A DNA stretch of 64,000 nucleotides from a virus, in the IMG/VR virus record IMGVR_UViG_3300044949_001245, positions 1-64,000 of that record; one strand, written 5' to 3'. The notes beneath the pieces were generated by a model. The model was given only the letters and a program-made list of their open reading frames with translations, was not told the origin of the DNA and made no database searches. The position numbers and the translations under genes were made by a program. Each line of letters begins with the position of its first letter. Position 1 is the first letter of the stretch. This document shows positions 1-64,000 of the stretch, one piece after another.

Positions 1-211
1 GCTCCGAATCAAAAATTGATATCAAATTGTTCTTGGACGAAATATCTCTGATTTTACTCTCTTTGAATTCCATCACTTTCCTAAAGTATGACTTGTCTTT
101 AGCAGCTGGGTAAATTTTGCTCCGCAGTTCAAAGTAAATATACTCACTTTGTAGAACATTAAAATACTCCAAGATGGAAATGTCTCTGTCTTTTTCTCTA
201 ATTGTGTTCAT
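1..211 (-). CDS. hypothetical protein, partial (C-terminus outside window)
   Basis: An open frame begins with ATG at 211 and stays open to the window edge, giving at least 70 residues. It starts one base after the stop of the primase gene, the same tight spacing seen throughout this operon, which supports it being translated. The visible part is charged and helical (begins MNTIREKDRDISILEYF) with no recognisable motif. Position just after helicase and primase suggests a replication-associated protein, but that rests on context only. Confidence 0.6.
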   Translation of the reverse strand, partial: MNTIREKDRDISILEYFNVLQSEYIYFELRSKIYPAAKDKSYFRKVMEFKESKIRDISSKNNLISIFDSE

Positions 212-212
212 C

Positions 213-1169
213 TTACAAAACCTTTACAACCTTTTTGTTAAATTCAACAGGATTTTTTAGCCTATCGAAAATTTCAAAAACTTCTGGGCGACTGGACTCA
301 TTTACATCCTTGTTGAAAGTGAATCCAATCTTTACGTTAAAATAGCTGTCTAATATGACACTGTACTTCTTCATTTCCTTGATAGCATCATAGTCATAAA
401 TCAAAACAACATTTTTAACACCCTTTGATTGTAGCTTTAATACCTGAAATTTGCTGATTTTCTTTCCAAATGTGGCGACACACTTGACAGAGTCATCAAT
501 ATCAAGTCCTAAATAATTGTCAATTGTAATTTTATCGAACAAACCCTCAACCACTATCACAGTCTGGGTCTTTGAATTTATTTCATCATATCCAAAAAGC
601 AGATGACTGAAGTTCACGTTTTTGGCATTATTGTAACGTAACTTTTTGCTTTCTTTCGGTATTTGTTTTGTGTACCTAGAAATATACCCCTTACACTCAC
701 CCCCCTCTTCAATTAGAAATATAACATAATTTTTCAATGATGGTACCAAGTTGGTATATCCTATTTTGTATTTTTCAAAATTTGAACTCTTTAACTTTCT
801 ACTTTTCAAATAGGCATCTTCAGAAACACGTTTGAACCCGATGGGTGGCTTGTGTAATTTTACCTCTAGCGTATCAATTTTTTCATCATCACTTTCTAGC
901 TGGAATTCATCTAGTGATTTTATTTTACTTCTATCAACACTCTTGTATTCCCCTAGAATGAACAATTTTCCAAGATGGCTTAACAACCGAACTATGTTGC
1001 CCTCTTCACCGCATTTTTTACAGTCCCAAAGTTGAGTGCTTCGACTTATGTAAAAATGTTTATCCTTACCACAGAACGGACAATCACAAACGTAATGATT
1101 TTTGGAACCAAGTTTGGGATTGGTCAGTAAACTTTTTAGCTCAATGTCATCAATTTTACTATTCTTCAT
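213..1169 (-). CDS. DNA primase, CHC2 zinc finger plus Toprim
   Basis: DnaG-type primase that would make RNA primers for phage replication. A zinc-binding module is visible at residues 30-53 (CPFC and CKKC pairs), followed by a linker and a Toprim fold with the conserved Glu at about 208 (VVEGLFDK) and the Asp-x-Asp at 259-261 (YDYDA). At 318 residues it is much shorter than bacterial DnaG and has no obvious C-terminal helicase-interaction domain, as is common in phages. The start at 1169 overlaps the end of the replicative helicase gene by 11 bp, so the two are probably translationally coupled and work together at the fork. Confidence 0.88.
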   Translation of the reverse strand: MKNSKIDDIELKSLLTNPKLGSKNHYVCDCPFCGKDKHFYISRSTQLWDCKKCGEEGNIVRLLSHLGKLFILGEYKSVDRSKIKSLDEFQLESDDEKIDTLEVKLHKPPIGFKRVSEDAYLKSRKLKSSNFEKYKIGYTNLVPSLKNYVIFLIEEGGECKGYISRYTKQIPKESKKLRYNNAKNVNFSHLLFGYDEINSKTQTVIVVEGLFDKITIDNYLGLDIDDSVKCVATFGKKISKFQVLKLQSKGVKNVVLIYDYDAIKEMKKYSVILDSYFNVKIGFTFNKDVNESSRPEVFEIFDRLKNPVEFNKKVVKVL

Positions 1170-2523
1170 CTTGGTGGTCTATTACAAGCCTGATAGTTTT
1201 TTGTCTATCATAAAATCTTGACCTTGAAAAATTAGTCACTATGGTGATAGTTCTACCACCCTTGTATTCACGCATTTTATCTTCAAAAATCCTTAACAGT
1301 GGAGCATCTTCTCCACGCTCATCTTTATTGTGTTCCTCATCGAATGTCTGGTTGAAGGTGAAGTGGTAGTCAAATGGTCTTATCTTTCCTTTATCCTCAG
1401 ACAAAAACTCCCTAGTCATAACAAAATTTGGGTCTTTTTTAAGGTCACTTGGTAGGTTGGATGCTTGTGTTGCCGTACATACTACAACATTCTGCTCCAT
1501 CGCCAACTCTTTACAAAACCTAGCAATTTTCTGTTGTCTGAACCTCTCTCCATTCACCCCATAATTAGTGTTATCACCGACCTCTAGCAATTCCAAATAA
1601 TCTATCACAACCAAATCAAAATCGCCATAAAGTTTCCTCATATCAATTAAGCTATTCCGAATGTCATGGATTGTGGCGTTGCCGAATTTTTCAAATGCTT
1701 CTACATAAATCTCACCCCTGATTTTATTCAACACCGACTTTATTTTATCAAGTCTGTTTTTCTCTATGGTAGCATTCTTTACATCATGATATAGTGCTCC
1801 TGTCCAAGCTGAGTCCAACCTATCCATCACCTGACGTTCCGTTCCCTCAATCTGAAATAGGGCAACTCTGCCTCCCCTCCTAGCTGTTTGAACGGCATAA
1901 TGAATCAACGCTTGCGACTTACCACGACCTGACTCCGCTGTGAACAATATACATTCGCCTGTCTCTGGCCCACCTTTAGTATGGTTGTCTAGCTCATCTA
2001 TCATGAACGGCACTTTGTGTCGCCTTTTATCTTCAAGAACTCTTTGTGCTTGCCTCTCTGTGAAGTTAGCAAAAACCTTATTGAAAATTTTATCTTTTAT
2101 GCTAAAGTTTGCTAAATCTTCAGCCCCTTTTATGAAAATGGAGAATGCTTCTTTTTGCTCCCCTCTGTTATATTTCTCACCAGCATTTTCAAAAAGCTCA
2201 ACAAACTTACTTTCTTTTATGAAATTTTGAAATGATTGTATTACAGCATCGGCATCAGCATCGGCTTGTTTAATCTCTGATATGAACTCCTTTACCCTCT
2301 CATCTTTCCTAAATTCTACTTGTACCAACCCCAGTGTCGGCACTTTTTCGTTATTGATATGTAATTCAATACATTTCTTCCAAAATTTCTTTTCGTGCTC
2401 ATGTACCAAATATGAATACTTCAAGTGCTGTCTCAGCAACTCAAATATGTTATTATCATTGAAGGCACAATTAAATAACTCCAGCACAAACTCCGATGAT
2501 AGTTCCTCTTTTTTACTACTCAT
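1159..2523 (-). CDS. replicative DNA helicase, DnaB-like
   Basis: Hexameric 5'-3' replicative helicase of the DnaB/RecA-fold family. The Walker A motif AESGRGKS lies at residues 196-203. The Walker B strand with Asp (LVVIDYLELL) lies near 304-312, followed by the ATQAS segment typical of motif H3. The first ~140 residues form a helical N-terminal region, as in DnaB. At 454 residues the length is normal. It sits directly upstream of the primase gene, forming a compact helicase-primase pair, and overlaps the preceding gene by 8 bp. Confidence 0.9.
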   Translation of the reverse strand: MSSKKEELSSEFVLELFNCAFNDNNIFELLRQHLKYSYLVHEHEKKFWKKCIELHINNEKVPTLGLVQVEFRKDERVKEFISEIKQADADADAVIQSFQNFIKESKFVELFENAGEKYNRGEQKEAFSIFIKGAEDLANFSIKDKIFNKVFANFTERQAQRVLEDKRRHKVPFMIDELDNHTKGGPETGECILFTAESGRGKSQALIHYAVQTARRGGRVALFQIEGTERQVMDRLDSAWTGALYHDVKNATIEKNRLDKIKSVLNKIRGEIYVEAFEKFGNATIHDIRNSLIDMRKLYGDFDLVVIDYLELLEVGDNTNYGVNGERFRQQKIARFCKELAMEQNVVVCTATQASNLPSDLKKDPNFVMTREFLSEDKGKIRPFDYHFTFNQTFDEEHNKDERGEDAPLLRIFEDKMREYKGGRTITIVTNFSRSRFYDRQKTIRLVIDHQDEE

Positions 2524-3127
2524 TTTTATATCCTCTTAATTTAGAAACGATGGGATATTGCTCTTTCAATTGCTCCTTACACTTGTCTTTATACTTACAC
2601 TCCATACAAAATTTCGACTTGTGATGATAAAGTGTAGTGTTCAGTGTACAATTAACAAATCCTTTCGCTGTGTTAAAAAACATTTCCTTTTCAAACTCTT
2701 CAACTTCACGAACCTCCAACATGGTCTTTGACCACCCCTCATTACGAACTCCATCCAGCTTAAAAACAACCTTTTTCTTCAAATTTTTACGCACAATGAT
2801 ATCGGTTGCCCTCTTGTACTTTTCTGACCTATCGAACCAACGCTTCAAGGCTTTCTTTCCAATTATCCACTCCAACTGTATGCTAGTTCCCTTGCCAAAT
2901 TTACCCTCGTGTTGGAACCAGTGATTAAATTGGAACTCCATAAAACTCTTCAAATAGTCCTCTCCAAGTATGGGTGAGTTGGTCATTTTCTTCATATAAT
3001 CAATGAAATTCAAAGTCATAGTCAATCTAGTTGTAGTCATGTTAAGTCTGAACGACTCATCGCCAGTAACCGCTTTGTAATGGTACTTGAATTTATCAAC
3101 TACAAGTTTGACCTCTTTATTTTTCAT
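2516..3127 (-). CDS. hypothetical protein with C-terminal cysteine cluster
   Basis: 203-residue basic protein of unknown function inside the replication operon, overlapping both neighbours by 8-11 bp. The C-terminus carries C-x2-C-x4-C at about residues 174-182 (FCMECKYKDKC), with another Cys near 159. That spacing could hold a zinc ion or an iron-sulfur cluster. The position between a UvsW-like helicase and the DnaB-like helicase would suit a helicase loader or a nuclease or recombination mediator, but no catalytic motif is visible. Confidence 0.75.
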   Translation of the reverse strand: MKNKEVKLVVDKFKYHYKAVTGDESFRLNMTTTRLTMTLNFIDYMKKMTNSPILGEDYLKSFMEFQFNHWFQHEGKFGKGTSIQLEWIIGKKALKRWFDRSEKYKRATDIIVRKNLKKKVVFKLDGVRNEGWSKTMLEVREVEEFEKEMFFNTAKGFVNCTLNTTLYHHKSKFCMECKYKDKCKEQLKEQYPIVSKLRGYKNE

Positions 3128-4610
3128 CGAACCATGATTTTATACTTTCTTCAATTTCTCGCATATCCTCATCCTCATAACACTCTATTCTGGAATTGCC
3201 GATGGTTTCCGAATAAACGTCCAATCTATTCAAACTATGTTCCGAAAAGTATTCACTTTCAACATCCATTATATCAATTATCACCGCCCTGTCTTTATTC
3301 TCAACCGCCCCTAGAACACGACCAGTTTTTTGAACTATGCTTGTTCCCTCTAGTCCTCCATCCGCTATTATCAGAACCTCTACTTCAGGCAATGTTATTC
3401 CTTTTTTGAATATGTTACTGGCCAATAGTATCTTGCCCCGACCTCTCAAAAATTTCTCTTTCTCTTCAACCCTCGTTTTTGAATCATCATCGCCACTTAT
3501 GAAAGGCTTTCCACTTGAGTCTGATATCAGATAGCCATGTTGTTTTGAGTTGAATAGTACAAGTGTCTTCCACTTATTCCTATCACACATGTTTATCAAA
3601 TCCAAAATAATTCTGTTCCTGTCTCTGTTCTCATGAATCAGCTTTTTAAGAAATTTGTGGTATTTTTCAGTTCCGACTAAATTCATAAACTGCTTGACTT
3701 TTTTACTATCATGAGTATGGCTTATCAGTATTGCCTTATCCAAGGCTAAATACCCCTCATCTTGTAGTCTGGATTTGGAAACATCATAAACTATGCCGCC
3801 AAAATATCCTTTCATTTTTAGATTGGAAATCAAGTTCCCCATCTGCTTGAATGGAGTGGCGGACAAACCTAGTAAAAAGTCAACGTTTGAACACTTCCTT
3901 ATGAGTTTCATTCTATTGTCGCCCAAGTATTCCTGAACCTCATCCACAATCAGAAAATTAACTTGTTTGAAATACCTCTCTAAATCCCTTGCTTCAGGCT
4001 TTTTTCTGTTGAAGACAGATGTGACTGTCTGAATCATAGCCACTGTTACTTGTTTGGGCTTTATTCCGTATGAATTTATGGTTCCAATTTCATTCTCAGG
4101 AACATTTAAGTATTTGGAAAGTTCCTCTATGGTTTGGTCAAATAAATCCGTTGTATCAACAAAAAACAATATCAAGCTATTCTCTACTTGCTCAATGACG
4201 TGTCTGATAATCTCTCCAGAAATAAATGTTTTGCCGCCACGTGTGGGGACAACCATCAGTCCGTAATTCTTTTCAAAAAAGGCAGACACCCCCTCACGCT
4301 GGTGTGGTCGCAACCGACTATCAAAAGACAAATCTGCTATCTTTACTTTTCTGTAATCTCTTTCAACTATTTGGACTGATATGTCCTCCTTATTCATATG
4401 GTAAACCGCCTCATCAATCAGTCCTATATCAAACCTGTTACTTGCGTCAAAAAGTCTGACGTGTCCATCCCAAATTCCTTTCTTGTACTTATCCGAAAAT
4501 TGTGCGCCATCCACCCAAATAGAAAAACAGTCCTTGAACTTGGAAATTTCTTTTGGTATATCAGAGTGGAACTGATACTGCTTTGCGGACACCCTTTTGA
4601 ACTCAATCAT
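3117..4610 (-). CDS. DEAD/DEAH-box helicase, UvsW-like (SF2)
   Basis: Superfamily 2 helicase, probably for branch migration, recombination-dependent replication or fork restart as in T4 UvsW. Motif I is PTRGGKT (residues 122-128), motif II is DEVQ (223-226), motif III is SAT (250-252), and motif VI is QKTGRVLG in the second RecA-like lobe. The N-terminal ~95 residues resemble the small accessory domain that precedes the helicase core in UvsW. It is the first gene of the four-gene replication run that follows the only long gap in the window. Confidence 0.88.
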   Translation of the reverse strand: MIEFKRVSAKQYQFHSDIPKEISKFKDCFSIWVDGAQFSDKYKKGIWDGHVRLFDASNRFDIGLIDEAVYHMNKEDISVQIVERDYRKVKIADLSFDSRLRPHQREGVSAFFEKNYGLMVVPTRGGKTFISGEIIRHVIEQVENSLILFFVDTTDLFDQTIEELSKYLNVPENEIGTINSYGIKPKQVTVAMIQTVTSVFNRKKPEARDLERYFKQVNFLIVDEVQEYLGDNRMKLIRKCSNVDFLLGLSATPFKQMGNLISNLKMKGYFGGIVYDVSKSRLQDEGYLALDKAILISHTHDSKKVKQFMNLVGTEKYHKFLKKLIHENRDRNRIILDLINMCDRNKWKTLVLFNSKQHGYLISDSSGKPFISGDDDSKTRVEEKEKFLRGRGKILLASNIFKKGITLPEVEVLIIADGGLEGTSIVQKTGRVLGAVENKDRAVIIDIMDVESEYFSEHSLNRLDVYSETIGNSRIECYEDEDMREIEESIKSWFDEK

Positions 4611-4913
4611 GCTTTACAAATTAAAAAATTTTTACTCAGAAGCAAAGGTCTCAAAATCAAACCCCCTTTCCCCCTAGATGTTTTTACTCATCGCATTAGG
4701 CTGATAGTGCTCACAACCCCCTGAAAAGAACCACTACCATTTATCTCGTTTTTAGGTAACTTTGCTAGTCCACCCATCAACCTACTTATATTTGATTTTT
4801 AGTTTATATTCCTGTCTTGGAGTAAATGTGGTCTAGTTTAATGAGGTGTGCTCAGACTGGACTACCCCACACTCACCCCTACTTCGTCAACCTGCAGCCT
4901 TGTCTCCACTGGA
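4611..4913. other. intergenic region, possible promoter for replication genes
   Basis: No gene is supported in this gap. On the minus strand, at 4636-4650, the sequence GACCTTTGCTTCTGA closely resembles the -7 region TACCTTTACTTCAGA of the two strong promoters at 50972 and 55967. It lies about 30 bases upstream of the helicase start, the same distance as in those copies. The matching upstream TTG at 19 bases is missing, so this may be a weaker or differently regulated version. The rest of the gap shows nothing I can name. Confidence 0.35.
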
Positions 4914-4946
4914 TATAAATAAAAATGCCCCACTATTGCGGGGCAA
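4914..4946 (-). terminator. rho-independent terminator after the tail genes
   Basis: A 6-bp stem TGCCCC (4926-4931) pairs with GGGGCA (4940-4945) around an 8-base loop. On the minus strand it is followed by a T-rich run at 4914-4925. It lies 29 bases past the stop of the last tail gene and separates the late structural unit from the replication genes. Confidence 0.8.
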
Positions 4947-4974
4947 TTATTAAATAATGGGCTAAATAAATAAA

Positions 4975-5832
4975 TTAAGTAAATGTAAATATGACCTCAA
5001 GACACTCTTCATTGTCTCCATGCTCATCCATTGTGTTCTCATGAAACTCCGTTCCGAACTCCTCATCAAATTTTTTTTCAATTTCAAAACAACCTTTTTC
5101 TTTTGATGACTTCACTTTTCTAGTACACCATAAACCGATGGACTCACCAGGTTTCATTTGTTCAATTAGCAAAACTCCTTCATCTAAAAATCCTGATAAA
5201 TTCACTGGTTGTGATGTAGCTGTTCCAGGTGTTAATATAGAAATTGGGTCACCAGTTGATATCAAAGCCTTTCGCTGAAAGTAAACTTCCGTGTCTGACT
5301 TAAATTCGACATTGAAGTCAGCATTGTTTTCAAAAGCATCAACTAACCCAGAGACAACGTCAATTATTTCATCGCCACCCAAAGTGAAAGTAACTCCTAA
5401 AACACTCAAAACATCGCCAGCAACACCTGGTGTGAGTATTTTTAGGATACCATCCTCTCTCCTGCAATTAGGTTGGAAGAATTCAGCGTTGTACGGCATT
5501 TCATATACATTACCTATTCTTTCAATCAATATATTATCAATTGGTTCAACAGCAGCCCAAGAAAATTCAGCTTGGGCGACATCTTGTCCGAATTTCGTTT
5601 GATGTACCTGTTGTAGAATTACGTTGTTAACAGTGTTGCTTGAGTTATTTCTTAAAAAGAATGCTAGTGTAGTGTCTATTTGTTTATGCTGCTCATAGCA
5701 TCCGATGTCGTCAAACAAGACATTTAGCCTACCATTCGGAACAGGTGTGATTGAAATATAGCCACCAGTTGAGGCAGATACATCACGTTGTTCAGCGTTG
5801 GCGTGTTTGGCTCCTGATAATAAAAGTTCCAT
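4975..5832 (-). CDS. hypothetical virion protein (tail tip or fibre region)
   Basis: 285-residue acidic protein, last gene of the late structural unit and directly followed by a terminator. It is rich in beta-type sequence, with short repeats of the ILTPG type (ILTPGVAG and ILTPGTAT, about 70 residues apart), and has a strongly acidic C-terminus. No family is recognised. Its place after the collar-domain fibre suggests a receptor-binding or fibre-associated protein. Confidence 0.7.
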   Translation of the reverse strand: MELLLSGAKHANAEQRDVSASTGGYISITPVPNGRLNVLFDDIGCYEQHKQIDTTLAFFLRNNSSNTVNNVILQQVHQTKFGQDVAQAEFSWAAVEPIDNILIERIGNVYEMPYNAEFFQPNCRREDGILKILTPGVAGDVLSVLGVTFTLGGDEIIDVVSGLVDAFENNADFNVEFKSDTEVYFQRKALISTGDPISILTPGTATSQPVNLSGFLDEGVLLIEQMKPGESIGLWCTRKVKSSKEKGCFEIEKKFDEEFGTEFHENTMDEHGDNEECLEVIFTFT

Positions 5833-5837
5833 CTAAA

Positions 5838-6314
5838 TTATTCTTTTGTTGCTACAATAATGACCAATGTTGCCTTGCTATTGATTGGGACTTGTACGTT
5901 TGATATTCTGATGTCATTCAGCAAATTTTTTACGTTCCCTAGTGAGAAATCACAAGTGGTCGCTAAAACTACATCAACGTCATCTAGTATAACGTCAAAT
6001 CTTATCGGCAATCGGTATGGTTTGGTTGTGGTTGACTCATAACAAAAAACATGAAGACTCACTACATCACCAACCCCTCTTAAAATATCCTGTTGGATAT
6101 TTACATCAAAGTTGTTTCCGTGTTTTAATTCCCATGAGTATTTGTTAGCATTACTTAATTTGAAATCTTTTGTAACTCCGCCATCTTCATTAGGCACAAG
6201 CTCAGCTGAATCACCATCATATGTCCAATCAACACTTCCGCTATTGCCCACTCCAAATGAGGACATACCTGGGTCATCTTGGAACGCTATTTTATTTGTA
6301 ATTTTGATAATCAT
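5838..6314 (-). CDS. hypothetical virion protein
   Basis: 158-residue protein. I place the start at the ATG at 6314 (MIIKITNKIAF), one base past the upstream stop. The longer frame from 6332 would overlap the fibre gene by 17 bp. The sequence is beta-rich, with no Cys-rich or catalytic motif. Context between two tail-fibre-region genes suggests a small decoration or fibre-connector protein. Confidence 0.65.
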   Translation of the reverse strand: MIIKITNKIAFQDDPGMSSFGVGNSGSVDWTYDGDSAELVPNEDGGVTKDFKLSNANKYSWELKHGNNFDVNIQQDILRGVGDVVSLHVFCYESTTTKPYRLPIRFDVILDDVDVVLATTCDFSLGNVKNLLNDIRISNVQVPINSKATLVIIVATKE

Positions 6315-6315
6315 C

Positions 6316-8796
6316 TTACACAAATTTTTCAATGAATATAAATCTTGCCCACTGTGGTCTTATGTCTATTGGAGTTGGAGTTGTAGAACCTCCAGCTGTT
6401 CCTGTTGTGCCACTAAAGGTATGAGAATGCGTATGGTCATCAGTGTTGTTACCACCGCCTAGTGGTGAACCTAAATTTCTTGTGCCCCCTCTACCATATT
6501 CCGCATCCCTATATGATGCGACTGACGTACCGCTGTCTCTCAAGTAAACTCTATGTCCGTGTGTTATTGAATTTGTAGTCCCACTGAACGTATGACTGTG
6601 TGCCGGCAACATGGCTGTCGTGATAGTAACTGAATTTGAACCTCCTGTAGTTCCAGGTGTTCCTGTTACAGTTCCCATCGGAAATCTATCAGTCATATTC
6701 AAAAATCCATCTACGCCATTAAGAACGTGCCAACCCCAAAAACCTTTTTTATTTCCACTTCCTTGTGGGTCAAATGCTGTACTTATATTAAGTGCTTTTG
6801 AACCCAACATACGCACAGTTCCTTTTGGAGTCAAGTCAGTATCAAATCTGGCTATCCAATTTCCTGTATCGTCAAAAGTACAAACGATGAATAGTCCTAA
6901 TCGGTGAGATTGAGTCACATCATCCGATGTGTTATTTCTTGCGTAATAAAGGTCATTCAGTGAAAAATCGTGAATCAATGTAAAGCTAGTTGGATTCACA
7001 TAATCTTGAACCAATCTTAATTTGAAAGTGGATAACGTAATCCATTGGTCAATATGAAGCCAAAACGTGTTCCCCTCTCTAGCACCAGTGGTCTTCAAGT
7101 TGATGAACATATCGGCAGTCATAGTAAGTCCTCCAATGAAGTGTTGATACTTTTTGTCAACACCGACCTCTAGGTTGAGAACTGGCGTTGATGGTGCCAA
7201 GGAAAGTGTGCGCACTCCGAATAAATCACCTGTTATGACATCATCTTGGAAGTTCTGAAATGAGTCTGGTGCTTCACAAACTTTGATAAATCCAAGATTG
7301 GAACTACCTATGTATGGAACTTGAGTTCTATCAATCGGCAATTTTAGGTTTCCATAATCATCGTATGAGTCTTCATCGTAATGACCTATTGGGTCATTCG
7401 GAAATACTAACCAATCAGTGTATGCTTCAAATACGATGTATCGGTACATCAAGTTGTATTTGTAGCATCCATCTAATGCCGGCAACTCAATTCTTGATAG
7501 CTGCGTGTTAATTGGAAATTCAAACGTGTGCTCTAAATTTGGCCAAGGAAACACTTCAGTGGTATTTGTATCTTGGTCTTGGTCATTTGTATCTAAAATT
7601 GCCCCATCACGTCTGGCTCTTATTTCAATTCTTTCATATGGTGGTGCTATAAATAACTCATCGGACAATCCGTAATCATCAGGGTCAAGAACATCTAGTG
7701 TCAGCACTATTTGAGTTCCTGTCTTGATACTTTCTGTAATTGTTCTCCAACTTCCATTTTTAGCATAAAGCCTCCAATTGTCGAAATCTCCTGAATTGAA
7801 GAATGATGTGTCTTTGAATGTACCCCCTAGTCCAATCAAAACAGACACTTTTTTTAGGCTTGGGTCAATAGTATAAACACTAAAACGCATACCCCAAGCC
7901 AGCAGAGCAATATTTTTTGCTCTTGGCTCATTGGGCTGTTGGTACTGAACTCCCTCTACACCTATCAGCTTGTTCACCAAACTCCTATCTACAAAATCAG
8001 TCCACCATTCGCCCCATGGTCTCCACCAATCATTTCTTTTATCTTCAACCAATATTGTAGTTCCATTGCTTTTTATCCTAGCAAGATAAAATTCTTCATT
8101 AGCAAGATAGCTTGGTTTAGTGTTCAAAGTGGTTTCAAGTACCAATTCATATTCAAAGTTGTCATATTGAAAGATGAGTTGGTCTGATACAGGCACTGGA
8201 TATCCTGGCGTGAAAGTCCCCACAACCGCAAATTGTAGATTGCTCTCAGCTGTAAATGAACCTTGTAATATACATGAAGTGTTGTTATTAACCGCCACGA
8301 CTTCATAATCAAGCGCATTGCCTGCCGTGGAGTTCAAAAAACGTATCTTGGAAGGGAAATTTGGTTGTCCACGTAAAATTTTTGTGAACTCCGTTCCAGT
8401 TCCGATGACATTACCTAGTGAATCAATTGAAACTGTTCCTAGTTCCCGAACACTGTATTTGTGTTTAACACGTAACCAATACCAAAGTGAATCAGCTGGT
8501 ATCATTACATCTACTGGGACTTCATTGACTACATAACGACCTCTGATATCAATTATCATCCCTGGATTGATTATCACTTTGTCGTAACAAGCAACTCCAA
8601 ATTTTGAAACATAAAATGCGTCTTTGGTTAGGATTGAACCTGTCTCAGGCAAATCTAAATCCTTTACAATACCATATGTTTTACTATTTGCCAGAACGTG
8701 TCTTCTGTACCCCCATTCGTCCAAAAACTGGTCATTTCGGTTGAGTTCAGCCACCTCCAAAAACAAATTTGAGTTTATCTTCAAATATCCACTCAT
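6316..8796 (-). CDS. tail fibre with phage collar-type C-terminal domain
   Basis: 826-residue tail fibre. The C-terminal ~130 residues carry the metal-binding His pattern of short tail fibres (LPAHSHTF, THGH, HTHSHTF) in Gly/Thr-rich sequence and end in RPQWARFIFIEKF, the usual end of tail-collar domains related to T4 gp12. The long N-terminal part is beta-rich and probably attaches to the baseplate. This is the best candidate for a host-recognition fibre here. A motif resembling the candidate late promoter lies 29 bases upstream of its start. Confidence 0.85.
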   Translation of the reverse strand: MSGYLKINSNLFLEVAELNRNDQFLDEWGYRRHVLANSKTYGIVKDLDLPETGSILTKDAFYVSKFGVACYDKVIINPGMIIDIRGRYVVNEVPVDVMIPADSLWYWLRVKHKYSVRELGTVSIDSLGNVIGTGTEFTKILRGQPNFPSKIRFLNSTAGNALDYEVVAVNNNTSCILQGSFTAESNLQFAVVGTFTPGYPVPVSDQLIFQYDNFEYELVLETTLNTKPSYLANEEFYLARIKSNGTTILVEDKRNDWWRPWGEWWTDFVDRSLVNKLIGVEGVQYQQPNEPRAKNIALLAWGMRFSVYTIDPSLKKVSVLIGLGGTFKDTSFFNSGDFDNWRLYAKNGSWRTITESIKTGTQIVLTLDVLDPDDYGLSDELFIAPPYERIEIRARRDGAILDTNDQDQDTNTTEVFPWPNLEHTFEFPINTQLSRIELPALDGCYKYNLMYRYIVFEAYTDWLVFPNDPIGHYDEDSYDDYGNLKLPIDRTQVPYIGSSNLGFIKVCEAPDSFQNFQDDVITGDLFGVRTLSLAPSTPVLNLEVGVDKKYQHFIGGLTMTADMFINLKTTGAREGNTFWLHIDQWITLSTFKLRLVQDYVNPTSFTLIHDFSLNDLYYARNNTSDDVTQSHRLGLFIVCTFDDTGNWIARFDTDLTPKGTVRMLGSKALNISTAFDPQGSGNKKGFWGWHVLNGVDGFLNMTDRFPMGTVTGTPGTTGGSNSVTITTAMLPAHSHTFSGTTNSITHGHRVYLRDSGTSVASYRDAEYGRGGTRNLGSPLGGGNNTDDHTHSHTFSGTTGTAGGSTTPTPIDIRPQWARFIFIEKFV

Positions 8797-8815
8797 GTCT
8801 TTACAATTTTTACTT

Positions 8816-10540
8816 TTATTGAACTAATAGCTGTATATCACTAACATTCTTTGTCAAATAGATTGGAATGAGCTTTTGTTCATACGGCAGTAAGTTCTCT
8901 TGAATTTTGTTTGTTATGTCATTATCACTATAATGGTCATTATTGTTCTTTAACCAATTCATTACCATCACATCACCTTGTACGAATTGTGGATTGACTA
9001 CGAATGGTCTGCGGTTGCGAAATGATAATATGTGTTTGCCTTTGATAAGTGGGCGCATTTTGAAATCATGTATTCTAATCTCCTCACCAGGTGATGCGCC
9101 CCTGAACTGGATGAAAGGCTTCACTAGTTCTATATTCTCAGTTGTGCTAAATTTCAAATTGTTTCCAATAACATTAGTCTTGTGAAATGGTGGTGATACA
9201 CTTGGAGAACCTGCTGAATAGATTATGCCCCTTATACTGTACCATTGACCTTGTATTCTGGTTGTATCATCAAAGCTATCCACAAAAAATCTATCTGAGA
9301 TGACTCCATTATCTATTCGTTGGAACGCTAGTGGTCTATATGCTCCATTTCGGTTGTATCCATGTACCCCGAAATAAAGTGTGCTCATACTCCCCAACTC
9401 TCTTTTTACTTTGAATGTGATTTCATAATCAATCTCTTTATCCACAATTATCAAATCCTCCCAATCAACAAGTGGTGGCGGTGAGTTCCATGGATATCCA
9501 AGTCCATACGTTCCAACTCCATCACTTCCAATAGACATACAATTCCATCCATTTGGGTCAGTGACTATGTTTACATAACTTCCCAATCCTTGTATTTCAT
9601 ACTTGGTTAAATCAACAAAATCATCAGTATTTTCCTCAGTCTTATTTATTTGCTTTGATTTGTAGTTTCCGTTGTATATCGGTGAAGAATGTCCTACGCA
9701 CCATCCATGTTTCTCTTTTTGAACGACATCTACTAAAAATTCATCATACCTATTTCGACACAAAATACGCAACCACTCGCCATCCATCGGCATAACGTAC
9801 CCGTCAAGCATAGTTGTGCCTAATTTTTGGTAAGTCATTTTTGTACCACGTCTGCGAATTTCATCATAAAAGTTCTTTGCTATCTCTTGAAGCTCAGTCA
9901 TCAAGACAGTGTCTTTACAAAACATCGCCCCTCTTTGCTCTAAATCCATTATCAAATACTTTCTTTTGTAAAGTATCTGGTCGAACTCGTTAGCAAAAGC
10001 AGACACAAAAGCCAAGAAACAAGAAACGGCATTCCAAAAACTCACGAAATCAGTATCATTAATTCCTGGCCCACGCTTGATAAATTCAGGCAAAATGCCT
10101 AGATTGTAGATTTTCTTTAGTAAGTTGTTACAGATGGAGGCAGTCAACATATCATTACAAGCCAAGTCTGCGAATATGCTGTCTAAAGTTGTCGTGTTGT
10201 TACAAATTTGGATTATTATGTTTCCGTTCAAAGTAATTCCTCCAAACTCCAACAGACCTGTATTGTCCGTTCCTGCTCTTTCGTATCTAAACTCCAAAAA
10301 CAATAAAGTGGTAACTGTTCCTGTAATGTTAGCCAAATTAGCATTAGTCAGAGCATCCCAGTTGGAGTAATTAACCCCATCCAGAGAATATCTAAATGTC
10401 CTAATGAAATACCTAGTTGGTGTTTCTCCAACTGTTACATCAGTGTATCCTGTTATGTTTACATTGCCGGCAAGTGCGCCTTGTGAGTACACAAAAAGAA
10501 CATCGCCAATCGCTGATAAAGTGTTACCTATTACTGCCAT
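8816..10540 (-). CDS. baseplate-associated protein of unknown family
   Basis: 574-residue protein between the baseplate J-like gene block and the tail fibre. The first ~110 residues are beta-rich. The middle is helical and Cys-containing (ICNN, LACND, ISFWN-type segments). The C-terminal half resembles a jelly-roll or carbohydrate-binding beta-sandwich. This order would suit a baseplate wedge-to-fibre adaptor (gpI/gp10-like role), but I do not recognise the family. Its start overlaps the preceding stop by one base. Confidence 0.7.
   Translation of the reverse strand: MAVIGNTLSAIGDVLFVYSQGALAGNVNITGYTDVTVGETPTRYFIRTFRYSLDGVNYSNWDALTNANLANITGTVTTLLFLEFRYERAGTDNTGLLEFGGITLNGNIIIQICNNTTTLDSIFADLACNDMLTASICNNLLKKIYNLGILPEFIKRGPGINDTDFVSFWNAVSCFLAFVSAFANEFDQILYKRKYLIMDLEQRGAMFCKDTVLMTELQEIAKNFYDEIRRRGTKMTYQKLGTTMLDGYVMPMDGEWLRILCRNRYDEFLVDVVQKEKHGWCVGHSSPIYNGNYKSKQINKTEENTDDFVDLTKYEIQGLGSYVNIVTDPNGWNCMSIGSDGVGTYGLGYPWNSPPPLVDWEDLIIVDKEIDYEITFKVKRELGSMSTLYFGVHGYNRNGAYRPLAFQRIDNGVISDRFFVDSFDDTTRIQGQWYSIRGIIYSAGSPSVSPPFHKTNVIGNNLKFSTTENIELVKPFIQFRGASPGEEIRIHDFKMRPLIKGKHILSFRNRRPFVVNPQFVQGDVMVMNWLKNNNDHYSDNDITNKIQENLLPYEQKLIPIYLTKNVSDIQLLVQ
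8825..8836 (-). promoter_or_regulatory. candidate late promoter element (ACAGCTATTA)
   Basis: Minus-strand ACAGCTATTA lies 29 bases upstream of the fibre start. It overlaps the 3' end of the preceding gene. One of six related sites placed close upstream of start codons; see the finding on this motif. Confidence 0.3.
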
Positions 10541-10893
10541 TATACAACAAAATTAAATTCTAACTCAGCCATATTGTTTATTTGATAATTATCTGCTTCA
10601 TCAACAATATCACTGATATAAATACTTCCATCAACGTCAACTTCAAAGACAGGTTGAACTCCTTGACTTATCAGCAACTCACACTCTATTCCCTCAATTG
10701 AATTAATGAGTTTACGTTGGTCTAAAATCTCAAGTTGACTAGTCCTTGGGTCTTTTAATTCAACTGGCTCTACACCAACGTTTTGAGTGCTATCAGCGTA
10801 AACTATATCCATAGCAACTACTCCGTTGGTTTGAGCTAGTGAACTGAAGCCAGTTATTGAACTGTTTGTCTTTACTGTTAAATCCTTTTCCAT
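10540..10893 (-). CDS. small baseplate-region protein
   Basis: 117-residue acidic protein between baseplate J and the 574-residue baseplate protein, with one-base and three-base junctions to its neighbours. It has no recognised motif. Size and position suggest a small wedge component. Confidence 0.65.
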   Translation of the reverse strand: MEKDLTVKTNSSITGFSSLAQTNGVVAMDIVYADSTQNVGVEPVELKDPRTSQLEILDQRKLINSIEGIECELLISQGVQPVFEVDVDGSIYISDIVDEADNYQINNMAELEFNFVV

Positions 10894-10896
10894 TTT

Positions 10897-12093
10897 TTAC
10901 AATCTTCTTAATACAGTTGCTTGATATGCAAAATCGCTTTCCGTTGGATAGTAAAATGGATTCAATGTTCCAGATATATTCTCCAAAACTATCCCTTGAA
11001 TGTTCATCATCACAAACCCTCTAAATCTTGGCAATTGACCTCTTGGAATATCCACATAAGTGTTCGGGAAAAACATATTGTCTATGACACGTCTAACTCC
11101 AGTTACTGCCTTAACCGCATTCACCAAGTCCATATTGTCTATGAAATCCCCATCTTTCCAAAATCTATGGTCTATCAATTTACTCAAATTTATTTGCGCC
11201 TGTTTACGAATTTCGTCAGTTGAAAATCCAGGTTCAATATCTACACGACAGCTAACATCTATGGGAAAGTAAGTCACATTGACGAACTTTATTCCATAGT
11301 TCAAAAGTCCATTCGGTTTGAACTCATTCATGTTTAGCCATTGGTCAGCTTTCAGCAAGAAATCTCCCAACTCTGATGGGGTGAAATTCGCTCCATTAAC
11401 ACTTCCGACACCTAGACATAAATCGCCCACGTTATCCAAGCCATAGTTGTAAACACGCAATACATTAGGATTGGACTTTCTGAGAACTTGTTCCATATAT
11501 TGTAGTGTTCCTCTGGCCAACACATTTATTTCTTCCTTGATGCGCTCTCTAAACATCTCATCATCCTCCGCATCCCTACCGCCAGTTGCCATGTACTCAT
11601 TTATACAGTATTCATGTCCTGATGGAATAGGGGCAACTTTGTTGATTGTCAAAGGATTGACGTTGGTAAATGAACCATTAGGTATGCTAGCAAGTTTCAC
11701 GTATGAAAAACCCTCTTGTGGTATGGTAACCATCTGCTGTACTGCGAAATCTACACCTTGTCCTGTGAATGTATGTATTCCAGGAATGTAAGTTGTACCA
11801 GGTGTGCCGGCAACACGAACATATGTAGAACTTCCTATTGCTGCCATCCTTGGAGCAACCCCCCTTAAATCCGCCATGGTGTCCAAATACGAACCAAACG
11901 CTGAATCAGGAAACAGGTGTGTTTCAATTACTGCGACATCCTTTAACACTTTCTGCGCCAATTTGGCCGCACCAAAAGCTATTCCGTTGAGAACTGAACC
12001 CTCAGACACTTTAGTGACTAGGTTTGTCTGATTGAGCAAAGTTTCTACAAAAATCTGCTTCAATTCATCTACTGGTGTTATTCTTGTAATCAT
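10897..12093 (-). CDS. baseplate J-like wedge protein
   Basis: 398-residue baseplate wedge protein of the P2 gpJ / T4 gp6 type. The diagnostic segment ATGGRDAEDDEMFRERIKE lies near residues 170-188. The flanking layout fits too: helical N-terminus, beta domain with a GTPGT turn, and a C-terminal ferredoxin-like part. It would form the inner baseplate ring around the hub. It overlaps the preceding gene by 4 bp (ATGA). Confidence 0.85.
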   Translation of the reverse strand: MITRITPVDELKQIFVETLLNQTNLVTKVSEGSVLNGIAFGAAKLAQKVLKDVAVIETHLFPDSAFGSYLDTMADLRGVAPRMAAIGSSTYVRVAGTPGTTYIPGIHTFTGQGVDFAVQQMVTIPQEGFSYVKLASIPNGSFTNVNPLTINKVAPIPSGHEYCINEYMATGGRDAEDDEMFRERIKEEINVLARGTLQYMEQVLRKSNPNVLRVYNYGLDNVGDLCLGVGSVNGANFTPSELGDFLLKADQWLNMNEFKPNGLLNYGIKFVNVTYFPIDVSCRVDIEPGFSTDEIRKQAQINLSKLIDHRFWKDGDFIDNMDLVNAVKAVTGVRRVIDNMFFPNTYVDIPRGQLPRFRGFVMMNIQGIVLENISGTLNPFYYPTESDFAYQATVLRRL

Positions 12094-13019
12094 ATTGTTA
12101 CGCTATTTACAATGACTAAATCTCTTTTTGTTGATACTTCAAATTCGATGAAGACATCTCCATCTTTGTATTTCACATTTCTCATTTTGAAGTTTTTGAA
12201 TAAGTCATCGGTTTTGAAAATCTTTTCCAATTCTTTACCGATGATTGGAAGATTGGTCATAGCCAAATTACTTCCTGTCCAATAATTTCCATTCGTTCCA
12301 AGCCATGGATACTCAGGCACATCCCTTTTCTTTAGCTGACATAAAATATCAACAGTTTGATACACTGTATCTTTATACCCTAGAACTTTCAAATCATCAT
12401 TTTGAAACGTCAAAAGTCTGTCTACATCCTTTCCATAAATTCTATCGCCTATTGTATAATCAATCATGGAAGTGACTAGTGCCATCTGGAATGAGGTATC
12501 AGTCAACTGGATTTGTGTTCCGCCATCTATATCCCAATCAATCTCTCTCAAATCATTGTCTATGGCTATTTCTTGAGCCTTATTGTGAAAGTTTGCTGAA
12601 CCTAGTTGGTCTATGGCTATGTCCTCAAGTGTCTCATTGGCAGACATTGTGTATTGATAGTTGTACCCAGCCTTTACTTTTCCTTTTATGTAGCTGGAGC
12701 GCAGGTATTTCGGCAAATTTTGCACATATTGAATATGAGTTCTTATGTCCTCAATACCATCCAACAACATCCAAAAATCACAAGTGTTCAATATCTTGCT
12801 GAAGTTCTTAAAAATCGCCAAAATCTTTACACTTTCCTCTTCCAACAAGTCCAGTTCCTTTAGATATTTTTTATCTAAATACTTTGATTTGCCGCTGTAG
12901 AATGCTGATATAATGGGCAGACTAGTTCCAAGGAAATCCTTGGCTCTGAACACAAAACTTCCCAAATCATAATTAGTGATTTTGAAAAATTTATCGTATG
13001 TTTCTTGAGTAACTAGCAT
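12090..13019 (-). CDS. baseplate protein with LysM-like segment and gp25-like C-terminus
   Basis: 309-residue protein. Around residues 125-170 there is a LysM-like pattern (YTMSANETLEDIAIDQLG...AQEIAIDNDL), as in XkdP/gp53-type tail proteins that link the hub to the wedges. The C-terminal ~130 residues resemble gp25/GpW-type wedge sequence (fast-changing middle, then FKMRNVKYKDGDVFIEFEV). Direct linkage to baseplate J supports a wedge role. Both domain names are tentative. Confidence 0.7.
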   Translation of the reverse strand: MLVTQETYDKFFKITNYDLGSFVFRAKDFLGTSLPIISAFYSGKSKYLDKKYLKELDLLEEESVKILAIFKNFSKILNTCDFWMLLDGIEDIRTHIQYVQNLPKYLRSSYIKGKVKAGYNYQYTMSANETLEDIAIDQLGSANFHNKAQEIAIDNDLREIDWDIDGGTQIQLTDTSFQMALVTSMIDYTIGDRIYGKDVDRLLTFQNDDLKVLGYKDTVYQTVDILCQLKKRDVPEYPWLGTNGNYWTGSNLAMTNLPIIGKELEKIFKTDDLFKNFKMRNVKYKDGDVFIEFEVSTKRDLVIVNSVTI

Positions 13020-13029
13020 TGTTTAATTA

Positions 13030-13767
13030 TTAAAATGTAAAACCTCTTTGTAATCCACCCATGGTTAAATTGCTAAATGTACTATTCAACATTTTTTGAA
13101 CCGCTGCTTGAGACACCATATTCTTGATGTTTTTATTATTGTCCACAAAAACATCGGTTGACCCTATGGCTTTTAATTCTATGCTGTAATTCCACATAGC
13201 ATTATTCTCTAGGCTTTGAGAAATTGAATAAGACATGATTTCAACATAGTAACTCTCATTGTAAGCAAAGTTGTAAAAAAGTATTTTGTATGGCTTTTGA
13301 TATTGGTCTAGCTGCGTGCTCTTTTTTAGAACTTTCTCCAAAAGTTTCGTTGCTCCGTACCCAGTTTTGACATTTAAGTCAAAGGTGTCTTTTTTGTAGT
13401 CCTCAGTCTGTTCCTCTTTCTTTTTGGTTTCTTGATTGGCGTGATTATCACGCTGAACAAGCAACCTAAATTTTCTACCAAATGTACCGCTTATGTTGAT
13501 AGTTGGCCCAGAGAATGCCGTGCTAATTGTATCAACATAACCTCTCATGGTCTTTTTTACGTTGACGTGAGGCTTTTTATTTATTTGGATAGCATTAGGC
13601 ATCACAGGGAAATTGAATATGTACTCTATTTCGTCAATGGCATCTACCACTTGAAATGCGCAAGCATAATACTCAAAATCATCAGGTGCCAGTGAATGCA
13701 ATAATGCTCTACCGCCCTCTACCAAGATGTCTTGGACTTTTCTTATTACTAGTTCTTTTCCTGGCAT
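13030..13767 (-). CDS. tail/baseplate assembly protein
   Basis: 245-residue protein resembling tail proteins that precede the LysM/gp53-type component in Bacteroidota phages. It has an N-terminal beta region (NFPVMPNAIQINKKPHV), a charged hinge (residues ~120-135, KKKEEQTEDYKK) and a C-terminal beta segment YYVEIMSYSISQSLENNAMW. A role between the tube end and the hub is inferred from order. Confidence 0.65.
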   Translation of the reverse strand: MPGKELVIRKVQDILVEGGRALLHSLAPDDFEYYACAFQVVDAIDEIEYIFNFPVMPNAIQINKKPHVNVKKTMRGYVDTISTAFSGPTINISGTFGRKFRLLVQRDNHANQETKKKEEQTEDYKKDTFDLNVKTGYGATKLLEKVLKKSTQLDQYQKPYKILFYNFAYNESYYVEIMSYSISQSLENNAMWNYSIELKAIGSTDVFVDNNKNIKNMVSQAAVQKMLNSTFSNLTMGGLQRGFTF

Positions 13768-13768
13768 A

Positions 13769-14227
13769 TCATATCCATGTTAAAGTAATTCCACTTGTAT
13801 TGTTAATAGCTGTACCTGTCTTAAACCATAGGTCTATCATGCTAGAAAGCAATTCTGCTATGGTGGCAGAGTCAGCCCCCGCAAAACCTACCGCAAAAAT
13901 CGGTTCAAATAATGGTGGTGTAACTGGCGGCACTCCTGTGAATGTTGGCGCCATCCCTCCCGCAAGAACAGTTGCGTATTCAATTAGTCCCAATTTGAAG
14001 GCATCTACTCCTAAATTTTCTGCCAAAAGCAATTTAGCCTTTAGTGCTTGCCTAGCTGCTGGCGATGTGGTTGAAGGTGGAGTAACCAGACTAGCGTAAT
14101 TATCAATTGCTATGCTCCAGCGTTCAGCTGCCTCCACCACACTAGATGGGAACTGGGTGAACCCTGAATACTCTTGGTCTATAATAGATTGGATTCCATC
14201 CTTCAATGTCGGTTTGAGTAAAGCCAT
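13769..14227 (-). CDS. hypothetical baseplate-region protein
   Basis: 152-residue Ala/Pro-rich protein, helical at both ends with a Pro-rich centre (TGVPPVTPPLFEP). It overlaps the spike gene by one base. No family is recognised; similar small proteins sit beside the spike in many myovirus baseplates. Confidence 0.65.
   Translation of the reverse strand: MALLKPTLKDGIQSIIDQEYSGFTQFPSSVVEAAERWSIAIDNYASLVTPPSTTSPAARQALKAKLLLAENLGVDAFKLGLIEYATVLAGGMAPTFTGVPPVTPPLFEPIFAVGFAGADSATIAELLSSMIDLWFKTGTAINNTSGITLTWI
13803..13814 (-). promoter_or_regulatory. candidate late promoter element (TACAGCTATTAA)
   Basis: The site lies inside the 3' end of the preceding gene, 36 bases upstream of the start at 13767. 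The coding context lowers confidence. Confidence 0.25.
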
Positions 14228-15210
14228 CAGTCAGTGTTTGTTAGTTCTGATAATATGTCCTTCAACTGTTGTTTGATTTGAATAAAGGTGGCAGAGTTCA
14301 CTGGCGTTCCACTTGGACCAAAAGCAGTTGGAACAGTCAATTGCGTTATTCCATCAATAATTTCTTCCAACTTGCCTACCAATGTATCACCTTTGACCAT
14401 CGGTTCAGCACTATCCTCTTCTCCAAAAATTATTTTTTTTGAGTCCTCAGCTTTTATTTGAATTCTATTTTCATTTATGTAAACTTTATTATTGAATTCA
14501 TCTTCATATAGCAAACGCTCAGTTTCTTCTTCCAGATTGCTGTTTAGAACAACTCTTGCTCTAGTTTTTCGGTCAACACCTGTAACTCCTATTTCAATTT
14601 TATCATTCGATAAAAACACCGCCCTTTTTGAAGCATTCAATAAATACTCGCCATCACTCTCCACTATAAATTGAGCAGTTGGCTCTCCCGCATTACCACT
14701 TGCTCTGAATACTATTCTAGGCACTTTTTCCGCTTGCTCACTCCGAACTGTGATGGTCAAGGTAGCATTCGCTGGATTCATGTCTATATCAACCATGTTG
14801 CCTGTATCAGACACTTTTGTAGTTCTTTTTTGAAACTCTTGAAGAGGATGGAAATCATCCTCATGTTTCAAACAGGCAACCACTATGGGCTCATTGTGTT
14901 TAGGTATGTTTACCCAAACGACTGGTGTTCCATGTTCTCCAGGTTGTGTTGGAAATTTTATTCTTTGTAGAACTTCCCTATCAATAAGCACACTGTGGAA
15001 ATATCCGTGTCCATAACCTCCATAAATCGAACACCTACCTGTCCTGTAACAGTCCTCTTTGTATTCTGTTGGATCAACTCCAGTTGGGATTATCAAAAAA
15101 CCAACTCCAGCAGACAAATTGCCACTAGGTATTTCACGCACGCCAATTTCTTCATCATCTATGCGCTCAGGCAAGTCATTTTCTAAAATCCAAGGCTTGT
15201 TAAAAAACAT
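14227..15210 (-). CDS. baseplate central spike-like protein
   Basis: 327-residue protein with an OB-fold-like N-terminal half, including HGTPVVWVNIPKHNEPIVVA near residues 92-112. This is followed by repetitive beta segments (residues ~130-255) that could form a triple-stranded needle, and a helical end AFGPSGTPVNSATFIQIK typical of gp5/gpV-type spike proteins. It would pierce the outer membrane during injection. No lysozyme domain is present; cell-wall cleavage is probably supplied by the neighbouring hub gene. Confidence 0.72.
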   Translation of the reverse strand: MFFNKPWILENDLPERIDDEEIGVREIPSGNLSAGVGFLIIPTGVDPTEYKEDCYRTGRCSIYGGYGHGYFHSVLIDREVLQRIKFPTQPGEHGTPVVWVNIPKHNEPIVVACLKHEDDFHPLQEFQKRTTKVSDTGNMVDIDMNPANATLTITVRSEQAEKVPRIVFRASGNAGEPTAQFIVESDGEYLLNASKRAVFLSNDKIEIGVTGVDRKTRARVVLNSNLEEETERLLYEDEFNNKVYINENRIQIKAEDSKKIIFGEEDSAEPMVKGDTLVGKLEEIIDGITQLTVPTAFGPSGTPVNSATFIQIKQQLKDILSELTNTD

Positions 15211-15214
15211 ATCT

Positions 15215-17266
15215 TTAATCTTTTATTCCACATTTGTTGAATTGTCTTCTCTGAAGAAAGTATTGAAAAACAGGGTCATTCACTCTCCAACCAACACCCT
15301 TCACTTCCTTTTCAATTTCTTTGTCTTTCATCCATTCATCCATTACAAAAAACGCAACCCTTTGATACGCTTTTCTTTTTAGGTCACCTGCTGTCTTGTC
15401 ATCCAAAAAGGCTTTTTTCTCTCGCTCAGTGAATGTTTTAACTCCCCTTGGAATGATGGATATTTTCTTTTCAATTGCTGCTCTATTTTCACTTGGGTGT
15501 TTCTTAATGTATAAATCAACTATGGCAGTCCTTAATGTCTTCGCCCTATTCGTTGGAAGTGTGCTATTATTCACGCCACTGTCTGAGTCTATGTAACCAG
15601 TACATCTAAATGTAGGACAGCTTGGATATTTCTCTATCAAAGAAACAGCATATTCAATTTGTCTATTATTTTGGGCAACTAAATCCGCACGTAATGATGG
15701 AAATGCTTTAATTTGTTTCTCCATTTTTTTATCATCCGTATCTTTAGCTGGTGGCCAAGTTTCATTCAAATCAATCAGATATGGTCTGTCATTATCAAAA
15801 TATACATAAGCAACATCCTGTTCTATTTTTTCCTTTACAATCTCTTTTCTAGGTGGAGGATTGTCAAAAAGTATTAAATTCCAATAATTGAAATCATCAG
15901 TCTTTTCTGGCGCAAGACAGTGTCGTATCTCCATACCTCTCGACACTTGAAGAGTTGTTACCCATTCTTCACTACCATCAACCACAGTATATCTATGACT
16001 AACAGCGTCAACATAGAAAATTTCCATGGTTGGAGCATAGGTTATTTTATGACCTCTTTTTATTCCGAAACAACCTCTCAATACAATGCTCCCCTCCCTA
16101 GTAAATGGAAGATACATATTTGACTCAACCATGTATCTTAAATCCTCCAAGGCTTTCTCTTCCATTATTCTGCCATCGCTGATTTTCACAAAGCTCAAAT
16201 AATTACTGACTTGTGAATTGGGTTTTGAGCCCCAAACTTGAGCATATTCTTCAAAATATACTGCCGTTATGTGAGCAAAAATTTGGTTCTCATCTGAGAT
16301 AAATGAGCCCTTTGGTATTATTTGATACCAGCTATAAATTGGACCATTATACCACTTCAAGTCATCTGATATCACACTAGTTTCATGAATAACACCTTGG
16401 TCCATCAATGAACCCCACCAACCATTGTAATCAAATGGTGCTCTCCTTGTAAAAAAGTAAAATTGGTTTCCAAAAGTGTCTCCATAGAATTGCATCCATG
16501 GGTCTTGTACGACTTTTCTAACAAAATTTATCAAACTGCCCTGATTGGTAGCAAGTGAGCTGTCAGCAATAAGTTGAGAAACGCTCCACCTATCAGACAC
16601 CATCTTTACTATCTGCCATATGCCGACCGCATTAACCTCTTCGACATTCTTGATTGGCTCATTAGGCAAAATCTTTTCTCTTTTGTATTCCTCAACTTTT
16701 ACATCGTATGTTTCTGTTCCAATGTCAGTATTCCAATTGGGATTTTGAACTTGTTGTGATGGCGTGGCTTGATTTGCGTCATCAAGCAGGATGTAACCAT
16801 CAGCATCAAACATTTTAGCCTTCCATCTTCTTTTTACTTCTTTCCAACCTAATCCAAAATGGCAGTCAAAATGGTGTTGCTCATTGGCTATATTCCAGTC
16901 ACCGCCCCAATTCATTCCTAATGCTTTGGCTATTTTAGCCACTTTGCGCATATGCTCTTTATCCCTTGAGAACTCCTTTCCATTCCATGAACGTAAGTCC
17001 ATAGCAAGGCCAATCTCATGTGAACTAAATCCTGGGGGTGACGCTAAAATTCCGTTGTTACGACCAGCCTTATATTCTTTGTATAAATAGTCTTGTTGAG
17101 CATAAGTTCTAAATCCTGAGTACATACGCAACTCCATGCCGACAGCCCTACATTGCGCATCAAATTGTATCATAATAGGTCTGAACTTCGGGTGAAGTGG
17201 GTATCTACGCACTCCATCTACTACTCCCCCATTGATGAATTTCAAATTTCTTTCTAGTTGACTCAT
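15215..17266 (-). CDS. baseplate hub subunit with M15 peptidase and OmpA-like domain
   Basis: 683-residue three-part protein. Residues 1-145 are a VanY/M15 D-Ala-D-Ala carboxypeptidase-like domain. It has the zinc motif SSHEIGLAMD (His83, Asp90) and the later E-x2-H signature (Glu129, His132). The middle (~200-480) resembles the C-terminal part of gp27/gpD hub proteins (YVDAVSHRYTV segment). From about residue 485 the sequence follows an OmpA-like peptidoglycan-binding domain: VYFDNDRPYL strand, then CTGYIDSDSG with a downstream N-x2-RA (TNRAKTLR). It should cut and grip peptidoglycan during tail penetration. Its start shares one base with the upstream partner gene. Confidence 0.8.
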   Translation of the reverse strand: MSQLERNLKFINGGVVDGVRRYPLHPKFRPIMIQFDAQCRAVGMELRMYSGFRTYAQQDYLYKEYKAGRNNGILASPPGFSSHEIGLAMDLRSWNGKEFSRDKEHMRKVAKIAKALGMNWGGDWNIANEQHHFDCHFGLGWKEVKRRWKAKMFDADGYILLDDANQATPSQQVQNPNWNTDIGTETYDVKVEEYKREKILPNEPIKNVEEVNAVGIWQIVKMVSDRWSVSQLIADSSLATNQGSLINFVRKVVQDPWMQFYGDTFGNQFYFFTRRAPFDYNGWWGSLMDQGVIHETSVISDDLKWYNGPIYSWYQIIPKGSFISDENQIFAHITAVYFEEYAQVWGSKPNSQVSNYLSFVKISDGRIMEEKALEDLRYMVESNMYLPFTREGSIVLRGCFGIKRGHKITYAPTMEIFYVDAVSHRYTVVDGSEEWVTTLQVSRGMEIRHCLAPEKTDDFNYWNLILFDNPPPRKEIVKEKIEQDVAYVYFDNDRPYLIDLNETWPPAKDTDDKKMEKQIKAFPSLRADLVAQNNRQIEYAVSLIEKYPSCPTFRCTGYIDSDSGVNNSTLPTNRAKTLRTAIVDLYIKKHPSENRAAIEKKISIIPRGVKTFTEREKKAFLDDKTAGDLKRKAYQRVAFFVMDEWMKDKEIEKEVKGVGWRVNDPVFQYFLQRRQFNKCGIKD

Positions 17267-18909
17267 TATTCTGTTATATTTTCATCCTGACCCTCTTTAT
17301 TCTGTACTGGCTCTTCAATCTCTACTTGAAATTTTGTCCTTAAATCTCCGTATGAATCAAAAACTTTAGATTGACAAATTTCAATATTGGAAAGGGTGCT
17401 AATCAATAAATTCATTATGTATCCTACATTTCTTGCTTCTACATTATACATGGATTCAATCATACCTACAGTCAGCAGTCTGTTTACGCCACGCCATCCT
17501 GATTCACTTGCTTTATTGAAAGCATTAACGTCATCCCCACGTCTTGGTAAATCTATGTTGTTAAAGGCAGTTTGAGTTTGTTTTGGATTGGCATAGCTTT
17601 TTTGAAAAAAGAATGAGCCATCTTCTATTAGCAGCTTCATAAGGTCACGGCCAGCTATCTGTATCGTGACGTCAGTATTTTCCGCTGTACATGATAGTGA
17701 ATTAGTGTCCACTAACGCAATTTGCATATTGCTTAATTTAACAATATCATCTACATTTCTAACAAAAGGATGTGCGTATTTTTCCTCATCTGTCCCATAC
17801 TCCAATCCGCCAATAAAAACAATATCATTTTCAGATATCACATTATGAAAGAAAAAATCCTCTCTAAACCACCAAAAACTTCCATATGGTTTAGGTCTAT
17901 CACTTTCATATAGAAATTTATCATAAAGATTGACACGACTATCGAACTGAACTGCCTGCGCCCTTTGTCCATAAGTTTCACGTTGTTTTTCTGATTCAAA
18001 GGCATCTGTTAATTCAATCAACTTTTCCTTATTGGCTTCACTCATCTGCCAATTTATTGTTGATTTGAAAGTGTAGTTTTCAATATTGTTAGACATGAAT
18101 TTGATGTAGCTGGTTTCATCAACCTCCCAAATTCCAGTTGGTAAACCTAAACTACAAGGCAAAGTTCCTATCACTGGCGGCAGAGTAATTGAAAAAGAAC
18201 CAGCTTGCTCCGTTTGATTGACTGATAAATTCATCAGGAATGGGGTCAAATCTATCACTGAGAACTTGTTGAATTCATCTGTCTCAACAGGTGAATCCAT
18301 CTTTCGTATTCCTAGACTTGCTAGTGCTTTACACCAAACCCAAACCCTCAGTCTTTGATATTCTTTATGTACTATTCCCCTAGCGCCAGTGTCTCTCAAG
18401 AATGAACTTGAATTTCCATCATAATACAACCAAGAATTTACATCTAAATTGCCTGTTGTTTCTTTGAGTTGTCTATGTATTCGACCTATTTCGGCTGAAA
18501 ATACAAAATTTTCATTATCCTCATTTCCACCCTCTCCCACTTCTCTTGGTCCAAAATTGTAACCACCACTATCTATCAACAGTAAATTAGATTGGCTGGG
18601 CAAAATATCTCTTTGAAGTTTGCTTGACTCTACATGTAAAATTATTGGCCAACGAACTGGGTGAGCACTCCCTATATCATCAACACTTTTATCGGTTGGC
18701 TCACCCTTTTCGTTTACATACCCCAATCTTTCTTTAGTGGCGTTGTCGTACGCATCTAGGATTTTTTGCTTGTTGGTGACTCCCTTATCATCCTTACTTT
18801 TCAACCAATCATTTACATCTTGGTTTATCTTGTAGAACTTATGTATTTCACCAGCACTAGCATCCCAACCAACTTCGCCATTATATGGTAACTTTATTAT
18901 TTTACTCAT
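17266..18909 (-). CDS. baseplate hub subunit (N-terminal hub part)
   Basis: 547-residue protein directly upstream of the M15/OmpA hub gene. The segment VTIQIAGRDLMKLLIEDGS (about residues 425-443) matches the SGRDLmkLL-type sequence in the N-terminal half of gp27/gpD hub proteins. An N-terminal extension of ~100 charged residues comes first. Together with the next gene this looks like one hub protein carried on two reading frames, overlapping by one base and likely made in equal amounts. Confidence 0.68.
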   Translation of the reverse strand: MSKIIKLPYNGEVGWDASAGEIHKFYKINQDVNDWLKSKDDKGVTNKQKILDAYDNATKERLGYVNEKGEPTDKSVDDIGSAHPVRWPIILHVESSKLQRDILPSQSNLLLIDSGGYNFGPREVGEGGNEDNENFVFSAEIGRIHRQLKETTGNLDVNSWLYYDGNSSSFLRDTGARGIVHKEYQRLRVWVWCKALASLGIRKMDSPVETDEFNKFSVIDLTPFLMNLSVNQTEQAGSFSITLPPVIGTLPCSLGLPTGIWEVDETSYIKFMSNNIENYTFKSTINWQMSEANKEKLIELTDAFESEKQRETYGQRAQAVQFDSRVNLYDKFLYESDRPKPYGSFWWFREDFFFHNVISENDIVFIGGLEYGTDEEKYAHPFVRNVDDIVKLSNMQIALVDTNSLSCTAENTDVTIQIAGRDLMKLLIEDGSFFFQKSYANPKQTQTAFNNIDLPRRGDDVNAFNKASESGWRGVNRLLTVGMIESMYNVEARNVGYIMNLLISTLSNIEICQSKVFDSYGDLRTKFQVEIEEPVQNKEGQDENITE

Positions 18910-20816
18910 TTTGAACCATTTTTTCTAACACCTTTGGTCGTTGGACTCACAGGCAAATTTCCATATGAATTAGTAACATTTACTTTTACAGTGTTGTTAG
19001 TCAACCAATTTTCTAGGCTTGTCGATATTGTTCCAATTATGGACTGAAATCCAGATAACATCTCACTCATAGCACTATTCATAGTGCTTGCTTCTGACGC
19101 AGCGAACTCCTTACTCAACGTACCTTTTCGCCCTTTCTGAATTGGCTTCTTTCCAGTCATATAGCCAGAGAAATCACCACTCGTCATGGCTCTTTCATAA
19201 AGCTCCATATCATACTCCGACTGAGGATTGAAGAATGAGTATAAAAGGTCATCCCTAGCCATTTGGTTTCCTTGCGTCCAATCACCCGACATTTTCATGA
19301 ACTGTTCGATGTATTTCGGGTCATCTGAATTAAATCGAACAAATCTGCGTAACTCAGCAGGATTGTATGCTAAATCTGGGTGTGCTCTCTTGGCTGCCTC
19401 ATACTTCATTAACATCAAGTTGTCGCCACCACCCTCTCCTAGTCCTTGAATAGTTTGGGCAAGAAAGTCACCAGATTTTTCTCCTTTTTGAGAAAGTCCT
19501 ATTGATTCAAAAGCAGCCAACATCCTCAATGAAGAGTCAACATCGACAATATCACGTTTGGTACGTTGAATACTCATCAATGTTTGTTGAGTTTGTAACT
19601 TTTCAGTCAAAGTTGCCAAATCACCCTCTTTCAAACTACTTTCGTTGATTGAGGTCAACACATTTAATACGTCAAGTGAAATATCAGTTGCCTCCCTCTG
19701 CTGAGTTGTGAACCTTTCAAATGAGTTAAAAATGCCGGCATCAGCACCGAATGCTTTATTGAATTGTAAATCCTCTAGTGTTCGCCTTAAAATGTCTGGG
19801 CCAGCTATTCCTGTTTCACGACCTTTTATTTCAGCTGCTTTCAAAAAGTCCTGTGGATTCAACCCCATTGACGTGGCCATCCCAGTTCCGTAATTCCCTT
19901 GTGCTTGGTCTATCAGGCTAAACATTTGAGTTGAACCTGAGTAACCACTCCCTCTCAATGAACCAACTCCTTGACCAGCAGCGTAAACTTGGTCACTTTG
20001 ACTTAAAAGGGCATAGGCTGCTGCTATCACCGATGCAGTTGCTGTTGCGCCCTTTGACCCCCCTAGTAATCCACCCGCAGCCCTACCAGTCTGTATGCTG
20101 GTTGCTGCCAAGTTAGCACTGGCTATTGATTGAGCCAACTGTGAGTAATTTATTCCTGTTCCATCCTCACCGCCTTTACCCCCTCTTGCTCCACCGCCAT
20201 CCATCTCACGCATGCGTTCTTTGTTGGCAGCAATCCTTGCGTTTATATCATCTAAATCCTCTTGACTTTGGGCAGTCAATCTTTGTTTTTGTAGGTCTTT
20301 ATTTTCTTGAACTAAAGTTCCATACAAGCCACCTTTACCACCCTCTTCAAACTCTTTCTTATCACGTTGCGACCTCTCCCTGTCTAATTTACGCTTGTCC
20401 ACCATCTCACGGACAATCAAGCGCAAATGCATGTTCATTTCCTTTTCAATTTCAGCCAACTCTTTCTGCTCTTGAGATGTAGCTTCAGATTGTGCTCCTT
20501 CAAAAAGTTCTTTTTGCTTCTTGAATTCTTTTTTGGAAATTTCGCCCCGACTGAATTTTTCCTCTTGCTCCTTGAATTCAGCAAGATTGGATTGACGCAC
20601 TTCAGCGTACTCCGACTTGACTTGCTCTTGTTTTGCTCTCAGTGCACCTTTTGCTTCACGCTCAACTGTAACCTTTTGCTCAGTTGGAGTCATTTCAGAC
20701 AATCGGTTGAGGTCTGTTACATCCCTACCTAGTTGTTGAACCTTTTGGCGCAACGCATCTAGCTGAGAACCCAATCCGTCATCACGACCTCTTATATTTA
20801 CATTAACTTCAGCCAT
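18906..20816 (-). CDS. tail tape measure protein
   Basis: 636-residue tape measure. The first ~210 residues are a long, highly charged coiled coil. A Gly/Ala-rich hydrophobic stretch follows (about 235-290, with GLLGGSKGATATASVIAAA), then alternating helical segments. It lies immediately after the tail-assembly chaperone pair, the usual position. At roughly 0.15 nm per residue, the rule of thumb for tape measures, it would set a tail of about 95 nm. Confidence 0.82.
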   Translation of the reverse strand: MAEVNVNIRGRDDGLGSQLDALRQKVQQLGRDVTDLNRLSEMTPTEQKVTVEREAKGALRAKQEQVKSEYAEVRQSNLAEFKEQEEKFSRGEISKKEFKKQKELFEGAQSEATSQEQKELAEIEKEMNMHLRLIVREMVDKRKLDRERSQRDKKEFEEGGKGGLYGTLVQENKDLQKQRLTAQSQEDLDDINARIAANKERMREMDGGGARGGKGGEDGTGINYSQLAQSIASANLAATSIQTGRAAGGLLGGSKGATATASVIAAAYALLSQSDQVYAAGQGVGSLRGSGYSGSTQMFSLIDQAQGNYGTGMATSMGLNPQDFLKAAEIKGRETGIAGPDILRRTLEDLQFNKAFGADAGIFNSFERFTTQQREATDISLDVLNVLTSINESSLKEGDLATLTEKLQTQQTLMSIQRTKRDIVDVDSSLRMLAAFESIGLSQKGEKSGDFLAQTIQGLGEGGGDNLMLMKYEAAKRAHPDLAYNPAELRRFVRFNSDDPKYIEQFMKMSGDWTQGNQMARDDLLYSFFNPQSEYDMELYERAMTSGDFSGYMTGKKPIQKGRKGTLSKEFAASEASTMNSAMSEMLSGFQSIIGTISTSLENWLTNNTVKVNVTNSYGNLPVSPTTKGVRKNGSK

Positions 20817-21168
20817 CTGCGTTATTATTTTGACCCTTTACTGTATTATATCTGCTGAGGTCTATGTTGTCGAAATCCTTATCAATTTCTTGCTTGGACA
20901 TCTTCTTGCCTTGTTTTGTTTTATACAAGCTGGACTCCAACTCTTGGGTGTCGCCATCCGTACTTTCTTGTGAATACCATTTACGCAAGATTTTCTCTTC
21001 ATAGTATTCATAGTACATCTGTATGAAGTTTGCCTTTCGGTGAGTTTCACTCCCGAATGGAACATTGTACTTTTTGCGCCACCAATAGTCAATTGGCCAC
21101 TGTTTGTTCCAATTTACTATGAACGCATGAACTTGTTCTTTGAGATTATTTTTCCTGTTCTTGTCCAT
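20809..21168 (-). CDS. tail assembly chaperone, second frame (GT-like)
   Basis: 119 residues if initiated at the ATG at 21168, although the frame is open further upstream. It overlaps the first chaperone gene in the +1 (equivalently -2) frame and ends just inside the tape measure gene, the classic place for a gpT-type extension. It may be made mainly as a frameshift fusion with the upstream gene. The protein is basic and aromatic-rich (DYWWRKKY) with a charged tail. Confidence 0.65.
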   Translation of the reverse strand: MDKNRKNNLKEQVHAFIVNWNKQWPIDYWWRKKYNVPFGSETHRKANFIQMYYEYYEEKILRKWYSQESTDGDTQELESSLYKTKQGKKMSKQEIDKDFDNIDLSRYNTVKGQNNNADG

Positions 21169-21529
21169 CGCCCTCATCAATTTCATCGGTATCGAAATTG
21201 TAAAGGTCATCGACAATAGGTTTGTACCACTTCAGGAAATTCTGCTTGAAATCTTTAACAATTTGTTTAGCAACAAATGGGTCAACCTCTCGCCAATTTT
21301 TGACCTTCAAATCGTGTTTTAGTTCTGGGACTAACACGCTAAAATAAGCAAGTGCGTCAGCAAGGTCAAGCGCAAAGGCTTGTGTCCTTAATCCACCGAT
21401 GGCCATTTCTACATATCTGCCTCCTGTGATTGCCAACTTGAATGCTTCGATGTCTTGGAGTTGACCTACGTTGGGAAATTCGACATCATAGTCATTTCCG
21501 CAAATGTTTACAATTGTTCTCTTTACCAT
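21146..21529 (-). CDS. tail assembly chaperone, first frame (G-like)
   Basis: 127-residue protein with a beta-hairpin N-terminus (TIVNICGNDYDVEFP), helical middle and acidic C-terminus. It lies two genes before the tape measure, as gpG-type chaperones do. It would bind the tape measure and recruit tube subunits without entering the virion. The coding end carries an A-run directly before the stop, where a frameshift could join it to the next frame. Confidence 0.68.
   Translation of the reverse strand: MVKRTIVNICGNDYDVEFPNVGQLQDIEAFKLAITGGRYVEMAIGGLRTQAFALDLADALAYFSVLVPELKHDLKVKNWREVDPFVAKQIVKDFKQNFLKWYKPIVDDLYNFDTDEIDEGDGQEQEK
21147..21154 (-). other. possible programmed frameshift site
   Basis: The minus-strand sequence GAA AAA TAA forms the end of the first chaperone frame. 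Slipping -2 on the A-run, or +1 at the stop, continues into the second frame as AAT AAT CTC. No classical -1 heptamer leads into that frame. Shift or simple coupling cannot be told apart from sequence alone. Confidence 0.4.
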
Positions 21530-21553
21530 TTTGTTTAATTTTTACTTTACTAG

Positions 21554-21590
21554 TTAAAAAAGTGGTGGGTCATTAACATACCCACCACTC
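21554..21590 (-). terminator. rho-independent terminator after holin gene
   Basis: A perfect 10-bp stem pairs AGTGGTGGGT (21561-21570) with its complement (21580-21589) around a 9-base loop. On the minus strand a run of T (21556-21560 region) follows. Because it stands between tail tube/sheath genes and tail chaperone genes, it probably limits readthrough from the highly expressed head and tail genes. Confidence 0.82.
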
Positions 21591-21620
21591 ATTCCGTTTT
21601 TAAGGCAATCGCCAACTAGA

Positions 21621-21791
21621 TTATTTTTTCTTAATCTTGTCGACAATGCTCCAGATAGTACCAGCGATGGCTATTGCAGCACCGATGATTTCAGATACCA
21701 AACCTGCTTCGGCAACTCCGTAAGCTACCAGCAAACCGCCAACAAAAGTTAGCACGTGCCTTACTGTTCCTAGAACTTGTTCTTGTTTCAT
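21621..21791 (-). CDS. holin-like small membrane protein
   Basis: 56-residue protein starting at the ATG at 21791. It begins MKQEQVLGTVRHVLTFVGG, followed by two hydrophobic helices (VLTFVGGLLVAYGV and IIGAAIAIAGTIWSIV) with a short turn, and a Lys-rich end. This layout matches the small phage holins sometimes called the Pam3-gp28 type (recognised by memory). It is unusual in having a strong ribosome binding site and in lying among tail genes rather than in the main lysis cassette near 40 kb. Confidence 0.72.
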   Translation of the reverse strand: MKQEQVLGTVRHVLTFVGGLLVAYGVAEAGLVSEIIGAAIAIAGTIWSIVDKIKKK

Positions 21792-21799
21792 GATATATT

Positions 21800-21805
21800 C
21801 CTCCT
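21800..21805 (-). promoter_or_regulatory. strong Shine-Dalgarno for the holin-like gene
   Basis: AGGAGG (minus strand) sits 8 bases before the ATG at 21791. Most genes in this window have A-rich leaders with no such sequence, so this one is an exception and supports the chosen start. Confidence 0.7.
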
Positions 21806-21812
21806 TTTTTGG

Positions 21813-22184
21813 TTAGATGTTCACGTTGATACTACATCCAGGTGCTACACGACCTACTTGGAACGTGAATTCACGAACTTCGATGCCGTCAGAGAACTCA
21901 GTATTTGGGAAAGCACAAAGTAAACAAACTGAACAAGCACCAACAGGGAAATTTTTGGATTCATTACGCTCCACATAAATGTTCGCTTGGTTGCTGTTAG
22001 TTGTATCAACAATTAACAATCCGTGGTCTGTCTCTGGGATGAGTGAGTACTTGGCTTGGAGGATGTTATTCACATACAACTGAGCCTTGATGTTAGTACA
22101 AGGATTCAAGTTGGTTGGTAAACCATTCTCAATTACTTGTACTGTAATTTTTTTGTCTTCGCCTTGCTTAAATGTCGTTGCCAT
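21813..22184 (-). CDS. hypothetical virion protein
   Basis: 123-residue beta-rich protein with Cys residues (NPCTN, GACSVCLLC) located after the tail tube gene. The leader carries the A-rich AACAATTAAAAA-type sequence found before other strongly expressed structural genes. Function is unknown; possibly a tube- or sheath-associated protein. Confidence 0.65.
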   Translation of the reverse strand: MATTFKQGEDKKITVQVIENGLPTNLNPCTNIKAQLYVNNILQAKYSLIPETDHGLLIVDTTNSNQANIYVERNESKNFPVGACSVCLLCAFPNTEFSDGIEVREFTFQVGRVAPGCSINVNI

Positions 22185-22219
22185 TTTTCTTTATTTTTTA
22201 ATTGTTTTTAACTACCATC

Positions 22220-22705
22220 TTAAATCGGGAACAGTATCGGTGTGATGTATTCAAAATCAACATCCCTACCAGAAATCTGACCCTCAGAAATATCAAATCC
22301 CTCTTTAGTTGAGAATGCTCCGATGATGGTAGCAAAAACTTCCAAAAGTGGATAAATAATTCCTGTCGTTGGGTCTTGGTAATCTTTGACTTTTTTCATG
22401 ATGTCAATAGTGATACCAGTTTCCTGAAGAATTACAGTATCAACGAACTCCTGCAGCGTGTTTACATTACGCAGCAAGGCAGTCTTGATTAACTCATCTT
22501 GGTTGTTAAATGTGATGGAATAAAATCCAGCATTCAAAGTTCCGCTCCATTCTAGTGCGGGCACTTCACTTGGTGTCAATTCGCCAATACCTTGAACCCG
22601 ACCACGTCTTATGTTCTCAGTACAGCGAATGTTTTTCATTTTACCTATGGCCACTCCGTTGACTTTGATAATCGCTAGGGGTGCCGTCATTACTTTTACT
22701 GCCAT
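22220..22705 (-). CDS. tail tube protein
   Basis: 161-residue protein directly after the sheath gene, the expected place for the tube. The sequence fits tube subunits (AIIKVNGVAIGKMKNIRCTE start, beta strands throughout, acidic middle helix). Called from order, size and fold-like pattern rather than a sharp motif. The leader has TTAACAATTAAAAAAAG before the ATG. Confidence 0.75.
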   Translation of the reverse strand: MAVKVMTAPLAIIKVNGVAIGKMKNIRCTENIRRGRVQGIGELTPSEVPALEWSGTLNAGFYSITFNNQDELIKTALLRNVNTLQEFVDTVILQETGITIDIMKKVKDYQDPTTGIIYPLLEVFATIIGAFSTKEGFDISEGQISGRDVDFEYITPILFPI

Positions 22706-22724
22706 TGTTCTCTTTTTTTAATTG

Positions 22725-24683
22725 TTAAGCACTTAAATTAGCATCAAGCATGAACCCTGTAACGAATATCTTATTGATTGGACCATTCGGAACATACGCA
22801 TACTTGACATCGTAATAATCTTGAATCAATCGTACAGTTACATTCTTAAACGTGATAATCAAGTTATCAGTTGAGTCTGTCGCTGTTCTTGAAATCAAAT
22901 AACTCGTCACGAATGATTTTACATCCGCTGGAGTGATTGTTCCGATGTTGTTGCCTATGAATAAAGGTCTCATGTTCAAAATGAGTTCTTTGTTCAGCTG
23001 GGCAGCAATTCGCATAACGGAAATCTCAAATGAAGTCCCATCTGGGTTGATAAGCTGAGTGTTCCGTTGTAGTGAGTTGATTCCTTGATTCACTACGTTC
23101 CCAATTCCTGGTACAAATCGGTTATGGAGAACACCAGCTTGTAGTGCTTTCTCTCTTTCTTTTTGTCCCAAAGGATGAATAAAGTCAGTCCAAGTCAAAT
23201 TCTTAAATGTTATCGGTTGTTGTGGCTCCAAACCTCCTAAACGACCTACCACATTTGCAGCGTGATAGATTGAGTCTAGTTTCTCTACCCCACTTCCTCC
23301 AGCGATGGCTCTTTTAACTCCACTATGAACCACTACAACACTTGTTGTATCGAAAAATTTAGCAATTTCAATAGATGAGTCAGGCACGTTCTCAAATTTA
23401 GTGATATCACTACCGCCTCCAACAATCATGAACTTCGTCATCTCAGCATCAGTCTTAATGTGGTTGAGAATTTTCACGTTTTGAGTTCCTGTTGCTTGAG
23501 AACCCCAGCGGTCAGAAAGGAAAAATGTATTGTCTAGTTCCTTAATGGTTTCCAAAGTGTCATCTAAATCAATCGCACCATAGTTTGTAGTTCCGCCAAA
23601 AGCAAGATTCAAGTTTGTCCAGTTACTCAAATCCACTGCGTCAACCAAACCAGTTCCGTTTATCACCCAGTTATCATCTAGCTTAAATCGTTGATTGAAA
23701 GCAAAATCATTTTTTGCCCACTGAATCAAAGGGTCAATATTGTCAAACTCTACTGATGTAGCAATCAAGATAGGGGCAGATAATTGAGGACTCAAACCTC
23801 CGATGTGGTTTCCAGCCATGTCTAACCCTCTGTACGTTCCCTCATAGAACTTAATCATGAATTTGTTCGGGTCATTATCACCAGGTGTCATTAAAGCAGC
23901 ATATCCTACTGCTAGTTGAGTTCCGTTTACACCTCCAGAAAATTGAGTCACGCTTGTCGTTACTGTACCAGTTGTAGGCGCAGAAATCACCCAGCCGTTA
24001 GCAGCAGCTCCAGATATTGGTCTTGCTACTAAAATAATCTCTCCAGCCTGTTCATATGCGGTGTAGCCAACGTTTGCTGCGTTCAAATCTGATATCAAAA
24101 GTGCTCTCAAATCGGATGGCGATGTTGTAATAGCAGTTGATGTAACTAAAGGAATTGCTCCAGAGCCTTCATCGACAGCTATCGTAACACTTGAACCTAT
24201 CACTATTGGACCACTCACTGAAACTTTACCTTTGGCTAAAATTTCATCCTCATATCCATTCCCACATTGACCCTCATTCTTACACAAGAAATTAACAGAA
24301 CCTCCGTTTGGACCACCTCCAACAAAGCCATAACCTATTTGGGCTGGAGTTGTATTCGCTGCTCTAGTAAGATAAACTGTTTGTGGTCCATTTGCCCCAG
24401 ATGCTGGTGAGAAAATGTATCCTGCTAAATCATACAAAAGTCCGCCACGCACGAAATTTTGGAAATCACTTACATCGGAAAATGAATAAACTGATGAAAG
24501 TCCTTCATCCATAGCTCCATTCATTCCTGAACCGCCTCCATATTTTGCGCCCGAACCAGTGTCGATGATGCAGACATTCCCGAATGAGAATGTGGTTGGC
24601 TGAGGTGGAATACCGCTTTTAACAATCGCATATACTCCAGGCTCAATTATTCTTTTGCCGCCAAAATTTACTATCGTTGCCAT
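22725..24683 (-). CDS. tail sheath protein
   Basis: 652-residue contractile sheath protein, which identifies the phage as a myovirus. The N-terminus has the sheath signature IIEPGVYAIVKSGIPP. The C-terminal region carries the conserved end (ELILNMRPLFIGNNIGTI, then TDNLIITFKNVTVRLIQDYYDVKYAYVP). The variable middle, Gly-rich near residues 50-70, would face outward. Gene order sheath then tube is normal. Confidence 0.9.
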   Translation of the reverse strand: MATIVNFGGKRIIEPGVYAIVKSGIPPQPTTFSFGNVCIIDTGSGAKYGGGSGMNGAMDEGLSSVYSFSDVSDFQNFVRGGLLYDLAGYIFSPASGANGPQTVYLTRAANTTPAQIGYGFVGGGPNGGSVNFLCKNEGQCGNGYEDEILAKGKVSVSGPIVIGSSVTIAVDEGSGAIPLVTSTAITTSPSDLRALLISDLNAANVGYTAYEQAGEIILVARPISGAAANGWVISAPTTGTVTTSVTQFSGGVNGTQLAVGYAALMTPGDNDPNKFMIKFYEGTYRGLDMAGNHIGGLSPQLSAPILIATSVEFDNIDPLIQWAKNDFAFNQRFKLDDNWVINGTGLVDAVDLSNWTNLNLAFGGTTNYGAIDLDDTLETIKELDNTFFLSDRWGSQATGTQNVKILNHIKTDAEMTKFMIVGGGSDITKFENVPDSSIEIAKFFDTTSVVVVHSGVKRAIAGGSGVEKLDSIYHAANVVGRLGGLEPQQPITFKNLTWTDFIHPLGQKEREKALQAGVLHNRFVPGIGNVVNQGINSLQRNTQLINPDGTSFEISVMRIAAQLNKELILNMRPLFIGNNIGTITPADVKSFVTSYLISRTATDSTDNLIITFKNVTVRLIQDYYDVKYAYVPNGPINKIFVTGFMLDANLSA

Positions 24684-24696
24684 TCAGTCTTAATTT

Positions 24697-24933
24697 TTAT
24701 TGTTTGTTATTATTCTCTTCACTTTCTTTTGAAGCCTTGTTTTTCTTTGCCTTTTCTTGCACTTTTTCAAGTTTCTTTATTTTAAGATAGGCTGTATCAT
24801 CAAAGACATACTCAGTCTTCAACTTTTCGTACCATTCATCTTCTGTGAGTTCAATGTTTCCATAAACCTTTTTGGCAACTTCAACATCTTTACCCTTGAA
24901 TGAATACTTTTTCGCAAATTCTACTACAGTCAT
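24697..24933 (-). CDS. small charged protein before sheath
   Basis: 78-residue protein with a structured N-terminus and a Lys/Glu-rich C-terminus. It overlaps the previous gene by 4 bp. Function is unknown. Confidence 0.6.
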   Translation of the reverse strand: MTVVEFAKKYSFKGKDVEVAKKVYGNIELTEDEWYEKLKTEYVFDDTAYLKIKKLEKVQEKAKKNKASKESEENNNKQ

Positions 24934-25634
24934 GTTGTTTCCGCATTGTTTGATTGAATAATACCTGTTACTTGGAAATCTTTTATCATCCTATTGCGCA
25001 AAATATCAGGCACGTGTACCTCATACTTAAAATTCAAACTCAACGACCTGTGGAATATATGAGGAGGCACTAAATCACCAGCCAACTGTATATCCTGACC
25101 TGATATTTTCGGCAATCTCAATCCAGAAAGTTCTATGTGAGTGTATAAACTTATCAAAGATGCTTTCAGCAAGTTGTAAATCAATAATACCTCCAATGTA
25201 CTCTCTGACGTTATTATCAAGTTGTAAGTTGCGTCAAACATTTCCGTAAAAATCGCTTGGTAGGTGTCTTGATGTTTGTTCTCTTGATATCCGATGTAGT
25301 TTTCATCAGCCCCTATCCCCAGTGGTTGACCGCTTTCAGATGGGAGCAATATATGAATACAAGCAATATCAGACACCTCCATGTTGTATCCTAGATTGAC
25401 TTGAATTTTATTTTTGTGAACGAACAACTCTTTTGCCTGTTCAAAATAGTGGAATGTCTCCCACTTTACATCTTGTCCACATTCATTCTTTGCGAAATAA
25501 TGGTACAGGATTGTATCTTCCACCTGATGTGAATTGAAGTCATTTCTTACTATCTCCAATATGGAATTCAGCGTGTGGTAAAGTACGACCTCTGGCATTA
25601 GCACCGCTGGTGAATCAATTATCTTAACTGCCAT
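24930..25634 (-). CDS. putative neck / tail terminator protein
   Basis: 234-residue protein between the neck genes and the sheath. No motif is seen, but the position (last neck gene before the sheath) and mixed alpha/beta pattern suit a tail-terminator or tail-completion protein. It overlaps both neighbours (11 and 4 bp). Confidence 0.6.
   Translation of the reverse strand: MAVKIIDSPAVLMPEVVLYHTLNSILEIVRNDFNSHQVEDTILYHYFAKNECGQDVKWETFHYFEQAKELFVHKNKIQVNLGYNMEVSDIACIHILLPSESGQPLGIGADENYIGYQENKHQDTYQAIFTEMFDATYNLIITSESTLEVLLIYNLLKASLISLYTHIELSGLRLPKISGQDIQLAGDLVPPHIFHRSLSLNFKYEVHVPDILRNRMIKDFQVTGIIQSNNAETT
24959..24970 (-). promoter_or_regulatory. candidate late promoter element (TAACAGGTATTA)
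   Basis: Full 12-base match, 26 bases upstream of the start at 24933, in front of the sheath and tube genes. It overlaps the 3' end of the preceding gene. Confidence 0.35.
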
Positions 25635-26427
25635 AACCTAAATTTGCTAAAACTTCATCAACTTTATTTTCTACAACTGTATTCACATCGGTGCGACCTA
25701 TTGCTCCACCTAACAAATTGTATGCCTTTATGCCTTGGTGAATCCAAGAAAGTGGGTCACTAGCAGCACCAACTCTCCTAAAAGTCATGTATGTATTTTG
25801 AGTTGTTTTTCCGTATGCTCCGACCTTTTTAACCATTCCCTCAAACATTCCTGACTTATGTTTGTACTCAGGTATGTCGATGTTTTGACTTGGAATCACT
25901 ATTCGTTGTCTTGATTGTGGAATATCGTATGGCGATGGTGTTTCAGATTTTTTTAAGCCTTGATTTGCTGGTTTCGCTTTCATTATCTTGTGAATGCTTT
26001 TAGGCATTATGTTGCTGAAAGCAGCATTCTCCCCTACTATTCCTGGAGTTCCAATCCTAAATGGAATAGTCAAATACCACCTGTACTCAGTTTCGCCAGT
26101 TTCTTTGTTAAAAACAGGTGAATACTTTACATTCTTTGATTTTCTAAATCCCTCTTTCATGTCGAATGGACCAACGCCAGTTTCAATCATGTTATTCAAA
26201 ACACCCCTCAAAACTATCCGTTTGCTGTACCTAGAAACATCCTCTATGTCCAACCCCTCTACATAATTTGTTCTTGTGGATTTGAGCTTGTCTGATGCCT
26301 CTCTTTTCCAGCTCTCATAGATTGACTGGGTAACTTCCATTACACATTGCTCCACTATCGTATCAGCTACATTAGCAGGCAAATTCAGTTCCTGAATTAA
26401 GTCATCTATGTTTAATTGGATATTCAT
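25624..26427 (-). CDS. putative neck protein
   Basis: 267-residue basic protein in the head-to-tail connector run. Helical N-terminus (NVADTIVEQCVMEVTQ), then a basic Pro-rich middle. It could fill the HK97 gp10-like tail-completion role, by order only. Confidence 0.58.
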   Translation of the reverse strand: MNIQLNIDDLIQELNLPANVADTIVEQCVMEVTQSIYESWKREASDKLKSTRTNYVEGLDIEDVSRYSKRIVLRGVLNNMIETGVGPFDMKEGFRKSKNVKYSPVFNKETGETEYRWYLTIPFRIGTPGIVGENAAFSNIMPKSIHKIMKAKPANQGLKKSETPSPYDIPQSRQRIVIPSQNIDIPEYKHKSGMFEGMVKKVGAYGKTTQNTYMTFRRVGAASDPLSWIHQGIKAYNLLGGAIGRTDVNTVVENKVDEVLANLGYGS

Positions 26428-27233
26428 TTCGTTGAATTTTCTATTAACCGCCCTTGTTCTTCATATTTCGTGTTATCGAATATGTAGTGTGCCTTTCTAG
26501 CCAAACCACCTATCGGCATATTGGCTAATTGTTCATAACTGTATGAGCAGTCTTTCTCTCTCACTTTCATGATATCCCTATTCATGTCAATCACGTGGTA
26601 TGTAAGACAATGTCTATATCGTATTGATATGGATAAATCATTCATGGAGTTGTAATTGGAATCCAAAACAATCTTGAATCCATCTATGGTAAAATCACTA
26701 CCCTCTTTTAATGGAAGTAAAGGTTGCTTATCATTCTGAAAAAGATATATTGATTCAATCTCTAAAACCTCGTAAATTGTAAAAGCAACTTGTTTGCCTC
26801 CGACTTGTCTAGTGCGTATGACCTCATTGAAATATCCCTCTACTTCACGCAAAATTATCCTATCCATAAAAGCAAGTTTGTCAGTTGCTCTGGCTGTCAC
26901 TTTAGCCATGCCTGTCGTAACTTGACTCCAATTCTCATACTTCACGTCAGCCTTTATCTGCTGAACCGCAATCCTTGTTTCTATTCTGTTTACAAAAATC
27001 CAACCAAGTCCAACACAGTTGTTACAACTCACCAAAGGCTGTCCTGTTCCCTTAACAGTACAAGGACATCTGAGTGCTCTATCAATCCAAACTTCGTACC
27101 CTTTATCAAATACAAGACTATCAAACCTCCATGGTTGAAACCTAACCTGGTGCTCTGTAGTTTCGGGTGGCGTCACTGTCACAACAGGCTTGTTTCTTCC
27201 ATCCGTTTTGATTATGTTCGCTTTCTTATTCAT
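26424..27233 (-). CDS. neck-region protein with Cys-rich zinc-binding motif
   Basis: 269-residue protein. Residues ~55-80 carry CPCTVKGTGQPLVSCNNCVGLG. The four Cys pattern C-x-C...C-x2-C with Gly resembles half of a DnaJ-type zinc knuckle and probably stabilises a loop. Otherwise beta-rich with no known family. It is coupled by 4 bp to the next neck gene. Confidence 0.62.
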   Translation of the reverse strand: MNKKANIIKTDGRNKPVVTVTPPETTEHQVRFQPWRFDSLVFDKGYEVWIDRALRCPCTVKGTGQPLVSCNNCVGLGWIFVNRIETRIAVQQIKADVKYENWSQVTTGMAKVTARATDKLAFMDRIILREVEGYFNEVIRTRQVGGKQVAFTIYEVLEIESIYLFQNDKQPLLPLKEGSDFTIDGFKIVLDSNYNSMNDLSISIRYRHCLTYHVIDMNRDIMKVREKDCSYSYEQLANMPIGGLARKAHYIFDNTKYEEQGRLIENSTK

Positions 27234-27235
27234 TC

Positions 27236-28027
27236 TTACAGAACATTAAATCTGATTCCATAATACTCTGCTCTCAAATTTTGTAGTTGAACCCCTAGTT
27301 CATCCGCATATTGCTTTATTCTACCTGAGAATGCTCCCCCTCCGCCACTTTTAGTGGTGGAATAAGACTGGCTAATACCATCTATGGATATACTCTGGTT
27401 TCCTACCCCCGCACCATATATCAAATCGCCAGTAATCGCCAGAATTTGGATGGCAGCAGCTTTGGCTACAGCGTCAACTAAATCCGCTGGGCATTTATCC
27501 CAACCTGTACAATATTTCAATCTCCAATAGTTAGGTATAAAATCAGTTCCAAAAAATCCCAAGTGCGGTGTAATGCCCGAAAACACGAACGCATGTTGAC
27601 TCATTTGAGCACCGCCTTTCGTGTTTGGAATCAAATACAAGTTCCTGAACTTCGTTGGGTCATTGCCTCGCTTTATGCTCAACCATTCCTCTGGATAGCT
27701 CACTTGCTTTATGTTGTTTATGTATCCCAAAAGTCCAAGTGGCTCTTTTATCGGGAACACAGTCTTGATGTAACCCCATCTGTAAAACTCATTCCGTATG
27801 AAATCGTGATTTTCCCAGATTATTTGTTTCTTGAGCTTTATGGACAAAAAATTCTCTAGCTGCTTTTGCGCAACTTCAATTTTTTGTTTGATTGTTTCCA
27901 TACTCAATGTGCTTCCATCAGGATAGCAGAGTGGAATGCCTGTTAGGTACAACTCTATTAACGATGAAGGACTGATAACCAGCCCTTCATTTACGTTGTA
28001 CTTTACTTTCAAAGTCATAGTACTCAT
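27236..28027 (-). CDS. head-tail connector / adaptor protein
   Basis: 263-residue protein. The C-terminal half has the helical layout of head-tail adaptors (PADLVDAVAKAAAIQILAITG, then GAGVGNQSISIDGISQSYST, then a helix QYADELGVQLQNLRAEY). It occurs two genes after the major capsid protein, where such adaptors stand. It would bind the portal ring and start the neck. Confidence 0.68.
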   Translation of the reverse strand: MSTMTLKVKYNVNEGLVISPSSLIELYLTGIPLCYPDGSTLSMETIKQKIEVAQKQLENFLSIKLKKQIIWENHDFIRNEFYRWGYIKTVFPIKEPLGLLGYINNIKQVSYPEEWLSIKRGNDPTKFRNLYLIPNTKGGAQMSQHAFVFSGITPHLGFFGTDFIPNYWRLKYCTGWDKCPADLVDAVAKAAAIQILAITGDLIYGAGVGNQSISIDGISQSYSTTKSGGGGAFSGRIKQYADELGVQLQNLRAEYYGIRFNVL

Positions 28028-28049
28028 ATTCTCAAAATTTGGCTGCTAA

Positions 28050-28487
28050 TTACTTCGCATTTTTACGCAGAAAGTTTATCATGAGTTTTTTTGACTTGGC
28101 ATATTTTGAATAGTCCTCTTCAGTGAACCCTGCTTGTTCAGCAATCTCTTTTAGCTCACTCAAGGTCATTTCATCCAAGCCATCTTCCTCTTTAGTTTCC
28201 TGTTCTGACGTTTCCTCTTTAATAGATGTTACTTCTTGCTCCTTGACTTCTAAAACGACTTCCTCAGCAAGTTTATCAGCATACAGTTCTTCAGTCACTG
28301 TCGTTCCGTTGCCTTTAACTAACTGGTATGAGTCTGTCTTGGTAAGTAACAATGTTGCTACTGTGTCCTCTACCTCTAGGTTGCCATTTGCTTCCACGAT
28401 TGTTTCTCCGATGGTTGGCAAAATTATTTTGCCGCCCCATAAATTTTTGTTTGTTGCTCTCAACAATACTTTTTCTGATTTTTGCAT
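28050..28487 (-). CDS. protein with C-terminal HeH/Rho-N-like helical domain
   Basis: 145-residue acidic protein directly after the capsid gene terminator. The last ~45 residues (MTLSELKEIAEQAGF then SKKLMINFLRK) form the helix-extended-loop-helix (HeH/SAP-like) pattern common in phage head-tail proteins. The N-terminal 60 residues are beta-rich, and an acidic linker of Glu/Thr/Lys joins the two. Role is unknown, probably head- or neck-associated. Confidence 0.65.
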   Translation of the reverse strand: MQKSEKVLLRATNKNLWGGKIILPTIGETIVEANGNLEVEDTVATLLLTKTDSYQLVKGNGTTVTEELYADKLAEEVVLEVKEQEVTSIKEETSEQETKEEDGLDEMTLSELKEIAEQAGFTEEDYSKYAKSKKLMINFLRKNAK

Positions 28488-28507
28488 GACTTCGTTTTTA
28501 ATTGTTA

Positions 28508-28550
28508 ATACTAAAAAGGGTGAGCAGATAAATACCCACCCACCCTTTTA
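28508..28550 (-). terminator. rho-independent terminator after major capsid gene
   Basis: AAAAGGGTG (28514-28522) pairs with CACCCTTTT (28541-28549). On the minus strand TTTTTAG follows the stem. It lies 26 bases past the capsid stop and would partly insulate the very abundant capsid message. Confidence 0.75.
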
Positions 28551-28575
28551 ACTTTGTATCACAGTTGGTTTCCTA

Positions 28576-30072
28576 TTACAGTGAACCGATGTTAATGAAA
28601 CGAACCATTTTCTTTGGCGCATACAGGAAAGGTGTTCCGTACAGCAAAATCATAAATCGGTACGCTGGACTCAAGATAGCCAAATCCATTTTCATCAGCG
28701 GAGCAAGTTGAGCAAACTCTACAACTTCATTATCCATTTGGAAAAGGATTGCTTGGTCAGTGTTCGGCATAAATCGGTTGCGGTCACGAACTGTACCAGC
28801 AGAAGCACCATCGTAACCCGCAGTGTTCTCAGCTACTGAGACATCAAACAAAGGATAGAAAGTAGCACCCGCAAAAGTGGTAGCATTCTTATTTGACCTG
28901 TAAATTCTGTACGATGTAGCTGGGGTTGTACCACCACCATCGGTAAAGTCAAGGTTAATTGAACCGCCAGCAACTACCGCAGCAGGAGCAGTTCCAATTT
29001 GTGTTAGGGCAGTTTCTCCGTATCTGTTCACGGCTGATACCGCATAGATGTAGTTTCCAGCGTCAGTTGTACTCCATTTAGAACTAGCATCAACAGCCAC
29101 AGGGGTCAAAGATACTGAAGTCACTGGGTTTGGCGCACTAGGTGATGTTGCCGAAGATGTTGAAGTTTTTGAAGGCAACTTCTTGAAGAAAATATCGTAA
29201 TTCAAACCAATTCGACCAAATTGTGAATCGAATGATTGAACACGCTGACCCATTACACCAGCTGAGGTCATTTCGGTGTTCGGCTGGATGAACTTGTTTC
29301 CATAGAACCCTTTAACGAAATCAGACATCACTTTTGGCGGAGCAAAAAGCTGGTTACCCAAACCAAAGTTTTCAACGATGCCATTCGCACCTGTTTCGAT
29401 GCTCTCCTCATCTAGTGCTGCGCCACGAAGGTCAACAACCACTTCTGAGTTCATGTATGAATCAAGGTTCAACCAGTTGTCGTTACGCTGATGTTGCGCC
29501 AAAAATCCGTTGAATTCTTGCGGAACCAAAGCCTCATCACCGAAATAAAGTGATTGGTTGATTTTACGCAAAATCCACATAGTTCCGTTCTTGATTTCAC
29601 GCTCCACGATGTTACCAACCATGTTGTTAACAAGTGTCATCGGATGAGTAACACTTTTTGTTACACCCAAGAACTTCACTAATTGCGCACGTCTGATGTA
29701 CAATGAGTCCTCTTCATTCGGCAATTCGCCCTCGTTGTAGAAACCACCTCTGTTAGTACCATAAGAGGACAATTGGTTGTATTCTTCAACAGTGTTGAAA
29801 GCAGACTTTTTCGGCACAACTTTCCATAGTGCGATGTCGCTTTCCTTAAATGTGAGGTGTTTCAAAGTCTTGTCCAGACTTTCAACTTTTAACGGAGCAC
29901 CCGATGCTGTCGACAAGTCTGTTGTTTCACGACCTGTAATCTGACCAGCTTCAAGTGCTTTGTTCAACTGGTTCAATTCTTCCATGTTTGAACCACCGAA
30001 AACTGCTCCCTGGCCGTTACCAGCATTCGCAGCAGCATTGGCATAATCTGCCAAATTTAATCCTAAACTCAT
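28576..30072 (-). CDS. major capsid protein with inserted Ig/FN3-like domain
   Basis: 498-residue HK97-fold capsid protein, called from its place after the protease gene and the sequence layout. The N-terminal ~60 residues are a likely cleaved scaffold-like region, followed by FKESDIALWKVVPKK and the peptide-rich core. Residues ~312-425 form a separate beta domain (PNPVTSVSLTPVAV, NYIYAVSAVNRYGET, SYRIYRSNK) with the fibronectin type III strand pattern. It interrupts the core, which resumes at RNRFMPNTDQAILF. The insertion is probably surface-exposed. The leader contains two ACAAACAATTAAA repeats. Confidence 0.82.
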   Translation of the reverse strand: MSLGLNLADYANAAANAGNGQGAVFGGSNMEELNQLNKALEAGQITGRETTDLSTASGAPLKVESLDKTLKHLTFKESDIALWKVVPKKSAFNTVEEYNQLSSYGTNRGGFYNEGELPNEEDSLYIRRAQLVKFLGVTKSVTHPMTLVNNMVGNIVEREIKNGTMWILRKINQSLYFGDEALVPQEFNGFLAQHQRNDNWLNLDSYMNSEVVVDLRGAALDEESIETGANGIVENFGLGNQLFAPPKVMSDFVKGFYGNKFIQPNTEMTSAGVMGQRVQSFDSQFGRIGLNYDIFFKKLPSKTSTSSATSPSAPNPVTSVSLTPVAVDASSKWSTTDAGNYIYAVSAVNRYGETALTQIGTAPAAVVAGGSINLDFTDGGGTTPATSYRIYRSNKNATTFAGATFYPLFDVSVAENTAGYDGASAGTVRDRNRFMPNTDQAILFQMDNEVVEFAQLAPLMKMDLAILSPAYRFMILLYGTPFLYAPKKMVRFINIGSL

Positions 30073-30117
30073 AGCTCTGTTTTTTAATTGTTTGTTAAAA
30101 CTCTTTAATTGTTTGTA

Positions 30118-30129
30118 TAATACCTGTTA
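30118..30129 (-). promoter_or_regulatory. candidate late promoter element before capsid gene
   Basis: TAACAGGTATTA, overlapping the protease stop codon, 46 bases upstream of the capsid start. This is the copy in front of the gene expected to be most expressed. Confidence 0.4.
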
Positions 30130-31707
30130 CTGTACAATGTTTACGTTATGCTCTGATTTTAATCTCGCAATCACATTGTTACTCAGCGGTGAACCAGCCT
30201 CAAAACTCATCAAGGCTTTGGCAAATTCTTCATCATAACCGCCTTTTGCGATTGTAGCAGCATCAAGTACATTAAGGATTGCCCCTCTGTGTTCGCTGGT
30301 ATGAAGAGTGGCATTGCCGGCAGCACGACCTCCTTTTTCAAGATTGTCCGCTCCAAAGTTGCGCTCAACATAACCTTTAGTGATAGACTTGCGTCCAGTG
30401 GGCTGTGTAGAAAGTTCCTCTACTAATTCAAGTGCTTTTTGTAAGTCCTCTCTAGTAGCACGCAACTCTCTTTCTTGGCGCCACATTTTGCCTTTTAGCA
30501 ATTCTGTAGCATCCATCTGTGCCTTTACTAATTGTGCAAGGGCACGTACATTTTGCGTATTTGAACTTGTTGACTCGTTGATAGCTTTGATAATGTCAGT
30601 TTGGAAAGATTTTTTCACATACTTCATCCCCTTTTCTTCATTGTCCTCATCTTCATCTTGCTCCCCCTCTTCAGAGTTCATTTCATCTTCATTGTGAGAA
30701 TCAACGTCAATGTGAATTTCTTTTTTCAGACCTTTGCCTTTTTTCATTTCGTCATCGGCAGCATCTTTTTTCTTTTTCTTGGCATCATAACCATACTGCT
30801 CTTTCATGACTTTTGCAGCAACCTCTTCATCTGACTCTTCGTCATCTTCATCGGCATCATTGCTTTTTGGCTTTCCCATGGACTTTTTCGCTTTCTCCAA
30901 AAATGGATTTTCGTCCATATTTTCCAAACCCAGAGCACTCATGGCTTTCTGAAGGTCTTTGGTTTCGATTGTTTTTCCTTTTAACATTGCTTGTTCTATT
31001 TTAATTAACAGATTGTTGAATTGTTCTGCTTTTTCAATACTAATACCTGGGAATGTGTCAAAAATTTTATCATACCTTTGCTCCTCAGTCATATTCTTCA
31101 CCTTGTACCCATCTACGCTGGCGGGCATTAGCGCACGACCATCGCCTGTATCTAGTGTCTTTTTTGTATCAACATCATCCTCTTCATTCTTCTCCATATC
31201 GTAATCACACCCCTTTCCTTTAATAATATCAGCGAATGTTTGAGGATTTTTAGGCATGTGTGTAATAGCCAATCCTGTTATCTTTGCTTGCTTTACTATT
31301 TTAGGATTGGTAACGTCACGCTCAATAACAGTTCCCTCAATACTGTACCCTAGTCTGCGTGTCTTTGAGTCTTTCTGGAGAACTTCCGCAAGTTGATAAA
31401 CCTCTTTGGCTAAATCACTATTTGGATACAAATCAGTTTCTACATAAAACCCATCCTTGCGAATTTCTGCTTTGCATGGCTCACCTATGATTGTGGCTGG
31501 GCTGTTCTTGGCTTGGTGATGCCAATTCACAACTCCTGACTTTTTGAAATCTGAAATGTCAAACCCAGATGGGTCAAGAAATTCACCATCAGCATCTTTA
31601 TCCATAGTGGAGGCAATACCCCCTAGTCTCATCACTTCCTTTCCATTCTTGTCTTTCCCCTTACTTATTTCAACAGGGCACCAGAACTTAAATTTTTGCT
31701 CAGCCAT
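30127..31707 (-). CDS. prohead protease fused to scaffold-like domain
   Basis: 526-residue protein. Residues 1-160 fit the HK97/U35 prohead protease: histidine pair at 63-64 (NWHHQA) and Ser122 in LGYSIEG, then ITGLAITHMP. From ~170 onward it becomes helical and extremely charged, with an Asp/Glu tract near 345-365 (EDEDNEEKG) and a basic stretch, then a coiled coil (RELRATREDLQKALELVEE). That C-terminal part probably acts as internal scaffold, released or degraded on maturation. It stands directly before the capsid gene. Confidence 0.82.
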   Translation of the reverse strand: MAEQKFKFWCPVEISKGKDKNGKEVMRLGGIASTMDKDADGEFLDPSGFDISDFKKSGVVNWHHQAKNSPATIIGEPCKAEIRKDGFYVETDLYPNSDLAKEVYQLAEVLQKDSKTRRLGYSIEGTVIERDVTNPKIVKQAKITGLAITHMPKNPQTFADIIKGKGCDYDMEKNEEDDVDTKKTLDTGDGRALMPASVDGYKVKNMTEEQRYDKIFDTFPGISIEKAEQFNNLLIKIEQAMLKGKTIETKDLQKAMSALGLENMDENPFLEKAKKSMGKPKSNDADEDDEESDEEVAAKVMKEQYGYDAKKKKKDAADDEMKKGKGLKKEIHIDVDSHNEDEMNSEEGEQDEDEDNEEKGMKYVKKSFQTDIIKAINESTSSNTQNVRALAQLVKAQMDATELLKGKMWRQERELRATREDLQKALELVEELSTQPTGRKSITKGYVERNFGADNLEKGGRAAGNATLHTSEHRGAILNVLDAATIAKGGYDEEFAKALMSFEAGSPLSNNVIARLKSEHNVNIVQ

Positions 31708-31718
31708 TTTGTTATTTA

Positions 31719-32129
31719 TTAAATTTCTAAAATTCCAATATCAAGTTTGTTGGCAAACAAGAAATCATAAAGTATGTCTTGCTTGGTCTTTGGATTTTTG
31801 CCCTTAAAATCTGCGTGGGACATCGCTATGGAAGCAAGATAGTCACAAAACGCATTATGAAAGAACAAAATCTTTTCAGCTTTTTTGGTAGTCAATTTTA
31901 TATCATCAGGACAATCTTTGAAATAATGTGCTTTCATAGTCCTATCTAAAAAATTCTTTTGGTCATTGACATCAACCAACGGAAATTTGCCTTTGAATGG
32001 TAACAGCTCACTTGGCTTATTTTCATAAAGCACTGATGTTACCTTTCCAATTCTAATAGATGTGAACTGGTTTCTGTATAACTGCTCCTCAGCGTCACCG
32101 CCAGCTTTCTCTTGTATGAACCATTCCAT
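31719..32129 (-). CDS. hypothetical protein next to kinase/ART-like gene
   Basis: 136-residue protein, two bases after the upstream stop. It has aromatic and helical content (EKILFFHNAFCDYLASIAMS) and no recognised domain. Its tight coupling to the large kinase/ADP-ribosyltransferase-like gene makes a functional link (chaperone, inhibitor or partner) worth testing. Confidence 0.62.
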   Translation of the reverse strand: MEWFIQEKAGGDAEEQLYRNQFTSIRIGKVTSVLYENKPSELLPFKGKFPLVDVNDQKNFLDRTMKAHYFKDCPDDIKLTTKKAEKILFFHNAFCDYLASIAMSHADFKGKNPKTKQDILYDFLFANKLDIGILEI

Positions 32130-32131
32130 TA

Positions 32132-34378
32132 CTACTTACTTTTATTGTTTTTTCTAACTTTCAATTTGCTTCTGTTTAGCACAATCGCAAAATCCGTACT
32201 ACCGCCCCAACCATTCTTTTGAATTATCATGTCGTAACCCTTTATTGCCGCATAAAACCCTCTGAACTCTCCATTAGGTCTTTTAGCAATGTCTGCCATT
32301 ATATGGTGTAGTGAAGAACTGCCCTGACCTCTCAACTTATTGACCTCGTCAGCTACAGCACGTAATTTATCTTGCGCATCTTTTGCTTCCTTTTTAACAG
32401 CTTCAATTTTGTCAGAATTTTTCAACTCTTTTTCAATCTCTTTATTTATCACACCATAGTGATTTTCTATCACGAAATCTCGCAACCTAGAATAGTGGTG
32501 ATTGTATTTTTTAGTGTTTGAATTTTTCTGCTTTACACTCCTATCTGCCACACCCTCATTCAACATGAATTTTTCTGATGAGAGTGGCAACTCTATCTCT
32601 AAAGTTCTGCCATTATCATGTTCCGTAATTTTCGCCCCTAGTGATTTCACAAGTGCTTGATAGTACCTTTTAACCTTACCAAATGAGTGAACCTCTGGGT
32701 CAGCGTAAACTATATCAGCCCTTGAATTAAGTGCGTCCAAAGCCTTTTGATTCCAACCCATATTATCCTTTACATCTTGAGCAATAATTTTTTCGATGTT
32801 CCTAGCTTTATCATTTAGCTTATCAACCTCATTTTTCAGGTCATCATACTCTTTTTTCTTTTCCTTAAACTCTTCTCCAAAGAACTCCTCATTCATCATC
32901 TCATCCAACTCTTGCGCATCAATTATGCGGACATCTTTATCTATGGCTATATCTATAACGTGACTTGAGTCTTGGCCAGCATAATCTAGTGCTATGCTGT
33001 AATCTGAATTTGGCGGTGGAGGATTTTTCTTGGTCTTGTTTACAGCAGCGTAAATTCCAGCTCCATACATTCCAACCATTCCATAAAAGCAATCATCTTT
33101 CTCCTTGAAATTCCTTATCCAAGTTTGAGCACTCACTCCTGAAGTTCCTGTTAGTCCACGCTGGATTAACTTTACATCGTCATCTTCTAGCAATTTGTCG
33201 AATTTTTTATCATCCAACAATTCAGGCTTTTTATCAAACCCACGCATCTTACAAATTTCAGACAAGAACATCCAACCAACCTTACTGTTTTGGTTAGTAA
33301 TCTTGCCCCCAGCTTTCTTTAATGCTTTTTCAATTTCTTTTTCTGTTAATTCTCTGTATGGGTCTTCATTTTCATAGTCATCATCTTCCAACCTAGTTTG
33401 TAGGTCAAAAAATCTTTTGGCCATCTTTATTTTCAAGTCTTTGTCTTCAATCAAAGACAAAATGGCTTTCTCTTTACTCAACAAATCTTTTATTTGATTG
33501 TTGATATCCTTTTGGGTCAAGTCATGAGTAATGGCTAAATTTTGCGACACCATTGAGTCCAATTCATCAACCTCATCGGTAAATGACGCCCCCTTATCAC
33601 GACCAGTGGCTGAGAACCTTAAAGAACCACCATTATCCACCCTATAAACCAGTCCGTCATCCTTATTGACTAGTATGTTATCATTCTTATACGCATCCCA
33701 ATTAGCCAGCAAACAATCAGCAACGTACCCTTTAAGAATTTCTTGTTTGAGGTTGTCGTCCAAGATATTATTCGCTGCCTCTGTATTCTCCATGTACTCA
33801 GACAGGATTGCTACGTTTGAAGTTCCCTTTTCGTAAATTTGCATTCTTGGAACAGTCAATCCAATCTCTTCATAGATTTTGGTAGCAAGATATTCCTCTT
33901 CAACGTGAGCTGGTGACGCACCCCTCTTCATTACATACTTCTTGCCTGTTGCTGGGTCTTCCAATAGCTTTGCTCCTGTGGAACCACCTAGTGTTTTATT
34001 AACAGGCACAAGTTTACTTATATCATCAGGAAAGTCATCGTAATCATCTGTTGCTTTTTTCTTTGGTTGTTTTACAGCTTTCCTCCAATCCAACTTCCCC
34101 CCTTTGGTCTTTTTTACGACATAAAGGACACCATTCTTTACTTTCTGTTCCCCCTCACGCAAAGCCTTAAAAAGATTTTCATCTGGCTCCAGTCCGTTGA
34201 GATAGTCATTGAATGTTTTAGCCTTAATCAACTCATGTTGTGTGTCGGACACCCAGCCAGTCTTTTCCCTAACTGACTCAAGTGCCTTTACCAGCGTGAA
34301 ATCGTCCAATAAGCCATCTTCATTAGCTTTAACAATTCGCTGGAACGAATTTTCAATATCAATGAAATTCTCCGACAT
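32132..34378 (-). CDS. HipA/PI-kinase-like domain plus ADP-ribosyltransferase-like domain
   Basis: 748-residue multidomain protein. After an N-terminal region with a GGKLDWRK motif (94-101), residues ~123-260 resemble an atypical kinase. Visible elements are the Gly loop LGGSTGAK, Lys151 in YVMK, N-W-D at 226-228, N234 and the metal-binding D-N-G-G at 248-251. Residues ~405-490 resemble an ADP-ribosyltransferase (Arg407-Gly, GAGIYAA at 439-445, ALDYAG at 463-468, then DVRIIDA). A coiled-coil region and a C-terminal domain follow. It sits among head genes, so it could be packaged and injected. Activity is inferred from motifs only. Confidence 0.68.
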   Translation of the reverse strand: MSENFIDIENSFQRIVKANEDGLLDDFTLVKALESVREKTGWVSDTQHELIKAKTFNDYLNGLEPDENLFKALREGEQKVKNGVLYVVKKTKGGKLDWRKAVKQPKKKATDDYDDFPDDISKLVPVNKTLGGSTGAKLLEDPATGKKYVMKRGASPAHVEEEYLATKIYEEIGLTVPRMQIYEKGTSNVAILSEYMENTEAANNILDDNLKQEILKGYVADCLLANWDAYKNDNILVNKDDGLVYRVDNGGSLRFSATGRDKGASFTDEVDELDSMVSQNLAITHDLTQKDINNQIKDLLSKEKAILSLIEDKDLKIKMAKRFFDLQTRLEDDDYENEDPYRELTEKEIEKALKKAGGKITNQNSKVGWMFLSEICKMRGFDKKPELLDDKKFDKLLEDDDVKLIQRGLTGTSGVSAQTWIRNFKEKDDCFYGMVGMYGAGIYAAVNKTKKNPPPPNSDYSIALDYAGQDSSHVIDIAIDKDVRIIDAQELDEMMNEEFFGEEFKEKKKEYDDLKNEVDKLNDKARNIEKIIAQDVKDNMGWNQKALDALNSRADIVYADPEVHSFGKVKRYYQALVKSLGAKITEHDNGRTLEIELPLSSEKFMLNEGVADRSVKQKNSNTKKYNHHYSRLRDFVIENHYGVINKEIEKELKNSDKIEAVKKEAKDAQDKLRAVADEVNKLRGQGSSSLHHIMADIAKRPNGEFRGFYAAIKGYDMIIQKNGWGGSTDFAIVLNRSKLKVRKNNKSK

Positions 34379-34386
34379 AGTTTTTA

Positions 34387-35901
34387 TTACATTAGGTCAA
34401 GATGAGCCAAAGCCTTCATCAATTCATTACGCTCATCTTCTTTACGACCTTTGGTCAAAAATTTAGCAACCTCTGGCTCCCACTCTTTGACATCTCCAAA
34501 TAGCAATCTAGCTGTCGTTGGGTCAGCTTCAATAAGCTCATTTGCGTTATCTATTGACCTTTTAATCTCTAGTGCCTCTTTGAAAGTCCTTGAGCTAAAT
34601 TTAGCTGGGTCCATCTTACCAATGTTCTTTTTAATCAAATCGAACACCGCTTCACGTTCTGCTACATCGTCAGCCTTATTCTCCAATCTTGGAACACCTG
34701 TGAAGTTCATCTTGTGTTTAAGATGCTCCATCATGTCAAGTTTTTCTGACTTGGTGAATTGAATATCTTGTTTTAATGCTCTCGTGTAAACTGCGTTGAT
34801 ATGCTCATCTGCCGTCAAGTCATGTTGGTCCATGTTAGTCAAGAACAAAATCTTACCATTGAACTCAAATGGGTCTATATTGGCATTTTTGTTAGTGGAT
34901 TTTTTACCGACTATTCTCTTGCCTGAAGATGCGGTTGCTTTCTTCATAATGCCCATTGTTTCATCTTTTTTAAGAACTTCATCGGCATCGTCAAATACAA
35001 TGATTTTTCCGTTATGCTCTTTCAAAATTTGCGCCAGCTGAACAGGTGAGGTGATTTCAGGTGCCTCTACATAATCATAATCACTATCTCCAGGCTCATC
35101 AGTTTCAGGATTGAATGCCTTCTTTCCTAAATGCTCCGCAATCATGTGCATATTGAATGTTTTACCGACACCAGCACCGCCTGAAGCAATCATTAATGGA
35201 GAGTCAGTCCTAAAAAATTGTGCGTAAGTTTTATTGAGGTTGAAGATGTGTTGTTGTGGCTCTTCATAATCAGCGTCAGATGTCTTCATCTTATGTATAA
35301 AGGCATCCGCATCAATACGTTGTTGTTTAGTTTTTAAGCCACCAAATTTCTTTTTAATATAGGCTGGATTGGTCCACTCTTTACCCTCTTCCACATCCCC
35401 ATCTATTCCATCAAGTGTGTCACTTTCTCCATCGCCAGATGTATCGTCAGCATCGGTATCTGCAACTTGCTTTGTCTTTTTGTTGGCAGTTCCTGTTCCG
35501 AACATTTCTTTCATCTTCTTGAATTTTCCTGTATTCAAGTTGATGTCTGAAACATCTTCGCCACGTTTAACAAGCTCATCGTATGCCTCTTGTCGCAGCG
35601 TTGGGTCATTGTTAGGATTTTTAGCAAATGTCTTTATCTTATCTGCGTCTTGGGTCAACAAGAATGCTCTCAATTTTTGAACTTTGTTGCCATCGCCCTT
35701 ACCAGCTACATTTCCTGTAGTTCCTGTAATCTGCTTTTTGCCTTGTTGTGGCTTTCCTTTTCGCCAATCGAATTTTCCTGGCTTGATTTCAGTCCAGTAC
35801 CTAGTGATGCCGTCACTTCCGACTTTTGAATCACCGACTTGTCTAGCCTTGACCAAGTCTTCATTAAGTATGCTCTCTAAAACAGATGATGTCCTATTCA
35901 T
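34387..35901 (-). CDS. AAA+ ATPase in head module
   Basis: 504 residues from the ATG at 35901 (MNRTSSVLES). A start at 35928 would run through an inverted repeat. Walker A is GGAGVGKT at 241-248 and Walker B is IVFDDADE at 301-308, followed by a sensor strand FNGKILFLTNMD. The N-terminus carries PGKFDWRKGK (41-50), shared with the kinase/ART-like protein, then a helical hairpin and an acidic linker. The ATPase core is related to the one at 51295-52239. Position between glycosyltransferase and kinase/ART genes in the head module is unusual for an AAA+ protein. Confidence 0.75.
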   Translation of the reverse strand: MNRTSSVLESILNEDLVKARQVGDSKVGSDGITRYWTEIKPGKFDWRKGKPQQGKKQITGTTGNVAGKGDGNKVQKLRAFLLTQDADKIKTFAKNPNNDPTLRQEAYDELVKRGEDVSDINLNTGKFKKMKEMFGTGTANKKTKQVADTDADDTSGDGESDTLDGIDGDVEEGKEWTNPAYIKKKFGGLKTKQQRIDADAFIHKMKTSDADYEEPQQHIFNLNKTYAQFFRTDSPLMIASGGAGVGKTFNMHMIAEHLGKKAFNPETDEPGDSDYDYVEAPEITSPVQLAQILKEHNGKIIVFDDADEVLKKDETMGIMKKATASSGKRIVGKKSTNKNANIDPFEFNGKILFLTNMDQHDLTADEHINAVYTRALKQDIQFTKSEKLDMMEHLKHKMNFTGVPRLENKADDVAEREAVFDLIKKNIGKMDPAKFSSRTFKEALEIKRSIDNANELIEADPTTARLLFGDVKEWEPEVAKFLTKGRKEDERNELMKALAHLDLM

Positions 35902-35902
35902 A

Positions 35903-35928
35903 GTGATAAATTTGATTTCATTTATCAC
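35903..35928 (-). promoter_or_regulatory. 9-bp inverted repeat at the ATPase start
   Basis: GTGATAAAT (35903-35911) and ATTTATCAC (35920-35928) form a perfect inverted repeat with 8 bases between, ending one base before the ATG. AT-rich with no T-run after it, so more likely an operator or translational control hairpin than a terminator. Confidence 0.45.
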
Positions 35929-35929
35929 T

Positions 35930-35941
35930 TAATACCTGTTA
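35930..35941 (-). promoter_or_regulatory. candidate late promoter element before ATPase gene
   Basis: TAACAGGTATTA in a non-coding gap, 29 bases upstream of the ATG at 35901 and abutting the inverted repeat. The least ambiguous copy because it is not inside a gene. Confidence 0.42.
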
Positions 35942-35951
35942 CATCATCATT

Positions 35952-37379
35952 TCATCGTTGCCATTTGATAGGCACAGAACATCCGAAAAATTCAGTCATC
36001 ATTTTTTCACTTTCCTTAATGACTTCGCTTGAGTTTTCACCTTTGGCTAGTTTACTTAACCTCTTGTTATCCATAGAATTATCAATGACCCTCTTCATGT
36101 TTTTCACTGGGTCAAACAACAATTTTGCTAATTCAAAGTTATGTTTCACATCACGTAAATATTGAGAATTTTTCATTTTTAGCGCATCATTTAGGTATCC
36201 AGCGAACTGTTTTGGAGTAACATCCCATGGAACATAAATTGCCCGCAACTCATCACGAATTATATCGTCAATTTCACATTTTGGCTCAATAAGTCCTCTA
36301 GTATCTCTCAAAACAGGATATGAACCATTGATGATTGCTTCGATGGTAAATCCATTAAGATGCGTGTTAGAATACTGCGCATAATGTTTACTGAACGATG
36401 GGTCAATACTAAACTTGGCATTTTTCTGAACCATATAGACATCTTCATTAGACATGAAGCCCATATGTTCCATTCCGTATTTCAAGGCACGCTCCCAAAG
36501 ACTCATTCCTATATCACCCGCATCGCAATCTGGGTCAGTGCTTTTAGAAACAGTATATCTTGACTTAAACTTGTCTTTGTCTTGAGTGGTCATATAGTAC
36601 AACTCTATCCCTGACCCCCCTATCCACATGCTTGACCCCTTATCTAAATGAGGCATCAACGCCAACAAGTCCTCCATCTTTTTCATAGACTTGAAAACGT
36701 GAGCTGCGAAAAAGTCCACTGGTCTTTTCGTCATCGGTGTAAGGTGTAATTTCTCAGGTATGTATCTTGAGGCAAAATTTAATTGTCTAGGTATCGAAAA
36801 ATTTTCGCAACAGTTGTAAGCTGACAAGTGTACACAATCTAACAACGTGATTTTATCCTCCAAATACCTTATCCAGCTGTTCCGAATGTCGAAATAACCA
36901 TCATGTACTGCCATGACTTGCTTGACGCTAGATGGTAGGTCAAAAAACTTGGGCCAAAAATCTAGTCCTTTTGCCTCTTTGGTTTTGGTTGGCGTAAAAC
37001 TCCAGAACACTAAATCAACACCCTCCATAGCCTTGTGCCAAAGCTCAAGTGCATTATCCGCAAAAATCGGTATTCTGTTTGTATATGGAGGCAATATCCA
37101 ACCATAGTACGAATTTCTCCAATAGCCAGTAACCTCTGATTTTGTGTACCCCCCAGCTTGCGACCTGTTGTCTTGCTTACTTTGAAAATCTCCACTTTCA
37201 AGTTCCGCCAGTTTCTTTTCATATGAACCAGCTGGTATGGACTTATTGTAGGTGAGGAAAATGATGTCGACATCGTGACCCATTTCCTTAAACGCTTGAA
37301 CTCTACTTTCGACATTTTTTACAATGCCTCCGTATTTTGCGATGTCAAACGTACAAATTCTGATTTTTAATTTCTTCAT
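35952..37379 (-). CDS. glycosyltransferase, GT-B fold (GT4-like)
   Basis: 475-residue protein with the start of a GT-B fold (KIRICTFD then GGIVKNVESRVQAFKEMGH) and the donor-side signature late in the protein (NGFTIEAIINGSYPVLRD, an E-x7-type segment). It would transfer a nucleotide-activated sugar, either to a virion protein, to hypermodified phage DNA or to a host surface glycan. The 4-bp overlap with a deacetylase gene suggests the two act on one sugar. The location inside the head module favours a virion or DNA target. Confidence 0.78.
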   Translation of the reverse strand: MKKLKIRICTFDIAKYGGIVKNVESRVQAFKEMGHDVDIIFLTYNKSIPAGSYEKKLAELESGDFQSKQDNRSQAGGYTKSEVTGYWRNSYYGWILPPYTNRIPIFADNALELWHKAMEGVDLVFWSFTPTKTKEAKGLDFWPKFFDLPSSVKQVMAVHDGYFDIRNSWIRYLEDKITLLDCVHLSAYNCCENFSIPRQLNFASRYIPEKLHLTPMTKRPVDFFAAHVFKSMKKMEDLLALMPHLDKGSSMWIGGSGIELYYMTTQDKDKFKSRYTVSKSTDPDCDAGDIGMSLWERALKYGMEHMGFMSNEDVYMVQKNAKFSIDPSFSKHYAQYSNTHLNGFTIEAIINGSYPVLRDTRGLIEPKCEIDDIIRDELRAIYVPWDVTPKQFAGYLNDALKMKNSQYLRDVKHNFELAKLLFDPVKNMKRVIDNSMDNKRLSKLAKGENSSEVIKESEKMMTEFFGCSVPIKWQR

Positions 37380-38029
37380 AACTTGATATAAAATTCTTCT
37401 GGTAACTGTTTATTGATATAACCTTGTTCAAAAAATAAAAAGCCACTTTGGGTCTTGTAATATTGTTTGAACAACGCAATTTTATCAACATGTTTCTCAC
37501 CAAAGGTGAACTCCAGATTGAACTTTGAATTTACCAAGCCATTAAGATACGCTTGATTGCGTCTTTTATATGAATGAGGAAAATCTCTATAAAACACATC
37601 TGCGACATCCTCCGTAACTACTCTGGTGAGCCAGTGGAACGGATGACCCACCCCCAAGCAAGTCACAATCAAGTACCCCTTTTTCTTGTACTGACTCACT
37701 ACAGTTTCCAATTCATCTACAACTGCTGCCAGATTTTCTTTCCCCATCATCCTTTGGCAGAACTTCATCGCTGTTTTGTCGTCCATCTCAGCGTGTTCCT
37801 TGTAGTACAACTTATGAAAATCCGTTGAGTCAGCCCTCGTTTCTAGCCTAGACAAACTTGCTCCGAAATGGTTACAAATTTCTTGGTCTTCAAGTAACCG
37901 CTTTGGATTGTTCTCTACTGTCAAAATGACCTTGTCACTGAAGTCCTTGCTATACAAATAGTGGCTAGCACTCAAAATTATGTCATCCGAATGAGGCTGG
38001 ATGAGCAATACCTTTTTTCCCATATTCAA
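37376..38029 (-). CDS. PIG-L/LmbE-like deacetylase
   Basis: 217-residue protein with the zinc-binding PHSDD motif at residues 12-16 and the later His pair GVGHPFH (129-132), the signature of PIG-L/MshB/BshB-type N-acetyl sugar deacetylases. It overlaps the glycosyltransferase by 4 bp. The usual chemistry, removing acetyl from an N-acetylglucosamine-linked molecule, would leave an amino sugar; the substrate here is unknown. Confidence 0.8.
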   Translation of the reverse strand: MNMGKKVLLIQPHSDDIILSASHYLYSKDFSDKVILTVENNPKRLLEDQEICNHFGASLSRLETRADSTDFHKLYYKEHAEMDDKTAMKFCQRMMGKENLAAVVDELETVVSQYKKKGYLIVTCLGVGHPFHWLTRVVTEDVADVFYRDFPHSYKRRNQAYLNGLVNSKFNLEFTFGEKHVDKIALFKQYYKTQSGFLFFEQGYINKQLPEEFYIKL

Positions 38030-38036
38030 ATTAAAT

Positions 38037-38945
38037 TTAAGGTGTTATGGTAACTTTAACTTTGGAAGTTCTCTTGACTCCATGCGTAACACGCTGAACC
38101 ACGAAATCTTTTTTGTTATCATCCCATACACTATTTGGCGGAACAACATGAAGTATTGACCTTGCCCAAGGATGAGCTGGCCCAACGACTGGTAGTTGGT
38201 CTTTTCGCCCTATATTGTTTCCGTTTGCTATTAAATCCTGAATTTCATATATCACAGGCTTTTCACCAGGTGTTCCGTAATTCTTTTCACAATGCTTACA
38301 AACTCCTGGAAAAGTTTGTTTATACACTTTAGCATCTGACCCATAGTCATCTAAAATTTGCTGTGCCCTCCCAAATCCATATGCTTCTTGTAAGGTGTAA
38401 TCAGCAATCCTTGAAAAATCCCTAGCCCAGTCTTGTGTTAATTTTCTCAACTCACTAGCCAACCATTGTTTGCCTTTGTTTTTTTCAAAAGCCTCAATTG
38501 TCTTTTTGCTTATTATTTTACGAATTTTTGCTTGTTCAGCAGCACTCGCTGTTAATATGCGTTGACTGAAATTGTTCGCTATTTTATTGCCCAAGCCTGA
38601 TAAGTCCGTATATGCCCTGTTTTTCAAAAATTGTAACCCCGCAATCCTAGTTTTACTCTGTGGCCTTACTAACTCATTAGCAAACCACTCATCAAAATCC
38701 TTTCTCTTTACCTTAAAAGATTTTTTGCCGCCTAGAATTTGAGCCATTATTCCGAAATAATACGCACGCTCAATCTCTCCAATCCCTCCAAAAAGAACTT
38801 TATCATCAGGGTCAATCCCATGCGTTTGTAACAATATCTTGTCATATGGAGACAAATAAGACATACCCAATTGAGTTCCGATGAACAAAACTTGATTGAG
38901 TTTTATCATATCTATCATTTTCCATATGTCCTGTATGCTAAACAT
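38037..38945 (-). CDS. minor head protein, Mu F / SPP1 gp7-like
   Basis: 302-residue head morphogenesis protein. The C-terminal signature VYKQTFPGVCKHC, then NGNNIGRK and VVGPAHPWARS is typical of the Mu gpF/SPP1 gp7 family. These proteins bind the portal and may enter the cell with the DNA. The first 90 residues are hydrophobic and helical. Confidence 0.78.
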   Translation of the reverse strand: MFSIQDIWKMIDMIKLNQVLFIGTQLGMSYLSPYDKILLQTHGIDPDDKVLFGGIGEIERAYYFGIMAQILGGKKSFKVKRKDFDEWFANELVRPQSKTRIAGLQFLKNRAYTDLSGLGNKIANNFSQRILTASAAEQAKIRKIISKKTIEAFEKNKGKQWLASELRKLTQDWARDFSRIADYTLQEAYGFGRAQQILDDYGSDAKVYKQTFPGVCKHCEKNYGTPGEKPVIYEIQDLIANGNNIGRKDQLPVVGPAHPWARSILHVVPPNSVWDDNKKDFVVQRVTHGVKRTSKVKVTITP

Positions 38946-39165
38946 TGTCTTTCAAAAATTTTAGGATATCAGTCATGGATTTGCCGACAACTTTCTTGGC
39001 GTAATTGCTCTGGAACTCCGCTACAATCTCATCAAGTACAGGCTCATTTTTCTCCTTGACGTGTCGCTGTTCTTTTTCCTTTATGGTATTCTTTATGAAC
39101 TTACCATTGAAAATCTCAACTTGTTTTTGAGCTTTCTGAATTTCTTCATAATTACTTAACTCCAT
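38938..39165 (-). CDS. small charged helical protein
   Basis: 75 residues, Lys/Glu-rich, overlapping the minor head gene by 8 bp and the next gene by 14 bp. Unknown; it may assist the adjacent minor head or lysis protein. Confidence 0.55.
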   Translation of the reverse strand: MELSNYEEIQKAQKQVEIFNGKFIKNTIKEKEQRHVKEKNEPVLDEIVAEFQSNYAKKVVGKSMTDILKFLKDNV

Positions 39166-39883
39166 AAATCACTGCGGTTGTGAGAATGGAACCAGTGGCT
39201 GTACCTAACAGGAAATTAAACCAAGGCTTGCTCCAAATACTCTTTTTCTCAATAACTTTGATATTGTTCAATCCGTTAATGGTAGTATATGGATTTTCAC
39301 TTTGAACCTCAACGAATGATTTTAGTGGCTTAAATATGCCCTCTCTCCTTTCGCCCACAGTAATAGTAAACTTATTATTAAAACTCAAAGAGTCCATTGA
39401 CAAACCACCTTTTTCGATTGTTCCTGCAAAATTATACCACTGGTCATAAGCCTTCACCCTAGTTCCAAATCTGACTCCTATCGGAACAGGAATGGTGTCG
39501 TGGATAGTATCGGTTGAATAAACATAAATTGGCTCTCCAGCCTTTGCTTCATATTCCGCAATTATGTTCTTTATTTTCGTTTCAAAATTTATTTTGATTT
39601 GTGAATTCAACTTTTTCAAATTAGAATTTTCCAAAAGCTGTTTCTCAATCTCTTTGTCTTTAGAAATAATCACTTGTTCTTGCTCCACTATCTGCCTACC
39701 TAGTTTATCACGCTCAGTCTTGAACTTTTGCGTTTCGCTCAAATATGTGTCAGCAAGTAACTTATTGTTTTGTGACTCTATTTGTGAATTTCTACAACTT
39801 CTGAAAGTCAATAAGATTATTACAATCAGCACCACCTGGCTACCGACTAGTAATTTTATGATTGAATTTTTATCCATTTTCAA
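39152..39883 (-). CDS. membrane coiled-coil protein, spanin-like position
   Basis: 243 residues: N-terminal membrane helix (LLVGSQVVLIVIILLTF, ~10-26), a long coiled coil to ~105, a beta domain, and a second hydrophobic helix at the C-terminus (FLLGTATGSILTTAVIYGV). It directly follows the endolysin gene. That place and shape suit a spanin-type protein spanning the periplasm, although two-membrane anchoring within one chain is only inferred. A role in lysis is probable, not certain. Confidence 0.6.
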   Translation of the reverse strand: MKMDKNSIIKLLVGSQVVLIVIILLTFRSCRNSQIESQNNKLLADTYLSETQKFKTERDKLGRQIVEQEQVIISKDKEIEKQLLENSNLKKLNSQIKINFETKIKNIIAEYEAKAGEPIYVYSTDTIHDTIPVPIGVRFGTRVKAYDQWYNFAGTIEKGGLSMDSLSFNNKFTITVGERREGIFKPLKSFVEVQSENPYTTINGLNNIKVIEKKSIWSKPWFNFLLGTATGSILTTAVIYGVK

Positions 39884-39894
39884 TTTATTTTTTG

Positions 39895-40770
39895 TTAAAG
39901 TGAAAGTAACATGTCGATGAGTTCTTGTTGAGGGAACATATCAACTTTGTCCTTTCTAACATTAGTGTGGTTCCAAAGTCCTGGAGTGTTCTCGCACATT
40001 TTTATGTCGAACACATCAAACGCATCAACCCCCTTTTGTCTTATCAAATCAGGCAACCCCTTGCGAACATCAATATTGTCTCTGTTCGCTATGAATAAAA
40101 TCAAATCTTTCAACGCATCAATCTGCTTGTCCGAATATCTATGCCAAACGCTGAAACCTCTAAATGGCTTTTTCAAAGTAACTATTTGGCTTGGGTGTAC
40201 CGCAGTTCCAACATACGTTTTTCCGCTCACCACTTGTCCGAAATTACAAACTTCAATCCCTACGCTATTTCTATGGATTGGAGCATTGCCTGTTCCTAAA
40301 TGCCATGCGTAACCGCCAGCTGGAAATGCTTGTACTACTTCTCCATCATGCTTGGCATCACCATTAGTAACTTTTTGACCACCTAAAACAAACTCAGTCG
40401 CAATAGCACCCCTCGTGTCTTTCGCCCAATTATTTACAGTGTTGTAAGGATTTTCCCAACCAGCTGTATGATGTAAAAACAACCAATTCTTTTTAGTTGG
40501 TCCATCAAAATACTCCCCTTTTGGAAGATAGTGTTGTTTAATCATCACAGTATCAGAAATCTTACTTTGGTCTGACGCATCAGTTGTAGCCAATCCCATA
40601 GCATTCCAAGTTTGTCTGCCTACGATGCCATCTACAACCAACCTATTTTCTTGTTGCCATTTTTTTACGGCAGCATCCGTTTTTGGACCAAAGACACCAT
40701 CATCATTCAATCCAAGAAATCTCTGGAGTTGCTTGACTTGCTCCCCCTTACTTCCAATTTTAAGTATCAT
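39895..40770 (-). CDS. N-acetylmuramoyl-L-alanine amidase (endolysin)
   Basis: 291 residues. Residues 1-60 are a peptidoglycan-binding (PG_binding_1) domain (GSKGEQVKQLQRFLG, then FGPKTDAAVKKWQ). Residues ~92-280 are an amidase_2/PGRP-like zinc amidase: LFLHHTAGW holds the first ligand His (100/101), NSVGIEVCNFG follows, and a C-terminal His lies in LWNHTNVRKDKVDMFP. It cuts the amide between MurNAc and the stem peptide to release progeny. No signal peptide is seen, so it needs the nearby holins. Confidence 0.88.
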   Translation of the reverse strand: MILKIGSKGEQVKQLQRFLGLNDDGVFGPKTDAAVKKWQQENRLVVDGIVGRQTWNAMGLATTDASDQSKISDTVMIKQHYLPKGEYFDGPTKKNWLFLHHTAGWENPYNTVNNWAKDTRGAIATEFVLGGQKVTNGDAKHDGEVVQAFPAGGYAWHLGTGNAPIHRNSVGIEVCNFGQVVSGKTYVGTAVHPSQIVTLKKPFRGFSVWHRYSDKQIDALKDLILFIANRDNIDVRKGLPDLIRQKGVDAFDVFDIKMCENTPGLWNHTNVRKDKVDMFPQQELIDMLLSL

Positions 40771-40783
40771 ATCAAAAACAAAT

Positions 40784-40960
40784 TTACTCTTTTGGTAATC
40801 CTATCAAGCTGTCCTTGGAGCGCAATAACAATCCTGCCATTCCGAAAAATCCAATCAAACTGTCCCACTCAGCCCCTTTGTGGTGAGCATAAATAGTGTA
40901 CCCCAAAATTGCTAATCCAAGCAAAGTGGTAACATAATTTTTGAAAAGCCTATTTTTCAT
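40784..40960 (-). CDS. small two-helix membrane protein, holin-like
   Basis: 58-residue protein from the ATG at 40960, which overlaps the upstream stop by ATGA. It has two hydrophobic segments (NYVTTLLGLAILGYTIYA and SLIGFFGMAGLLL) separated by HHKGAEWD. It occupies the space between the coiled-coil membrane protein and the endolysin, a holin position. Too short for routine gene calling but well supported by spacing. Confidence 0.65.
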   Translation of the reverse strand: MKNRLFKNYVTTLLGLAILGYTIYAHHKGAEWDSLIGFFGMAGLLLRSKDSLIGLPKE

Positions 40961-41340
40961 GATTTATTTTTTAATAGTTTAACAAGTTCAGAAATGGCAG
41001 CCATTTCTTCATTTCTTGCGGCTGTTATCGCATTCTTAATTTCATCCAACGATGTCTTTTGATAGTTCATATGGATATTGACCGCTTCAAAATTTTTCCT
41101 AGTTTCTGCTGACAACAGTTCCAAGTCCTTTCGGAGCAATTCTGTTTCGCCTTTTCGCTTTCCTAGTTCCGCACGAATGTACGTCAAATCCTTTTCGGTG
41201 TCTTCCTTGTGCTTTTGGAAATCCGTTCTATTCTCCTTTTCAGCATCTTTGACTTGGCTAATCCACTGCTTAATAAAAAAGCTGGCCACCCCTAGTAATG
41301 TTGAATTCACGCCAAGTAATGCCCATGTTTCTACTGTCAT
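40957..41340 (-). CDS. membrane-anchored coiled-coil protein (holin/XhlA-like)
   Basis: 127 residues with one N-terminal membrane helix (WALLGVNSTLLGVASFFI) then an ~80-residue coiled coil. This is the shape of XhlA-type holin accessory proteins. It starts the lysis cassette that continues with the 58-residue protein, endolysin and spanin-like gene. Confidence 0.65.
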   Translation of the reverse strand: MTVETWALLGVNSTLLGVASFFIKQWISQVKDAEKENRTDFQKHKEDTEKDLTYIRAELGKRKGETELLRKDLELLSAETRKNFEAVNIHMNYQKTSLDEIKNAITAARNEEMAAISELVKLLKNKS

Positions 41341-41397
41341 ACTAACTAATTTTTTTACTTTTACACTCTATAACTGTAACAACTTAAAAATATGCAA

Positions 41398-42237
41398 TCA
41401 CCTCTGATTGTTTACCACTTCCTCCATTAATTGTCTAATTGTAAATTTGCTATCTAAAGACATTTTAGAACGCAATAAAATTTCATCGGCTTTTGCTCGT
41501 GGTGCGTACCTATAATGATAAAATGTAGCGTTCATCAATAGCTGGCGAACTGCGAACCAAGGTTCAAGTTCAACATCACCACCAACAGATTGAGTCACCA
41601 AAGATGCTCTGCGATATGTTGGTGAACTGAATACATAGCCATAGTCTTTGGGAAATCCACTCACAGGATTTGGCTCTACTGGCTCTACTGGCTTTGGTGG
41701 CTCTACTGGCGTAATTACGCCAATCGTGTCAGCCTCATCCATTTTATCCTTAACATTTTCATAAAATCCTCCTATGAAAATTACTAATAAATTATCTTCA
41801 CCATTGTAAACAAACATCTCTTCACTAGTGAAATCAAAATATGTTTGCGTTTCTCCCCCACCGCCCTTGTTTAAGATGAATGGCTCTTGTTTATGTACCC
41901 AAGTCAAATCCTTTATTTCAAGTTCCATATCTGGGGTGAATGGGTCAGGAAATTCCGACTCACTTATGTGTCCTAGTGCAATTTGAACAAAATCGAATTG
42001 ATAATCAGCAACGTATTCATACAAATTTAACTCCATTCCAACCATGTACTTCTCACCAGCAAAATCTTTAGAAAGTTCTGCCCTGTCGTATAAATTGGCG
42101 GAAAGTGTTTGTGGTCTAAACTCACCATAAATAGGCATTGCGTAATCACGGACAGTTCCTGTTCCTATTGAAGTTGCTCCAGTGAATACCTTTATTGTAG
42201 GTGAATCATTTAATGCTCTGAAAATGGATGTCTTCAT
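41398..42237 (-). CDS. virion-region protein with proline-rich repeat
   Basis: 279 residues. A linker near residues 180-195 consists of repeated P-V-E-P units (PVEPPKPVEPVEPNP), which the DNA shows as short in-frame repeats at 41681-41720. Beta-rich before it and helical after it. Unknown family, probably a virion attachment or decoration protein given its place between portal and lysis genes. Confidence 0.6.
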   Translation of the reverse strand: MKTSIFRALNDSPTIKVFTGATSIGTGTVRDYAMPIYGEFRPQTLSANLYDRAELSKDFAGEKYMVGMELNLYEYVADYQFDFVQIALGHISESEFPDPFTPDMELEIKDLTWVHKQEPFILNKGGGGETQTYFDFTSEEMFVYNGEDNLLVIFIGGFYENVKDKMDEADTIGVITPVEPPKPVEPVEPNPVSGFPKDYGYVFSSPTYRRASLVTQSVGGDVELEPWFAVRQLLMNATFYHYRYAPRAKADEILLRSKMSLDSKFTIRQLMEEVVNNQR

Positions 42238-42239
42238 AA

Positions 42240-42968
42240 TTACCCCTTTACTATTGGAATTACACTGCTACCTCCTAATGGTTCATAAAACTGTCCGTAA
42301 GTCCAATAAAATGTATTGCCATCAAAAACCCAAGTCCAAATATCTACTGATTGTGGTGACGTTGGAATAAATGAAATCTTGGAAACGGCTTGCTCCACCG
42401 CTGCTTTCTGAAGATTGTCAACTTCTTGTTCCAGTAAATTTTCAAATTGAAACCGCCTGTTACCATTTATTACACGACTGTTTATTGGTGGGGAAATACT
42501 GTATGTGTCACCTTTAGTTTGTCTCCCATCAATTATCAAGGTTCCATAGTCCCCATCCGATGCGTTGTTTATGTCAAGCTGGTAGTTGAAAATCTCATCA
42601 TCATCTTGAAAAATAATTTTAGCATTGTACCCTAGATAGTAACTCCAAGTGTATAAACCAACTCTATCTACATTTATTGACTGGAGTTGTAGTATCTGGA
42701 AAGCCTTTGGTATGACTGCCGGCACTTGTGACTCACAAACATTAAACCACTTACCAATAAACATACCCTGAAACGACATTGATGTTTCATCCATCGGTGC
42801 GGCAGTTGTAATTATTGCTTGATAGCATCTACTCAACCCCTCAGTATTTCGCACGGCTGAAAAATTTGAACCATTAATATCAGTGGCCCATCTTATGTAG
42901 GTGAATGCTTGTTTAACTACAGTTTCCGTACAAGGACAACCACAATCCTTTTGTCTAGTTTCTGCCAT
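42240..42968 (-). CDS. virion-region protein sharing a domain with the next gene
   Basis: 242 residues. Residues ~22-55 (FTYIRWATDINGSNFS, then CYQAIITTAAPM) parallel residues ~69-98 of the 523-residue protein encoded immediately upstream (YTYIAFATDCSGSGFT, then CYWAVITSSVAI). The shared block looks like an outer beta domain. Cys-rich N-terminus (DCGCPC). Likely a fibre- or head-decoration protein. Confidence 0.6.
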   Translation of the reverse strand: MAETRQKDCGCPCTETVVKQAFTYIRWATDINGSNFSAVRNTEGLSRCYQAIITTAAPMDETSMSFQGMFIGKWFNVCESQVPAVIPKAFQILQLQSINVDRVGLYTWSYYLGYNAKIIFQDDDEIFNYQLDINNASDGDYGTLIIDGRQTKGDTYSISPPINSRVINGNRRFQFENLLEQEVDNLQKAAVEQAVSKISFIPTSPQSVDIWTWVFDGNTFYWTYGQFYEPLGGSSVIPIVKG

Positions 42969-42996
42969 ATATTTTGTTTTTATCTAGTTTTGTTTT

Positions 42997-44568
42997 TTAA
43001 TCTAGTGGTCTGCCCTCTAGTGCAGTAATTCTCGCCTCATGCTCAATTATGACTGCTTTTGTTTCATTCAAATCTTCATTAAACGCATCTATATTTGATT
43101 CCACTGTTGCAAACCCTTCGTTCATTTTCTGTTTTATTTGATTATCTCCTGTCTCAATAACTACCAAAGTGCTATCTTTGTCAGGCTGATAAACTTCTAC
43201 CACCCACTTATCTATCTCATCACGCACAATATCTGATACGACAGGCTCAAGACCACCAGGTGTCGTTGCTTCGCAACATTGCTCCAATTTATTCTCCAAC
43301 GCTAGCAACCTAGTGTCGTAATAAGTCTGCATTTGAGTTATTGCAGTATTCAAAGTGGCATTTTGTTTTATCAATTCTTGAATTTGAAGAGTCATTGATG
43401 TACAACACCTCTCCGCATAATCTTTCAGCTCTTGATAATTAAATGTTAATTGTTCAATCTGAAGTGTCACCTTGCTTTCTAGTTGAGCAATGATTTCATA
43501 AAGGCTTGATATTTGCGCTTCAAGTTGTTTACAGCAATCATCCGTTCCTCCTGAAGTTCCTCCGCAACCACAATCGCAAGAAATTGGTAACCAAAGCCTT
43601 TTTGAACAAATGTAGTCAGCAAGTTGCTCTTCATTTAGTTCTACATCGCTGACTACTATGCTCCAATACTTTCTACATTTCCAACAAACTTCTCCAATAG
43701 TTCCTGAGGCACAACCTGGTGTTCCTAGCTTTATACTTATCACACCGCTGATGGTTTCCGCTACACCAGTGGAATCAACTCGCAATCTAATGAGGTTGTC
43801 TGGATTGGAATTTATATGGGTTGAGAAATTATCAACCATCCCTCCCACTATGGATAAACTGTCGACATCATTCCCTAAATCCAGCGAAATCACCCCCTGT
43901 GACAATACTGATGTTACCTTTACTGCGTAAGTTGCGAGTGGAGTGAGTGAGTTTGAGTTTATTTTAGGTTCAATGAAATAAACCTCTCCAGCAGATGCGT
44001 TTGATATTGTAACATCTATTCCACCATCGGCATTTGGTGCGTAACTTATTACATTAGATTGACTTTGGGGCTGATACGCATCTGCCCAAGTACAGTCAGC
44101 ACAAGGCACTTCATATTTTGGGTCTGTAAATATATCCCCCTCACAATCGCAATCATCAGCAAAACGCAAATAAACAAATTGAGGCTTTCCTTTCTCATCA
44201 CATCTACAGAACTCAGTCCATAAGTCCGTAAATAACTCTGGCCTCAATTGTACATTAGGTATTGCTACACTAGATGTTATCACCGCCCAATAGCAATGTA
44301 TTGAAGCATCGAAATTCATTGTGAACCCCGAACCGCTACAATCAGTAGCAAATGCTATGTACGTGTACCCTCCAGCAGAACTCGCTGCTCCGATGAGTGG
44401 ATACCAGTCCGCCAATATAACGTCATAGTAATAATGAACCTTTGCTGGTCCAGTTGTATATGGCGTATTAGCATCGTTGTACCAAAGTATTTTCGTATTC
44501 AGTGGAGGATTGACGCCCACGTGAATAGCTTTGATTAGTCCTAGATTTTTTGTTCCAATTATTGGCAT
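42997..44568 (-). CDS. Cys-rich virion-region protein with coiled coil
   Basis: 523 residues: N-terminal beta domain, the shared YTYIAFATD block, several Cys-rich motifs (DCDCEGD, ADCTWAD, CWKCRKYW, DCGCGG, DCCKQ, RCCTS), then a long coiled coil to the end (ALENKLEQCCE onwards). The shape suits a trimeric fibre or collar/whisker component. It follows the portal gene with 2 bp between, which suggests a head-neck attachment. Confidence 0.62.
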   Translation of the reverse strand: MPIIGTKNLGLIKAIHVGVNPPLNTKILWYNDANTPYTTGPAKVHYYYDVILADWYPLIGAASSAGGYTYIAFATDCSGSGFTMNFDASIHCYWAVITSSVAIPNVQLRPELFTDLWTEFCRCDEKGKPQFVYLRFADDCDCEGDIFTDPKYEVPCADCTWADAYQPQSQSNVISYAPNADGGIDVTISNASAGEVYFIEPKINSNSLTPLATYAVKVTSVLSQGVISLDLGNDVDSLSIVGGMVDNFSTHINSNPDNLIRLRVDSTGVAETISGVISIKLGTPGCASGTIGEVCWKCRKYWSIVVSDVELNEEQLADYICSKRLWLPISCDCGCGGTSGGTDDCCKQLEAQISSLYEIIAQLESKVTLQIEQLTFNYQELKDYAERCCTSMTLQIQELIKQNATLNTAITQMQTYYDTRLLALENKLEQCCEATTPGGLEPVVSDIVRDEIDKWVVEVYQPDKDSTLVVIETGDNQIKQKMNEGFATVESNIDAFNEDLNETKAVIIEHEARITALEGRPLD

Positions 44569-44570
44569 TT

Positions 44571-46205
44571 CTATCTTTTTAACATGTTATTCAAAAACGA
44601 CTTTACAAATGGATTGTCATCTGACTCCCCCGACATAAATGGATTTTCCTCATCCATTGGCTCTCCTAGAAATTGGTTTATGTCGAAATCCTCATCACCG
44701 CCCCCCTCTTGACCAGACATCCCCATCCCTCCAGCTTGTTGTGCCTGTTGTTGCTTCATCATCAGCTGTTGTGAATAGGTTGGGTTCAAAATTATATCAC
44801 CGCCCTCTACTGGCTCCAATGCGTACTTTTTACGAATTTCGTTCACAGTTTGGAAATTGGCTAATTTCTTAACCTCAACGTCAAGTTCCTCTTGAATCGT
44901 CATACCATTTAAGCCCACGAAACAAAACTCATAGTCTGGGTCTATTTGCGCTATGATGTACTTGTTTATCTTTCTCTGGATGAACTTCAAAAGTGGATAT
45001 AAACCCTTGTCTTTTGAGTGCTTCAACTGCCCCTCGTTATTACTCTCAAACAATGACTTCGTTCCTGGTGTAGTGGAAATGTTAAACCCAATTTCATTTG
45101 GGTCAATCGCATAGATTGCGCAAGACAACTTGATGAGATATTCAGTCCATGAGTTGTACTCCATATCTCTATTCGACTTTTGTAAGTCAATCCAATCTAT
45201 ATCCGCATCAACTATCGGTGTTTTCCAAGATTGCTGAACGCCAGTAATCATAGACAACCATTCCTGTCTAAATGCCTGTAGTTGCTTTTCGTTTACATTC
45301 CCCTTTACTCTTAATAAACCCTTTGGAGCTGACCCCTGACTGAAGAAACGCTTGTTGTATTCGTCAGCCCATAGCATGGATGTTACTGTGCTCACTAGTT
45401 CCTCCAACTCACTCATTCCGTACCCTTGATTGTGTAGGTTGGTGGATGGGTTGCGAACTCCGAAACACAACTCCCATGGATAAAAGACACTTTTGACACT
45501 TCCTTGGTATATCTGTACATAAGATGGGTAATGGCCATTAACCATTTCCCTCTCATCACCTTGGTACATGTCGTCATCGTATGAGTCAGCCAGTCTGAAA
45601 GTAGCAGCATCCGTTGCGAAAAATTCATACAACTTTCCTTTCCTATCTCTTACAATCTCAAAGGTCATTTGGTCATATATGAGTGAGTCTTCAACCATTT
45701 TTCGGATGAATGTTTCAAAGTCATCTGTATGCCATCCTGAAGTAACTCCGCAATTCAAAATTGTGTCTTGAAGTTCTTCAATCTTTGTCCATTCCTCTGG
45801 AGTATTGTCACGCTCTGGTTCGCCCAACTTTCTCTTTTTGCGAATGATGAACCCAGTTGAGTATTTGTCCGCTTGCGGTTCAGCAAAGTCAGCAATCTGA
45901 TTTTTCCTAGTCTTCAGGATTGCGTTGATAATCGGTGTTTTGGACATCCGCTTGAGTGTAGTGTAACTCAGTGAAAATGGTTTGTCCTTGTAGCCAAAGT
46001 TGTGATTGAATTCAAGTGGGTCTATCAAAAAACTCTTTTTCTTACCAGAGTTGACTGCGTCATTTTCCTCTAGTATCTGCTTTGCTCTTATTAAATCCCC
46101 AGGTGAATTACCAGTCATGGCTTTTTCCAAAAGCATCATCTTTTTCACCGCTAGTTTTTGTTCTAGCGATGAAATTGAATCTAGCTTATTTTTGATTGAA
46201 CCCAT
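44571..46205 (-). CDS. portal protein
   Basis: 544-residue portal. It contains conserved portal-like segments (SYTTLKRMSKTPIINAILKTR, VYPWELCFGVRNPSTNL-type clip region, LLVSTVTSMLWADEYNKRFF) and the C-terminal Gln-rich region QQLMMKQQQAQQ. It forms the dodecameric ring at the capsid vertex through which DNA enters. Distance from the terminase gene is about 10 kb, further than usual. Confidence 0.78.
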   Translation of the reverse strand: MGSIKNKLDSISSLEQKLAVKKMMLLEKAMTGNSPGDLIRAKQILEENDAVNSGKKKSFLIDPLEFNHNFGYKDKPFSLSYTTLKRMSKTPIINAILKTRKNQIADFAEPQADKYSTGFIIRKKRKLGEPERDNTPEEWTKIEELQDTILNCGVTSGWHTDDFETFIRKMVEDSLIYDQMTFEIVRDRKGKLYEFFATDAATFRLADSYDDDMYQGDEREMVNGHYPSYVQIYQGSVKSVFYPWELCFGVRNPSTNLHNQGYGMSELEELVSTVTSMLWADEYNKRFFSQGSAPKGLLRVKGNVNEKQLQAFRQEWLSMITGVQQSWKTPIVDADIDWIDLQKSNRDMEYNSWTEYLIKLSCAIYAIDPNEIGFNISTTPGTKSLFESNNEGQLKHSKDKGLYPLLKFIQRKINKYIIAQIDPDYEFCFVGLNGMTIQEELDVEVKKLANFQTVNEIRKKYALEPVEGGDIILNPTYSQQLMMKQQQAQQAGGMGMSGQEGGGDEDFDINQFLGEPMDEENPFMSGESDDNPFVKSFLNNMLKR

Positions 46206-46227
46206 ATCTAATTATTCACAGTTTGAA

Positions 46228-47592
46228 TTATTGTCCTTTTTGATATCTAGTGAATGAATCAAATGCTTCTTTCATCATTGCAACTAGTGTCTTTTTATGT
46301 TTTGGACTTAATGAATTAAATTCTTGTTCTTGGTCTCTGCCATCCATTCCTAAATCATTCTCCATAATGTAATCATTTATGTCCTCTACAAATCCATCAC
46401 CACCCTCTTCATACATCTGGTAGTACGCATCGAAAAAGTCATCGCCATTTGAGAAATCCTTTTGACTTTCTTTGGAATCAACTTTGTTATCTGCACTTTC
46501 TTGCTCCGTTTCTTCAGAGTCATTAAATGATGCTCTGTCTTGTGCTTGCTCTTTAGTATTTCCAGGATTGATAAAATCATCTTCCTCAGAGTCATTAGAT
46601 GATGCTCTGTCTTCACCTAGAATTGCTTCCATGGCATAATCCCAATCCTCTTTCATCCCCTCTTTTTCTTCATCGCTCATATTAGGAAATTCCCAAGCAC
46701 TTGGAGCAACTTTATCCTCAATATCTTTATCAGACATTCCTAAATCTTTCAGAGCCATGTATTTTTTGAAAAGTTCTGCAGTGTCCATTTTGCCTTGAGA
46801 ATTGAATATGCCTTCAGCAAGGTCATCAATCATAGCATCTACATCTGAATCATCGCCTGAAAAATCTCCCCCATCATCCTCGTTTCTCTGTTGTGTTTCT
46901 GGGTGACCAGTTTTTTCTTTCAAAGAATTGAGTGAGTTTTGAGCCTCATCAATCGCAGCATGAGTTTCCGAATTATCTTGTTTTGTAGCATCGTGTAGCT
47001 TCATAGCTTGTCCAATTGGAACTCCGTGAGTGATTGCGAAATCAATAATCGCATCCTTGTCTGCGTGAGCATCTAAAGCAAACTTTACGCTATCTGGGTT
47101 GTCATAATCCATTGGCTCTTCATAATCGCCATCCAACTCACCTCTTTTTTGTAACTCTTCACGGGCAGCTTGAGCCATCTCATCATCGCCATCTACGAAT
47201 TTCATCAATACAGATGACTCAGTCTTGGAAGCATGGTTTGCTAGTTTTTCCAAATTGCTATCTTTAGCATATTTCTCAACCTCTTGTTTACCCTCTTCAC
47301 CTGGCTTTGTTCCGACCTCTTTTTTATCCTCTTGTTCCTCTGGTTTAGATGAGTCCTTACTGCCTTTCTCATCTTCTCCTTGGCGTACCCAACGACTAGT
47401 TTTGCGCCCCATCTTATCGGTGATTTGCTTTTTTACCAATCCTTGCTTTCCACCACCACCGCCTGATGAAGCATCAGGTCTTTGGTCTCCAAAGTCCATA
47501 TGACCCTTTGTTACTTCTTCTACTTCTTTGAAGCCTTTGAGGATTGTTAATTTTCTGAGCGCAATCTGCTCTTGTATTTTCTTATCAATCAT
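46228..47592 (-). CDS. acidic head-region protein
   Basis: 454 residues, highly acidic. The N-terminus has a Gly-rich hinge and ITDKMGRKTSRWV, weakly like the shared N-terminal motif of two head-module proteins. A helical segment AQAAREELQKRGE resembles LRQEAYDELVKRGE in the head-module ATPase. A nearly perfect 26-base DNA repeat encodes DRAS-NDSEE twice. A portal-adjacent scaffold or internal head protein is the most likely role. Confidence 0.6.
   Translation of the reverse strand: MIDKKIQEQIALRKLTILKGFKEVEEVTKGHMDFGDQRPDASSGGGGGKQGLVKKQITDKMGRKTSRWVRQGEDEKGSKDSSKPEEQEDKKEVGTKPGEEGKQEVEKYAKDSNLEKLANHASKTESSVLMKFVDGDDEMAQAAREELQKRGELDGDYEEPMDYDNPDSVKFALDAHADKDAIIDFAITHGVPIGQAMKLHDATKQDNSETHAAIDEAQNSLNSLKEKTGHPETQQRNEDDGGDFSGDDSDVDAMIDDLAEGIFNSQGKMDTAELFKKYMALKDLGMSDKDIEDKVAPSAWEFPNMSDEEKEGMKEDWDYAMEAILGEDRASSNDSEEDDFINPGNTKEQAQDRASFNDSEETEQESADNKVDSKESQKDFSNGDDFFDAYYQMYEEGGDGFVEDINDYIMENDLGMDGRDQEQEFNSLSPKHKKTLVAMMKEAFDSFTRYQKGQ
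46515..46612. repeat. direct repeat within the acidic head-protein gene
   Basis: CAGAGTCATTAAATGATG-type sequence occurs at 46515-46540 and 46587-46612, 26 bases with one mismatch, both coding D-R-A-S-[FS]-N-D-S-E-E. A small in-gene duplication. Confidence 0.75.
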
Positions 47593-47613
47593 AATTAATG
47601 ACTTTTGGATTTT

Positions 47614-48048
47614 TCAATTTTGTTTATCTAATAACTGTCGCTTGAACTTATTTATGTGCTTGTTGATGAAAGTTATTTCGATGTCGTCATCAGATGAATG
47701 ATGAATGAAAATGCGCCATGATTTCATTTTCACTATCATTTCATTTTCACCGCCTGAACTATCTGGTATTGAGTACGTTTCAGATGATTTTGATGAGTAA
47801 ATGAAATTGACTACATCCATGAAACACTCTACATCATCTTGCTCCGAAAATGAAAAAGTGACTAAACTGTTAACATCAGTGTTCAACAATTCAGCCACTC
47901 TAGTGTAATGTTCTACTTCCGTATTGGTCAGACTAAATTCACTTACTGCTTTGTAACGTAAACTTCTGTTGTTTGCGGACTGAACACACTCCGTTGCTTT
48001 CCCTCTCCAATTTTCATCTTCCAATACTTCTGGAACTCGCATAGCCAC
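47614..48048 (-). CDS. hypothetical protein
   Basis: 144 residues if started at 48048, but that start lies 106 bp inside the preceding gene. The true start may be a GTG or later codon downstream of 47943. The sequence is mixed alpha/beta with no motif. Unknown. Confidence 0.5.
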   Translation of the reverse strand: MAMRVPEVLEDENWRGKATECVQSANNRSLRYKAVSEFSLTNTEVEHYTRVAELLNTDVNSLVTFSFSEQDDVECFMDVVNFIYSSKSSETYSIPDSSGGENEMIVKMKSWRIFIHHSSDDDIEITFINKHINKFKRQLLDKQN

Positions 48049-48983
48049 ATTTCTATTTGGTGTAATGTAATTTTACCCTCTTTTGGTGTAACTATTTTAT
48101 ATTTGTTATTTTCTTTATCCCAATCCAAGTATTTGAAATCACCTATCTCAGCAAGTTTAGCCTTGGCCATGTCACGCAACATGTAAATTCCTTTTATCTG
48201 TTCGCCCTTACTTAATGACGGAAAAATTAACCGAATGCCGATGGAAGCACCTGGTCCAACATTCGTAAAATCATCTTGGTCAAACTTCATCAGTTGTATT
48301 CCTGAATATCTTGGCGCATATGTAAAGTCCTGATAAAATTCATGAGCAATAAAATCAGCAACTGCCGGCAATGTTTTCAAATAGCTTATTAACTCCTTTG
48401 GCTCTTTTGCGCTCAATAGCAGTTTGTTTATTTTTGGGATAGCAGAATGTATTGACGGAACAACTACTTGCGTGTAGCACCAATCTCTTTTCGCACCAGG
48501 ACAAGCCTGTGAATTTATCAGATACGCATTTGTATAAGGATTGTTTCCAGTTTCTCTGTATCCGTATATCAACTCAGCCCACTCACCCTTATCGTACTGG
48601 TCATAGCTTGGAAACATACCATCAAAAGATTTTTTCTGGCTACCTATCCACTCAAATGTTTCAGGGCAGTTAAATATCCTAAAAAGCATGATTTTCCAAA
48701 CCAAGTCCTTTCGACTATTTGGCTCCATCAAAACGTGCTTTATTTGCCACTGCGAATGTCTGTCCAGTTCCCGAAAAACATTTGTGAATTTATGATTGGA
48801 CATAAATGGGTCTTGGCTCCATGGTCTTGATTCATTCTTTACAAATCTGCGGTGCCATATTTCTTGTCGCTCAAACATGGTTTGAAAAAATAAACCTAGA
48901 TTTTCATCATCCACTTCCTTGTCCGATGATGGTAGGGCATTCCCCCAAGACTTCATACCATAAGCTGTTCTAAATTCTTCCAT
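47943..48983 (-). CDS. thymine hypermodification protein, HMUDK-helical / aGPT-pyrophosphorylase type
   Basis: 346 residues. Diagnostic segments are FERQEIWHRR (about 37-46), RPWSQDP (53-59) and FTNVFRELDR (66-75), plus a later GPGASIG. I recognise this combination from proteins that build modified thymines in phage DNA: the helical domain of 5-hydroxymethyl-dU DNA kinase and the alpha-glutamyl/putrescinyl thymine pyrophosphorylases. No P-loop is visible, so a separate kinase would be needed if this is the HMUDK form. It may help DNA evade restriction; other steps would be encoded outside this window. Confidence 0.7.
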   Translation of the reverse strand: MEEFRTAYGMKSWGNALPSSDKEVDDENLGLFFQTMFERQEIWHRRFVKNESRPWSQDPFMSNHKFTNVFRELDRHSQWQIKHVLMEPNSRKDLVWKIMLFRIFNCPETFEWIGSQKKSFDGMFPSYDQYDKGEWAELIYGYRETGNNPYTNAYLINSQACPGAKRDWCYTQVVVPSIHSAIPKINKLLLSAKEPKELISYLKTLPAVADFIAHEFYQDFTYAPRYSGIQLMKFDQDDFTNVGPGASIGIRLIFPSLSKGEQIKGIYMLRDMAKAKLAEIGDFKYLDWDKENNKYKIVTPKEGKITLHQIEMWLCEFQKYWKMKIGEGKQRSVFSPQTTEVYVTKQ

Positions 48984-49461
48984 TGATGATTTTTTTTAAT
49001 TTCTCCACATAAACTTTGTCAGAGGCATATACAGATTGTAGCTTTCCGAAATACTCATCTTGAGTCAACCCTTTGGCGTACCTACATTGCCAAATAAGAT
49101 AGTCCATCATACATTCTTTCCAGCTAGTATAAATCGCATAGCCATCTTTCTTACCAATAGCTGTAGTTGGTCTTTGAGCAGCCAATCTCATCCCGACTAA
49201 ATTGTTGTTGTTTTTAGCAACAGATGATTTCAAGTTTCCGCTTTCTAGCATAACCTGAGCTACAACTACCTCTGGGTGCTCAAACTTACAACGCTTTACA
49301 AACTTTTCTACATTCTCTATCGTCAAGGTGTCTTCATCGCAAGTGATGTTGAGTTCATAACTTACATTTTGCTTTACTGTCTTTCTCAACTTTAGCGAAA
49401 CGCCAAGCGCAACAACAGCAAGTATCAAGGCTGTGATGCTAGTTACATTTTTGAAATTCAT
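48970..49461 (-). CDS. membrane-anchored glucosaminidase (GH73/FlgJ-like)
   Basis: 163 residues. An N-terminal hydrophobic signal-anchor (TSITALILAVVALGVSL, 8-24) precedes the GH73 catalytic segment VVVAQVMLESGNLKSSV with the predicted Glu73, then NNLVGMR. Such enzymes cleave between GlcNAc and MurNAc. The anchor makes a signal-arrest-release style or inner-membrane-tethered enzyme possible. It is not inside the main lysis cassette. Confidence 0.74.
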   Translation of the reverse strand: MNFKNVTSITALILAVVALGVSLKLRKTVKQNVSYELNITCDEDTLTIENVEKFVKRCKFEHPEVVVAQVMLESGNLKSSVAKNNNNLVGMRLAAQRPTTAIGKKDGYAIYTSWKECMMDYLIWQCRYAKGLTQDEYFGKLQSVYASDKVYVEKLKKIINGRI

Positions 49462-49464
49462 AAT

Positions 49465-49719
49465 TTACAATTTTAGAAAGTTTAACAATTTCGCTCCATA
49501 GTTAATCAGTATCAACCTCGTGGTTTCTTTACCGACTTTCTGAGGAACAAATCTCACTCTAGTGTACTGCGCTCTACCTGATGAGTACACTAACTTAAAC
49601 TCTGTATCTCCATCCAAAAGAATGTTACAAAGTTCCTTCAAGTTGCTTCCTATACAATGTTGTTTAGTTGCTTCCTTGAGTTGCTTCTGAATTGCTAGTT
49701 TCCACGTTTCCATCTTCAA
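49465..49719 (-). CDS. small hypothetical protein
   Basis: 84 basic residues, overlapping the zinc-finger protein gene by 55 bp, which is large for this genome. Short beta pattern (TRVRFVPQKVGKETTRLIL). Unknown. Confidence 0.5.
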   Translation of the reverse strand: MKMETWKLAIQKQLKEATKQHCIGSNLKELCNILLDGDTEFKLVYSSGRAQYTRVRFVPQKVGKETTRLILINYGAKLLNFLKL

Positions 49720-50161
49720 ACTTTATTTTATATTCATACAAATAGCGGAAAATGGTTCGTCCATCCTCCGCTTTATTCTCATCATTTACATTCACCACCA
49801 ACTCAACCTTAATTCCCTCAGGCAAATTCATAGACTTGATTTGCTGTTCTGTCAGTTGTTTGAAATCTAGGTATCTGAGAGTGACGAAATAGTCCTCATC
49901 ATCCAGCGTCAGTTTACAATCAGACCACGCCATTCTGGAGTAATCTTTAATACACCTCTCCACCAACTCATACAGGTCTATGTCGCCAGCATCTACATCC
50001 TTATATCCATCCCCTCCGCATTCCTCACATTCGTGAGTTTCATAACATCCGCCACAACACATAGACATCGGCTTGAAGCATGTTGGTCCAACTTCTACTT
50101 TTCCCTCACCGCCACATTCAGGGCAGTCTAGCCTTATATTCATTTGTGCCATGGTTACCAA
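49664..50161 (-). CDS. protein with DnaJ-type zinc-finger repeats
   Basis: 165 residues. The N-terminus has paired CxxCxGxG-like motifs (CPECGGEGKVE and CEECGGDGYKD) flanking CCGGC, forming a DnaJ-like zinc module. The rest is mixed and acidic. There is no J-domain, so it is not a DnaJ chaperone. Three possible ATG codons lie within the first seven residues. Confidence 0.62.
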   Translation of the reverse strand: MVTMAQMNIRLDCPECGGEGKVEVGPTCFKPMSMCCGGCYETHECEECGGDGYKDVDAGDIDLYELVERCIKDYSRMAWSDCKLTLDDEDYFVTLRYLDFKQLTEQQIKSMNLPEGIKVELVVNVNDENKAEDGRTIFRYLYEYKIKFEDGNVETSNSEATQGSN

Positions 50162-50511
50162 GTTTTGGGATATTTGTCTAAAATGTGTTGAGGATACAAT
50201 CTGCCCCCTCCGTTACCAAGCACATCTTCCCACCATCTTATTCCAGCCTGAAGTCTTGGTACGGCAAACTTCGTTACATCCTCATCATGCACAAAGAAAA
50301 ATAAATCATTTCGGTTGCCTGTATCGGGCACCGCCACTCCGTACATATCTTGGTCAGGCAAGGTCTTAACTTCCTCTGCCATCTTGATACGAACTCCGTT
50401 AAATTTTTCCGCAATCCAGTTCTCAAATTCTTGGAAACTGAACTGTCCATCTTCATCAGCCAGTATTACACCAGGCCATACGCAAAGCTGCTTAAAATTT
50501 TCCATTTTCAA
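50155..50511 (-). CDS. hypothetical protein
   Basis: 118 residues with an aromatic C-terminal half (RWWEDVLGNGGGRLYPQH) and no known motif. It is the first gene after a strong terminator. Confidence 0.6.
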   Translation of the reverse strand: MKMENFKQLCVWPGVILADEDGQFSFQEFENWIAEKFNGVRIKMAEEVKTLPDQDMYGVAVPDTGNRNDLFFFVHDEDVTKFAVPRLQAGIRWWEDVLGNGGGRLYPQHILDKYPKTW

Positions 50512-50535
50512 ATTGTTTTAGTTATTAACTTTGTT

Positions 50536-50563
50536 AAAAAAAATGGGGGGCATTTCACCCCCC
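50536..50563 (-). terminator. strong rho-independent terminator
   Basis: Six G (50545-50550) pair with six C (50558-50563) around a 7-base loop. On the minus strand eight T follow (50536-50543). It ends the message of the gene at 50570-50932. Confidence 0.85.
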
Positions 50564-50569
50564 TTTGTT

Positions 50570-50932
50570 TTATTCTTGTTCGTTGTTACTTGGTAGTAAC
50601 TCCCTGATTGCGCTGTAGCATTCTACATTAGTCAGCGTGGGAAATCTCCTACTCATGAAGTCATAGGTCTTGCAAGATAGCTTCCAAACCATAGTATCGT
50701 CACAAGGAACATCCGTGCGCCCTAGCTGTCTAGCAACCCATCCCTTAACTAATGAGATGTTGTCAAGGTGAGCTACAAATCCTTGCTCCACTATATCCTT
50801 GTGGAACTTTCTTTTACCCAGTTGTTCCATTTCTAGTACAACAAGGTCATTTTCCAATCCTAGAAAGGTTGCCATTCTTCCATCCTTTTTACTCTGGATT
50901 GCTTTTGCGGTGATTAAGTCTGCTAGTGTCAT
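50570..50932 (-). CDS. hypothetical early protein under its own promoter
   Basis: 120 residues starting at the ATG at 50932 (MTLADLITAKAI). The frame reaches TTG at 50959, but that lies close to the predicted transcription start, so the ATG is preferred. No motif is recognised. The gene has its own promoter and terminator, a single-gene transcription unit, which often marks an early or highly expressed regulator or inhibitor. Confidence 0.65.
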   Translation of the reverse strand: MTLADLITAKAIQSKKDGRMATFLGLENDLVVLEMEQLGKRKFHKDIVEQGFVAHLDNISLVKGWVARQLGRTDVPCDDTMVWKLSCKTYDFMSRRFPTLTNVECYSAIRELLPSNNEQE

Positions 50933-50942
50933 GTTTTTGAAA

Positions 50943-50979
50943 TTTTTTAAGTTTAACAATCAATTCTGAAGTAAAGGTA
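50943..50979. repeat. 37-bp promoter-leader repeat, copy 1
   Basis: Identical base for base to 55938-55974. It covers the -7 element, the transcription start region and the leader. Homology continues less perfectly upstream, so the whole ~60 bp cassette was copied. Confidence 0.85.
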
Positions 50980-51001
50980 AATGTAAATTTACAATCTACA
51001 A
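50972..51001 (-). promoter_or_regulatory. Bacteroidota-type promoter with palindromic operator
   Basis: Minus-strand TTG (50999-51001), 19 bases, then TACCTTTA (50972-50979) matches the TTG-N19-TAnnTTTG consensus in seven of eight -7 positions. The spacer contains the perfect 12-bp palindrome TGTAAATTTACA (50982-50993), a likely operator. It drives the gene starting at 50932. Confidence 0.78.
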
Positions 51002-51029
51002 AATTTTTTTCAAACTTTTTTTGAAAAAA

Positions 51030-51281
51030 TCATGAAATAATTTTTTTCAGCTCATTTTTAACACGTTTCGCAACTTCCCCTCTCCAAGTTGCTGCGTTGG
51101 ATAGGAAATATCTCACGATGGAATCACCTGTGTCCATTCCGTAATTATCCCCGACCTGATTCAAACTAGACATCGCATCTAGGTATGGTTCAGCGCCAAA
51201 ATATACCTTTTTCCAATCCGACCTGACTTCAGCCGCAATTTCGTAAAGTGGTCTGTGTGGTTTACTTTCGTTTCTAGCCAT
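51030..51281 (-). CDS. conserved small phage protein
   Basis: 83 residues with the segments AEPYLDAMSSL, GDSIVRYFLSNAATWRG and AKRVKNELKKI, a pattern I recall from small proteins in many unrelated phages (function unknown). Translation starts at 51281 with an A-rich leader. Confidence 0.68.
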   Translation of the reverse strand: MARNESKPHRPLYEIAAEVRSDWKKVYFGAEPYLDAMSSLNQVGDNYGMDTGDSIVRYFLSNAATWRGEVAKRVKNELKKIIS

Positions 51282-51294
51282 TTTTATTCCGTTT

Positions 51295-52239
51295 TTAATT
51301 AACTGTACTAGTCATAGCATAAACAGCCATATCTCGCCAATCCTCTCCATTCTCTGGGTCAACTCGCATACTAATGACTTTTATCAAAGTCCTAAAATTC
51401 AAGTCACCACAACTTTTATGATATTCCTCTATCAAATCAAGACATTCCTCTTTCTCTTCAATCGACACATCTGGTCTGATGTGTCCTAGTATTGCCCTCA
51501 TCCTTTCAATTTTAACAGGATTGGTCATCGTCAAATCAATACTCATTGACCTAGATAGAATTGCTTGGTCAATTTTCTCTTGCGGTAAATTGCTGATGAA
51601 GATTATTCGCCCCTCAAATACAAAATCAGATGGCAAATCAGGCAACTCTTTACTAGTTATCCAATGTATTCTGCGCTCATCGTATGAGTCCAGAGCACCT
51701 TTCAATAAATTTTTTGCCGTTGGGTCTTTCAAAACTTCATCGCAATCATCAAAAACAATCAGCTTGTCTGAATTTTCATAAAGTGTTCTATACAATCCAC
51801 GTGGCGTTGAGTACCCTTTGACGATGATGAAATCATAGTCCTCAACTAATTGCTTTTTGAGAATTTCTTGTTTTACAGTGTAGGATTTTCCCAAACCGCC
51901 CTCGCCAGTGATTATCATAGACACGGCTGTCTTCTTGATTACCATTTTAATCATGTTCTCAAGAAATCTAAACTTGTCATTGATGTTGAATTGACTTGGT
52001 GGCGTCAAAGGAACAACTTGCTCTCCGATGTCAGTTGTTGTTTGATTGCCTACCACTTGAATATCATCTGGAGAAACAAATTTGATTTTGTTCATTTGTC
52101 GGTCAAACTTCCGACCATCCGCTGTTTCAATGGTGTGATATCCGTTTCTGCCAGCCTTGACATATTTTCCGAATAAAACTTCACCATCCCTTGACCTGAT
52201 TGATACAGGTGTTCCTGCTTTAATAGCAATGTCCATCAT
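51295..52239 (-). CDS. AAA+ ATPase with SH3-like N-terminus
   Basis: 314 residues. The first ~60 residues resemble a small beta barrel (GTPVSIRSRDGEVLFGKYV). The ATPase has Walker A GEGGLGKS (112-119), Walker B IVFDDCDE (161-168), then SNLPQ and AILSRSMSIDL (sensor and arginine finger region). The Walker B segment DDxDEVLK is shared with the head-module ATPase at 34387-35901. Role is unknown; DNA replication or protein remodelling. Confidence 0.78.
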   Translation of the reverse strand: MMDIAIKAGTPVSIRSRDGEVLFGKYVKAGRNGYHTIETADGRKFDRQMNKIKFVSPDDIQVVGNQTTTDIGEQVVPLTPPSQFNINDKFRFLENMIKMVIKKTAVSMIITGEGGLGKSYTVKQEILKKQLVEDYDFIIVKGYSTPRGLYRTLYENSDKLIVFDDCDEVLKDPTAKNLLKGALDSYDERRIHWITSKELPDLPSDFVFEGRIIFISNLPQEKIDQAILSRSMSIDLTMTNPVKIERMRAILGHIRPDVSIEEKEECLDLIEEYHKSCGDLNFRTLIKVISMRVDPENGEDWRDMAVYAMTSTVN

Positions 52240-52268
52240 AATTTTGAAATGTTTACAATTTTGAAAGT

Positions 52269-52299
52269 AACATACTAAACTTTGTAAATTTAGTATGTT
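52269..52299. promoter_or_regulatory. perfect 11-bp inverted repeat
   Basis: AACATACTAAA (52269-52279) and TTTAGTATGTT (52289-52299) around 9 bases, overlapping the end of the fibre gene and 30 bases before the AAA+ start. AT-rich with no T-run, so an operator or weak hairpin is more likely than a terminator. Confidence 0.5.
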
Positions 52300-53309
52300 C
52301 TATGAAGTGTAAAATTCTTACATTGGATTGAGTCATGTATTTCAGTCTGACCCCATTGCGCTGTTATTGACAAGGTATTTGGAATTGTTGTATCCAAAGC
52401 TTCAACGCTGCTAAACATCATCCCTTTTAGTTGTCCTTGGTTATCGGTGTATAATATAGAACCAAAACAACTGATTTTCCCAGACACACCTAATTCATTG
52501 ATTGTAAATGACATTCTAATCTGAAATGTTCCATTAGTGGCATGACTCATTGACATTTCACCACTACTAGCCAAAAGTTGCGTGCCCGATGTTATGTTTA
52601 TTTTAAGTAAATGTCCGTTTTGAGTTGACAATATTCCGCTCAAAATTGCTTCAAATGAATCACCGACCTTAAATCCATCTGCCCGCACGTACAAACTCCC
52701 TACCCCTGCCCCAATCAGTTCGCCCGCAACTGTAGTGTTAGCAATTATTTGACCATCTGTTGTTTGAGCAAAAAGTCCTGTGTTTAGTGAGTTCAGAAAA
52801 TGCCAACCCTTATTTCCAAAAGCATCGGTTGAATATACTTTATTTGGGTCTGGCAATTCCTCATCAGCAACCAGCTGTATGTACCCTCCATCATCCTGAA
52901 TAGAATTTTTTTGAGCAGTGACGTCACGCTTGTTTTGCCACAAATCTGTAATGTCGGCTACAATTTGACTTATCAAACGCTCATCAGGAATGTATGGCTT
53001 ATTAAAAACTTGATTATTTCCATCTGTTGAATTCCAATCAACAGGCTGCTCTTTTAATGAATATCCAACACCTAGACTGCGCCAATAACTTGCGTCTGTT
53101 GGTGGTATTGAATCATTGTTCGCTATACAAACATAAATCTGTCCTCTGTACCAAACTAAATCCCCGATGAGATATGGGTTGCCAGTAGCATCTGAATGGT
53201 CAGCTGAAAATGGAAGTGCGGTCAGAACGACAGTACCACCGCCACCGCCACCGCCATCTGACTCATCTTTTAATCGCAATCTGTTTAACAGATAGTCAAA
53301 AAATATCAT
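52290..53309 (-). CDS. tail fibre-like protein with carbohydrate-binding-like segment
   Basis: 339 residues. After a Gly-rich hinge (residues ~18-28), the segment LVWYRGQIYVCIANND then SYWRSLG (~48-82) resembles a CBM5/12-type chitin or glycan-binding fold. The remainder is beta-rich with helical connections. Fibre-like, possibly an accessory adhesin away from the main tail-fibre gene. Confidence 0.62.
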   Translation of the reverse strand: MIFFDYLLNRLRLKDESDGGGGGGGTVVLTALPFSADHSDATGNPYLIGDLVWYRGQIYVCIANNDSIPPTDASYWRSLGVGYSLKEQPVDWNSTDGNNQVFNKPYIPDERLISQIVADITDLWQNKRDVTAQKNSIQDDGGYIQLVADEELPDPNKVYSTDAFGNKGWHFLNSLNTGLFAQTTDGQIIANTTVAGELIGAGVGSLYVRADGFKVGDSFEAILSGILSTQNGHLLKINITSGTQLLASSGEMSMSHATNGTFQIRMSFTINELGVSGKISCFGSILYTDNQGQLKGMMFSSVEALDTTIPNTLSITAQWGQTEIHDSIQCKNFTLHRTY

Positions 53310-53560
53310 CGTGAATATGTTAATGAAGTCCTATTTGACCATGCGCTTTCAAATGTTGATTTTCCGTTGGCATACTCTGGTCTAGTCAGACCACCAACTA
53401 CAGTGATACGAATGATTAACCATTTCGGCTCACTCTCTCTCACTCCTAAATCCTCTGTGTATCCTACATAAGTAACTCCGCCACCGACATCATCCGTAAT
53501 CGGCATAGGTAATGAGTTCAGATATTCTTGAACTACAGCTGCTCTTTTGCTAGCAATCAT
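53306..53560 (-). CDS. small hypothetical protein
   Basis: 84 residues overlapping the fibre gene by 4 bp. Gly/Val segment (DDVGGGVTYVGYTED). It may be a fibre chaperone or chain partner, by context only. Confidence 0.55.
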   Translation of the reverse strand: MIASKRAAVVQEYLNSLPMPITDDVGGGVTYVGYTEDLGVRESEPKWLIIRITVVGGLTRPEYANGKSTFESAWSNRTSLTYSR

Positions 53561-53581
53561 CGCTTTATCTTTTGTTAGTTA

Positions 53582-54388
53582 TTAAAATTTCAAAGCCAAC
53601 ATTTGGTCTGGCGTCAACTCATACGTTTTGTTCTCTTGGATGTGATTTTCGTACAATTCCAGAGTCAAAATTTCAGCACAGTTATCAATCCAATCGTGAA
53701 CCAGTCTGTTGTATTTTGCGTTGGTATCTGCTTCCTCTTGACTATTACAAGGTTGACAATCAGAGCCTGACTCTCCACAGATTGTTGCTTTGCCCTCGCC
53801 AGTCTGGTTTGAGTAATAAGTTTGGTTCCAGTTAAACAACTTGTATGGCACCTTAACACGTTCCTTTACTCCGTACAAATATGGCTTTTCTGTCGGCATG
53901 GTTGTGAAGTGTTCCTGACACTCCGAAATTTGTTTTTCAATACCCATGTTCTCTTTTTCAATTCTGTTTTTTTCATCCATCACTTTCATGATGATGTCTT
54001 TTCCAGATTTTGAAAATTTGAAAGCATTCGTTCCGTATGAAAACGCATCAGTCACATGAGACTTCTCCAAAACGTAAACATGCTTGAAAGAACCAAGTCC
54101 ATCAGCCACCTTTACTTTCGCCATCTGGCTCATAGTTTCTTTAGCCTTTAGAACAAGGTCATTTGCTTCTTGTGTGTCGTTGAAACCGCCTTTGACGATG
54201 GTTCCACCAACAGTGTCGTTCACTTTCTTAATGTAGGCTTCAATAGAACTTTTTTCAAAAACCAAATATGCCTCAGATGGATATTTCTTTTGAAAATCCT
54301 TCATCGTCATTCCCTTTTCGATATTGGTAAAACCAGACAAATTTATTTTGCCGTCAAAGTCCTCTGCTGTTAGAAATTCTTTTGTCAT
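53582..54388 (-). CDS. hypothetical protein after terminator
   Basis: 268 residues from the ATG at 54388 (MTKEFLTAED). The frame extends to 54469, but the extra 27 codons are the translated terminator hairpin, so the internal ATG is chosen. No motif; Cys pairs late in the protein (ICGESGSDCQPC) could bind a metal. Unknown. Confidence 0.62.
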   Translation of the reverse strand: MTKEFLTAEDFDGKINLSGFTNIEKGMTMKDFQKKYPSEAYLVFEKSSIEAYIKKVNDTVGGTIVKGGFNDTQEANDLVLKAKETMSQMAKVKVADGLGSFKHVYVLEKSHVTDAFSYGTNAFKFSKSGKDIIMKVMDEKNRIEKENMGIEKQISECQEHFTTMPTEKPYLYGVKERVKVPYKLFNWNQTYYSNQTGEGKATICGESGSDCQPCNSQEEADTNAKYNRLVHDWIDNCAEILTLELYENHIQENKTYELTPDQMLALKF

Positions 54389-54416
54389 ATTTTCTAAATG
54401 TTTTTGCTTTATCAAG

Positions 54417-54428
54417 TAATAGCTGTTA
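54417..54428 (-). promoter_or_regulatory. candidate late promoter element (TAACAGCTATTA)
   Basis: In the gap after the terminator, 29 bases upstream of the ATG at 54388. No promoter of the TTG-N19 type is visible here, so this motif may be the promoter. Confidence 0.4.
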
Positions 54429-54431
54429 ATC

Positions 54432-54467
54432 ATAAAAAAGATAGGGTGACCTTTCAGCCACCCTATC
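54432..54467 (-). terminator. rho-independent terminator after DUF2786-like gene
   Basis: GATAGGGTG (54440-54448) pairs with CACCCTATC (54459-54467) around a 10-base loop, followed on the minus strand by TTTTTTATG. Confidence 0.82.
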
Positions 54468-54502
54468 ACCGCAGAATTGATTGAAACTAAAATGTTCCAA
54501 GC

Positions 54503-55234
54503 TCAGTTGAGCATCTTTCTAGTAACTGGTTTTGAAGTTCCTGTTACCGCTTTATTTATTGTCACGCTTTTGCCAGTTTCCTTTCCTGAACTATATGCGC
54601 CACCCGCACTTGAATAGTTAGTTTTACGACCAGTTCCGCTACCACCCCAAGTCATAGTGACGTAATCGGAAATCACCACCTCATTCGTTCTGATAATAGC
54701 TGTAGAACTCTCATTAGCTTTTTCAAACTCTTCACGCTCTGATTTGAATTTTGAATAAAGCCCATCCGCACAACCTTTCAAGAAAGTTCTCATAAAGGTA
54801 TCTTGACCGACCGCAGTTGGATTATGTCTAGCATATTCCTTGTACTTTTCCTTTCCGACCTTTAGGAACACAGGCATCACAACTGTGTGAATGTATTTAC
54901 ATACTTCGATGTTATCTGGACTGCCTACAATAATCATTTTGTTTTCGCTAGCATTCCCCATCGTGTAAGCCTTACACCAATTAAACTTGGCTACAACGCT
55001 CATTACGTCAAAACTACTCCGACCTCCAATTCCAGGCACTTTCAGAGGCATCGTGTCGTGTATTATTTCAGCACGCACTTCATCCTCCGTCAAATCTGCT
55101 TTACTCAGATTGTATTCGTTGAGCAACTGTTGTACCTTTCTGGCGTAAATTTCTGCCTCTGCTATTGAGCCCATTGCTCTAGCTGACTCCGCATGAGCCA
55201 ATACTTTTCTGATTTTGTCAATTACTTTTTCCAT
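54503..55234 (-). CDS. DUF2786-type protein
   Basis: 243 residues. The N-terminal IDKIRKVLAHAESARA, then EAEIYARKVQQLLNEYNL follows the DUF2786 pattern. These are common in phages; function is not known. The C-terminal tail is Ser/Gly/Thr-rich and basic (SGTGRKTNYSSAGGAYSSGK). The next gene downstream is separated by a terminator. Confidence 0.72.
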   Translation of the reverse strand: MEKVIDKIRKVLAHAESARAMGSIAEAEIYARKVQQLLNEYNLSKADLTEDEVRAEIIHDTMPLKVPGIGGRSSFDVMSVVAKFNWCKAYTMGNASENKMIIVGSPDNIEVCKYIHTVVMPVFLKVGKEKYKEYARHNPTAVGQDTFMRTFLKGCADGLYSKFKSEREEFEKANESSTAIIRTNEVVISDYVTMTWGGSGTGRKTNYSSAGGAYSSGKETGKSVTINKAVTGTSKPVTRKMLN

Positions 55235-55238
55235 GTTC

Positions 55239-55457
55239 TTAATTTTTTACAGTTTCATAATTACCCTCTGGATTGAAGTTCTTCATCCATAAAGACACGA
55301 TGCGTCTTGCCTCACCTTTATTGAGTCCGAACTCATCCTCAACATATGGTGCTGCTCCGAACATATTAGTCACTCCTGACTCTCTCAAGTCATTCAAATA
55401 CTCACAAACATTTTTTTCTAGTTCTGTGGTTGGTCTTGTTTCTTGTGTTGTTTCCAT
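55239..55457 (-). CDS. small hypothetical protein
   Basis: 72 residues with a helical pattern that could be helix-turn-helix-like (FGLNKGEARRIVSLW). Starts with METTQETRPTTELEKN. Unknown. Confidence 0.55.
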   Translation of the reverse strand: METTQETRPTTELEKNVCEYLNDLRESGVTNMFGAAPYVEDEFGLNKGEARRIVSLWMKNFNPEGNYETVKN

Positions 55458-55460
55458 CTT

Positions 55461-55718
55461 TTAATTTTTTACAGTTAAATAAAAATACAAATAATCATAA
55501 CGCTGAATAAAGTGGGTCAGCTGTTCCCTTAACTCTTGCGGTGTTTTTTCCGATGTTACCCATAGGCTAAAAATCCTTGCTCTGTTGTCCCAATGCTTCT
55601 CATAGTGTTGGAACGCTGACTTATCAAACCTCTTGATAACTCTGAAGGCAGCATCTATGGTGTTCCCCGAAATCATCCCAAAGTTGCTCTTGAATTCTAT
55701 GTGCATTCTTCTACTCAT
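55461..55718 (-). CDS. small hypothetical protein
   Basis: 85 residues, basic and aromatic (HYEKHWDNRARIFSLWV), overlapping the next gene by 4 bp (ATGA). Unknown. Confidence 0.55.
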   Translation of the reverse strand: MSRRMHIEFKSNFGMISGNTIDAAFRVIKRFDKSAFQHYEKHWDNRARIFSLWVTSEKTPQELREQLTHFIQRYDYLYFYLTVKN

Positions 55719-55930
55719 AACACCGCCCTCCTTACTGAATACCCATTACTACTGTAATCATCCATTACTACTCTGTAGCCATATATCACACTGCCTACAA
55801 GTTCCCCTAGATAGTCCACCCAACTGATTACATCCTCAGCGTGAGCTTTACTGTTCCACTTGGACCAGTCCTGTCTTGCCATTTGATACCACTCTTGGGC
55901 ATCTTTTGCGATTTTTTTCTTGGTTGCCAT
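55715..55930 (-). CDS. small hypothetical early protein
   Basis: 71 residues starting at the ATG at 55930 (MATKKKIAKDAQEWYQ). The frame extends to TTG at 55954, but the promoter start region lies there, so the ATG is chosen. It is the first gene of a four-gene unit running to the terminator at 54432. Unknown function. Confidence 0.6.
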   Translation of the reverse strand: MATKKKIAKDAQEWYQMARQDWSKWNSKAHAEDVISWVDYLGELVGSVIYGYRVVMDDYSSNGYSVRRAVL

Positions 55931-55937
55931 TTGTCGT

Positions 55938-55974
55938 TTTTTTAAGTTTAACAATCAATTCTGAAGTAAAGGTA
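55938..55974. repeat. 37-bp promoter-leader repeat, copy 2
   Basis: Same sequence as copy 1 at 50943-50979. The start codons of the two downstream genes are in equivalent places, which helped choose their starts. Confidence 0.85.
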
Positions 55975-55996
55975 TGTAAAAATTTACAAACGACAA
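55967..55996 (-). promoter_or_regulatory. Bacteroidota-type promoter with operator, copy 2
   Basis: Minus-strand TTG (55994-55996), 19 bases, then TACCTTTA (55967-55974). The spacer has TGTAAA-TT-TTTACA (55975-55988), the same inverted repeat with a 2-base spacer, so a dimeric regulator may bind both copies with different affinity. Confidence 0.78.
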
Positions 55997-56002
55997 AATT
56001 TT

Positions 56003-56236
56003 TTAACAATTTTCTTTGAAAAATTTTGAGTTGGGCTGGTGCGAATTTATGAAATCCTCCAGTTTTTTCTGGGAAATCTCCAGTGTTTTTATGTGATTTT
56101 CAAGTTCCTTTTCGACCTCTTCCAGCCTTTCTTTCAGCTCAATAGCCTTTCTCATAGCATTTTCAACATTGCTTTCAGCTATAATTTTGGTCAATTTTAG
56201 CTTTTGATATAGTTCCTCTCCATGAGATAGCTTCAT
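56003..56236 (-). CDS. small coiled-coil protein
   Basis: 77 residues, almost entirely helical with heptad-like charged repeats (KAIELKERLEEVEKELENHIKTLE). It follows the terminase gene by 25 bp. Possibly a small packaging or assembly helper. Confidence 0.58.
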   Translation of the reverse strand: MKLSHGEELYQKLKLTKIIAESNVENAMRKAIELKERLEEVEKELENHIKTLEISQKKLEDFINSHQPNSKFFKENC

Positions 56237-56261
56237 GAACTAATTAACTATGAAATACTTA

Positions 56262-57944
56262 CTAAAGAAATTTGAACTTGAATCCAGTGGTGACTTTTTT
56301 CGCTGCTATTGATGTAAGCCATAACGCCATAGCTTGGTCATCGTGTTCTCCGACACCCTCCAATCCTTTATCAGTCCATGTAACAGATGAAAGTTCCATA
56401 GCAAGTGAATCAGAAATGTCTATTGACTCCTGATTGCCTCTTGGTATCCGTATTTTGCCACGCTCAAACAAAATTGCTAGTCCAGGCAATCCTGCCTTTA
56501 GGTCATATTTGTTGCTTCCTGTCGTATGACCCTCGACAGGCAATCCAGCCCTCTCTGACTCTTGTACAAAAATCTGTTGGAATACGTTATTCTCCATTAC
56601 CATTATATCAGGCTGAAACGATGCGTTGATTTGTTTTATGACTGCTAGTTGTTCAGCAAAAGACTTGCCCCGAAATCTAGTAACATTCATCAACCACATA
56701 TTCTCATTCTCATCTACTCCAGCGGTGATGATGACTGTGTAGTCAGCCCCAACTGAGCTGGAAATCGAAAAGTCAATACCAGTCACCACCCTATCGAATT
56801 TCATTTTGTAAGCTGTTCTAGCACGTACAAATGTGTAGTCCTCCATCCTCACATATGCCCTTTCAATTACATCTTGAGGGAAAATTGATGACTCATTGGT
56901 AACTGGCCTACATAAATTTTCCCTTGAAAAGATTATGTTGCCCTGTGTTGACCTCTTTTCCATCAACTCCTTAAATCCCCAACGCTCACGCCATAGTATG
57001 ACTCCATTCGGAAATATGGCTGGATATTCCCTCACGTGCCACCCCTCCTTGCTTTTCAAATCTCCATATAGGTCATTAGCGTGGAATGGAGTTCCAACCA
57101 CTATAACTTGACCTTTGGGCACAATCATATTCATGATTACAGCGTGAAAATAATCTATGGACTTTTTTCTTTGAACCGAACTGTAAATCACGTTGTCCTT
57201 TAATCCATCATCAACCACAATATATCCAGGGTGAGCACCACGTACTGATGAACCAAAGCCTTTGGTTGTTATCCTTGCTCCGTTTTTACAAACTATATCA
57301 GTTTTTGCCCATCCATCGTTCCGACCTGGAAATAATCTTTCACGCAAATCATCATTTTCTTCAATCGTGCTTTTCAAAATATCCAAAAGGTCAACCGCCT
57401 GTTGTAATGAAAATGAAAATAGAAATCCACGCTTGGATAATGCTAAATCATGGCGTGGTCTGGAGAACCCTGTGACTGGCTGGTATCGGTATAACTTCCA
57501 AGCCAGATACGCATTACTCCAATAGAATGATTTTCCGTGGTCACGTGCGGCAATTACGTTGAGTTTGTTGTAACGCATCGCCATATCTCCCCATTCCAGA
57601 TGGTGCCAGTTCATTTCAAACTGCGGCATTTTACTCAAAATGAAATAGGTCAGATTTTCAATACACAAAGTTTCCTCTATGGTCTTTGTGAGTGTATCGA
57701 AATAGCCTAGTTTGAGCTGTAGTTGGTTTTGCTTTCCGTAAATTACATTGAAAACCTCTTCCAAGATTATGGAATAAATCTCATCCACATCCTTTTCGTA
57801 ACCTCCAAACAACTCCTTGGTGCCGGCATCATCCAAGTTGTTGATAATCTCATCCACAATACGAAATGCCTCATCAATTTTTTCAAACGACAAGGCATTT
57901 TGGTATTTGGAAATGATTTTTAAGTCCTCTTGTGATATGTTCAT
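56262..57944 (-). CDS. terL: terminase large subunit
   Basis: 560-residue packaging ATPase-nuclease. The Walker A-like motif AARDHGKS lies at 132-139, Walker B YIVVDDGLKD at 241-250, and the coupling segment VVGTPFHANDLYG follows. The nuclease domain has GIDFS with Asp391, Glu451 (MVMEN) and EHDDQAMA near 533-540. It cuts concatemers and pumps DNA through the portal. The overlap of 4 bp with the upstream gene suggests that gene encodes the small subunit. The start at 57944 gives a 90-residue helical extension before the core. Confidence 0.88.
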   Translation of the reverse strand: MNISQEDLKIISKYQNALSFEKIDEAFRIVDEIINNLDDAGTKELFGGYEKDVDEIYSIILEEVFNVIYGKQNQLQLKLGYFDTLTKTIEETLCIENLTYFILSKMPQFEMNWHHLEWGDMAMRYNKLNVIAARDHGKSFYWSNAYLAWKLYRYQPVTGFSRPRHDLALSKRGFLFSFSLQQAVDLLDILKSTIEENDDLRERLFPGRNDGWAKTDIVCKNGARITTKGFGSSVRGAHPGYIVVDDGLKDNVIYSSVQRKKSIDYFHAVIMNMIVPKGQVIVVGTPFHANDLYGDLKSKEGWHVREYPAIFPNGVILWRERWGFKELMEKRSTQGNIIFSRENLCRPVTNESSIFPQDVIERAYVRMEDYTFVRARTAYKMKFDRVVTGIDFSISSSVGADYTVIITAGVDENENMWLMNVTRFRGKSFAEQLAVIKQINASFQPDIMVMENNVFQQIFVQESERAGLPVEGHTTGSNKYDLKAGLPGLAILFERGKIRIPRGNQESIDISDSLAMELSSVTWTDKGLEGVGEHDDQAMALWLTSIAAKKVTTGFKFKFL

Positions 57945-58495
57945 ACGCTGATAACCATTCGTTTTTTCATCGTTTCCAACTTGTCGATGTCTTTTTGATT
58001 GGTTAGAAATTTCTGATAATCAATCAACTTCCCCTTTATTACATCAAGGTGTAGTTGTATTTCACGTCTTTTGTTCGCCTTTATTTCACTTTGGTCCATG
58101 ATGACCTTTAATGCCTTTCTTTGCTCATCTTCCCAAGAAATGAACCCGAACATATCCAGCGTTGCGATTATGTTGTTAAACTTGCTCCAACTGAAGTTTG
58201 TCATTTTCTTCATTTCGCTAATTTTAACAAATCCCTCGCTGAACTCTTGCTCCCAACGGATGAAGAACTGGCGGGCAATCTCTTTAGCCTGTGCCTTGTT
58301 CTGCTCATCCTCAAGAAATCCTACCACTACCTCATCGCTGACTTTGTCTGCTCGCCTTCCAGCTAGATAGGACATTTCATTGTTGTCCAATTCGTAAATT
58401 ATGGCCTCAGGTGCTTTTTCTTGTAATGCTTCCATTACCGCCTTGGCCATTTCTGGGTCATTGCCCCCAATCATGATGTACTTTTTACTGTCCAT
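57941..58495 (-). CDS. possible terminase small subunit
   Basis: 184 residues directly upstream of terL with a 4-bp overlap. Residues ~90-130 (SEMKKMTNFSWSKFNNIIATLD, then GFISWED) have a winged-helix-like pattern, and the C-terminal ~60 residues form a coiled coil, as needed for a ring of small subunits. No family motif is seen, so this call rests on position and shape. Confidence 0.4.
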   Translation of the reverse strand: MDSKKYIMIGGNDPEMAKAVMEALQEKAPEAIIYELDNNEMSYLAGRRADKVSDEVVVGFLEDEQNKAQAKEIARQFFIRWEQEFSEGFVKISEMKKMTNFSWSKFNNIIATLDMFGFISWEDEQRKALKVIMDQSEIKANKRREIQLHLDVIKGKLIDYQKFLTNQKDIDKLETMKKRMVISV

Positions 58496-58498
58496 ATA

Positions 58499-59128
58499 TT
58501 AAAATTGAAATTTTACTCTTGATTTTACCACTTTATCTTTGGCAGAACTGCCTGAACTCTTTTCCGAACTCCGTAACATCGACACATACTGCTTCAGCAA
58601 ATCTGTGGTGGCTATAACGTCAGGCATTGCGCTGTGCGCATTCTTTAGGACTATCCCAAACTCAGCACAAGCAATCTCCAACTTCAGCCTTTCCGTTTTT
58701 CCGTACATCTTCGTCAAAGCCATCGTATCAATCTGCGTTGGATTAACATAATCAAAAACATTTTTCGACAACGTGTTAAAAATGTAGTTCAAAAATCCCA
58801 TGTCGAACTGAACATTGTGTCCTACCAAGACTGGTCTGTTCTCTGGTCGGCTGTTCGGTGCTGACTCCTTAAAATAAGTTATCAAACTATTCACCAAATC
58901 CTTTTTACTCAACCCCGCATTTATATCCGCCATTTTTAAGCCTGTAGTGTTCAATGCCTCTTTCGTAATTTCTAGGTCATCATAAGGCTTGACGAATGTT
59001 TCCCATCTGTTAATTTCTTTCAGGCTGTCTCCATCAACAGTCAACAAAGCTATCTGAGTGATGGGATTTTTCATTGGCTCCAGACCGCCTGTCTCGCAAT
59101 CAAAAACAATATAGTGAGCATTCTTCAT
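58499..59128 (-). CDS. DnaQ-like 3'-5' exonuclease (DEDDh)
   Basis: 209 residues with all DEDDh residues visible: Asp10 and Glu12 (FDCETGG), Asp109 (HNVQFDMG), His165 and Asp170 (NAHSAMPD). It would remove 3' nucleotides, for proofreading or DNA/RNA turnover. A Ser-rich C-terminal tail (SEKSSGSSAKDK) follows. Cannot be assigned to a polymerase in this window. Confidence 0.85.
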   Translation of the reverse strand: MKNAHYIVFDCETGGLEPMKNPITQIALLTVDGDSLKEINRWETFVKPYDDLEITKEALNTTGLKMADINAGLSKKDLVNSLITYFKESAPNSRPENRPVLVGHNVQFDMGFLNYIFNTLSKNVFDYVNPTQIDTMALTKMYGKTERLKLEIACAEFGIVLKNAHSAMPDVIATTDLLKQYVSMLRSSEKSSGSSAKDKVVKSRVKFQF

Positions 59129-59662
59129 TTACGCATCTTTTTTTCTTATCGAAATAAACGCTGTACTGTAGTCCAATAGATTGTCCGAAAATGCTCCTGA
59201 GTTTGGAATTTTTACTTTTTGCTTTGTCCAAATCTGTTCCAACTCCCTTTCGGAAAAAAATCCATCTGGGAACATATCCACTGAAAGGTGAAAGCATGTA
59301 ACGTGAGTAATGGATTTTTCTCTACATTTGTAAGCTATGAATGTTGCGTACATGACCGCCCTTGCTGGCGTGGACAATGTAGTTGCTAGGAACAATGACG
59401 CAGATTTTGAAAGTGTTATTCCGAACTCCGACAACCTCTGCTCTAGTATCATCAAACCTAGCGAATGCGACCTCATTCTAGCATAGAAATCATCCAGCTC
59501 TTTATTTGGCTCAATTTCTTTCTCTTCCAAAAGTCCGATGATAAGATATTTGGACTGAACTTCAGTCATTTTGTAATCCATGCTACAAGCCAGCATAGCT
59601 TTTATTACATATTGCTCTACAGCGTCAGGTTGTTCCGTAACTTCGTATGGTAAATAATCCAT
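59129..59662 (-). CDS. hypothetical protein
   Basis: 177 residues, mostly helical, Cys-containing (MLACSMDYK, TCFHLSVD). It follows the next gene by one base. Unknown. Confidence 0.6.
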   Translation of the reverse strand: MDYLPYEVTEQPDAVEQYVIKAMLACSMDYKMTEVQSKYLIIGLLEEKEIEPNKELDDFYARMRSHSLGLMILEQRLSEFGITLSKSASLFLATTLSTPARAVMYATFIAYKCREKSITHVTCFHLSVDMFPDGFFSERELEQIWTKQKVKIPNSGAFSDNLLDYSTAFISIRKKDA

Positions 59663-59663
59663 T

Positions 59664-60179
59664 TTAGTATGATGTGTTTGTCATGATTATGTATCTAGCC
59701 TTATTTGCCAAGTCAGCCAGACTTTCCTCTGCTGTCATAAATGTCTTTCCTTGTAGCTTAATCACCCCCAAGTCATATTTTCTGTAATTGTATTCCTTAA
59801 TCTTTTGAATGAACATTTTGGCTATATCAGAAAATGTTGGTTGAGTTGACTGGACGTGCCTCCGATGCGCTACAAATTGATTGTTGGTTTTGTCCTCACG
59901 AATTACCAAGTGTGGAGTGGACATTTTTTCAACCACTGTTCCGAATTTCGTTTCACGCATTCCCTCGTCATAAAATGACACGTGAGTTCCATCGGTGATT
60001 TTTCCGTTTTGTTCTAGCAAATCGTGCGTTGCCCCCGAAAAGATAATGTCTGATACATCTTGGTGCATCAACTCATCTACGTCAGACTCAAAAATTGCCT
60101 TATCATCGTACAAGTAAATGTCGAAATGTTGACCTGAGTGACTGTTTGTTCTTAATCTGATTGGATTTTTCATTTTCAA
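59664..60179 (-). CDS. hypothetical protein
   Basis: 171 residues, mixed alpha/beta, overlapping the next gene by 4 bp. N-terminal His-rich motif SHSGQHFDIYLYDD. Unknown. Confidence 0.6.
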   Translation of the reverse strand: MKMKNPIRLRTNSHSGQHFDIYLYDDKAIFESDVDELMHQDVSDIIFSGATHDLLEQNGKITDGTHVSFYDEGMRETKFGTVVEKMSTPHLVIREDKTNNQFVAHRRHVQSTQPTFSDIAKMFIQKIKEYNYRKYDLGVIKLQGKTFMTAEESLADLANKARYIIMTNTSY

Positions 60180-60394
60180 AAAACTTTTATTACATTAAAT
60201 GGATTCAGACAAAAACAATCGCCATCATCCTTGCGTATTAAATAGATGTCTTGTGGCGAAACAAATAGCACATCTCCATTTTTATCAAATACTCTGTCTG
60301 TTGATTGTACTTTGTCTAACACTACACCTGTTCCCTCTACTCTTTCATTTTCAATGTAGTATGAAAATGCTATTTTCTTTCCGATGATGCTCAT
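60176..60394 (-). CDS. small hypothetical protein
   Basis: 72 residues, beta-rich (KIAFSYYIENERVEGTGVVLD), overlapping the dUTPase gene by 4 bp. A small SH3-like fold is possible. Confidence 0.58.
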   Translation of the reverse strand: MSIIGKKIAFSYYIENERVEGTGVVLDKVQSTDRVFDKNGDVLFVSPQDIYLIRKDDGDCFCLNPFNVIKVF

Positions 60395-60858
60395 ATGTTT
60401 GATGTTTTAGTTTGTTGTTCCGTATTGGTATCAGTGCTTCCAAATCCACCCTCACCTCTTTCGCTTTCCTCTAGTTCTTCAACTTCCTCAAGCTCAATAA
60501 ATGGTATCGGTTGGATGATTATTTGACCGACTTTCTCCCCTACCTTGTAGATGTCTTTACCATGTAGGTTTGCTCCTGTGACTTGAAAGCGCAAGCAAAT
60601 TTCTCCCCTATATCCTGAGTCAATTACTCCTACGCAGTTTTTCAAAATCAAATCTTTTTTTGTTACTGAACTTCTTGCGTAAAGCAACCCAACATACCCC
60701 TCTGGAATTTCCATAGCCAGACCAGTGTGGTACTGAACGAACTTTCCGTTTGAGTCCATATGAATTTGGATAGCTGTTAAGTCCATGCCGGCATCGCCCT
60801 TTTTAGCATAGGTTGGTATCACCGCCCTATCATCTAGTTTTTTAATTTTTATTTTCAT
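60391..60858 (-). CDS. dut: dUTPase
   Basis: 155 residues from the ATG at 60858 (MKIKIKKLDDRAVIP). That start overlaps the upstream stop as ATGA, so the longer frame from 60903 is rejected. All five trimeric dUTPase motifs can be read: GDAGMDLTA, ARSSVTKK, GVIDSGYRGEI, GQIIIQPI and EGGFGSTDT. It hydrolyses dUTP to dUMP, keeping uracil out of phage DNA and supplying dUMP. This would matter if the phage also makes hydroxymethyl-dUMP. Confidence 0.92.
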   Translation of the reverse strand: MKIKIKKLDDRAVIPTYAKKGDAGMDLTAIQIHMDSNGKFVQYHTGLAMEIPEGYVGLLYARSSVTKKDLILKNCVGVIDSGYRGEICLRFQVTGANLHGKDIYKVGEKVGQIIIQPIPFIELEEVEELEESERGEGGFGSTDTNTEQQTKTSNI

Positions 60859-61130
60859 CTCAGATATTTTTTGTCTAACACTACCGCATTGCCTACAATA
60901 CAATCATTGAACCTCCGTGTCTTTTCATAGAACACTTGCGTGGCTATTTCATTGAGTGGTTTGTTCAACAATTTTCCCTCTTCATTAACCACCATTAGGG
61001 TGTTCTCATCAAGCCAAACTATTTCGATGTATCCATCGACAGCCTTTTGAAGAAATTCCAGTGATGCTTCTTTGTCGTCATTTTTTACGACCTCGACACT
61101 TCCGTCAGTTTTGATAATTTTTGCTTCCAT
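60855..61130 (-). CDS. small hypothetical protein
   Basis: 91 residues, acidic, mixed alpha/beta (SVEVVKNDDKEASLEFLQKA). Ends in an ATGA overlap with dUTPase. Unknown. Confidence 0.58.
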   Translation of the reverse strand: MEAKIIKTDGSVEVVKNDDKEASLEFLQKAVDGYIEIVWLDENTLMVVNEEGKLLNKPLNEIATQVFYEKTRRFNDCIVGNAVVLDKKYLR

Positions 61131-61132
61131 TT

Positions 61133-61384
61133 TCAGAGAATGTTTATGTGTTCTAATTGCGCCATTTTGTTTTTTAGTTCAGCAAATTTCTTATCTCTCA
61201 ACTCCTGTGTCCTGAACGGAAACACCCAATCTTTCAAAACGAACTTCTCAGGCAAATCCTCATTCAGCACTATACAAAAATCTATTTGCTCAGATTGTTC
61301 GTTCCAAATCTGTTTCCTAGTAACTCTGAAAACTGCCATAACGTCAAACAGTTCCCCTTCAAACTCCAAAAGTGTCTTTGCCAT
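61133..61384 (-). CDS. small hypothetical protein
   Basis: 83 residues with two ferredoxin-like-looking strands (FDVMAVFRVTRKQIWNEQSE). Overlaps the upstream gene by 26 bp. Unknown. Confidence 0.55.
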   Translation of the reverse strand: MAKTLLEFEGELFDVMAVFRVTRKQIWNEQSEQIDFCIVLNEDLPEKFVLKDWVFPFRTQELRDKKFAELKNKMAQLEHINIL

Positions 61385-61703
61385 CTTGATTGTTTTTTAT
61401 TTGTTCTTTAGAATTTTTGTTGAAATCATCGGTATGATTTTTATTGAAAGTATCAACAAACCAAGCGCAATCCTTTTTGTCGCTTTGGTCACAACCGCTA
61501 TGCTGGTCTGGGCCAGTTTGTCTATTACAACGCTTACAAATTTTATTCATGTTATCGGTATTTTTTTCATGTATCATAGAAATCCTTGCCGGCAAAACTT
61601 CGATTAAATTACATTCATCGCAACATTCACCCTCTTCCATAACTGGCTCTGGGTTGTTCCCATATCCACTCATTTCCTTATTACAAATACAGCACTTATA
61701 CAT
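61359..61703 (-). CDS. Cys-rich zinc-ribbon protein
   Basis: 114 residues. The N-terminus CCICNKEMSGYGNNPEP then GECCDECNL is a four-Cys zinc module seen in small proteins of many phages. A second cluster CKRCNRQTG with further Cys follows near 55-80. Function is unknown, perhaps nucleic-acid binding. Confidence 0.68.
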   Translation of the reverse strand: MYKCCICNKEMSGYGNNPEPVMEEGECCDECNLIEVLPARISMIHEKNTDNMNKICKRCNRQTGPDQHSGCDQSDKKDCAWFVDTFNKNHTDDFNKNSKEQIKNNQDGKDTFGV

Positions 61704-62046
61704 TTGATTTTGTTTTTCGGTTTCTCTTTAATAATTCTGCCCTAGTTATTGCTTCCAGATTGGAAATATCGTCATTGTATCTATTTCCATCTATATGATA
61801 CAACACATATCCTTTCGGCAACTTTCCGTTTGTTTTTTCCCAAATTACCTTTGGTCTGCGCTGCCTTTCTTTGTTTCCTATCCATACGTGTACGCAATCA
61901 TTTTTTATGACTTGTACTCCACCTTTCCATGATGGATGATTTTCGCCAACATGATTTTCTCCGCTTTTGAATTGTGTTTGTGGTGATGGATTGAATCCAC
62001 TCAAACCCTTATTCCAAGGAACATCGCCTTTGTTAAATTTTCCCAT
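61696..62046 (-). CDS. HNH endonuclease
   Basis: 116 residues. The HNH core VLYHIDGNRYNDDISNLEAI lies at residues 81-100, with the metal His84. The N-terminus PWNKGLSGFNP resembles the NUMOD3-type DNA-binding segment of homing endonucleases. Free-standing, with no intron evident, so it is probably a mobile element gene inserted among small early genes. Confidence 0.8.
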   Translation of the reverse strand: MGKFNKGDVPWNKGLSGFNPSPQTQFKSGENHVGENHPSWKGGVQVIKNDCVHVWIGNKERQRRPKVIWEKTNGKLPKGYVLYHIDGNRYNDDISNLEAITRAELLKRNRKTKSNV

Positions 62047-62047
62047 A

Positions 62048-62452
62048 TCAATAAAATTTGAACTTTAATACTTTATCAGGCATACGTTCAACCTCTTCCA
62101 ATTTACGCATCCGCAACCTTGGCAGACTGCTTATGTTATCTCTCCTAGAACAATCTGATATCATTCCGTTCCCCTCGTAAATTGCAAAATGAACCCTAGC
62201 CCAAACATCCATTATTGTAAGCAATCCGTTTTTGTCTATGGCAACCGCCATTTCGGCTTGATGAGCATTAGCATCCCATAGAACTATGTCGCCATATTCC
62301 AATTTATCTATGGAGGAAAATGATGATATATCAAATCCCTTATCTATGTTCTCATACTGGTACAAAGATGGACTAATGCCCGACCTCTTTAGAACATAGG
62401 TCAGGCACGTGTCTGTTTTGTTAATCTGAACTTGGCAAAGCCTCACTATCAT
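62048..62452 (-). CDS. possible NlpC/P60-type cysteine enzyme
   Basis: 134 residues. Cys16 in TDTCLTYVL and His64 in WDANAHQAEMAVAID could form the catalytic pair of the papain-like NlpC/P60 fold. EYGDIVLWD precedes the His, as in that family. There is no signal sequence. The substrate could be peptidoglycan or a cytoplasmic amide. The assignment is tentative. Confidence 0.4.
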   Translation of the reverse strand: MIVRLCQVQINKTDTCLTYVLKRSGISPSLYQYENIDKGFDISSFSSIDKLEYGDIVLWDANAHQAEMAVAIDKNGLLTIMDVWARVHFAIYEGNGMISDCSRRDNISSLPRLRMRKLEEVERMPDKVLKFKFY

Positions 62453-62461
62453 AATTTTAAT

Positions 62462-62710
62462 TTATTCTCCAAAAACACTTTCTTTAGGATAAACCCACAT
62501 GGCTCCATCACCGCTGACAATAACTCTGTACTCATCTATTCCATCAATGACTTCTATGGTTGTGCCCTCGCTAGTTTTGTACATTTTTGAGGACACTGAC
62601 TTGTACTGATTTTCCGACTTGGCTTTGATGTCGTATCTACTCGTGATGTAAACATATCCCATGATGGTGATGATGAATGTTATTAATGCTACAAAAATTT
62701 TGCTCCACAT
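62462..62710 (-). CDS. small membrane protein
   Basis: 82 residues with one N-terminal membrane helix (IFVALITFIITIMGYVYI) and a soluble domain with strand-like sequence. Unknown. Confidence 0.6.
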   Translation of the reverse strand: MWSKIFVALITFIITIMGYVYITSRYDIKAKSENQYKSVSSKMYKTSEGTTIEVIDGIDEYRVIVSGDGAMWVYPKESVFGE

Positions 62711-62715
62711 GACTC

Positions 62716-63471
62716 TTAATTTTTATTCAAGTTGATAATTACTTCCCAAAACGATGCCGGCAATTTTACGTTGCTCATCACAATACAATCCCTAAACATC
62801 GGTGCTATTTGTTCTGGCGTGTATCCAGCTATTCCGCAGCCTATCGCTGTGACTAGAAATGTCTTGCCTGTATTGGTTCTGGCGAACTCCTTAAACCTAT
62901 GCACGAACACCGAAATGTCCTCCAGAGACATTTGATTTTTGGTAGTCAAATCTACAGTGGGTATGGCGTATGTGTTTCCAGACATCCCCTCTTCCAAACC
63001 CCATTCTGCTCCGAAATCTTCATGCGCTATTCTTGCCGCTCCACCTAGATGATGACCTTGAAGATTGGAGCCAAAAACGAATACCTCATTAACATCCAAC
63101 TCCGTAATTTCATCAGAAACAATCCTGTCGTCATTAGCGAACAAATTCAAATCCATCTTCCGTAAATTGTACGGAACAGCATCCAAGTACCAGTCTATGG
63201 TGTAACCGACCTTTTCCAATTCCTTTTGAAGTTTGGCGCATCCCTCATAGGTTTCTATGTCCTCTTCACTGAACCGCTCCAGAACTTTACTAACCACGTC
63301 AGGTATGGCCTCAGGGCACTCAAATAAATCGTGCCCTATGACCTTGAAATCTACATTCGTCAAATCGTAAACTTGACCCTCAATAACTTCGCCCTCCACG
63401 TGCGTTACCACTTCTGTTTCTGTCCTGCCATCTAGGCTGAACTCAACTATATCTCCGACTTGTGCTCTCAT
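62716..63471 (-). CDS. macro-like domain protein
   Basis: 251 residues. From ~128 the sequence reads VFVFGSNLQGHHLGGAAR, later YAIPTVDL, then FLVTAIGCGIAGYTPEQ. I recognise this as the A1S_2505-like phage non-structural family, related to macro domains that bind ADP-ribose. Residues 1-110 form a separate domain with a beta-hairpin start and helical end. A role in ADP-ribose or NAD metabolism is inferred only. Overlaps the next gene by 4 bp. Confidence 0.65.
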   Translation of the reverse strand: MRAQVGDIVEFSLDGRTETEVVTHVEGEVIEGQVYDLTNVDFKVIGHDLFECPEAIPDVVSKVLERFSEEDIETYEGCAKLQKELEKVGYTIDWYLDAVPYNLRKMDLNLFANDDRIVSDEITELDVNEVFVFGSNLQGHHLGGAARIAHEDFGAEWGLEEGMSGNTYAIPTVDLTTKNQMSLEDISVFVHRFKEFARTNTGKTFLVTAIGCGIAGYTPEQIAPMFRDCIVMSNVKLPASFWEVIINLNKN

Positions 63472-63806
63472 GATTTTTTGAAAATTTTATTAAACAATTG
63501 GTCAACATCAAAACCATCTACGTGGTACTCCAGTCCGTTCAGGAAATATCTACAGTTGACATCCCCTCCGTTGTAATTTGATAGTCCGTGACCGACCTGA
63601 ATCAATGTCTTTCCGAAATCCTTTTTGTTCGGTATGTATAACTCATACATTGATGCGCCATAATACCCTCCTGACCTATCGGTATGCCCCGAACCACTCA
63701 CGTGTAGGGCAAGAACTTTAGTTGTGTTCTTTATCTCAAATTGCGTTCCGTAATAGTTTATGACGTACTCATTCGCCTTTAGTGTCTTTACTTGTGTCGT
63801 TTCCAT
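63468..63806 (-). CDS. hypothetical protein
   Basis: 112 residues, Gly- and Tyr-rich (SGSGHTDRSGGYYGASMYEL), beta-like. Overlaps the macro-like gene by ATGA. No family recognised. Confidence 0.58.
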   Translation of the reverse strand: METTQVKTLKANEYVINYYGTQFEIKNTTKVLALHVSGSGHTDRSGGYYGASMYELYIPNKKDFGKTLIQVGHGLSNYNGGDVNCRYFLNGLEYHVDGFDVDQLFNKIFKKS

Positions 63807-63813
63807 GGCTATT

Positions 63814-64000
63814 TTAGTTTTTAGTGGTTGATAACTGCTCTCCTAGTATAACGCTGGCTAATTCAGGATACCATCCTCTAATGAGCTGTAAAGCACGCTC
63901 AACATCTATCACCTGAACATCTACCATCGCCTTGCGTCTGGTCCAATTCTTGTCGATGAACTCCCGACCCATGGTCACCCCTCGTTTCTCAACCCTCTGG
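63814..64000 (-). CDS. hypothetical protein, partial (N-terminus outside window)
   Basis: The frame is open from the right edge to a stop at 63814 (~62 residues, containing TMGREFIDKNWTRRKAMVD and ending QLSTTKN). A helical region ERALQLIRGWYPELA follows. Its 7-base distance to the next start supports translation. Family unknown. Confidence 0.55.
   Translation of the reverse strand, partial: QRVEKRGVTMGREFIDKNWTRRKAMVDVQVIDVERALQLIRGWYPELASVILGEQLSTTKN

What the first reader, a model, noticed from the sequence alone, without database searches (positions are those of the whole stretch)
15215..18909. Two-gene baseplate hub carrying an M15 peptidase and an OmpA-like peptidoglycan-binding domain
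The hub-like sequence is split over two frames joined by one base. The second gene adds a VanY/M15 zinc peptidase at the front (SSHEIGLAMD) and an OmpA-like domain at the end. A cutter and an anchor on one tip would let the tail cleave and hold peptidoglycan while crossing a Gram-negative wall. I know of no standard hub with an OmpA-like end.
Basis: partly seen in the sequence, partly recalled or inferred. Interest (0 to 1): 0.75.

Follow-up and report, generated by a model that had tools for sequence, protein, structure and literature searches.

The report
Phage tail hub with wall anchor
This uncultured virus, whose relatives infect Bacteroidota bacteria, carries on its contractile-tail tip a cell-wall-cutting enzyme and, unusually, a copy of the domain bacteria use to grip their own cell wall, so the tail may both cut and hold the wall while injecting DNA.

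Summary
Two overlapping genes (TAATG) encode the two halves of one gp27/VgrG-type baseplate hub. Relatives encode the same hub as one ORF, and a fused relative's AlphaFold2 model matches solved hubs, best phage phi812 (E=7.5e-15) and including T4 gp27. The second gene adds an M15 zinc peptidase with intact active-site residues at its N-terminus and an OmpA-like domain near its C-terminus. The window's own OmpA-like stretch falls below Pfam cut-offs, but the family is secure: two relatives exceed the Pfam cut-off, a family profile finds OmpA structures (best E=4e-7), and the model matches OmpA (target TM 0.67). The residues aligned with OmpA's diaminopimelate-binding Asp and Arg are kept (Asp 8/9, Arg 9/9). 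In 43 non-redundant relatives the hub is a modular chassis: M15, M23, GH24 or transglycosylase-like enzymes occupy two main slots. The OmpA-like domain occurs in one supported clade (97/94), appears gained once, and is missing from one member, so it is an optional accessory. No OmpA-bearing hub appeared among 50,697 phage-collection records or in the papers found. Best reading: a peptidoglycan anchor beside a peptidoglycan cutter on the hub. Binding and activity are untested. New variant of the hub-hydrolase design.

The parts
17266..18909 (-). Hub N-terminal half (547 aa), first gene of the split hub
   Evidence: hhalign of its family to the N half of fused one-ORF hubs: 99.9%, E 1.3e-33; co-linear alignment A9
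15215..17266 (-). Second gene (683 aa): M15 peptidase + hub C-terminal half + OmpA-like insert + conserved C-terminal motif
17264..17268 (-). TAATG junction: stop of the first gene overlaps start of the second by one base
   Evidence: sequence; the same kind of tight junction with varying spacing in 14 relatives
16832..17197 (-). M15 (VanY/L-Ala-D-Glu endopeptidase-like) domain, residues about 24-145; putative zinc ligands H83, D90, H132, putative catalytic E129
   Evidence: Pfam VanY 1.9e-11; Ply500 2vo9 by profile 1.2e-12 and by Foldseek 1.8e-6; motif conservation
15920..16642 (-). Hub C-terminal half, residues 209-449
   Evidence: hhalign to fused hubs 100%, E 6.5e-48; fused relative's model matches phi812, diffocin and T4 gp27 hubs
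15308..15820 (-). OmpA-like domain, residues 483-653; D560 and R574 align with the diaminopimelate-binding D271/R286 of A. baumannii OmpA
   Evidence: family profile vs PDB OmpA 4.4e-7; Pfam OmpA above cut-off in L022 and L030; Foldseek 4rha; alignment of 9
15239..15289 (-). C-terminal hub motif WRVNDPVFQYFLQRRQF (residues 660-676), kept in L007 where the OmpA-like insert is absent; similar motifs end most fused hubs
14227..15210 (-). Next gene, position of the central spike (327 aa)
   Evidence: synteny in the relatives; profile gave no significant PDB hit, so spike identity is inferred from position
18906..20816 (-). Preceding gene (636 aa), likely tape measure by position
   Evidence: synteny; no decisive family hit
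22725..24683 (-). Tail sheath (contractile tail)
   Evidence: phrog_279 tail sheath 8.9e-27

Best explanation
The two genes encode the two chains of one trimeric baseplate hub (gp27/VgrG type) of a contractile-tailed phage whose relatives infect Bacteroidota. At the split, the second chain gained a new N-terminus carrying an M15 zinc peptidase. Just before its C-terminal hub motif it carries an OmpA-like domain. When the sheath contracts, the hub-spike complex crosses the outer membrane. The M15 domain then cleaves peptide stems of the peptidoglycan, while the OmpA-like domain binds diaminopimelate-containing stems. That binding would keep the cutter on the wall and hold the tail tip in place while the tube passes through. 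Shown here by sequence and structure prediction: the hub identity, the split, the two domains, preserved active and ligand residues, and that the modules are exchangeable accessories. Inferred: trimer geometry, enzymatic activity, peptidoglycan binding and the anchoring step.
For: Each half aligns with one part of fused relatives. The fused model (pTM 0.71) matches hubs of phi812 (E 7.5e-15), diffocin, 80alpha, Milano, T4 gp27 and VgrG. The M15 motif HxxxxxxD...ExxH is intact. OmpA fold. Asp and Arg equivalent to the diaminopimelate-binding D271/R286 (PMC6572160) are kept in 8/9 and 9/9 domains, although mean pairwise identity is 30%. In relatives the same positions hold other wall enzymes: M23, GH24 lysozyme, SLT-like, M15. 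The hub tree puts the OmpA-like domain in one supported clade of ten, 97/94, fitting one gain with one loss in L007. Nearest annotated relatives are Bacteroidota: Chryseobacterium and Bacteroides phages and Chitinophaga genomes. The domain's nearest solved relative is a cellular OmpA-family protein, 5wtp.
Against: No binding or activity data. L030 has Asn in place of the Asp. L007 lives without the domain, so it is not essential. LysM folds in other baseplates may serve structural roles (Mu), so a wall-binding fold in a baseplate need not bind wall. The hub core of P0001 itself was modelled at low confidence, and the orientation of the accessory domains is unknown.
Confidence: 0.6

Rival explanations
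1. The OmpA-like domain targets the M15 enzyme to its substrate, as the cell-wall-binding domain of an endolysin does, and has no mechanical anchoring role.
For: All 16 clear split hubs begin the second gene with an added domain, 15 of them M15 or M23 peptidases. The OmpA-like domain occurs only in that set.
Against: Split hubs with M23 or M15 and no OmpA-like domain exist (L007, L036, L043, L057). Sequence alone cannot separate this reading from the anchor reading.
Confidence: 0.2
2. The OmpA-like domain is a structural brace or contraction latch. It docks on the wedge before contraction, like the hydrolase dumbbell of diffocin or the pyocin ripcord, and does not bind peptidoglycan.
For: In diffocin the accessory hydrolase domains bind the wedge periphery and are proposed to act as a ripcord (PMC11329794). 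LysM in Mu gp43 is treated as a structural component (PMC11915804). L030 has lost the Asp.
Against: The ligand Asp and Arg are among the few conserved positions in a domain with 30% mean identity. L007 and the fused hubs without it show no need for a brace. The same slot in other relatives holds wall enzymes, so the position favours wall-acting modules.
Confidence: 0.18
3. Sequencing or assembly artefact: a frameshift split one hub gene, or host OmpA DNA was joined by mis-assembly.
For: A one-base overlap can look like a frameshift.
Against: 14 other loci show both genes with different spacings and intact starts. The insert sits inside the same hub, mostly in a syntenic baseplate operon, in nine contigs from several metagenomes.
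Confidence: 0.01

Closest known systems
Diffocin hub-hydrolase CD1368 (PMC11329794; PDB 8v3w)
   Same: gp27-type hub carrying peptidoglycan hydrolase domains on the same chain in a contractile machine; structural match to the fused relative's model
   Different: One chain; two enzymes (transglycosylase and NlpC/P60) at the C-terminus; Gram-positive target; no OmpA-like anchor; hub not split
Staphylococcus phage phi812 hub (PDB 9euf/9eug)
   Same: Best structural match to the fused relative's hub model, 729 alignment columns, E 7.5e-15
   Different: 12% identity; Gram-positive host; the chain was matched as a hub and no OmpA-like domain is known to me in it
T4 gp27-gp5 cell-puncturing device (PDB 1k28)
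   Same: gp27 hub fold; a wall enzyme travels with the tip
   Different: In T4 the lysozyme is on the spike protein gp5 and not on the hub (general knowledge); no OmpA-like domain
Hubs of Bacteroides phages DAC16/SJC03 and Chryseobacterium phage MA9V-3
   Same: Homologous hub with the same gene order
   Different: Single ORF; no module seen in DAC16/SJC03; a transglycosylase-like module before the C-terminal motif in MA9V-3
OmpA C-terminal and TagL peptidoglycan-binding domains (PDB 4rha, 3td3, 5wtp, 7bba)
   Same: Same fold by profile and Foldseek; Asp and Arg of the diaminopimelate site kept
   Different: Those anchor the outer membrane or the T6SS membrane complex to the cell's own wall; here the domain is on a phage tail hub
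LysM-bearing baseplate proteins (Mu gp43, Milano gp25)
   Same: A wall-binding-type fold in a contractile baseplate (PMC11915804)
   Different: LysM on the tube initiator and not on the hub; LysM fold and not OmpA; role possibly structural

Membership tests
gp27/VgrG-type baseplate hub | Hub fold with two tube-like domains, shared with T4 gp27 | tested here: met
   Fused homologue model matches phi812, diffocin, T4 gp27 and VgrG hubs with E 7.5e-15 to 5.8e-7; window halves align co-linearly to it
gp27/VgrG-type baseplate hub | Trimer that adapts the tube to the spike | not testable with these tools
   No complex prediction available
gp27/VgrG-type baseplate hub | Gene order with sheath, tape measure, spike and gpJ-like wedge | tested here: met
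   Sheath phrog_279, Baseplate_J 3.4e-13 and a weak tube-initiator match PF23980, synteny in relatives; spike and tape measure by position only
Peptidase M15 (VanY / L-Ala-D-Glu endopeptidase) | Family profile match above curated cut-off | tested here: met
   PF02557 44.3 bits against 25; PF13539 37 bits against 25
Peptidase M15 (VanY / L-Ala-D-Glu endopeptidase) | Zinc ligands His, Asp, His and catalytic Glu/Asp | tested here: met
   H83, D90, E129, H132, conserved in the M15-bearing OmpA-clade relatives L004-L007 and L010
Peptidase M15 (VanY / L-Ala-D-Glu endopeptidase) | Hydrolysis of peptidoglycan peptides | not testable with these tools
   Needs zymography
OmpA-like peptidoglycan-binding domain (PF00691) | Profile match above curated cut-off | tested here: inconclusive
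   Not met by the window protein alone; met by L022 (31.2 bits) and L030 (30.1 bits) against 27.2; family profile to PDB OmpA 4.4e-7
OmpA-like peptidoglycan-binding domain (PF00691) | Beta-alpha-beta-alpha-beta-beta fold of OmpA-C | tested here: met
   AlphaFold2 blocks over the core mostly at pLDDT 70-94; Foldseek 4rha E 7.7e-4, target TM 0.67
OmpA-like peptidoglycan-binding domain (PF00691) | Asp and Arg that bind diaminopimelate | tested here: met
   D560 and R574; Asp in 8 of 9 and Arg in 9 of 9 hub domains
OmpA-like peptidoglycan-binding domain (PF00691) | Binds peptidoglycan | not testable with these tools
   Needs pull-down or calorimetry
Hub-hydrolase (diffocin type) | Hub and wall hydrolase in the same chain | tested here: met
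   The M15 domain shares a chain with the hub C half

The most novel reading that the evidence does not exclude
A phage tail tip that carries a captured diaminopimelate-binding OmpA anchor beside a wall peptidase. The modular hub lets phages of Bacteroidota trade cutters and anchors, and in this clade the tip grips the host's own wall-attachment sites while it crosses the periplasm.
Probability: 0.5. Interest if true: 0.68.

Novelty: new variant of a known kind. Interest (0 to 1): 0.55.

Why it matters
How contractile phages keep hold of and pass the Gram-negative wall is poorly known, and hub-borne wall modules have mostly been discussed for Gram-positive targets. A hub with a defined ligand pocket (two residues) and a natural relative lacking the domain (L007) makes the question of whether a tail tip anchors to peptidoglycan directly testable by point mutation. 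The 43 non-redundant hubs compared here give a catalogue of naturally interchangeable wall modules on one hub.

Tried and rejected
P0002 alone as a search query found no relatives in viral contigs. The window protein alone gives no OmpA hit in Pfam, so relying on the single sequence would have missed the domain. L012 is an unrelated M15 endolysin and was dropped. A first genome scan found nothing; a second with a broader hub profile found two Chitinophaga genomes. OmpA hits in the phage collection were spot-checked. Those in MaAM05 and EcoM-613R3 lie among flagellar or other bacterial genes. MT835494 looks by eye like a Bacteroidales element. Phage G gp249/gp250 lie near gyrase and transporter genes and not by a baseplate. 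None of these was a hub; not all hits were checked. An OmpA profile scan of viral contigs could not be run because the domain is too divergent for the pattern method. L035 (hub near a contig end, N half not seen) and L073 (broken ORF) were set aside as unclear. A Leptospira prophage paper raised by the literature search says only that an OmpA-like protein is absent from those prophages. Profiles of the spike-position gene and the 309-aa neighbour found no solved structure. Complex prediction of the two chains was not available.

Full report
WHAT IS THERE. The window is part of an 88.6-kb uncultured virus record. On the minus strand, 17266-18909 (547 aa) and 15215-17266 (683 aa) overlap by one base in TAATG. 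They lie in a syntenic tail operon with a sheath (phrog_279, 8.9e-27), a gene with a weak tube-initiator match and a Baseplate_J gene. Tape measure and spike are assigned by position only.

ONE HUB IN TWO CHAINS. A profile of the first gene aligns with the N half, and a profile of the second gene with the C half, of single-ORF proteins in Bacteroides phages DAC16/SJC03 and Chryseobacterium phage MA9V-3 (hhalign 99.9%, E 1.3e-33; 100%, E 6.5e-48). An alignment of 25 proteins is co-linear across fused and split forms. AlphaFold2 of a naturally fused relative, L023, with that alignment gave pTM 0.71. Foldseek against PDB returned hubs of phi812 (E 7.5e-15, 729 columns), diffocin, an Anabaena contractile system, 80alpha, T4 gp27, Milano and VgrG. 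The split is biological: 14 relatives with both genes complete have spacings of -4 to +6 nt.

THE CUTTER. Residues about 24-145 are an M15 peptidase (VanY 1.9e-11; Ply500 by profile 1.2e-12, and by fold 1.8e-6). The putative zinc ligands H83, D90 and H132 and the putative catalytic E129 are invariant in the five-row family alignment (motif scan).

THE OMPA-LIKE DOMAIN. The window sequence alone gives no Pfam hit. Relatives settle it. L022 and L030 pass the Pfam OmpA cut-off (31.2 and 30.1 bits against 27.2). L005 and L011 match weakly at the same place. A family profile finds 5wtp, 5wtl, OprF and A. baumannii OmpA in PDB at 4.4e-7 to 1.2e-5. The AlphaFold2 model of P0001 has the expected strands and helices at residues 484-653, with core blocks mostly at pLDDT 70-94, and matches Salmonella OmpA-C (E 7.7e-4, target TM 0.67) and TagL. 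D560 and R574 align with D271 and R286, which bind diaminopimelate in A. baumannii OmpA (PMC6572160). Asp is kept in 8 of 9 hub domains (Asn in L030) and Arg in 9 of 9, at 30% mean pairwise identity. Nine columns are fully invariant, among them the G, L and RA of the OmpA signature.

A MODULAR CHASSIS. Scans with hub profiles gave 49 loci in viral contigs and two Chitinophaga genomes. From these and earlier loci, with the window, I analysed 43 non-redundant hubs. Two main slots take modules: the junction between the halves, and the position just before the C-terminal motif. In all 16 clear split hubs the second gene begins with an added domain: M15 in seven, M23 in eight, an unassigned domain in L011. 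In fused hubs the pre-motif slot holds M15 (L025, L026, L068, L075, L076), GH24 lysozyme (L027, L063), an SLT-like lysozyme domain (L069), M23 plus GH24 (L050), a transglycosylase-like domain (MA9V-3), or nothing. The OmpA-like domain occupies this slot in nine split hubs that, with L007, form one supported clade (97/94), consistent with one gain and one loss. L007 keeps M15 and the C-terminal motif but lacks the insert, and no OmpA-like domain was found elsewhere in its 97-kb contig; the only hit there is the flanking hub sequence included in the profile. The OmpA-like domain is therefore an accessory and not part of the hub core.

HOW IT PROBABLY WORKS. Shown by sequence and prediction: hub, split, both domains, preserved key residues, exchangeability. 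Inferred: three copies around the hub, release on contraction, cleavage of peptide stems by M15, and binding of diaminopimelate stems by the OmpA-like domain, so that the tip stays on the wall while the tube passes. Pure enzyme targeting and a structural latch remain open. The latch has precedents in the diffocin hydrolase/ripcord proposal (PMC11329794) and the LysM of Mu gp43 (PMC11915804).

NOVELTY. Hub plus hydrolase on one chain is known (diffocin). A hub with an OmpA-like domain was not found among 50,697 phage-collection records by tblastn with two hub domains and a bacterial OmpA-family query. The cases examined, such as phage G gp249/gp250, were not hubs. The literature searches found no description. 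These searches have limited sensitivity: tblastn misses remote relatives and the paper library is incomplete. I rate it a new variant of a known kind.

Noticed in passing
L050, L053, L025 hub ORFs (L050:4195-8061, L053:3325-7167, L025:4171-7587): Hub ORFs with further module arrangements: M23 plus GH24 in tandem before the C-terminal motif (L050), M15 ahead of the whole hub (L053), and a roughly 170-aa insert of unknown fold at the half-half junction (L025).
   Followed up: partly
L011:7003-7570: The second hub gene starts with an unassigned ~180-aa domain where relatives have M15 or M23 (contains IERMFRLETGHF); no Pfam or PHROG match, possibly an uncharacterised wall enzyme.
   Followed up: partly
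window 12090-13019: 309-aa baseplate gene downstream has a LysM-like stretch; one of twelve relatives matches Pfam LysM (2.4e-4) and one matches Sheath_initiator, so a second wall-binding-type fold may lie in the same baseplate.
   Followed up: partly
window 20809-21529: Two small overlapping ORFs upstream of the likely tape-measure gene look like the tail-assembly chaperone pair often made by programmed frameshifting.
   Followed up: no
L025:9426-10613: A 395-aa ORF that looks by eye like a TnpB/IS605-type transposon protein sits inside the baseplate operon of this relative.
   Followed up: no
L022:6736-7368 matched against PHROGs: phrog_7897 (and weakly phrog_7537), function unknown, carry C-terminal regions similar to this OmpA domain, so phage OmpA-like proteins exist that are not annotated as such.
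   Followed up: no
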